A stretch of DNA of 32,634 nucleotides from an uncultured bacterium (GTDB lineage: Bacteria; Patescibacteriota; Minisyncoccia; Phycocordibacterales; PALSA-1337): positions 1-32,634 of the forward strand of contig CAIUUK010000052.1 in assembly GCA_903902315.1 (NCBI GenBank), in the 5' to 3' direction. The notes under the pieces were generated by a model that saw nothing but the letters and a program-made list of their open reading frames with translations, was not told the origin of the DNA and ran no database searches. Position numbers and translations under genes: made by a program. This document shows, piece after piece, positions 1 to 32,634 of this stretch. How positions within the stretch are numbered: the stretch's first letter is position 1; the number at the start of each line of letters is the position of its first letter.

Positions 1-3000
1 AACAGTTTTACCTACCGGAGAACTCGTTATGTTATCAGCTGTCTGTGTTACCTGTTGAATTGCTTTTGTGGCTGCCACTGCAATTGCATGTGGAATACTG
101 ACTGGTTCAGGTTGAATATTCTCCACTGGGGCATTTTGAGTTGGTGAAATCGATGAGATAGATGTGCCACTACTTGAACCACCTGATACTGGTGTTGATT
201 GTGGGACTGGTTGTGTTACTGGAATTGGAGGTGTTGGATTATTTACTGGTGTTGGTGCAACTGGGTTGTTGTATGTACCAACACTCTGATATGAGCCTGA
301 GGAGCCGGAGGAGCCGCTAGGTAAATTTGGACAAAAACCTCCCTGGTTGATAGTTAAAAGTTTATCGGAACCAGGATTAGTTACAACATTTAAATATGTT
401 GAGTCAGTGATATTTGCACTTCCTCCGTTACCACCATATCCACATTGAGAAGCACTACCACCATTAGCAGATACAATTGTGCTTGTTGATAACTCAAGAG
501 AATCTGATATCAAAACTGTTCCTCCATTACCTCCCTTTGAGGTTCCGCTACCTCCATTCGCATAAACATTACTAGTCGTTGCATTTGAAATATTTATACT
601 GCCTCCATTATATCCTGTTCCAGAATTATCTGATCCATTCGCAATAACATTTCCATCAACAGAAATATCACTCAAAACTACCGAGAGACCGTTCACAGAA
701 GTCGTTGCAATAAAATTACCAGATATCGAATATCCAGGAGTTGTGCTTGATATATTTCCTTGCAGTTTAGTATTTACAGTCGCCTTACAATCACCAGCAA
801 CATTTCCTGTTAGATAATAATAAGGACGAGTCGACTCATCAAGCAAATCAGATCCACATAAAGTATAGGTTGGAACTGTATTATCGTAATTAAAAGAAAC
901 TCCATTAGACTCAGATATGAATCCGTTTATATCTGTGCCTTTTATATATAAAGTGCTCGTGCCGGCGACGCTTGGATGAGGTATGTCAGAACCATTGCTA
1001 CCGCAAGATACAACATGCGTTGTCGCAAAATTATCAAATGAATATTCACAAACTGTAGAAGTATCCCAAACAACTGACGGGCTCCACTTGGTCATGAGAG
1101 CGCTCGAAGTTGGCGCTACGATTGAAATGACCGGGAAAACAGAGACACCTAATCCAACAATTGCAGAAGAGGTATAAATAGAACCATTTGATACTGCAGC
1201 GACTATTTTACTGCTACTTGCATTCGATACTATCGCCGACCATCCATATTCTCCTGATCTGACATTTTTTGTCCAAGCTATTCCAGCATTAGTCGATGTG
1301 TAGATATTCGCATTATAAGCAGTCGCTGCAAGTTTCTGGCCGGTTGAATCTGAAGTGATTGAAGACCAACTATGAGCTCCAGATGAATTCGTATTTGATG
1401 ACCACGTGACTCCGCCATCAGTAGAAGTATAGATATAGCCTCCAGCGCCGCCGAGACCAGGATCTACAGCTGCAAGTTTCTGACCTGTTGAATCAGACGT
1501 GATGGAACGCCAAACGTGTTGTCCTGATGAATTAGAATGGTTAGACCACGTAACACCTCCGTCCGTCGAGGTGTAAATATAGCCGGAATTTCCGTTATAG
1601 CCGACTCCTGCAACCAAATTTTGTCCAGTTGAATCTGATGCGACTGAACGCCAATAATTTATTCCTGATGAATTTGAATGTGTAGACCAAGTTACACCAC
1701 CATCTGTTGAAGTATAGATGTAACCTCCTCTTACGCCATCAGAGGCTATAAGATTCAAACCAGATGAATCAGAGGCTATAGAAGTCCAATAATGTTGGCC
1801 AGACGAATTTGTATTCGTGGACCATGTGGCACCTGCATCTGTCGAAGTATAAATATAGCCATCCGCACTATCTACTGCTGCTAGTTTATTTCCAGTGCTA
1901 TCTGAAGTAATAGCAAACCAACTATGTACACCAGATGAACCAGTATGAGTTGACCAAGTGACTCCGCTGTCCGTCGAGGTGTAAATGTATCCAGGCGAAT
2001 AATCTGTTGCGACTAATTTGAGACCAGTCGCATCAGACGCGACCGATGTCCACATGTGATTTCCGGATGAATTGCTATTTGATGTCCAATTAAAACCGGC
2101 CGGGATATTTGCTAGATTATTGCTATTAACCTTAAAAATACCTCCGGAAATAGACTGGAATGTATCAGTGACCAAGTCATATGTTGAACTAGATAGATCG
2201 ACTACAGTACCAGCGCCTTCTGAAATGATAGTCCAATCGCTTCTTCCGCCATCAGAAGTAAAATCTTTATTTGGACTAACCGTAGTTGGTGTATTGTATT
2301 CATACAGACGAGATATTTTATTTGAATTATCATCAGAGTTCAAACCGCTCGTATATACATAGCCACTAATTACCGTGGCAAACATTTTCTGTCCCGTTGA
2401 ATCAAGTGTCACAGCTGACCAATTGAGTTGCCCAGATGAATTTCCATTTGTTGACCAAGTCACACCACCATCTGTTGAGTAATGCAAATATCCGATACCA
2501 TGATTGACTTCTGAAGCAATGAACACTGTGCCATTTCCGTTTGATTTAATCGACGTCCACCCATTCGATCCTGATGAATTTGAATGATTGGACCATGACA
2601 GGCCTCCATCAGTCGATGTATAAATGTAACCAGTTGATACAGCTGCTACCAATCTATAACCAGTTGAGTCAGAGGATACAGCTACCCACGATCCGATTCC
2701 AGACGAATTTCCATTTGTTGACCAAGTGACTCCGCCGTCAGACGATACATAGATGTATCCGTTGTTACCATCTACAGCGATGAGCCTACTTCCGTCTGCA
2801 CCAGAAGCAACTGAATTCCACCTTCTTGATCCTGATGAACCACCATGCGTCGACCAAGTGACTCCGCCGTCAGTTGATGTATACACAAGTCCTCCTGCAC
2901 CACCAAGACCAGCATCGACTGCTACAAGTTTCAAACCCGTCTCGTCTGATGCAACTGATCTCCAATAGTGTTGTCCTGACGAACTACTATTCGTAGACCA

Positions 3001-4437
3001 TGTGATGCCAGCGTCGGTCGAAGTATAAATATATCCGCCAGGTGATGAGCCTCCATTATTATCAGCAGCTACTAGCTTATTGCCTGTAATATCAGAATCT
3101 ACAGATTTCCACTTATGCGTACCGGATGAATTTCCATTCGTAGACCATGTAACACCGCTATTGATCGAAGTGTAGATATAACCACTGAAACTGTCTGCGG
3201 CCACAAGTTTCGTTCCAAGTGAATTAGATGCTACAGATGACCAGTTATGTAGACCGGATGAATTACCATTGTTAGTCCATACGCGTGAATTCGTAGAAGT
3301 CGCATTATTAATAGTACCCGTATTCGATGAATCATTACCTTTGAATACTGCGGTTCCAGCTATTTTACCAGCATTGACACTACTATCATTAAAAGTCGCG
3401 CCATTTGTTACTGAAATCTCTATGTTGTTAATAGATGTACCACCAAATGATATGTCATGAACAAACGGCACTGAACCGGAATTGTTATAATTTATATTTC
3501 CAGATACAACTACTGAATCAGTATTGTTTGGCAAAGTTCCTGGATGACTTCCTGTGAAGGAAGAATTGAACCACCAATTCCCTAAAGTTCCCCAATTGCC
3601 ATCTCCAGTAGCGTTATTGTAATAATAGGTAGTTGAATGAAAATAAATTCCTCCAGTATAAAGCGGAATTATTATATTATTTATATGTAGGCTATTGAGA
3701 GCAGAAAAAATAGTGTTTATATTTGTTATCAGATTACCTGAATACACAAGACTTAGACTGCCATTAGAACCACTTGTACCACCTATAGATGAAATCGAGA
3801 CATTCGAAAGATTAATCGTATTTCCATTATCAGAAATATTACCGCCATATCCGCTCACAGGACCACCATTAGAAGATATGGATGACGTCACTGTTGAATT
3901 AGAAATATTTATAGCACCACCTAGACCATCCAAACCACAAGAAAAATTATCAGTTCCTCCATTCGACGATACGCTCGTAACAGTAGAACTTGAAATGGAT
4001 AAACTTCCACCACTTCCGGCAACAGATTCCGAACAAATACTGTCAGTGTCGTGACCATTCGATGAGACTAAACCATTCACGATGGCGTTCTCTAACATAA
4101 AACCTGATCCGCTAAGACCTGGCCCTGTACCATTACCCTTAACATTGCCATTCACAGTCATACCATTACCATCAATTACAGTATCACTTGGACTTCCACC
4201 AGCAGTAACCACGAAACAGTCGGTACCAGAAGCAACTGAAAAAGTACTCGTTGAACTCAAAGTATATGTTCCGGTACTAGCGATCTCACCGCAACCATAG
4301 ACTGTGCCTGGTACCAGAACATCAGCAAAAGCTTGTTTAGACAGCGAAAACAAAGACACTACAAAAACGAATGATAGAATAGACAATAAGCCAGTGTATC
4401 TCCTTAAAAAATTGAACACGGAGTAATCACTTTTCAT
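1..4437 (-). CDS. Very large secreted surface protein, BNR/sialidase-like repeats plus Ser/Gly/Asn-rich beta-helix-like segments; C-terminus truncated by window edge
   Basis: Not in the ORF track because no stop lies in the window. ATG at complement 4435-4437; 4437 nt is 1479 codons. Starts MKSDYSVFNFLRRYTGLLSILSFVFVVSLFSLSKQAFADVLVPGTVYGCGE (signal peptide), followed by repeated YIYTSTDGGVTWSTNSNSSGxxxWxSVASDSTGxKLVAxD units. Confidence 0.9.
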   Translation of the reverse strand, partial: MKSDYSVFNFLRRYTGLLSILSFVFVVSLFSLSKQAFADVLVPGTVYGCGEIASTGTYTLSSTSTFSVASGTDCFVVTAGGSPSDTVIDGNGMTVNGNVKGNGTGPGLSGSGFMLENAIVNGLVSSNGHDTDSICSESVAGSGGSLSISSSTVTSVSSNGGTDNFSCGLDGLGGAINISNSTVTSSISSNGGPVSGYGGNISDNGNTINLSNVSISSIGGTSGSNGSLSLVYSGNLITNINTIFSALNSLHINNIIIPLYTGGIYFHSTTYYYNNATGDGNWGTLGNWWFNSSFTGSHPGTLPNNTDSVVVSGNINYNNSGSVPFVHDISFGGTSINNIEISVTNGATFNDSSVNAGKIAGTAVFKGNDSSNTGTINNATSTNSRVWTNNGNSSGLHNWSSVASNSLGTKLVAADSFSGYIYTSINSGVTWSTNGNSSGTHKWKSVDSDITGNKLVAADNNGGSSPGGYIYTSTDAGITWSTNSSSSGQHYWRSVASDETGLKLVAVDAGLGGAGGLVYTSTDGGVTWSTHGGSSGSRRWNSVASGADGSRLIAVDGNNGYIYVSSDGGVTWSTNGNSSGIGSWVAVSSDSTGYRLVAAVSTGYIYTSTDGGLSWSNHSNSSGSNGWTSIKSNGNGTVFIASEVNHGIGYLHYSTDGGVTWSTNGNSSGQLNWSAVTLDSTGQKMFATVISGYVYTSGLNSDDNSNKISRLYEYNTPTTVSPNKDFTSDGGRSDWTIISEGAGTVVDLSSSTYDLVTDTFQSISGGIFKVNSNNLANIPAGFNWTSNSNSSGNHMWTSVASDATGLKLVATDYSPGYIYTSTDSGVTWSTHTGSSGVHSWFAITSDSTGNKLAAVDSADGYIYTSTDAGATWSTNTNSSGQHYWTSIASDSSGLNLIASDGVRGGYIYTSTDGGVTWSTHSNSSGINYWRSVASDSTGQNLVAGVGYNGNSGYIYTSTDGGVTWSNHSNSSGQHVWRSITSDSTGQKLAAVDPGLGGAGGYIYTSTDGGVTWSSNTNSSGAHSWSSITSDSTGQKLAATAYNANIYTSTNAGIAWTKNVRSGEYGWSAIVSNASSSKIVAAVSNGSIYTSSAIVGLGVSVFPVISIVAPTSSALMTKWSPSVVWDTSTVCEYSFDNFATTHVVSCGSNGSDIPHPSVAGTSTLYIKGTDINGFISESNGVSFNYDNTVPTYTLCGSDLLDESTRPYYYLTGNVAGDCKATVNTKLQGNISSTTPGYSISGNFIATTSVNGLSVVLSDISVDGNVIANGSDNSGTGYNGGSINISNATTSNVYANGGSGTSKGGNGGTVLISDSLELSTSTIVSANGGSASQCGYGGNGGSANITDSTYLNVVTNPGSDKLLTINQGGFCPNLPSGSSGSSGSYQSVGTYNNPVAPTPVNNPTPPIPVTQPVPQSTPVSGGSSSGTSISSISPTQNAPVENIQPEPVSIPHAIAVAATKAIQQVTQTADNITSSPVGKTV
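1250..3300 (-). repeat. About a dozen tandem BNR-like coding repeats, about 135-140 bp period (some units spaced further apart)
   Basis: Recurrent plus-strand motif GACCAAGTGACTCCGCC(G/A)TC(A/T)GT(T/C)GA(A/T)GTATAxATxTA; the reverse strand encodes YIYTSTDGGVTWS. Confidence 0.85.
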
Positions 4438-4475
4438 ATCTGATTATGGTAACACCAATATCCTAGAGGTTCAAC

Positions 4476-5621
4476 TTACTCTTCGCTATCTGGTCCTTCC
4501 AATACTGCCACCTCTATACCAGGAGTCGCACCTGCTATGCGCAAAATATCCTTATCGACTTTCTTGAGCTCTTTACCAGAATTATTGTAATGATTAATGA
4601 CTGTGCCAAGTGACACGCCAAGCTTCGTATGATATTCCTCATATTTTTTGAGATGAGTTCCGAGTTGCTCCACATGCTTCACGATGTCCTTTGCAGTCTC
4701 CTCTATCTGCATCGCCTTTAATCCCTGTAAAACAGTCTGTAAATAAGCCAGAAATGATGTTGGCGAAACAATGATAACTTTGTACTTACTAGCCGCTCGT
4801 TGTATCAAATTGTCCGTCTCATTTGCCAATGCGCCGATTTTATTAACAAGTAAATCATAATAAATCGCTTCATGAGGAATGAACATAAAAGCAAAATCCA
4901 TTGTCCTCTCTGCTGGTCGGACATATTTCGATGTCTCGAGGATACGATTTTTAAGGTCGCTGACAAACAATTTTTCGAGGCGCTCTTTTTCAGCCGGATT
5001 CTTTTCTTCAACAAGTTTGTTGTAATTCTCCAGCGAAAACTTTGAATCAATCGGTATGACCTTATCCTTCACAAAAACAGCTGCATCCACAATCTCGCCA
5101 TTTTTAAAAGCATACTGCATCTGATATTGCCCAGGCGCTAAAACATTTTTTAACAAAGTCTCCAAATAATACTCACCGAGAATACCGCGCTGTTTTGGAT
5201 TCTTAAGAATATCCTGCAAACTCTGGAGTTGATCAGCAAAAGAAACAACCTGACGGTTCGTCTCATCAAGTTTGGTTAAACCTTGCGTCACTTCTTTTAT
5301 AAGTTTCGACGACTCCGACATTTGTCTCGTCGAATCAGCAAATTGTAATCGCAACGAATCTTGCATTGAGCGGTTACCGTCGTTAATCTTTGCGTCTACA
5401 GTTTTACTTAGGTCACCCATTTTCTGGTCAACTGTGCGTGACATCTCATTTATCTGCTGAAGGATGAGGTTAAGCCCTTCGCTTTGTGGATTTTGCAGAC
5501 TACCATTTAAATTTGCGCCACCAGCACCTCCAAGCGTATTTCTCTGACGCATGAGCATAACTGCCAAAAAAACTATGACAATGACTGCTAGTACGATGAG
5601 GATGATGAAAAGTGTGGTCAT
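4476..5621 (-). CDS. rmuC: DNA recombination protein RmuC
   Basis: N-terminal TM, coiled coil, then RmuC domain (NPKQRGILGEYYLETLLKNVLAPGQYQMQY..VIPIDSKFSLENY..FMFIPHEAIYYDLL..IIVSPTSFLAYLQTV). Confidence 0.93.
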   Translation of the reverse strand: MTTLFIILIVLAVIVIVFLAVMLMRQRNTLGGAGGANLNGSLQNPQSEGLNLILQQINEMSRTVDQKMGDLSKTVDAKINDGNRSMQDSLRLQFADSTRQMSESSKLIKEVTQGLTKLDETNRQVVSFADQLQSLQDILKNPKQRGILGEYYLETLLKNVLAPGQYQMQYAFKNGEIVDAAVFVKDKVIPIDSKFSLENYNKLVEEKNPAEKERLEKLFVSDLKNRILETSKYVRPAERTMDFAFMFIPHEAIYYDLLVNKIGALANETDNLIQRAASKYKVIIVSPTSFLAYLQTVLQGLKAMQIEETAKDIVKHVEQLGTHLKKYEEYHTKLGVSLGTVINHYNNSGKELKKVDKDILRIAGATPGIEVAVLEGPDSEE

Positions 5622-5639
5622 TTTAACATGTAGCGGTTT

Positions 5640-5999
5640 CTAACTTGTTGCAGTTTCTAGTTTATGAAGTCTTTTTTCATGATTATCTTGCTTAATCCTA
5701 ATATCCTTTACTTCTGGTGCAAATATCTCCTTCATTTCCTTACGCACTATATAACCAGCTTCTTCACGAACAATCTCACGAACCTCTTCACGCCCAGGTT
5801 TATCTTTTGAAATTTCAACAAGAATAGAAAACTTGTGATTAAAATCATCCCTAAGTATGCCGAAATAGTGCTCAAATTTCTTATCAAGTTGTTTGGTAAG
5901 CCAGTCAAACTTTTGCTCGAACTTCTGTTCGAACTTTTGCTCAAACTTTTGGTCAAACATGCTGCTTATATAATTTTTATCTTGTGTATCTAATGACAT
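5640..5999 (-). CDS. Small coiled-coil hypothetical protein with EQKF repeats
   Basis: MSLDTQDKNYISSMFDQKFEQKFEQKFEQKFDWLTKQLDKKFEHYF; highly charged and helical. Confidence 0.65.
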   Translation of the reverse strand: MSLDTQDKNYISSMFDQKFEQKFEQKFEQKFDWLTKQLDKKFEHYFGILRDDFNHKFSILVEISKDKPGREEVREIVREEAGYIVRKEMKEIFAPEVKDIRIKQDNHEKRLHKLETATS

Positions 6000-6133
6000 A
6001 ATTTATTACTTAATCTTATAATGGTCTGATTATATAAACAAGGTGATCAAATCCTGATAAATTTTCGCTAAAGAAACGATAAAAAAATCTAACCATAGCC
6101 AGACTTGCACCTTTCTACTTTTAACCCTATCAT

Positions 6134-6607
6134 GTGCATATGACCCTCCACCAAACAATCAAAGAACAGATAAAAGACGCTCTTCGTGCAAAAGATACAA
6201 TTCGACTTGATACACTTCGCAGTCTCACTGCTCTTTTCCAAAGCGAAATGATGTCTCAAAATATCTCTGGTGATTACATAACTGATGAAAAGGCTTTGGC
6301 ACTTATCAAAAGAAGTGTTAAACAACACAAGGATTCCATTGAACAATTTGAAAAAGGTGGTCGCGATGATCTTGTCTCAAAAGAAAAAGCTGAACTCAAT
6401 GTTCTTGAGTCATTTATGCCATCTATGATGCCATTCAATGAAGTTAAAATGATTGTTCACATGCGTGTTGACGCTCTCAAATCTGCTGGTACATTTGATC
6501 CAAAAGCTACTGGTAAAATCGTTGGCATGCTCATAAAAGAACTCGCTGGTAAAGCCGATGGCACGATGATCAAAAATGCTATCGATGAATTGATCACGAC
6601 AAAATAG
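6134..6607 (+). CDS. GatB/YqeY domain-containing protein
   Basis: LHQTIKEQIKDALRAKDTIRLDTLRSLTALFQ..KRSVKQHKDSIEQFEKGGRDDLVSKEKAELNVLESFMPSMM..GKIVGMLIKELAGKADG matches the YqeY family pattern. Confidence 0.93.
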   Translation: MHMTLHQTIKEQIKDALRAKDTIRLDTLRSLTALFQSEMMSQNISGDYITDEKALALIKRSVKQHKDSIEQFEKGGRDDLVSKEKAELNVLESFMPSMMPFNEVKMIVHMRVDALKSAGTFDPKATGKIVGMLIKELAGKADGTMIKNAIDELITTK

Positions 6608-6641
6608 TCCGCTAAATCACCCAGTAGGTAAATCTGCTGAT

Positions 6642-8252
6642 TTACATTTTTCCCCAAGGTTCCATTTCAACAATGAATGTTGAACCTTTTCCTTCTCCTG
6701 CTGATTCCGCACGCACTTCACCGTGATGAGCTGTAATAATTTCTTTGGCCACAAAAAGTCCAAGTCCTGTTCCCTTTATATTTGTTTTATTTGCATTGGT
6801 CGCACGACTCCATTTCAGAAAAAGGTGTGGCATAATTTCAGGATCTATACCTATACCAGTATCCTGAATTTTGAAAACAAATCTATTTTTTGCACGATTA
6901 AATGAAAGAGTTAAGTCAACTGAGCCTTTAGGTGTATACTTCATTGAATTATCGATCAGATTGGCAATAACCTGCTGGAATTTGTCATGATCAGCCGTTA
7001 TACGGTAATCCATGTTCTCATCATCAACTTTAAATGAGAATTTCAATCCAGACTTTTCTATATTTGGTTTAAGTTCACCTAAAACATCTTCTATCAAAGC
7101 CTTAAAATCAATCGTCTCAAAGGCATATTTCATCGTACCAAGCTCGATGCGTGTGATGTTCAAATAATCATCTACGATACTAGTGAGAGTTTTTGCTGAA
7201 TCATATATTCGCGAAACACCAAGTTTTGCTTCATCCGCCATTGCACCCATATCCCCATCAAGAATCATCGAGGCATAGCCCTTCATCGCTGTGAGCGGTG
7301 CACGAAGTTGATGTGTAGCAAACGATACAAACTCCGACTTCTGGCGGTCGAGCTCAGTGAGTCGAACATTTGCAGTTTCCAAGTCAGTGGCGAGCTTTTC
7401 TATTTTTTCACGTTGGGCGACTTCTTTTATGACACTACGGATTAGAAGGGTGCCAAAGATTACTAAGATTAGAAGTAAACCAGCGTTTATAAATTCATCC
7501 TGAGTATTATCAGCAAGCATCATTCTGACAAACACAAATATCCAGAGTGAAACCACTAGAAGTTGAGCAGATATAACTTTTATATCAAACATTTTGAATT
7601 TAATGATTGCATAAAATGTAAAAAATACAAAAGCAAGTATTGTGTATGGACCATAATTTACAAAATTGGAGTTTCCAAATAAAGGAAAAATATTATCAAA
7701 CAGACAACCAAGTACTACGGATATACCGACTCCAATAACTATATATTGAGCCTGTAATTTATTGTACGCAGAAAATGATTTATATCCTTTGAAAAAATTC
7801 AAGAAAGAAATAATAATCAATATTAAAAAGAATATCAAAAATATTGGATATACTGGACCAGGAACAATGGCAGGAATTTGATCTGACAGAAAATAAACAT
7901 TTTTAATATTCAGACTTGTTGGAACAAATGCTAGAAAAATACAGGTTAATATAATCACAGAAACATTAACACTTTTATTTATTATTTTTGTAACCGGAAA
8001 ATATATTGATAATCGATACATGAAATATCCTATAAATATTGGTCCAATTAATGTAGCCTTACTCCAGAGTGTTATAGGAGATACGTCAGTCGATATATCA
8101 GTCATCAAATTGAAAAAAATCCAAATCATCACAGCAAAAATCAAATACATGAACGAGCGGTTTATTTTATTTGCCTTATCATTGAAATACACATATGCAC
8201 CGAGGAACAGTGACAATACGAGTGATATTAATGAAAAAATGCCAAATAACAT
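6642..8252 (-). CDS. Membrane sensor histidine kinase with multi-TM N-terminus
   Basis: Many N-terminal TM helices; HisKA FVSFATHQLRAPLTAMKGYASMIL; N-box LIDNSMKYTP; DTGIGI; GTGLGLFVAKEI. Confidence 0.92.
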   Translation of the reverse strand: MLFGIFSLISLVLSLFLGAYVYFNDKANKINRSFMYLIFAVMIWIFFNLMTDISTDVSPITLWSKATLIGPIFIGYFMYRLSIYFPVTKIINKSVNVSVIILTCIFLAFVPTSLNIKNVYFLSDQIPAIVPGPVYPIFLIFFLILIIISFLNFFKGYKSFSAYNKLQAQYIVIGVGISVVLGCLFDNIFPLFGNSNFVNYGPYTILAFVFFTFYAIIKFKMFDIKVISAQLLVVSLWIFVFVRMMLADNTQDEFINAGLLLILVIFGTLLIRSVIKEVAQREKIEKLATDLETANVRLTELDRQKSEFVSFATHQLRAPLTAMKGYASMILDGDMGAMADEAKLGVSRIYDSAKTLTSIVDDYLNITRIELGTMKYAFETIDFKALIEDVLGELKPNIEKSGLKFSFKVDDENMDYRITADHDKFQQVIANLIDNSMKYTPKGSVDLTLSFNRAKNRFVFKIQDTGIGIDPEIMPHLFLKWSRATNANKTNIKGTGLGLFVAKEIITAHHGEVRAESAGEGKGSTFIVEMEPWGKM

Positions 8253-8253
8253 A

Positions 8254-9174
8254 TTAATTTCTTGTTATAACATGATAATGTTGTCGATCAATGTGTAATC
8301 TCTTTAATTCTTTTGCTTGTCTAACTATTTTTGTAAAGTGATGTAAAAATGGATTAACATTTCTCGAATGATCAAACCCCATACTCGAACCAGCTGGTAA
8401 ACTATCAATTATATTTTCTATCATTGATATTGAATACTTATTACCTCTATAACCTGATGATATGGCTATACCCATAAAGTAAAATATACTACCATCTATA
8501 TATTCTTTTGGAAATTTAACCCTGAAATAATCCGCACTTATCCATGGAGTATTTTTAAAATCATTTGTAATCATGGCTATACCTATAACCCCATTTCCTT
8601 GTTTTGATAATACATATTTTCGAACTGTAGTATCAGCTAGACATTCTACAAAATGTTCTCGATCTAAACTCTGTCTACAAGGGCTCTTTTCATTTATAGG
8701 CACAAATGTTTTGTCATAAATATTCCACAAAACCGACACTTCATTTTCATTTACTATCCTATCGACCATAATTACTGTTATATCTTTTGGGAATGCGAAG
8801 GATTGCTTTGAGTATATTTTTTTAAATACAATGAATATTAGCGATAATATTATAATCAATAATATTATATAAACTACGATCGGTAAATTTTTCGCAAATA
8901 AAAATATATACAAATACGGCATCAGCCAACCAAATAGATGTGTCCCTATACCTACCTTCGTCTGATTATTAAATCTTAAACCATTACTTAATTTAAATGA
9001 GATGATATCTCTAAATTTTAAGTGTCTTGTACTTCCATAAATTATTAAAAATGCTCCAAGATATATTGGAATAATCGAAGAAATATATACAATTAAAAAT
9101 AATCTAACATCGAGATTATAGTAAATCGCAAGATGATTACCAGCCAGACTTATTTGTTCAATAAAATTCAACAT
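8254..9174 (-). CDS. Membrane protein with C-terminal GNAT-like acetyltransferase domain
   Basis: N-terminal TM helices; C-terminal half has YVLSKQGNGVIGIAMITND...FYFMGIAISSGYRGNKYSISMIENIIDSLPAGSSMGFDHSRNVNPFLHHF, GNAT-like by eye. Confidence 0.6.
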   Translation of the reverse strand: MLNFIEQISLAGNHLAIYYNLDVRLFLIVYISSIIPIYLGAFLIIYGSTRHLKFRDIISFKLSNGLRFNNQTKVGIGTHLFGWLMPYLYIFLFAKNLPIVVYIILLIIILSLIFIVFKKIYSKQSFAFPKDITVIMVDRIVNENEVSVLWNIYDKTFVPINEKSPCRQSLDREHFVECLADTTVRKYVLSKQGNGVIGIAMITNDFKNTPWISADYFRVKFPKEYIDGSIFYFMGIAISSGYRGNKYSISMIENIIDSLPAGSSMGFDHSRNVNPFLHHFTKIVRQAKELKRLHIDRQHYHVITRN

Positions 9175-9192
9175 TTGAAAAAAATTCTAAAT

Positions 9193-9618
9193 TTAATATA
9201 TATCTTGAACTGGATACCTTGTACCTCTAATTATGAAATTTGTTTCAATATCCTTTAGTGTGAATAAATCAATAAAATATTTCACTATTAAATCCTTTTG
9301 TAGACCTTCTTTACATGTATATACATCGATACTAACAAATCCCCTTTTTGGAAATGTATGGATACTGATATGACTCTCCTGAATAACTACATAGCCACTC
9401 CATCCACCAGAATCTTTTTTACCATTTCCTTCAGCAAAAAACACTTGTGGTTCGCACAATTTATTCATCTCTATTTTATTTACTAGATCATTCAATGCAA
9501 ATTTAACTAGATTTGAATTATTTAATTTTAATTCATCACCACCATATCCATCAATTGTTAGATGCTCACCAAAATGAAGTCCGGATTTTTTATTAATTTT
9601 CTTACTACCAGATGTCAT
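9193..9618 (-). CDS. speD: SpeD-family (S-adenosylmethionine decarboxylase-like) pyruvoyl enzyme
   Basis: SGYVVIQESHISIHTFPKRGFVSIDVYTCKEG matches the class-1b AdoMetDC signature: Glu-Ser self-cleavage site, HxSxHTxP, DVxTC. Confidence 0.85.
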   Translation of the reverse strand: MTSGSKKINKKSGLHFGEHLTIDGYGGDELKLNNSNLVKFALNDLVNKIEMNKLCEPQVFFAEGNGKKDSGGWSGYVVIQESHISIHTFPKRGFVSIDVYTCKEGLQKDLIVKYFIDLFTLKDIETNFIIRGTRYPVQDIY

Positions 9619-9621
9619 GCA

Positions 9622-10314
9622 TCATATTATAGCACCAATTTTACTCATCACATATTGAGCCTCATCTTTATATATATTCACATTTCCATCCTCCTCCCTA
9701 GGAACTGCCAACTTTAGCTCTTGTTGAGATATTGGCATGCCAAAAGTTACGATTATCCTTCTTTTCCTCAATAAAATATCAACCATAGTTGCCCCATACA
9801 AGCCAGAAATGCCGACTGGTATTATGAGTGTGTTTCCTTTTTCTGCCAGATAGACAATACCCCCTTTTGCTTCTTTGGGCTTACCGATACGGCTTATACC
9901 CCCTTCTGGAAAGACAAAAATGTTTTTATTTTCTTTTAGGAGCCGTATGTGGTTCACGAGTGATTTATCATAATCTTTCAAACCTGTGTAGACATAATGA
10001 CCACCGATAAATCTAAAGATAAATCCTCCGTAAAATTTCTGTCTTACACTGCCACCATCATAAAAACTCTTTTCACGAATTGTGTAATATAGGGGAATAA
10101 ACCTAGACATAAAAGGCAAACTTGCAGGTGTTATGAAAGGATCTAGCTCAGAAGAGTGGTTCGATGCAAAGATCACACCTTTGTCTTTCGGGAGGTTTGT
10201 GAGATTTTCTAAACCTTTAACTTCGAGATGACCGAAGAACCATAGGAACAATCGAGTTGGTGGCCAGATAACTACTTGGAATATATGCGCTGATATGAGA
10301 AAAAATATGTCCAT
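9622..10314 (-). CDS. 1-acyl-sn-glycerol-3-phosphate acyltransferase-like (PlsC family)
   Basis: ASNHSSELDPF (HX4D) and FVFPEGGISRIGKPKEAKGGIVYLA motifs. Confidence 0.88.
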   Translation of the reverse strand: MDIFFLISAHIFQVVIWPPTRLFLWFFGHLEVKGLENLTNLPKDKGVIFASNHSSELDPFITPASLPFMSRFIPLYYTIREKSFYDGGSVRQKFYGGFIFRFIGGHYVYTGLKDYDKSLVNHIRLLKENKNIFVFPEGGISRIGKPKEAKGGIVYLAEKGNTLIIPVGISGLYGATMVDILLRKRRIIVTFGMPISQQELKLAVPREEDGNVNIYKDEAQYVMSKIGAII

Positions 10315-10343
10315 GCGAGATAGGATATCATATTTTTAATCCC

Positions 10344-10373
10344 TTGACTTTCAACCACACCACCTGCTAGTAT
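10344..10373 (+). promoter_or_regulatory. Predicted sigma70 promoter with extended -10
   Basis: TTGACT-18 bp-TAGTAT preceded by TGC, upstream of the CDS at 10441. Confidence 0.55.
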
Positions 10374-10440
10374 AAATGTCAAACAAACGAGAATTGGCGC
10401 AACCAAACTTAAGCTAACTCTCACACAAACTATTCGATCT

Positions 10441-11205
10441 ATGAAAACTACAAACCGTCGGTTCAGTTCGGCGCTTTTTTGCGTCATGACTGCAGTCAGT
10501 ATCATCGTCACTTCTCTTCTGGTGGTGTCGACAAAGGTGGAAGCACAGGGCACCACTATCACCATCATTCCGATAATCACATCAACCTCCATCAACACAA
10601 ACCAGTCACAAGTAACTTCAACCGTGAACAGCCTCGAAACTGGAGACTTGTCGGGCTTGAATGTCATTCCAAACGGAAGCAGTCTGAGTGTTGCGTGGAT
10701 CTTCAGTCACAATGGTGTTGGCTATCTCAATAATTGGTGCACGGTCATCACTAGCACCAACACATTCACATTGGGTCAGGTGCAATACACTTTAACTGAC
10801 CAGTATCCATCTTCCCCGGTATCAATATCTGGGACATTTGGTGGACAAGGCTTAACTTACGATCTACTTGGTATTGGGATTAACTCTGGACCAGATGGTA
10901 TCCTCGGCACTACGGATGATATTTACTACACTTCTGGAAATGCCAACACCCCAGTAAACGCAGTTTACCTGCTCGGCATGTCATCATCATTTGAACAAGG
11001 CAACCTATCAACCGATGATGCCCTGCATGCATGGTCAATATCATGCCCTGTCACTGAAACGGTAACTTATTCAGTAAACGGTGTCAGTAATTCAGGTTTT
11101 CTGACCTATACAGCGACACCGACACCAGAACCGTCAACCGCAACCATTTTCATCGGGTCACTATTTGGACTCGCTGGATATATGAAATTTAGGAAAAAAC
11201 AGTAA
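10441..11205 (+). CDS. Secreted protein with PEP-CTERM-like C-terminal sorting signal
   Basis: N-terminal signal peptide; C-terminus TPTPEPSTATIFIGSLFGLAGYMKFRKKQ (PEP motif, hydrophobic helix, basic tail). Confidence 0.8.
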   Translation: MKTTNRRFSSALFCVMTAVSIIVTSLLVVSTKVEAQGTTITIIPIITSTSINTNQSQVTSTVNSLETGDLSGLNVIPNGSSLSVAWIFSHNGVGYLNNWCTVITSTNTFTLGQVQYTLTDQYPSSPVSISGTFGGQGLTYDLLGIGINSGPDGILGTTDDIYYTSGNANTPVNAVYLLGMSSSFEQGNLSTDDALHAWSISCPVTETVTYSVNGVSNSGFLTYTATPTPEPSTATIFIGSLFGLAGYMKFRKKQ

Positions 11206-11209
11206 CGAA

Positions 11210-11250
11210 ATGCCGCGCTCAAGTCTTGAGCGCGGCATATTTTATTTATG
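11210..11250 (+). terminator. Rho-independent terminator
   Basis: Perfect inverted repeat ATGCCGCGCTCAAG-T-CTTGAGCGCGGCAT followed by ATTTTATTTAT. Confidence 0.88.
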
Positions 11251-11267
11251 ATTCTGTGACATTAATA

Positions 11268-12479
11268 TTATATTTCTATAATTGACGATCTGATACAAGC
11301 TGTTTTTGATGAGTTCAATTTATAGCCTTTTGTCAAATCACATTTAAATTGGCAAGTAACGATTGAATTTGTACTACATGTAGTCGCGCCTGTAGGTGAT
11401 CCTGGCTGACCGACATCTCCATTACAAGAAATTGCATGCGCAGGAAGCGTGCACAAAACCGGATTTTGTGTCACTGAATATGGAGTTACAACAACATCAA
11501 GTTCTTTTGTATGTGGAATAGAACTTCTACCTGAGGCCACATTATAAGTAAATGCAAATGACTTTGTGACTGTTGCTGTAACATTTGTAAATTGAGCTGT
11601 ATAACTTCCATTATTTGTTGGATTAAAACCAGTAGGCCAATCACCATTAAAACTCAATGTTGTTGATGCAAACGCTGTGCCCCATGACCAAGAAATATTT
11701 GCTGATGCAGTACCATCACTCTGAGCCATCATATTTATTTTTTGTGGAGTACCCACTATCGCTGTAACTGGAATATCCTTAAGTGGTCCAACATTAGCCG
11801 ATCCTTGCATATCAAGTTCAGTGCTATTATTAATCGTAGTCACACATCCCGTCGAACCTGCACATGAAGCCATGAACTGAACCCAGCCCATGACATTTCC
11901 ACCCCAGGCATAACCTGAAATGGCTGAATTTGTATTATCAGAATTTACAGTATATGTAACTCCGCCGTTACCTGTTGCATCTGGTGAACTGTGATTTATT
12001 CCAGAGAGTTCCATACATCCATCCCAACCATCTGAACTATTTGTACCAGAACTATCTACGCGACCTTCCTCAGAAACTACACGAGCCCAGCCGGTAACCT
12101 GACCATAAGTTTGACTGCTACTACTCATATCTATGTGTGCTGGTATGTTGTTAAAACAAGTAGGCTGAACATTTAAATCAGAAGGATTAAAAGAAATCCA
12201 ACCAACATTTCCTGACCAAGCATAACCACTCAAATTTCCAGAATCATCTACAGCAACATCATATGCTGAACCTGTATTTGCATCACTTGAGTTGAATGAA
12301 ATCCAGCCAGTCGTACCTGACCATGCCCAACCATCCAAACAAACTGATGCGCCACTATATGGACAACTGACTGATTGTGCATGAACTGGAATCTTTGGAC
12401 TCTGCACAAATGATACTGCCATACCAAGCACCACCACGAGGACGACGAGTGCTACGAGATATAATACTGTTTTTTTCAT
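11268..12479 (-). CDS. Secreted/surface protein with WSGxxGWISFN repeats and Cys-rich C-terminus
   Basis: N-terminal TM/signal; repeats GWAWSGTTGWISFN, GYAWSGNVGWISFN, GYAWGGNVMGWVQF; Cys-rich tail. Confidence 0.82.
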   Translation of the reverse strand: MKKTVLYLVALVVLVVVLGMAVSFVQSPKIPVHAQSVSCPYSGASVCLDGWAWSGTTGWISFNSSDANTGSAYDVAVDDSGNLSGYAWSGNVGWISFNPSDLNVQPTCFNNIPAHIDMSSSSQTYGQVTGWARVVSEEGRVDSSGTNSSDGWDGCMELSGINHSSPDATGNGGVTYTVNSDNTNSAISGYAWGGNVMGWVQFMASCAGSTGCVTTINNSTELDMQGSANVGPLKDIPVTAIVGTPQKINMMAQSDGTASANISWSWGTAFASTTLSFNGDWPTGFNPTNNGSYTAQFTNVTATVTKSFAFTYNVASGRSSIPHTKELDVVVTPYSVTQNPVLCTLPAHAISCNGDVGQPGSPTGATTCSTNSIVTCQFKCDLTKGYKLNSSKTACIRSSIIEI

Positions 12480-12520
12480 ATCAAATTTATAATAATAAAG
12501 AGGTAATAATTACCCCAGAA

Positions 12521-14842
12521 TTATAACACTTTCGGCCACTCCTCAACAATGAGCACAGACCGACCACTGTTGATATCCTGCCAGATCTCTTCAGTTACAT
12601 AAGGCATAAAAGGATGCAAAGCTTTCAATATTGTCTGTAATGCATATAGCAAAAACTGAACTCGTGCTATTCGTGCCTCCATATCATCACCATTTAGGAT
12701 AGGCTTACTTTCTTCCAAAATTTTGTCCGCCAATTCATGCCACACATAATGATATAGCTTTTCACCAACGAGATAGAACTTATACTCTTCCATTTCTTTT
12801 GTTATTTCAGCGATAAGGTCATTCAACTGTTTGAGATACGCCCGCTCAGTCGTACCCAACTTAATCATTGAGACTTGATCATTGAAAATTTGTGCATCAA
12901 AATCAATTCTCGGCACAACTGTCAAACCATACCTCTCTCCTTCAGCCACTGACAAAATAAATCGTGTAATATTCCAAATCTTATTACCAAAATTTTTGTA
13001 TCCTTTAACCTTATCTTCTGACAATTTCATATCATTACCAGGGCCAGTTCCAACGATGAGAGAAAGACGGGTAGCATCAGCTCCATATTTTGAAATCATA
13101 TCCAGCGGATCGATGATATTACCAAGTGACTTTGACATTTTTTTACCTTTTCCATCACGAACGAGTCCATGTAAATAAACCGTCTTAAAAGGAATATCGC
13201 CGAGGAGGCATCCTGTCATAAGAATCATACGAGCCACCCAGAAAAAAAGTATGTCATAACCAGTTTCCAAAACATTTGTTGGATGAAATAGTTTCAAATC
13301 TTCAGTTTTTTCTGGCCAACCCAAAGTCGAAAAAGTCCACAATCCTGATGAGAACCAAGTATCGAGAGTGTCTTCATCCTGTTTCCAACCTTCACCTATA
13401 GGTGCTTCAACTCCTACATAAATATCCTGCGATTCATTTTTGACTTCTTTATACCAAACTGGAATACGATGACCATACCAAATCTGCCTTGAAATACACC
13501 AGTCACGCAAATTATTTATCCAATGAAAATATGTCTTATCAAATCTCTCTGGAATAATTTCTATCAAACCATCCGGATTCGAATCAGCACTTTTTACAGC
13601 CTTTTGCATTATCTCCTTCAATGTTGTTTCAGAACCAGACTTTATACCAGGAATTTTTGAGTGCTCAAGTTTGAATTTTGAATCAACTGAAATAAACCAC
13701 TGTAATTTTGGTAGAGGTTCAACGACTCCGCCAGTTCTCTCAGCTGTAGCGATATTTTGAAGCGTGTCTTCAGTTTTTTCCAACAAACTATTTTCTTCCA
13801 ACCATTTAACGATAACATCACGCGCTGGAGCAACTTTCATTCCAGCAACAATACCCGCATTTGGCATCATTTTTGCAAATTCATCTATAACCTGTACTGA
13901 TTGAACATTGTGGCGTCTAGCAATATCAGCATCTATAGAACTGTGAGCAGGAGTAACTCCGACAGCACCAGTACCAAATGCTGGATCAACGGCTTCATCA
14001 GCCACTATAATTATATTTAATTTTGCACCAGCAAAATTTATCTCGTATGTTTTTCCAACAAATTTTTTATATCTAATATCCTCTGGATGAACAGCAACAG
14101 CTGTATCACCTACTTTTGTTTCTGGACGAGTCGTAGCTATTGAAATTGGAAAATCCTTTGAATATTTAAAAGTGTAGAGCTTTGATTTGCGTTCTTCATA
14201 TACAATTTCATCATCAGAAATTGTAGTTTGACCTTTTGGATCCCAATTTACAATACGATTTCCACGATAAATAAGTCCTAACTCATACATTTTTTTGAAA
14301 GCAGTTCGAACTGACTTTGTTCGCAATTCGTCTAAAGTAAAAGCTTCTCTTGACCAATCAATAGACGCACCCATTTTTCTAACCTGATCAATAATAGTGT
14401 CATGACTCTCTTGAGCAAAAATACTGACTCTTTTCAAAAATTCTTCACGACCTAAATCGTGTCGGCGTTTCCCCTCTTTTTTTTCAATTTCTTTTTCAAC
14501 TTTTGATTGAGTCGCGATAGCAGCATGGTCGGTTCCTGGTAGCCACAAAGTCCTGAAGCCTTGCATTCGTTTGTAGCGAATCATAATGTCCTCTATGGCA
14601 AGCATCGCTGCATGACCCATATGCAATGTCCCAGTAACATTTGGTGGTGGTAAAACAATAGAAAAAGGTTCACCGTGTACGCCACGGCCAGGCTTGTCAC
14701 TCGGCAATTTGTCAGGATTAAAATAACCAGACTTCTCCCACATCTCATATATGCGCGACTCCGTTTCTGCTGGATTGTATGGCTTGAGGAATTTCTCAGA
14801 AATGAGAGCGTGTACCTGCTTTGAAACATCTTTTTCGTTCAT
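12521..14842 (-). CDS. valS: Valyl-tRNA synthetase
   Basis: PPPNVTGTLHMGHA (HIGH), WLPGTDHAAIATQ, RDWCISRQIWYGHRIPVWY, GKKMSKSLGN (KMSKS). Confidence 0.96.
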   Translation of the reverse strand: MNEKDVSKQVHALISEKFLKPYNPAETESRIYEMWEKSGYFNPDKLPSDKPGRGVHGEPFSIVLPPPNVTGTLHMGHAAMLAIEDIMIRYKRMQGFRTLWLPGTDHAAIATQSKVEKEIEKKEGKRRHDLGREEFLKRVSIFAQESHDTIIDQVRKMGASIDWSREAFTLDELRTKSVRTAFKKMYELGLIYRGNRIVNWDPKGQTTISDDEIVYEERKSKLYTFKYSKDFPISIATTRPETKVGDTAVAVHPEDIRYKKFVGKTYEINFAGAKLNIIIVADEAVDPAFGTGAVGVTPAHSSIDADIARRHNVQSVQVIDEFAKMMPNAGIVAGMKVAPARDVIVKWLEENSLLEKTEDTLQNIATAERTGGVVEPLPKLQWFISVDSKFKLEHSKIPGIKSGSETTLKEIMQKAVKSADSNPDGLIEIIPERFDKTYFHWINNLRDWCISRQIWYGHRIPVWYKEVKNESQDIYVGVEAPIGEGWKQDEDTLDTWFSSGLWTFSTLGWPEKTEDLKLFHPTNVLETGYDILFFWVARMILMTGCLLGDIPFKTVYLHGLVRDGKGKKMSKSLGNIIDPLDMISKYGADATRLSLIVGTGPGNDMKLSEDKVKGYKNFGNKIWNITRFILSVAEGERYGLTVVPRIDFDAQIFNDQVSMIKLGTTERAYLKQLNDLIAEITKEMEEYKFYLVGEKLYHYVWHELADKILEESKPILNGDDMEARIARVQFLLYALQTILKALHPFMPYVTEEIWQDINSGRSVLIVEEWPKVL

Positions 14843-14909
14843 GAATGAAATACTAGCAGAAAATACGCCGACTTTCCATCAACACATAACCTAATTCGAT
14901 TCTAGTGCT

Positions 14910-14937
14910 TTGACAAAACAAAAAATCGTGCTAATGT
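14910..14937 (+). promoter_or_regulatory. Predicted sigma70 promoter with extended -10
   Basis: TTGACA-16 bp-TAATGT with TGC immediately before the -10; upstream of the CDS at 15019. Confidence 0.6.
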
Positions 14938-15018
14938 ATGACACTCCCTTGATCTTTGTAAAATAGAATAAGGAAAAACAAACCACAACCAAATAAACTA
15001 GTCGGACTACGAATAATT

Positions 15019-16095
15019 ATGAAAAAACTAATTGCGGCGGTTTTAACCATCGGCTGTTTGAGCTTGTCAAAAGCACAACCAGCTCCAACAAACAACGCGG
15101 CTTCATTCACAAACATCATTGTTTACAATTTTGTTGTCACAGCTCCCACGAGCCCCTCAAACTCATTCTCGTTGCAGAATGTGATGAGTTACATGGATAA
15201 ACACGGTGTCATCGGGCTTATCCCAACCGACATCGCAAACAATCCCGCAGCCCTCAATCGCCCGAACATTTTGCGGGCGTGCGATATCATCTATTCCTCG
15301 GCAAACTATGACATGTGGGATGCGACGAATAACCCGACTGGTGCTTTTGCTGTGCAAAACGGCAAACGTGCTAGCGGTGGCTTGGATTGGCAACAGACGA
15401 CACCTTTCCTCGCTTCTGATGTTTACTTCGTCTTTGATAGCGACGAACCGGCGCATTCTTTGCATTATGCTGGCAATGTCGCAACAAATACAGCAAATGG
15501 CTCACCTCTCACCTTTTCTTCGACACTCCGTGGCGAATTATGGGATGAGACCGGTAAACCAATTGCACAGTATTACAACGGCGAAAGCGTTGCGACGCAT
15601 CCAATCAATCGCTTGCTGTGTCTGATCCGCGAAGGCTGGTATGTCACTGATTCAAATGGCCTAGGCTTGGATCTTAACTACTTCAAAAACCACATGACAA
15701 TTGGTTTTTGCACACAGTTCTACATGATGAATGGCCAAGGTCAGAGCAAATGCCAGAGCAGTTCGCCTTGGCTCGATGTCATCGGAACCACGAATGTTAA
15801 CGGTCAAGGTTATGGCGTATTTTCTTTGGAGGGTCAACGCCAGCTTGGCATGACTTATACCATCGAAGGTGTGCCGAATAATCTGAACCGTTCAATATTG
15901 TGGAACAACCTGTGGACTGACTTGGTTGATGGTTATACCTTTGTCGGGCCATATTGGCCAAACGGTTTTTTCAGGGCAATGGAAGGTAGTGTGGTGATTC
16001 CCCCACCTGCACCACCCAATCCAAACTTCCTTTTGAAATCACAGATATCAGTTCAAAGTCTGCCTGTGCTTCAAATTTCAAACGGTCCGGAGTAA
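15019..16095 (+). CDS. Secreted protein of unknown function
   Basis: Signal peptide MKKLIAAVLTIGCLSLSKAQ; long ORF with own promoter and terminator; no family recognised. Confidence 0.8.
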   Translation: MKKLIAAVLTIGCLSLSKAQPAPTNNAASFTNIIVYNFVVTAPTSPSNSFSLQNVMSYMDKHGVIGLIPTDIANNPAALNRPNILRACDIIYSSANYDMWDATNNPTGAFAVQNGKRASGGLDWQQTTPFLASDVYFVFDSDEPAHSLHYAGNVATNTANGSPLTFSSTLRGELWDETGKPIAQYYNGESVATHPINRLLCLIREGWYVTDSNGLGLDLNYFKNHMTIGFCTQFYMMNGQGQSKCQSSSPWLDVIGTTNVNGQGYGVFSLEGQRQLGMTYTIEGVPNNLNRSILWNNLWTDLVDGYTFVGPYWPNGFFRAMEGSVVIPPPAPPNPNFLLKSQISVQSLPVLQISNGPE

Positions 16096-16120
16096 TCTGG
16101 TCGTTCGCAATCTTCAGTCT

Positions 16121-16152
16121 CTCCACTTAAACAGTGGAGGGATTTTTATTTA
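16121..16152 (+). terminator. Rho-independent terminator
   Basis: CTCCACT-TAAAC-AGTGGAG followed by GGATTTTTATTTAT. Confidence 0.85.
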
Positions 16153-16183
16153 TGTAATTACATTCCTATAAATATATCCGACT

Positions 16184-16213
16184 TTGACACCATAAGACTT
16201 CGTGTGCTAGTGT
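16184..16213 (+). promoter_or_regulatory. Predicted sigma70 promoter with extended -10
   Basis: TTGACA-18 bp-TAGTGT preceded by TGC, upstream of the CDS at 16282. Confidence 0.55.
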
Positions 16214-16281
16214 TGTCTTCCTAAGCATTTAATATGTCTTACTAAGATTCTACTATAAATAACAAGCGAGCTACAAAAAAT

Positions 16282-17214
16282 ATGAAAATAATTTCAAAGA
16301 TAATCACAGTTTCAATAATTGGCATAACAGCCTCAGCTTTAGCGCCAATGGTTTTTGCTGACACAACTAATCCAGATAATTTTGTACCGACTCTAGGTCC
16401 AACAACGACTGAAGACACCGCGATCATCCCAAATACAGGCGGAGACAACAGTGCTGAAGCAAGTTCAACGCTCGTACCAAACAATGGCGGTACAAATGAT
16501 ACTGAAGGAGGCACGACACTCGTACCAAACGGTTCAGGTTCAAACGGTGATGAAATCGGTACAACTACAACCACCTCAACTACAACTGCCTCGACTACAG
16601 ATTCAACACCACCTGCTCCAGAAACACCAAATGTGTCTGATGGCGGCGGATCTTCAGGATCAAGTGGAACTATTGTTCCAACAATATTTGCTTCTACAAC
16701 AGCCTCAACTACTACGGCCCTGTCTTTGAATTCATGCCCACTCATCACGACTTTTATGCAAGCAAATGCAAACAATAACAGTGGTGATGTCACAAAACTC
16801 CAAACATTCTTGAAGAATGTTGAAAATCTTAATGTCGATATAACAGGCATATTTGATACCAACACTGTTGCAGCAGTCAAAGCTTTCCAAGCAAAATACC
16901 TCGCAGATACAATGGGTCCATGGAAATCAGCAACTCCTTCAGGTTCAGTATTTATTACAACAAAGAGAAAGATCAACGAGATCGCTTGTAATTCAACAAT
17001 AACCCTAACACCAGAGGAAATCTCAATCATTAATTCTCATAATCAAAATCCTCCAGTCATTGGTTCAAACACAACAGGAACAACAACACCTGTAGTCGGT
17101 CCTACAATCGGTGAAGGTACAAGTACAAACTCAAATAATACTGCCAATACAGCTTCCGTCATCAATGCTCCAATATTAAATCGCGTTTGGAATTTCTTTA
17201 AAGGACTTTTCTAA
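16282..17214 (+). CDS. Secreted Thr/Ser-rich protein with peptidoglycan-binding-like domain
   Basis: Signal peptide; GGDNS/GTT-rich linker; VTKLQTFLKNVENLNVDITGIFDTNTVAAVKAFQAKY resembles PG_binding_1. Confidence 0.82.
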   Translation: MKIISKIITVSIIGITASALAPMVFADTTNPDNFVPTLGPTTTEDTAIIPNTGGDNSAEASSTLVPNNGGTNDTEGGTTLVPNGSGSNGDEIGTTTTTSTTTASTTDSTPPAPETPNVSDGGGSSGSSGTIVPTIFASTTASTTTALSLNSCPLITTFMQANANNNSGDVTKLQTFLKNVENLNVDITGIFDTNTVAAVKAFQAKYLADTMGPWKSATPSGSVFITTKRKINEIACNSTITLTPEEISIINSHNQNPPVIGSNTTGTTTPVVGPTIGEGTSTNSNNTANTASVINAPILNRVWNFFKGLF

Positions 17215-17235
17215 TCTAAAAAAAGAAAAATAATT

Positions 17236-17262
17236 AAACCCTGTAATACGGGTTTTTTATTT
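17236..17262 (+). terminator. Rho-independent terminator
   Basis: AAACCC-TGTAATAC-GGGTTT followed by TTTATTT. Confidence 0.7.
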
Positions 17263-17964
17263 GTATGGTTGAACACCCAGTATCTTATCTATAGTTACAA
17301 ATTGATACCCCTCTTTTTTTAACGATTCAATTATAATTGGCAAAGCTTCAATAGTATTTTCTCTGGAATAATCTGTGCCATATTCATGCCCATCATGCAT
17401 AATTATTATGCCATCAGGTTTTGCGTAATTCAAAACATTTGAAACAACCGTACCTGATGAATTGTTATTATCCCAATCCTTTGGATCAATACTCCAACCT
17501 GCAAAAACATAACCTTCACTTTTTATTTCCTTAATCATGCCAGGAGAAGTGCTACTATATGGTGGCCTAAATAAATGTGGTATACGAAACAATTGTGGTA
17601 TGTGAAGCGTATCTGGCTGAAGTGAAGTGGCTTGCATTATAACTGATTGCGCTTGAGAGATATCATCATGAAGTGTACTCGTAGCCATAACCGGCAATAG
17701 TCGTGAGTGACTGTAACTATGATTACCGATCACATCTCCATCAATGACTTCCCTGCGTACTTGATCTGGATGTTGTACAACATTTTTACCAATTAAGAAA
17801 AAAGTAGCTAGTACATGTTCTCTTTCCAGAATACTCAAAATTTGTGCGGTCGATGTTCCATATGGTCCATCATCAAAAGTGAGAGCGATGCGCTTTGAAA
17901 AGGCCGCAAGGTGTATAAAGTGATTTATGCCAATACCAAAACCGATGAGTGAAAGAGGAAGCAT
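17257..17964 (-). CDS. Polysaccharide deacetylase family protein (NodB homology)
   Basis: IALTFDDGPYGTSTAQILSILEREHVLATFFLIGKNV..IGNHSYSHSRL..FRPPYSS..IIMHDG. Confidence 0.94.
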   Translation of the reverse strand: MLPLSLIGFGIGINHFIHLAAFSKRIALTFDDGPYGTSTAQILSILEREHVLATFFLIGKNVVQHPDQVRREVIDGDVIGNHSYSHSRLLPVMATSTLHDDISQAQSVIMQATSLQPDTLHIPQLFRIPHLFRPPYSSTSPGMIKEIKSEGYVFAGWSIDPKDWDNNNSSGTVVSNVLNYAKPDGIIIMHDGHEYGTDYSRENTIEALPIIIESLKKEGYQFVTIDKILGVQPYK

Positions 17965-17982
17965 GGCAACATTGTAACAGGT

Positions 17983-18432
17983 TTAATTGATAAATCTAAC
18001 AAGATCAGACTCCAAAGTTCCATCTCTTAGGGCTTTATCAATAATTTGTGGCATAACATTTACACCATCGTCTTTACTGACCCACTTAAGTTCATAAATT
18101 TCATCAGCATGTGAACCAGAAGGTTTATTCATCTTTGCATAATCAGCAGAATTTTTTATTTCAAAGAAAAATTCGACGGATTGTGTATCATTATTCACAT
18201 AACCAGTATCGTCACTTATGTAATTATTTACATAAAATAATCTTCCCACATCTCCTTTGATACCAAGCTCTTCTTCCAATTCACGACTCAAACATTCTTT
18301 AATCTTCTCACCCCATTCTAGGTGTCCGCCAGGTAATACATAATAAGTATTTTTTGGTGAATGTTTAACAACCAATAATTTATTGTTATGAATAATAATC
18401 GCCCTGCATCGAATTATGATTTTTTTATCCAT
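17983..18432 (-). CDS. NUDIX hydrolase
   Basis: NUDIX box GGHLEWGEKIKECLSRELEEELGI. Start trimmed to MDKKIIIRCRAII; the upstream ORF-track extension to 18543 is antisense to a recombinase remnant. Confidence 0.9.
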   Translation of the reverse strand: MDKKIIIRCRAIIIHNNKLLVVKHSPKNTYYVLPGGHLEWGEKIKECLSRELEEELGIKGDVGRLFYVNNYISDDTGYVNNDTQSVEFFFEIKNSADYAKMNKPSGSHADEIYELKWVSKDDGVNVMPQIIDKALRDGTLESDLVRFIN

Positions 18433-18436
18433 ATAA

Positions 18437-18614
18437 TGTTTTATACCGATGTGACCTTCAACAGGACATACCTCGAACCTGGGACAAAATCCTCGATACG
18501 CTGGCAGCTTTAAATAGCCGGGGTGAATTGCCCGACTTATCAATCATTCCTGGATTTAATCGTTATGATGCAGATGCCGATCCAAATGAGGATGGCAAGG
18601 GTGATTGTAGCTAA
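18437..18614 (+). pseudogene. Remnant 1: C-terminal end of a large serine recombinase
   Basis: Frame from 18459 reads QQDIPRTWDKILDTLAALNSRGELPDLSIIPGFNRYDADADPNEDGKGDCS*, aligning with the intact recombinase C-terminus RQDIPRTWDRILDTLSALNSQDLLPDLSLIDDI.... 18 nt identical: ACAGGACATACCTCGAAC at 18461-18478 and 31186-31203. Confidence 0.9.
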
Positions 18615-18652
18615 GTGGTGCCGTGAGGTAAGACACTAGAAATTGCCAGAAT

Positions 18653-18691
18653 GGCAAATAAAATGACCCTCCGCAAACTTCACGAAGGGCC
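18653..18691 (-). terminator. Candidate terminator of the structured RNA
   Basis: Minus strand GGCCCTTCG-TGAAGTTTG-CGGAGGGTC followed by ATTTTATTT; 9-bp stem needing G-U pairs, so minus polarity. Confidence 0.5.
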
Positions 18692-19080
18692 GATTAGCAA
18701 GCAATTCCATCTTGTTATCTAATCTTCCAACTAGGATGTTTCACCTTTTCTCTAGGACGGTTGGTATATCCACAGACTTTCGTCTGCTGTTGTTTTCCAC
18801 GGAATGGTCTTATCTTTGATCGTGGATGCTGGGTCGATTAACTATCCTGCGGGGGAACAACAGTGATTCCCTTGAAAGCAACATTGATCGCATATCTGTG
18901 CCTACCCCATTGGAGGCCTCAATGCGCATTACTTTCGCTACAGAATAGCGTCCATTAGCACTCAGCTTTACAGGTCAATTGACCCGCCTGTGTCTGAGAA
19001 TAGATCTGCCATGCAATGTAAGGATTTTATGCGGGCATGTTGGAATACTTCAAACAAAGCTTCACCTCCTTTCTCCAGAA
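18653..19080 (-). ncRNA. Candidate structured noncoding RNA of unknown class (approximate ends)
   Basis: No ORF of 60 aa or more on either strand. Consecutive stem-loops, including CAGAC-GAAA-GTCTG, GATTAG/CTAATC with inner CAAG/CTTG, CCAAC/GTTGG, CCACG/CGTGG, GGGAA/TTCCC, CGCTA/TAGCG and CTCAG/CTGAG enclosing ACAGG/CCTGT; ends in a 9-bp stem with two G-U pairs plus ATTTTATTT on the minus strand. Confidence 0.5.
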
Positions 19081-19122
19081 CATAGAATAGCATCTTATAT
19101 TAACGAATACTATGTCTGAACA

Positions 19123-19239
19123 CTAAACAGCGCAGGGTTGTTGACTGACTTGTTGATCATCTCTGAATTTGTGCGACCTAGGACGAAGGACGATTCGAGT
19201 AAGGATAAAAAAGGTTATTGTAGCGGAATGGTAGAGTGA
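19123..19239 (+). pseudogene. Remnant 2: more diverged C-terminal end of a serine recombinase
   Basis: LNSAGLLTDLLIISEFVRPRTKDDSSKDKKGYCSGMVE* aligns with remnant 1 (LNSRGELPDLSIIPGFNR...DGKGDCS*) and the intact copy (LNSQDLLPDLSLIDDISKRRD...). Upstream homology is frame-disrupted. Confidence 0.7.
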
Positions 19240-19277
19240 GATAGGACGGGTATACTTGCCAGGGGCAAGAAAATCTA

Positions 19278-19802
19278 TCAATGATTTAGAAAGTTGAAAC
19301 TGCCACTGATCGGCACTGCTGTTTTAAACCTAATCTCAAAATTAATCTCATACCCATTTCCCCTTTTAAAACAAAATTCAGTTATTTCACCAAAATTTGG
19401 CTTCAAAGGGCAATCAACCAAAATCTCGACAAAATATTTTCTGAATTCACGCCAATAGTCAGTTTCATTAAGTTTATTTGGGATATTAAATTGGGTAAGT
19501 AGACTGATCAACTGTTTTCTAAATTCTACAAAATCAACCATTTCTAATACAAGGCTCGGTTGGTATTTATTTGCTAATATTGTTTTCTCAATGTTTTGTA
19601 ATATTATCTTCATTGGAGACGCTTCAATAATTTTCGCGTGCAGAGCCCAATCAGTATGCCTTTTAAGAAGTGGAAAATTATTTGACAAGTTCTCATTTTC
19701 AATAAGTTTGCGTATCTTCGATAATATAAATATTACATCTTTTTCATCCGCAACAGGTTCACCAAAAGCCTGGCATAGTTTATTAATGAGTTCATTTGTC
19801 AT
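19278..19802 (-). CDS. Hypothetical protein
   Basis: 174-aa ORF, mostly helical composition; no family recognised. Confidence 0.6.
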   Translation of the reverse strand: MTNELINKLCQAFGEPVADEKDVIFILSKIRKLIENENLSNNFPLLKRHTDWALHAKIIEASPMKIILQNIEKTILANKYQPSLVLEMVDFVEFRKQLISLLTQFNIPNKLNETDYWREFRKYFVEILVDCPLKPNFGEITEFCFKRGNGYEINFEIRFKTAVPISGSFNFLNH

Positions 19803-19875
19803 ATGTTTAATACATTTTAACGTAAATCAGCAGTATTCCAAAATCGTCGATTTTACCAGCTAAAATAAAAATATA

Positions 19876-20082
19876 ATGGAACAACCACCAATCATCCGCA
19901 ATCTTTACCCTCATCTCAACGATGAACAACTCGCTGAAGTAGAAGAAACCTGGGATCGATACCTCGAACTCGTAAAACGCATATTTGAGCGCTTAGAATA
20001 TGAAGGTAAGCTTGATTCCGTATTTGAAAAGTTCGACTCCCCCCAAGGGTCAACCTGTTTTTGCGGAAAATGTGAAAAGTAG
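19876..20082 (+). CDS. Small hypothetical protein
   Basis: MEQPPIIRNLYPHLNDEQLAEVEETWDRYLELVKRIFERLEYEGKLDSVFEKFDSPQGSTCFCGKCEK; followed at once by a terminator. Confidence 0.7.
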   Translation: MEQPPIIRNLYPHLNDEQLAEVEETWDRYLELVKRIFERLEYEGKLDSVFEKFDSPQGSTCFCGKCEK

Positions 20083-20090
20083 AAAACAAA

Positions 20091-20115
20091 AAACCAAGCA
20101 TTTGCTTGGTTTTTT
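20091..20115 (+). terminator. Rho-independent terminator
   Basis: AAACCAAGCA-TT-TGCTTGGTTT followed by TTT. Confidence 0.85.
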
Positions 20116-20249
20116 GGAAAGTTCGATATTGATGACTACTGTGACCCTACCAACTGGCTTTCCGAATTGATTAAACATAGGAATGATATAAAATTGGGCA
20201 TTCAAGAATTAAGTATATTTGGCAAAACAAAATCCATTTAGTTATGATT

Positions 20250-21191
20250 CTACATTGTATCATTGGACCTTTCTTCGCCATCTATATAATCAGGTACGTC
20301 CTTATTTCTTGCAGCGATAATCTTTTTCATTTCGTCTATTTTAACGATCATCGCGATATCGCCATATTTAAGAGCGATGGTTCGGGATTTTTTTAAGTGC
20401 TTCTGTGCCTCTCGAAAGCGGTAGGCCGTCTTCAATTCATTTGCAAGATTGAAATACGCACTCGAAGCAGCGGAGTCATCGATCTGTTCAAGAAGCTTAC
20501 CAGCTTCCAAGAGATCCTTCTTAAAAGACTTCACATATACAGGTAATTCACGGACCGTGACATTAATTAAGGCAAAGAAATTTTCAAAGATGGGATATCT
20601 GCATGATTGTGATTTTACCCACAATTTTCCATATAAGGTACCTCTGAGACAATCCGTCTTTCGTTGTAGATATTTTGAGCTTGATACCTGACCTCTATCC
20701 ATGAGGATATATGCCTTAGTCTTCTTATCCTCACTTTTATTTGCCAACGTCAGGGCTTGTTCCAAAAGATTATCGGACTCATCTTCCATTTTCTTAGTTT
20801 CAGATGTGAGAACCTCGTACTCCATCTTGTCTGCTTCAGTAGCAAAACCAATCCAACCGGGCGTCAGCGTAAGACTGGTCACGCGATGCCACCTGATCGT
20901 AATCTGAAACCTAAGAAGATCGGCCTTTCGCGCCATAAAATGCGCTTGGTAATTACTAATACCAGCTTGTGTGGTTATCTTTATAGCTTCCTCGGCAAGA
21001 TCGATTAACTTAGCATTATTCTTTACAGGACTAAGACTCGACAAAGAAGCGTCAATTAATCGTAGACGCAAGTTTGGTTCCTTGATTTTTGATTCCAAGA
21101 CAACGAGAATAGCCGCCGCTTCTTGGCGCTTGCCTTGTATGGCTAAATCCATAGCTTTTTTAAGTTCGTTTTCGTTTGACATGGCGACCAT
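20250..21191 (-). CDS. Alpha-helical repeat (TPR-like) hypothetical protein
   Basis: Ala/Leu-rich helical repeats (AAAILVVLESKIKEPNLRLRLIDASL..SAYFNLANELKTAYRFREAQKHLKKSRTIALKYGD); overlaps the upstream CDS by 32 nt in the track (possibly GTG/internal start). Confidence 0.65.
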   Translation of the reverse strand: MVAMSNENELKKAMDLAIQGKRQEAAAILVVLESKIKEPNLRLRLIDASLSSLSPVKNNAKLIDLAEEAIKITTQAGISNYQAHFMARKADLLRFQITIRWHRVTSLTLTPGWIGFATEADKMEYEVLTSETKKMEDESDNLLEQALTLANKSEDKKTKAYILMDRGQVSSSKYLQRKTDCLRGTLYGKLWVKSQSCRYPIFENFFALINVTVRELPVYVKSFKKDLLEAGKLLEQIDDSAASSAYFNLANELKTAYRFREAQKHLKKSRTIALKYGDIAMIVKIDEMKKIIAARNKDVPDYIDGEERSNDTM

Positions 21192-22107
21192 ATTGATACC
21201 AGTTTTTTAATTTATACCAGCGCATCTCGACCAAATGCCGTATAATTTTCAGGATAAAAAAGAAATCAAGGGGATATCTACGAAACCAATGACGCCTAAC
21301 CTTGGAATTATGGGAGACGAAATATTTATAACAGTGACCGACAACCATCCTATTCATCTCCTCTACCTCGTTATTACTCCACTCAGCGTAACCTCGAAGC
21401 GGACTCCAACTCATACAGAGCGCAATCTCTGGCGACAGAGGAAGTGTAACCTGCACATTTTTTTGGCTGAGCCCAGGACTATGAAATTTCTGAAATTGAA
21501 GGTCTGGGTTAAATAGATTGCACGGATCGTCAGATGTGACGAATTTAGATCCTCTTTTAGCACAAAGAAAGGCGACACTCATTGGCATCAGCATCTCCGT
21601 GATGGACGGTAGCATCTGAACGATACTCATTCGATGGCTATTCTTTTGAAATTCCTTCATTTTCTCCGACTCTTTCGAATCGATGCCATGAGATTTTTCC
21701 ATTGCCTCAGTATGCTCTATCAGCTCGTTATGGAAGCGATCCATGTTATCGCGATAGCGCGGTGTCCTTTGAAGCATTGCCGCGACAAAAGCGCAGAGTG
21801 TTATATGCTCCTCCTCACTCAGAGGCAAGTGCTTCTGGATCTTGTTTCTAAATATATTTGCGTATCTTCCTTCCAGATTTGAGAGGGTCTCTTCGATAGA
21901 GTAGTCTTTCTCACCAGTCTTTAGGCGAAGAGTGTATAAGTCAGTCTCAGTGAATATATTTGATGGAGCTTTTTTTCGTCCTACCTTTTCACCTCGATTG
22001 AATATCCAGACGTATGGCTCCTGACCGGCAGGAGTCTTTGGATCGACCCATCCGCGCAGATAGCACTCAGGGACGTAATGTTGTTTTGTGGGTTTATTCT
22101 TTGCCAT
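21160..22107 (-). CDS. DUF4238 domain-containing protein
   Basis: KPTKQHYVPECYLRGWVDP...VWIFNRGEK...ETDLYTL...CAFVAAMLQRTPRYR...KFVTSDDPCNLFN fits DUF4238. Confidence 0.85.
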   Translation of the reverse strand: MAKNKPTKQHYVPECYLRGWVDPKTPAGQEPYVWIFNRGEKVGRKKAPSNIFTETDLYTLRLKTGEKDYSIEETLSNLEGRYANIFRNKIQKHLPLSEEEHITLCAFVAAMLQRTPRYRDNMDRFHNELIEHTEAMEKSHGIDSKESEKMKEFQKNSHRMSIVQMLPSITEMLMPMSVAFLCAKRGSKFVTSDDPCNLFNPDLQFQKFHSPGLSQKNVQVTLPLSPEIALCMSWSPLRGYAEWSNNEVEEMNRMVVGHCYKYFVSHNSKVRRHWFRRYPLDFFFILKIIRHLVEMRWYKLKNWYQYGRHVKRKRT

Positions 22108-22110
22108 ATG

Positions 22111-22770
22111 TTACATCTTGGAATCGTTAATCCATGGAATCCTAAAAATCTCTTCCCAGTTATAGTGAATCGATGGCATCAACTCACTGAAACCTGCCTG
22201 ATTAAGAAGTAATTGATATTTGATGACGAGCTTTTCGAGAAGAGCCAAAGCGTCATCGACTTCTTGAAAACTAAGATCTATCTTGAGAGTCTTGTCCTTA
22301 TTTTTGTGAGCAATCCTTGTGTGTCGAAATTCCTTTATAGTCTTGGTCACCGCTAATAGGTCACTTATGTCCTTTTTGACAAAACTGATATCGATTTCTG
22401 CACCTGTACCGAAGTGTTCGACGAAATGCGCCTCGCCTATTTGGCGTGGTAGAGTTTTATACTGATCGGCAAACCATGATTTCGTAATGATTTTGTGATT
22501 TCTTTCAAGATCCTTCAGAAGCCTGATCAAGCTTATCACCACGGTTTTTTCGTCGACTTGTCTGGCAATACCAATAACCATCGCAGCACCGTAATTAGCC
22601 TGTAAATGATCCCAAAAGAAGTTATCCTTGCTCAGCTTTGAATTCGCCTTAATGATTTCACCTAAACGATGAAAAACATGCTGGTTCTCAATTAGGTCAG
22701 CGATGTCGTTCGTAATCTCTTCTATTTCTTTTTTCCATTGTGTAATTTTGGGTGGCATAGTGACAATCAT
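22111..22770 (-). CDS. HEPN/AbiU2-like hypothetical protein
   Basis: All-helical; EFRHTRIAHKNKDK contains an R-x5-H motif typical of HEPN RNases; stop lies 3 nt before the DUF4238 start. Confidence 0.6.
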   Translation of the reverse strand: MIVTMPPKITQWKKEIEEITNDIADLIENQHVFHRLGEIIKANSKLSKDNFFWDHLQANYGAAMVIGIARQVDEKTVVISLIRLLKDLERNHKIITKSWFADQYKTLPRQIGEAHFVEHFGTGAEIDISFVKKDISDLLAVTKTIKEFRHTRIAHKNKDKTLKIDLSFQEVDDALALLEKLVIKYQLLLNQAGFSELMPSIHYNWEEIFRIPWINDSKM

Positions 22771-22820
22771 ACTCGTATTGGCAATTTAAAACAAAACTGA
22801 GCACTGTCATAAATTACAGC

Positions 22821-23522
22821 TTACTTTGGCAATCTACCACCACTATCAAGACACGCCTGCACCGATGCATATGGTGTAAATATCTTGGTTGCGGCGTAGT
22901 AACGAGTGCCGAGCGCATGGCACAGGCCAGCAGTACTCTTTTTGACCGCAGGATCAGCTGTATCGAGGATTAAGGACGGTGCAGAAACATTAGTTGCACC
23001 GATGGTAGTGATTGCTGTAGTTGTTGCATTCTTGATGCCCCTGCGTATATTGTCGTATGTGATCCAGTTTGACGAGATCTCGTGCTGTGCCTCGGACAGT
23101 GTTATTGAACCTTTGCAGACCTGACTGTGCAGATAGTTTTCAAAGCTGTCTTTCGTGCGTGATCCGTTGCTGATGAGATAACTTTCAGGCCAGAGATTTG
23201 ATATGTCATTACTGCCACCAATTTCAAGACTGATTAGATGGTCTACCTCGTAATTGGCATGAAGCGAGTACGAGATGCCGTATTCCTTGAACACCTGCTT
23301 TTTCTCAGATAAGGGCACATCTCTCACCTTCATGGTATAGCCGACAGTGCAGATCGTGGTAGTGCCGATAGCAAAGACTGCGCCGGGTGTGCAGGCACTA
23401 TCCGGTAGGGCCTGATTGGCGATACAACCGCTTGTTCTGATTTGAACGCCATATGATGCAAGTACGGGACTTGAAAATAGGACGATCGTACATATGATAA
23501 CGATAGCAATTTTATTTTTCAT
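22821..23522 (-). CDS. Secreted HNH-type endonuclease-like protein with C-terminal Cys domain
   Basis: Signal peptide MKNKIAIVIICTIVLFSSPVLA; YEVDHLISLEIGGSNDISNLWPE (HNH-like DH...N); C-terminal GLCHALGTRYYAATKIFTPYASVQACLDSGGRLPK. Confidence 0.78.
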   Translation of the reverse strand: MKNKIAIVIICTIVLFSSPVLASYGVQIRTSGCIANQALPDSACTPGAVFAIGTTTICTVGYTMKVRDVPLSEKKQVFKEYGISYSLHANYEVDHLISLEIGGSNDISNLWPESYLISNGSRTKDSFENYLHSQVCKGSITLSEAQHEISSNWITYDNIRRGIKNATTTAITTIGATNVSAPSLILDTADPAVKKSTAGLCHALGTRYYAATKIFTPYASVQACLDSGGRLPK

Positions 23523-23758
23523 ATATTGTTTGAATTCAACGCAGGAAAATCAATGCAGCTCTCACAATTATCCGGCCGACAACGTGACAGTCTCCGGTAT
23601 GTCAATCTGATGCCTCGTGTGGGTCCGTATTCTTTAATAGCGAGAATGGCATAGTTAGAGCATGACGGATGAAAACGACAACGGACGCCGAGACGATACA
23701 GCAATGGTGATATGGTCCGCTGATATATCCAAATCGGAATAAGAAATAACTTAGACAT
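23519..23758 (-). CDS. yidD: Membrane protein insertion efficiency factor YidD
   Basis: IYQRTISPLLYRLGVRCRFHPSCSNYAILAIKEYGPTRGIRLTYRRLSRCRP is the YidD signature. Confidence 0.92.
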   Translation of the reverse strand: MSKLFLIPIWIYQRTISPLLYRLGVRCRFHPSCSNYAILAIKEYGPTRGIRLTYRRLSRCRPDNCESCIDFPALNSNNI

Positions 23759-24317
23759 GGTGGATTACGACTTCTTTCTTCACCGCCTTCGATCCACACT
23801 TCGAGCATTTGCCGAGATCAACGACTTTCTTCTCGGGCATCAACCAAAATAGACACCCCAATGGAGTGCCGCATGTTCCGCATGTTAGCAAGGACTTGCC
23901 GACGTTATGCATCTCATTCGCCGTCTGTTCTCGCTTATCTTGTTTGCCATAAAACCACGTGTTACCACAAGCAGCGCAGGTGCACTTAGTCTCCTTAACC
24001 TCATGTGTGATGATCCCCGCTCCGGGCAGTCCGTCTGTCAGTGTTGTTGGACCCTTAGCTTTCGGCTTCAATATTACCTTAAGCTCACGGAATCCGTCAG
24101 AAAAAGATACGCTCAGCTTTCTCTCAAAGAAACGAGTAATCTGCGGGATAAATAACGCACCGATGAATACAAGGGCCACCCCGACGACGGCCGGATCGCC
24201 CGGAGCGAAAATGAAAGCAATGCCAAAAATGATGAGGATGACACTGATGATCCAGCGCAGAACTGACCATATGATTCTTAACGCCTTACTTTTAGTTTTT
24301 TGATTTTCTATGCTCAT
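23751..24317 (-). CDS. Membrane protein with cytoplasmic zinc-ribbon motifs
   Basis: Two N-terminal TM helices; CTCAACGNTWF, CGTC..C and CSKCGS cysteine motifs. Confidence 0.78.
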   Translation of the reverse strand: MSIENQKTKSKALRIIWSVLRWIISVILIIFGIAFIFAPGDPAVVGVALVFIGALFIPQITRFFERKLSVSFSDGFRELKVILKPKAKGPTTLTDGLPGAGIITHEVKETKCTCAACGNTWFYGKQDKREQTANEMHNVGKSLLTCGTCGTPLGCLFWLMPEKKVVDLGKCSKCGSKAVKKEVVIHHV

Positions 24318-24318
24318 G

Positions 24319-25110
24319 TTATTGGGTTGATGTCGAGGCTGGTAGTAACGACTGCCAATTGCAATTCTTGCCTATAGCCATCTGCTCGTATTGATTCGTT
24401 GGATTCCAAGAGTATGTTCCGCGGAAATGAGCAAATATTTTGCAGTATTGGCTATCAGGGAGATTCGCGAGCTCGGGATTCTGCGCCTCTTGAGCAACAG
24501 TCGGATCGTCGAAAATCATGACATCGAACCACTTATCACTATGCTCCTTACGAAGCTGCTGAACGGCCGATAGGATCATTTTTACCTGAGGATCATTAAG
24601 AGGAGTATATTCATCCGGTGACAAACTCTCGGAATAGCCCAGCTCCTGATTCCATTCCCTTTGAATCGTAAGCGCAGGCGCATCGCTGCCTGTGGTGGTC
24701 GAATTATTTACCATATACAGGGATATAACCATCGGCAATTCATCAGGAGAAATCGCAGTGTCGGTGGTGTTTTGCGTGGCAACAGCCGGCTGTGGTTGTG
24801 GGCTATCGTTACTTACTATCGCGATTGGAGACGTTGACCTCGCCGAGACGGCAATGCCAAAGATAACGACGAGCACAACACCGGTAATGGTCCGGGTCAT
24901 GCGTGACAACGAGACGTTCCACTTCTGCTTAATGAATGATGTAACGCCCGGAAGAATGAGAGCGGCTATGAGAATGAAAAGAATTCCGATGATAGGGTCC
25001 GAAAATATGCTGACAATCCCGATCAAAAGGACAAGTAATCCGATGATCCATCCGAGAAGTTTATATAAATTGTTGCTCATGATGATTATCTGATTTTGAT
25101 AAATCCCCAT
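24319..25110 (-). CDS. Membrane protein, N-terminal TM hairpin related to the adjacent 23751-24317 product
   Basis: LLGWIIGLLVLLIGIVSIF..ILFILIAALILPGVTSFIKQKWNVSLS resembles LRWIISVILIIFGIAFIF..VALVFIGALFIPQITRFFERKLSVSFS next door. Likely start MSNNLYKLLGW at about 25080. Confidence 0.7.
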   Translation of the reverse strand: MGIYQNQIIIMSNNLYKLLGWIIGLLVLLIGIVSIFSDPIIGILFILIAALILPGVTSFIKQKWNVSLSRMTRTITGVVLVVIFGIAVSARSTSPIAIVSNDSPQPQPAVATQNTTDTAISPDELPMVISLYMVNNSTTTGSDAPALTIQREWNQELGYSESLSPDEYTPLNDPQVKMILSAVQQLRKEHSDKWFDVMIFDDPTVAQEAQNPELANLPDSQYCKIFAHFRGTYSWNPTNQYEQMAIGKNCNWQSLLPASTSTQ

Positions 25111-25122
25111 GAAGTGAGATAT

Positions 25123-25223
25123 AAGAAACCCACCACATGGGTGAGGACTTGCGCCCTCCGCGCCGGTTTCCCGACGTGGCTGATCAGAGCAACCCCATAT
25201 GATGGGTTTCTTACTCTGATCAG
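25123..25223 (-). promoter_or_regulatory. Structured leader RNA or dyad element upstream of the 25110 to 22821 cluster
   Basis: 18-bp stem AAGAAACCCATCATATGG (25195-25212) with CCATGTGGTGGGTTTCTT (25123-25140), complete only with two U-G pairs on the minus strand; overlapped by a perfect 10-bp repeat CTGATCAGAG/CTCTGATCAG (25180-25189/25214-25223). Confidence 0.6.
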
Positions 25224-25405
25224 ACTCCTTTCGCCATGCCCAGCAACGCTGAGTTTAGGCTACTTCAAAAAATATTCAGTTGTATAAAATACTATACCAT
25301 AAAATTTACCGATTGCACAAAGAAGTGCACAATGCATAATACAATAATGCCCTTGTTAAAAATCTATTGGGGCGTAGACTGAAAGTAAAATTACACGATA
25401 TTACT

Positions 25406-26368
25406 ATGACTACCCACGACCAATTTATTGGCGACATGTGGTGGCTGTTACAAGCTATCAAGAAAGAGACTCTCTCTACTCCTAACGAGATCGAATTTTC
25501 GGTGCGGACTGGCAACGATGGCAGTCCATCAGCAGCGACGCAATGCAATATGCTTCGTCGGTTGAGGGGTTGGTATCTTCTTGATTTTGAAGGACAAGCG
25601 ACGCTTGATGATTTGGACAAGCCCATGAATTTACACTTATCCATCGATACCAAGAAATTCAATGACATATACATTCTTTTTGAGAATGGTCTCAAACTGA
25701 ACATTGCAGGCTCCGAACTCTACGACCTTGCCAATCGATGGGTACGGCCGTTGAGCTATTCTGATAAAAAATCTTTCGAGGCATGGGAGATCATACGCGG
25801 CAAAGTCAAACCAACAAAGTATTTTCGAACCAAAAATGGATTGCCAACCAAACCGATAGTGATATTGCCTGAAGGTGCAAACTGGGAAGATATTGAAATC
25901 AGATTTAAAAATCTTTTCGATATTGACATATCTTTCCGTGAAAAACCTGTCAAATCGACTAACCATCAGGAACTTATGTTTTATAAAAGTAAGACGAGGG
26001 AAAAAGACCCCGACCGACAATGGAAACTACTCCACCTGCTTGCTTCAATCTACACGCTGTCAGCACAACAAAAACTGACCCTGCCACCAGCAACGATTAA
26101 AGACCTCGTTCCCGGGTTCAGCAAGAATGCTGGCGCATTGCAGACTATAAAGAAAAAACTTTCACAACATTTGCAAGTGATTTTCGGGATTAAAAATGAC
26201 CCATTCGAGGAGTATAAAAATGTCTGCTATTACAGAACAAAATTCAAGCTTGTTACCACCGACCTACCTAACGAAAAACTGCACGAATTCGGCCAGAGCC
26301 TTGACGATACCCAAACATATGGCGATCATAATGGCGAACAAGAAGATCCTGAGGATACTATAGGATAG
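25406..26368 (+). CDS. Hypothetical protein of the element core (possible replication/regulatory protein)
   Basis: ORF-track entry starts at TTG 25367; ATG at 25406 gives MTTHDQFIGDMWWLLQAIKKETLSTPNEIEFSV. Intrinsic terminator follows. Confidence 0.65.
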   Translation: MTTHDQFIGDMWWLLQAIKKETLSTPNEIEFSVRTGNDGSPSAATQCNMLRRLRGWYLLDFEGQATLDDLDKPMNLHLSIDTKKFNDIYILFENGLKLNIAGSELYDLANRWVRPLSYSDKKSFEAWEIIRGKVKPTKYFRTKNGLPTKPIVILPEGANWEDIEIRFKNLFDIDISFREKPVKSTNHQELMFYKSKTREKDPDRQWKLLHLLASIYTLSAQQKLTLPPATIKDLVPGFSKNAGALQTIKKKLSQHLQVIFGIKNDPFEEYKNVCYYRTKFKLVTTDLPNEKLHEFGQSLDDTQTYGDHNGEQEDPEDTIG

Positions 26369-26396
26369 TCAACTACTTGTAGTATATTCCTCCGCA

Positions 26397-26423
26397 GCCC
26401 ACTGAAAGTCAGTGGGCATTTTT
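26397..26423 (+). terminator. Rho-independent terminator
   Basis: GCCCACTGA-AAG-TCAGTGGGC followed by ATTTTT. Confidence 0.92.
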
Positions 26424-26472
26424 CGTGTCAGGTAACTAAAAACCCTTGAAAATCCTCGAGTAAATTAGCGCC

Positions 26473-26486
26473 GCTGAACGTTCAGC
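26473..26486. promoter_or_regulatory. Perfect 14-bp palindrome, possible operator
   Basis: GCTGAACGTTCAGC in the gap upstream of the CDS at 26529. Confidence 0.4.
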
Positions 26487-26528
26487 ATTAATAAGTAAAG
26501 GTCGTAGTCATATTAGCCAATATTAATT

Positions 26529-26813
26529 ATGATAAAAAAATTACACAAGAAAACAGAATACGTTCCAGCTGAAACTGACCATGAACATTTTCAGAGCCAT
26601 GATCTCGGACTCGTGGCGTTTTTGCTCTGTGCCGGTTACGAGATGGAGATAATGGATAAGTCGGTCCGCAACAAGGTCCTCTTCATTCTGAAGCGCGGTG
26701 ACGGCATCGACGAGGCTACAAAAAATTATTGGAACTTCAAGGCTTCAGTTGACCCTCAAAGCTACTTCAACCAAATGAAGCGATTGAAGAATGAAATCTT
26801 CAGCTGCGATTGA
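26529..26813 (+). CDS. Small hypothetical protein
   Basis: 94-aa ORF, start of the plus-strand core run; no family recognised. Confidence 0.6.
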   Translation: MIKKLHKKTEYVPAETDHEHFQSHDLGLVAFLLCAGYEMEIMDKSVRNKVLFILKRGDGIDEATKNYWNFKASVDPQSYFNQMKRLKNEIFSCD

Positions 26814-26856
26814 ACACCTTAGCAAATACTAAAAAATATTACCCTATATTACACAT

Positions 26857-28224
26857 ATGAAAGAAAAAATCTTCAATTTATTCAAGAAAAATAATATCCC
26901 GTTCGAATTCTTAGACAACGACTTTGCCATTGTATGCCCATTCAGGCCGGACATGGATGGTAACAGCAATTATCTCGCAACTTTCCAAATGAATAGTGAG
27001 ACTGGCAGAGGATCATGTGCCTATTGTAGCGAATCCGCCGATTTTGACGAGATTCTGAAGCTGTTGAACATAAGTGAGGGTACTTCACCTTCGGCCGAGA
27101 AAAAACGCACGTTCGAGCAAATTTCGCCTCGGACAGGCATTTCTTTATCAGATAAAGTGATTGCAATACCAAAATTACATGAAAGCATTTTACAGACATG
27201 GACAATGGGTGACATCCTAACCCACGACTTCGGCACAGAAGAATGGCTGGTTGAATCACTTATCCCAAGCCAAGGCATGATGATACTCTCCGGAAGTCCA
27301 GGAGACTTCAAGACGTGGGTAACTATCCATATAGCCCTCTGTGTTTCTCGTGGCACTTCTGTATTCGGGAGATTCAAAACTGAACAAGGAAACGTCCTCG
27401 TTATCGATGAAGAAGATAATCTCCGTGATCTGAAAAAACGCCTGGGATTACTTGGGGCCAAAGGCACCGATAATGTCCATTACCTTTCGCAAAACAACAT
27501 CAAGGTCGATGACGAAAAAAGTCGCGATGCTATTCTAAAAATAGTCAAAGAAAAAAATGTAAAACTCCTCATCATTGATTCTCTCGTCCGAGTACATCGT
27601 CAGGACGAGAACGACGCCAAAGGTATGGCCAAAGTCTTCAGTAGTCTCCAGGAAATAATAAAGGCTGGCGCATCTATTCTTTTCACTCACCACCACAGGA
27701 AACAAATGGGGTTCGGTCCTAACAATCCAGCACAAAGCATGCGTGGTTCTTCCGACATTCTGGCTGCCGTTGACTGTCATGTCACCATTGAGAAAAAGAG
27801 GGACGAAGATAATCGTCTTATCCTTCGACAAACAAAACTGCGACAAGCTGAAACATTAGCACCGTTCGAGATAAATATAATTAAGAGTGAATTTGGTCCA
27901 TCTGGTTTTGAATACGCAGGTGGTCACGATGAAAAAAGGAAAAAAGCTGAGGAAGTTTCTAAAGCTGTAATTTCTGTACTTGCCGAAGATATTAAAAGCC
28001 GAATGGAAATCCATGAGGCTTTAGGTAATGAATTTGGTAAAACAGCTATAGACAACGGAATTAAAATAGCAGAAGAAGCTGGTGAGATAAAACGTGTGCC
28101 AAAGGTTGAGCTTTCATCTGAAAATAACCATAAGGCCTTCTATCGACTCTCAGCCACCAACAAGCTTCCTGCTTCCCAACCACATATAGATGCAGAAAGT
28201 CAGGAAGATAATTTATCAGCATAA
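26857..28224 (+). CDS. RepA-like RecA-fold ATPase/helicase with N-terminal CHC2-like zinc motif
   Basis: VCPFRPDMDGNSNYLATFQMNSETGRGSCAYCSES; atypical Walker A SGSPGDFKTWV; Walker B KLLIIDSLVRVHR; ILFTHHHRKQ. Confidence 0.85.
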   Translation: MKEKIFNLFKKNNIPFEFLDNDFAIVCPFRPDMDGNSNYLATFQMNSETGRGSCAYCSESADFDEILKLLNISEGTSPSAEKKRTFEQISPRTGISLSDKVIAIPKLHESILQTWTMGDILTHDFGTEEWLVESLIPSQGMMILSGSPGDFKTWVTIHIALCVSRGTSVFGRFKTEQGNVLVIDEEDNLRDLKKRLGLLGAKGTDNVHYLSQNNIKVDDEKSRDAILKIVKEKNVKLLIIDSLVRVHRQDENDAKGMAKVFSSLQEIIKAGASILFTHHHRKQMGFGPNNPAQSMRGSSDILAAVDCHVTIEKKRDEDNRLILRQTKLRQAETLAPFEINIIKSEFGPSGFEYAGGHDEKRKKAEEVSKAVISVLAEDIKSRMEIHEALGNEFGKTAIDNGIKIAEEAGEIKRVPKVELSSENNHKAFYRLSATNKLPASQPHIDAESQEDNLSA

Positions 28225-28280
28225 TTCTTCTTCCTAATTTCCTAAAATACATAATTAGGAAACAGGAAGCTACCACTAAA

Positions 28281-28943
28281 ATGACAGAAATTCTCCCAAA
28301 CAATACACCTGATAATAAGAAAGACGTAGTGACTAAACCACTGACTCCAAAAGAGAAAGCTATAGCCCTTCTCAAGAAATACTTCCCTGGTATGAGGCAT
28401 CCAGCCATCAAAGATGATCCGGATTATGTGTTCAAGACGGTTCTAAAAAATCTTAGTAATCTTCCTGACGATATCGACACAAATTCGACTGTCGAAAGTT
28501 ACATTCACGGTGAGTTATACGACCTACTCATGGCTACCGGCGTGGGGACACAGTTTGCCTCTGCCAGGGCGGTCCCATACCGCTACAAAGCTCTATTCAT
28601 CAGCTTTACACGCCAACTCATAGAAGAATACAAATGTGATGGATCGAGCCAGATTGCCGTTGCAGAGATGGCTGCCAGTGCTTACGTTCGAGCTATCAAG
28701 ATTCAGGGAGAAATGGTGAGTATGCCTTCCCAAATCGACCTCATGACTCCTGAGTCAAATAGATATTACTCAATATTGAGCAAAGACCTTGATCGTGCAG
28801 AGCGCCATTTTATAACAGCAGTAGGAATGCTCAAACATATGAATACTCCGCAAGTTTCAGTAAAGATAAATACCCAGAATGCATTCATCGCAGATAAGCA
28901 GCAGTTCAATAAAATTGACGATAAAAACAATGAAGCCAAATGA
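28281..28943 (+). CDS. Hypothetical protein of the element core
   Basis: 220-aa ORF collinear with the helicase and recombinase genes. Confidence 0.6.
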   Translation: MTEILPNNTPDNKKDVVTKPLTPKEKAIALLKKYFPGMRHPAIKDDPDYVFKTVLKNLSNLPDDIDTNSTVESYIHGELYDLLMATGVGTQFASARAVPYRYKALFISFTRQLIEEYKCDGSSQIAVAEMAASAYVRAIKIQGEMVSMPSQIDLMTPESNRYYSILSKDLDRAERHFITAVGMLKHMNTPQVSVKINTQNAFIADKQQFNKIDDKNNEAK

Positions 28944-29250
28944 TTTCGGAAAAATTACGGTCGAGGACTGTCAACGCCTGCCGATAACAGCATGCTTAAA
29001 GGCGTTCCAAACGCAGATGAAAATGGCTTTTCTTAAATCAAGTCTCGAGACTGCTGGTATCAAGATTGGCCTTGCAACGACAGAAACAGGCTTCGGTGGT
29101 GTCAGGTACTGGTTTATCTGTCCAGGGTGCGGAAAACGAATAGGGGTCATTCTGATTCATCCAATGACAGGAAAAATCGGCTGCCGAAAATGTATTGAGG
29201 TCGAGTACAGAGGCAAACGATTCAAGGGCATGATTGAAGATTCGATGTAA
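28933..29250 (+). CDS. Zinc-ribbon hypothetical protein
   Basis: FICPGCGKRIGVILIHPMTGKIGCRKCIEVEY (CxxC...CxxC). Probable start MKPNDFGKI rather than the track start at 28879. Confidence 0.7.
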   Translation, partial: KPNDFGKITVEDCQRLPITACLKAFQTQMKMAFLKSSLETAGIKIGLATTETGFGGVRYWFICPGCGKRIGVILIHPMTGKIGCRKCIEVEYRGKRFKGMIEDSM

Positions 29251-29255
29251 ACATT

Positions 29256-29510
29256 ATGATAAATTCGTCCTCAAATCTCAATAAGATTAAAAACCAGAGA
29301 TATTATGATCTGGGGACAAATTTCACGTATGAAGACTGTACGACAAGGAATGACAAAGTCAGTGAAGTAACTAACTACCATTTCAGCCAAGATACGATAG
29401 AATCACTACGTGAGCTCGGAAGTGTTATTATACAAATACGAAAACGACTCACTACGGAGGGATATACTATTGCCGATGGTAAAATAGTCAAACTCAACAG
29501 TATTAAATGA
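29256..29510 (+). CDS. Small hypothetical protein
   Basis: 84-aa ORF whose stop overlaps the start of the recombinase ORF. Confidence 0.5.
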   Translation: MINSSSNLNKIKNQRYYDLGTNFTYEDCTTRNDKVSEVTNYHFSQDTIESLRELGSVIIQIRKRLTTEGYTIADGKIVKLNSIK

Positions 29511-31351
29511 CAATGAAAACTATTGATAAAAATGGAGAGAAAATAATGGCTGAAATTCAAAGCGGTAAATACCGCGAGCACTATTTGATTTACAATCGTA
29601 AAAGTACAGACGACACTGATAACCAAAAAAACTCAATAAAGTACCAAAGGACAGAGAATACACGTTTTGCGTTTCGCGAACATCTTCCAATTGCCACACT
29701 TAACCTCGAAGGATTTGCTACAAATGGCATAATTTCAGAACGACATTCAGGTTTTAAAGAAAGAGGTGAACTGACCTTTGGTGAAGGCAACAAGGTCCAA
29801 TATAGTGTCGATCGACCGAAATATTATCAACTCGCACAATTATTAAGTCAGAAGTACTTCAAAGGTGCTATATTTCTCTGCTGGGATCGAGCAAGTAGAA
29901 ATAAAGGTGACGATACAATCCTTCGTAAACTCATGAAGGCAGGGGTTGATATCCGCTTCACACTCGCTCAATATGACAAGACAAGTGCCGGAGAACTACA
30001 TATGGACATTGATGGCATGTTCTCTGAGCACCACTCACGAGTTACTCGCGAAAAAGTAACATTAACCATACGTAATAGTCGATCACGTGGGCTGTGTACT
30101 AACAGAGCACCGGTCGGATATCTCAATCTCGGTACTATGGATCATAAACCGTTTGATCCTAAACGAGCTCCTATAATAAGAAAACTTTTTGAAATCGCTG
30201 CAACTGGTGATTGGAGTCTGGCAGATCTCGCTCGTTGGGCTATTGAACAAGGTTTTACCATGCCACCAATGCGCCGTCGCCGAACACAAGATGAAATATT
30301 AGCTGAGGAAGAAGACGACATACGTCTAAATATCGAACCTATTGAACGTCTTCCAACTTTCACTTCTATTCATAAGATACTCACAAATCCATATTATAAA
30401 GCCCTTGTACCTGATGAGAATGGTAATTTAATACGAAGCACGAGCCACGAAGCAATGGTCCCAGATGAATTATTTGATAGGGTCCAAAGACAATTAGCAA
30501 AGAAAAATAAAAGTGCTCATTATGCAGAATTTTTGGACCATCCACTTCGTGGTATCGTAAATTGTGCTGAATGTACAAGAGCATTTACACCTTATCCTAA
30601 AAAAGGAACGATGTATTTTGGATCACGATGTAGATCTGGATGTACTAATAAACTTAAAAGCTTCAACTTTGATTTTATCGAAAAGAAAGTTGGGGTCTTA
30701 ATTGAAAGTCTCTCCTTTACAAAAGATGAAATTGCCGAAATTGATGCACGTGCAAGTACTGATATAGCCCTCTTGGATCAAAAACGTATTAGTCAATTGG
30801 AAATTAACGAGCGAAGAAAGAAAAAAATACGTGAAGATCTAAGTTATTTAGGTACTAACAGACTTATGCTACTTAAGACAGGCGCTTATACACCAGAGAA
30901 GCTCGTAGCAGAAGAGGCTACACTTAATCTGGAACTTACCTCTCTATGTGAAGCAGAAGTGACATCTGATGTCTCAATGCGAGAAACAATCAAAGATGTA
31001 GTAAAACTTTCCGAACTGCTAAAAGATGCCCTACCTTGGTACTCTATTGCAAAACCCGAAGAAAAAGACCTGATGATACGAGTTATCTTTTCCGAACTCA
31101 GCATATCTGAAAATTCGATGCGGTATAAGTGTAAAAAAGGATTTCAAGCTCTCTCGAGCCGTTTCATCCCCTATGGTGACCAACGACAGGACATACCTCG
31201 AACTTGGGATAGAATTCTGGATACACTGTCAGCATTAAATAGCCAGGATTTGTTGCCTGATTTATCGCTCATTGATGATATTAGTAAACGCCGGGACGTA
31301 ACAGATCCGATGAAGGACGGTCGTGATGATGGTAGCGCGGCGGTGAAATGA
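29507..31351 (+). CDS. Large serine recombinase / site-specific integrase
   Basis: Resolvase N-terminus YLIYNRKSTDDTDNQKNSIKYQ; FLCWDRASRNKGD; recombinase domain RAPVGYLNLG..ILTNPYYKALV; zinc beta-ribbon LRGIVNCAECTRAFTPYPKKGTMYFGSRCRSGCTN; coiled coil. Confidence 0.94.
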   Translation: MTMKTIDKNGEKIMAEIQSGKYREHYLIYNRKSTDDTDNQKNSIKYQRTENTRFAFREHLPIATLNLEGFATNGIISERHSGFKERGELTFGEGNKVQYSVDRPKYYQLAQLLSQKYFKGAIFLCWDRASRNKGDDTILRKLMKAGVDIRFTLAQYDKTSAGELHMDIDGMFSEHHSRVTREKVTLTIRNSRSRGLCTNRAPVGYLNLGTMDHKPFDPKRAPIIRKLFEIAATGDWSLADLARWAIEQGFTMPPMRRRRTQDEILAEEEDDIRLNIEPIERLPTFTSIHKILTNPYYKALVPDENGNLIRSTSHEAMVPDELFDRVQRQLAKKNKSAHYAEFLDHPLRGIVNCAECTRAFTPYPKKGTMYFGSRCRSGCTNKLKSFNFDFIEKKVGVLIESLSFTKDEIAEIDARASTDIALLDQKRISQLEINERRKKKIREDLSYLGTNRLMLLKTGAYTPEKLVAEEATLNLELTSLCEAEVTSDVSMRETIKDVVKLSELLKDALPWYSIAKPEEKDLMIRVIFSELSISENSMRYKCKKGFQALSSRFIPYGDQRQDIPRTWDRILDTLSALNSQDLLPDLSLIDDISKRRDVTDPMKDGRDDGSAAVK

Positions 31352-31369
31352 GAGTAGGTGTGTAGATAT

Positions 31370-31400
31370 GACAGATTTGGCATATATGCTGGAATCTGTC
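31370..31400. promoter_or_regulatory. 31-bp dyad downstream of the recombinase; candidate attachment-site half or terminator
   Basis: GACAGATT-TG-GCATATATGC-TGG-AATCTGTC: 8-bp arms around a perfect 10-bp palindrome, 19 bp after the recombinase stop. Confidence 0.4.
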
Positions 31401-31445
31401 CCAGAGGATTATCTTGCCGTTACGAATGATATATCCTTACCAGGG

Positions 31446-32633
31446 CTATAATGATTCAAAGCTCGCCCTAATAGCCCGTGCCATAAGATTTCTTCGTGTT
31501 TTTAAGAAAGCATCATAGTTCATGTCGTAAAAGTCTTTGGGCAAGCAATGATCGCTTAAAATAGCATCCAACTCTGACTCCTTGCCTACATAATTGCTTT
31601 TTTTAATGGCAGCAAAGTAATCGTTTGGCGATGAATCACTAATTTCAATGTTATCCTCAAATTCAAGATAGGTAAAATTTGCTACCTGGTTAATTTGTCG
31701 GCGATCTAACTTAAATGTGCTCTCCAAATAATTCTTTGGAAAGATATGATGTTTTTCCAAATCTTTTTTCCTTTTTTTCAAGGTCGGGTCAAACAAATCA
31801 CTGACTCTCCTTTCGGAAAACAGGACTTTTGCGCCTTTTCTGATAAGGCTGGCAAAAAAAGTATTTCTAAGTGCATTTTTGTTTGATGACGAAACCAATA
31901 ATGTATTCGGAACAGTAATTTCCCAGAAGTCATTTGTGAGTTCGCTCGCTATTGCCGCATTTAATAGTTTGATAAAGTCATCTTTACCCTTGGCATTTTT
32001 GAAATAATTTAAGTCCGACTCCATCTGTGTTTCAGGGGAATAGGAATAACGGCTGGTTACAGAAGAAAAGAAAAACCACTTCCCGATATTTCTTTCCAAC
32101 TCCTTATGCCCCAGCCCATGTTTTTCTTTGGCTATTAAATATAGAATATATGCGTTAGCGATGTTGTTAGAAGAAGAAATAAGGTCTTTACTCTTAAAGC
32201 CAATCCCAAGAATTATTTTTAAGAATCCGTGCCAGTTTGTGTTGTCTAAAACCGTTGCTTGAGTTTCTTTGAATTTTTCAAATTGATCTTCCCTCAAAGA
32301 AATGGACACCTTTTTTGTGGCAAAATCGCGACCAGTCAATATCGCATAAGCATCTTTCATTTTACCCCTGCCAAAGCCAAGTCCTACGACAATACGAACC
32401 AAATCTTTGGGTGTTGGTTCAAATATGTAATTATATGGCGACTCCTTCTTATCTTTCTCTGGAACCTTTTTTGCCGATTTACAGAAATCATCAATTTGAG
32501 AACGGCCTTCGGGCCAAAAAACCGAAAGCAACGTAAGGATGAAGTCGGCCTGCTTTAATACCGTTCCCTTGCTGTTAATCCTGGTAAATATCTCAGCTAC
32601 CTGTTCCTCTGTTAAATCAGGGACAATTTCAAG
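31446..32633 (-). CDS. DUF262/GmrSD-like protein with C-terminal HNH (DUF1524-like) domain; N-terminus beyond window
   Basis: The ORF stays open to the window end (LEIVPDLTEEQVAEIFTRINSKGTVLKQADFILTLLSVFWPEG), containing the DUF262 motif FTRINSKGTxLxxxDF; C-terminal LEKHHIFPKNYLES..NQVANFTYLE. The ORF-track start at 32531 is an internal TTG. Confidence 0.85.
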   Translation of the reverse strand, partial: LEIVPDLTEEQVAEIFTRINSKGTVLKQADFILTLLSVFWPEGRSQIDDFCKSAKKVPEKDKKESPYNYIFEPTPKDLVRIVVGLGFGRGKMKDAYAILTGRDFATKKVSISLREDQFEKFKETQATVLDNTNWHGFLKIILGIGFKSKDLISSSNNIANAYILYLIAKEKHGLGHKELERNIGKWFFFSSVTSRYSYSPETQMESDLNYFKNAKGKDDFIKLLNAAIASELTNDFWEITVPNTLLVSSSNKNALRNTFFASLIRKGAKVLFSERRVSDLFDPTLKKRKKDLEKHHIFPKNYLESTFKLDRRQINQVANFTYLEFEDNIEISDSSPNDYFAAIKKSNYVGKESELDAILSDHCLPKDFYDMNYDAFLKTRRNLMARAIRASFESL

Positions 32634-32634
32634 T

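Follow-up and report, generated by a model that had tools for sequence, protein, structure and literature searches.

What is encoded at positions 18653–19080 of the 32,634-nt stretch of DNA analysed here (the window, which is contig 52 of a 0.77-Mb genome in 69 contigs)? A sequence-only reading had taken these roughly 430 nt, in which it found no open reading frame, for a large structured noncoding RNA read on the minus strand and carried between two recombinase remnants. According to our analysis, 18660–19080 of the minus strand is most probably a genuine gene for a structured RNA of about 420 nt, which carries its own terminator and falls outside the known RNA families. We estimate at about 0.68 the probability that this stand-alone gene represents a rare, accessory, pseudoknot-containing RNA family that is real and absent from Rfam, a value that covers the RNA family and does not extend to the contact in trans considered below.

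Gene content and folding of the segment

We detected no gene at 18653–19080 and no protein homology on either strand. Frames of both strands had no noteworthy match in Pfam or PHROGs, and the minus-strand frames, read through, had no relative in plasmids or in the 34 other genomes of the genus. ARAGORN called no tRNA or tmRNA for the candidate RNA. A decayed protein gene was not found in these frames either. The G+C content of the segment is about 45%, compared to 32–40% in most of the surrounding sequence. For the genome as a whole, the size, the gene content and the lack of Shine-Dalgarno use suggest membership of the Patescibacteria/CPR.

The fold was compared to shuffled sequence. Over 18653–19080, the z-score was −1.96 on the minus strand and −0.35 on the plus strand, so the excess lies mainly on the strand that had been predicted, where the segment beats the shuffles and where the terminator is also found. 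With bounds of 18660–19017, picked after the fact, the minus strand reached −3.41 (0 of 400 shuffles as good; plus strand −1.64) and stayed at −3.09 once the terminator was removed. The upstream sequence (19017–19280) folds at chance level. Because these bounds are post hoc and 7% of same-size windows along the contig have a z-score ≤ −2.5, folding energy by itself is no more than suggestive. By comparison, the known LOOT RNA of the window has a z-score of −5.3, and the strongest fold of the window (28161–28320 (−), z −6.5) is formed by a long inverted repeat with an element gene on each side.

Most of the stems described earlier were recovered: CTCAG/CTGAG around ACAGG/CCTGT (18961–18998), GGGAA/TTCCC (18853–18871), CCACG/CGTGG (18797–18825), CAGAC-GAAA-GTCTG (18773–18786) and GATTAG/CTAATC (18692–18724). 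CGCTA/TAGCG is present too, but the minimum-energy fold prefers pairing of GCUAUUCUGU with GCAGGAUAGU. The terminal stem with its T-rich tail turned out to be an intrinsic terminator of 12 pairs, running from 18691 to 18665 and followed by ATTTTATTTG; the same promoter and terminator scan gave a weak promoter at the RNA start. The segment 18660–19080 thus combines a strand-specific fold excess with a terminator, as a stand-alone structured ncRNA does.

Rfam covariance models run over the window gave no match at gathering score except for LOOT elsewhere, and nothing at 18400–19350 even at E ≤ 5. The models of GOLLD, ROOL, OLE, HEARO, tmRNA, RNase P, and group I and II introns do not match the candidate RNA. 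The LOOT RNA (RF03000, 79 bits) is located at 25143–25261 (−); this family is carried by 16 of the 35 genomes of the genus, with three copies in the window's genome.

Features of the candidate RNA and its surroundings in the window (L081, homologous locus between secY and adk)
Feature	Position	Strand	Evidence or remark
Structured RNA gene (candidate)	18660–19080	−	Fold excess (18660–19017), homolog L081:1440–1832 with matching ends
5' end of candidate RNA (TTCTGGAGAAAGGAGGTG); 3' end is the terminator	near 19080	−	
12-mer AGAAAGGAGGUG	19063–19074	−	Identical in homolog; perfect Shine-Dalgarno sequence
5' domain, UCUAUU/AAUGGA helix over CTCAG/CTGAG hairpin	18951–19004	−	Fold and model-fitted alignment
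Core, long-range helix (18940–18949 with 18841–18850) enclosing hairpins	18841–18949	−	Independent minimum-energy folds, RNA versus L081
Core hairpin CGCAU[UGAG]GCCUCC..GGC[ACAGAU]AUGCG	18889–18926	−	Identical dot-bracket geometry in L081
Hairpin holding CUGUUGU (18857–18863), proposed pseudoknot 5' half	18853–18871	−	
GGAAAACAACAG, proposed pseudoknot 3' half (ACAACAG, 18787–18793)	18787–18798	−	GGAAAACRACAG in both RNAs
Hairpin GGAU..GUCC (GGGC..GCCC in L081)	18755–18771	−	Two-sequence comparison
Intrinsic terminator	18665–18691	−	Terminator scan
Copy 1, recombinase C-terminal module and attachment arm (core TGTGACC at 18450)	18450–18620	+	Profile E 1.2e-31
Copy 2 of the same module, decayed	19120–19230	+	Profile E 6.5e-4
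Intact serine recombinase	29507–31351		

A structural homolog between secY and adk

The middle third of the RNA (18840–19005) served to build a covariance model, R2, with which 397 genomes of the order were scanned. Besides the source, only two records were found at E ≤ 1 (G067:C16 and G145:C12), and these were counted as one homolog since they are identical over 6.2 kb. The matched site, L081, comes from another family of the order, where it occupies noncoding sequence that separates secY from adk; the match is on the coding strand of these genes, and the RNA-like segment there spans about 400 nt. As the match has an E-value of 0.03, which is a per-genome value, and as its score by sequence alone is expected about 11 times by chance over the 397 genomes, it needed independent support.

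Two motifs outside the R2 model are shared: the 12-mer AGAAAGGAGGUG is found exactly at the 5' end of each RNA, and GGAAAACRACAG is found 3' of the core of both, at a matching place. AAAGGAGGTG has a background rate of 0.0025 per kb in other loci and GGAAAACRACAG has 0 occurrences in 0.8 Mb of other loci. Both RNAs end in a terminator hairpin, and their minimum-energy folds, computed independently, have an equivalent core. In a sequence-only alignment, 22 of 22 tested pairs, chosen from the RNAalifold result on this same alignment, hold in both RNAs, 4 of them by compensatory change; pairing falls to 32–48% of cells when the partners are slid. On the sequence-only alignment, 3 of the 11 pairs of the core hairpin are compensatory. 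In the model-fitted alignment (A8), which leans to structure by construction, 12 pairs are compensatory, and so are 4 of the 6 pairs of the outer helix of the 5' domain. The ACAACAG strand is predicted to be unpaired in the window RNA, and in both RNAs ACRACAG is able to pair with CUGUUGU of the preceding hairpin, which we propose to be a pseudoknot.

In the reverse direction, an nhmmer search with the L081 RNA over 634 kb of the window's genome returned the 18660–19080 site as its sole match. Beyond the shared motifs, the two RNAs are not significantly similar overall in their 3' part, and R1, a single-sequence model of the 3' part, does not match L081. Rfam gives nothing above gathering score for the homolog. 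The rare shared motifs, equivalent folds and compensatory pairs support L081 as a structural homolog of the window RNA; covariation is thin, as there is only one independent homolog. None of the three outcomes that the sequence-only reading had named as refuting it (a fold no better than shuffled sequence, no covarying homolog, a decayed protein gene) was observed. A two-sequence model (R3), run over 100 sources, found just the two known sites, and the candidate is probably a new structured RNA family with these two sites.

Other candidates were rejected. The best matches of R1, L066 (the coding end of pth) and L068, fall within coding sequence and are false, which shows that a model built from one sequence can give false matches. 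A further R1 match, L067, is noncoding, yet its 5' side has no independent support.

The RNA looks accessory, since a congener (G194, Adk protein 82% identical) carries other sequence in its secY–adk spacer and lacks the RNA. R2 found no copy in the 34 other genomes of the genus either, and we conclude from these two absences that the RNA is rare and comes and goes. Adk-anchored synteny over 29 loci revealed no RNA beyond G067, and at the nucleotide level no similarity beyond chance turned up in phages, in plasmids, in 60 relatives or in 367 genomes from the class.

The Shine-Dalgarno strand and competing explanations

The 12-mer forms a perfect 12-bp duplex (−19.3 kcal/mol) with the standard 16S rRNA tail CACCUCCUUUCU. 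The 16S gene of the window's genome (L194:1276–2842 (−) in G000:C60; 1347.9 bits, full length) ends in GTGGAATATTTC: the anti-Shine-Dalgarno is lost and this end cannot pair with the 12-mer. GGAGG precedes 2 of 314 genes in this genome versus 3 at a control position, and no Shine-Dalgarno use was seen by eye in the ribosomal-region genes of G067. As the 16S lacks the anti-Shine-Dalgarno and the genes use no such signal, the 12-mer is not an ordinary ribosome-binding site; with its own partner gone, it would be conserved for another reason or for foreign ribosomes. We give little credence to a mobile RNA family that keeps this strand to engage other ribosomes, or for an unrecognised purpose; such ribosomes may be those of a former or alternative carrier, or of the bacterium on which these small cells live.

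Docking, in which the RNA would serve as a ribosome decoy by pairing its 12-mer with the 16S rRNA 3' tail, was favoured at first, given the strength of this duplex and the invariance of the strand. It is weakened by the 3' end of the cell's own 16S, with which pairing is impossible, and the GGAGGUG part of the strand is predicted to be paired in L081; we now consider it very improbable. The chances are slimmer still for a short mRNA whose Shine-Dalgarno sequence drives a small leader peptide, the folds being regulatory. AGGAGG does stand 7 nt before a TTG opening a 30-codon frame, but L081 has no ATG, GTG or TTG at that spacing, and the 16S of this cell lacks the anti-Shine-Dalgarno, which its genes do not use.

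Another explanation is that the segment belongs to the 174-aa gene at 19278–19802 as a long and structured 3' untranslated region, with a transcript ending at the 18665 terminator. This gene is on the same strand, the scan shows no minus-strand terminator between 19278 and 18691, and the promoter at the RNA start is weak; however, a decayed recombinase module intervenes, and the L081 RNA shares the 5' end but has no relative of the 174-aa gene before it, which makes a 3' tail quite unlikely. The alternative that we take most seriously, though we still judge it unlikely, is that the segment is left over from dying mobile elements, has no function and folds by chance, and that the secY–adk match is chance as well. 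The decay of flanking module 2, the 7% of same-size contig windows with a z-score ≤ −2.5 and a local sequence similarity to L081 that is not significant genome-wide all fit remnant DNA. Against it, the RNAs have in common two rare motifs that the search model did not include and that occupy corresponding positions, the independent folds are equivalent, and the strand bias is accompanied by a terminator.

For the RNA family that we favour, we propose the following working. The RNA would be transcribed on its own, from a putative promoter, into a predicted transcript stopping at 18665, where the terminator was found. A compact fold would then be held by the core helix, by the hairpin inside it and by the pseudoknot between CUGUUGU and ACRACAG, elements that the two sequences support. 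Tentatively, and with some doubt, the folded RNA may act in trans, making its main contact, or pairing, through the invariant purine strand AGAAAGGAGGUG at its 5' end. Finally, the RNA, which is present in some genomes and absent from others, may travel between genomes as cargo; here it is surrounded by a group of serine-integrase attachment arms, and elsewhere it occupies the variable secY–adk spacer.

Recombinase arms and known systems

The two recombinase remnants noted earlier are both real, but they are copies of the detachable C-terminal end of an integrase, not two decayed integrase genes. In the intact recombinase of the window, the C-terminal piece (about 57 aa) starts at a GGTGACC core. 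Full-length recombinases of relatives match only to residue ~559, where the gene runs into other sequence: in three loci this is a tRNA-Glu gene (its 3' end), and in others a different C-terminal piece. The C-terminal piece also occurs alone elsewhere. From this break and these lone pieces, the attachment site, with core GGTGACC, is most likely inside the recombinase's own gene. Integration into tRNA-Glu or beside other arms apparently swaps the recombinase C-terminus; arms of two types and cassette-like arrays were noted (the window and loci L022, L023, L024, L047 and L048).

Arms are found in the window at 18450, about 19120 (decayed), 20140 (second type) and 31175, and the candidate RNA sits between the first two. 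TTCACC at 19062 was dropped as the attachment core of module 2, since this stretch is common to L081. Carriage of the RNA by the recombinase is not general, as no recombinase was seen close to the secY–adk site of L081.

Other genomes of the genus have different RNA-like segments, with promoter- and terminator-like ends, right beside the same arm. One is conserved (L030:1190–1470 and L029:1194–1472; 89% identical, z −2.8), with a promoter-like start and a terminator, and is convergent with the recombinase arm. Two further small-RNA-like units, with a promoter-like start, stems and a terminator, are present next to that arm at L028:1456–1595, L053:6192–6321 and 6355–6494 (in tandem), and L031:1701–1830. 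The window also encodes DUF4238, an AbiU2-like HEPN and a weak GmrSD_C-like gene (21160–22770 and 31446–32531 (−)), possibly defence cargo. The same recombinase arm occurs in contigs labelled as Limisphaerales and Verrucomicrobiales MAGs (L052, L057), by transfer or misbinning.

To our knowledge, few large structured RNAs have been described from ultra-small, uncultured bacteria, and nothing in Rfam represents the present one. The ends of its consensus are defined and a core fold and a proposed pseudoknot are included, which provides a search model usable on larger metagenome sets. That a Shine-Dalgarno strand is invariant in a cell whose rRNA has no tail to match it is a sharp oddity that can be tested.

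OLE is also a large ornate RNA (PMC12286853), but the candidate is not recognised by the OLE model of Rfam. GOLLD and ROOL are large, pseudoknotted, stand-alone RNAs of unknown function in phages and prophages (PMC12286853). The candidate resembles them in being large and stand-alone with a proposed pseudoknot; it differs by its length of about 420 nt, the absence of an Rfam match, a location away from tRNAs and its Patescibacteria-like genome, and one of its two sites is outside any recognised mobile element. LOOT is likewise a structured RNA of this genus, with one copy 6 kb away in the window, but is 121 nt long, and no match to the candidate was obtained with the LOOT model. Integration-dependent phages of the BPs type, in which integration changes the integrase C-terminus, are comparable in respect of the flanks alone. 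The unusual attP location of these mycobacteriophages (PMC4557955), inside the integrase gene, is the likeness, whereas here the enzyme is a serine recombinase and the hosts are small-genome bacteria.
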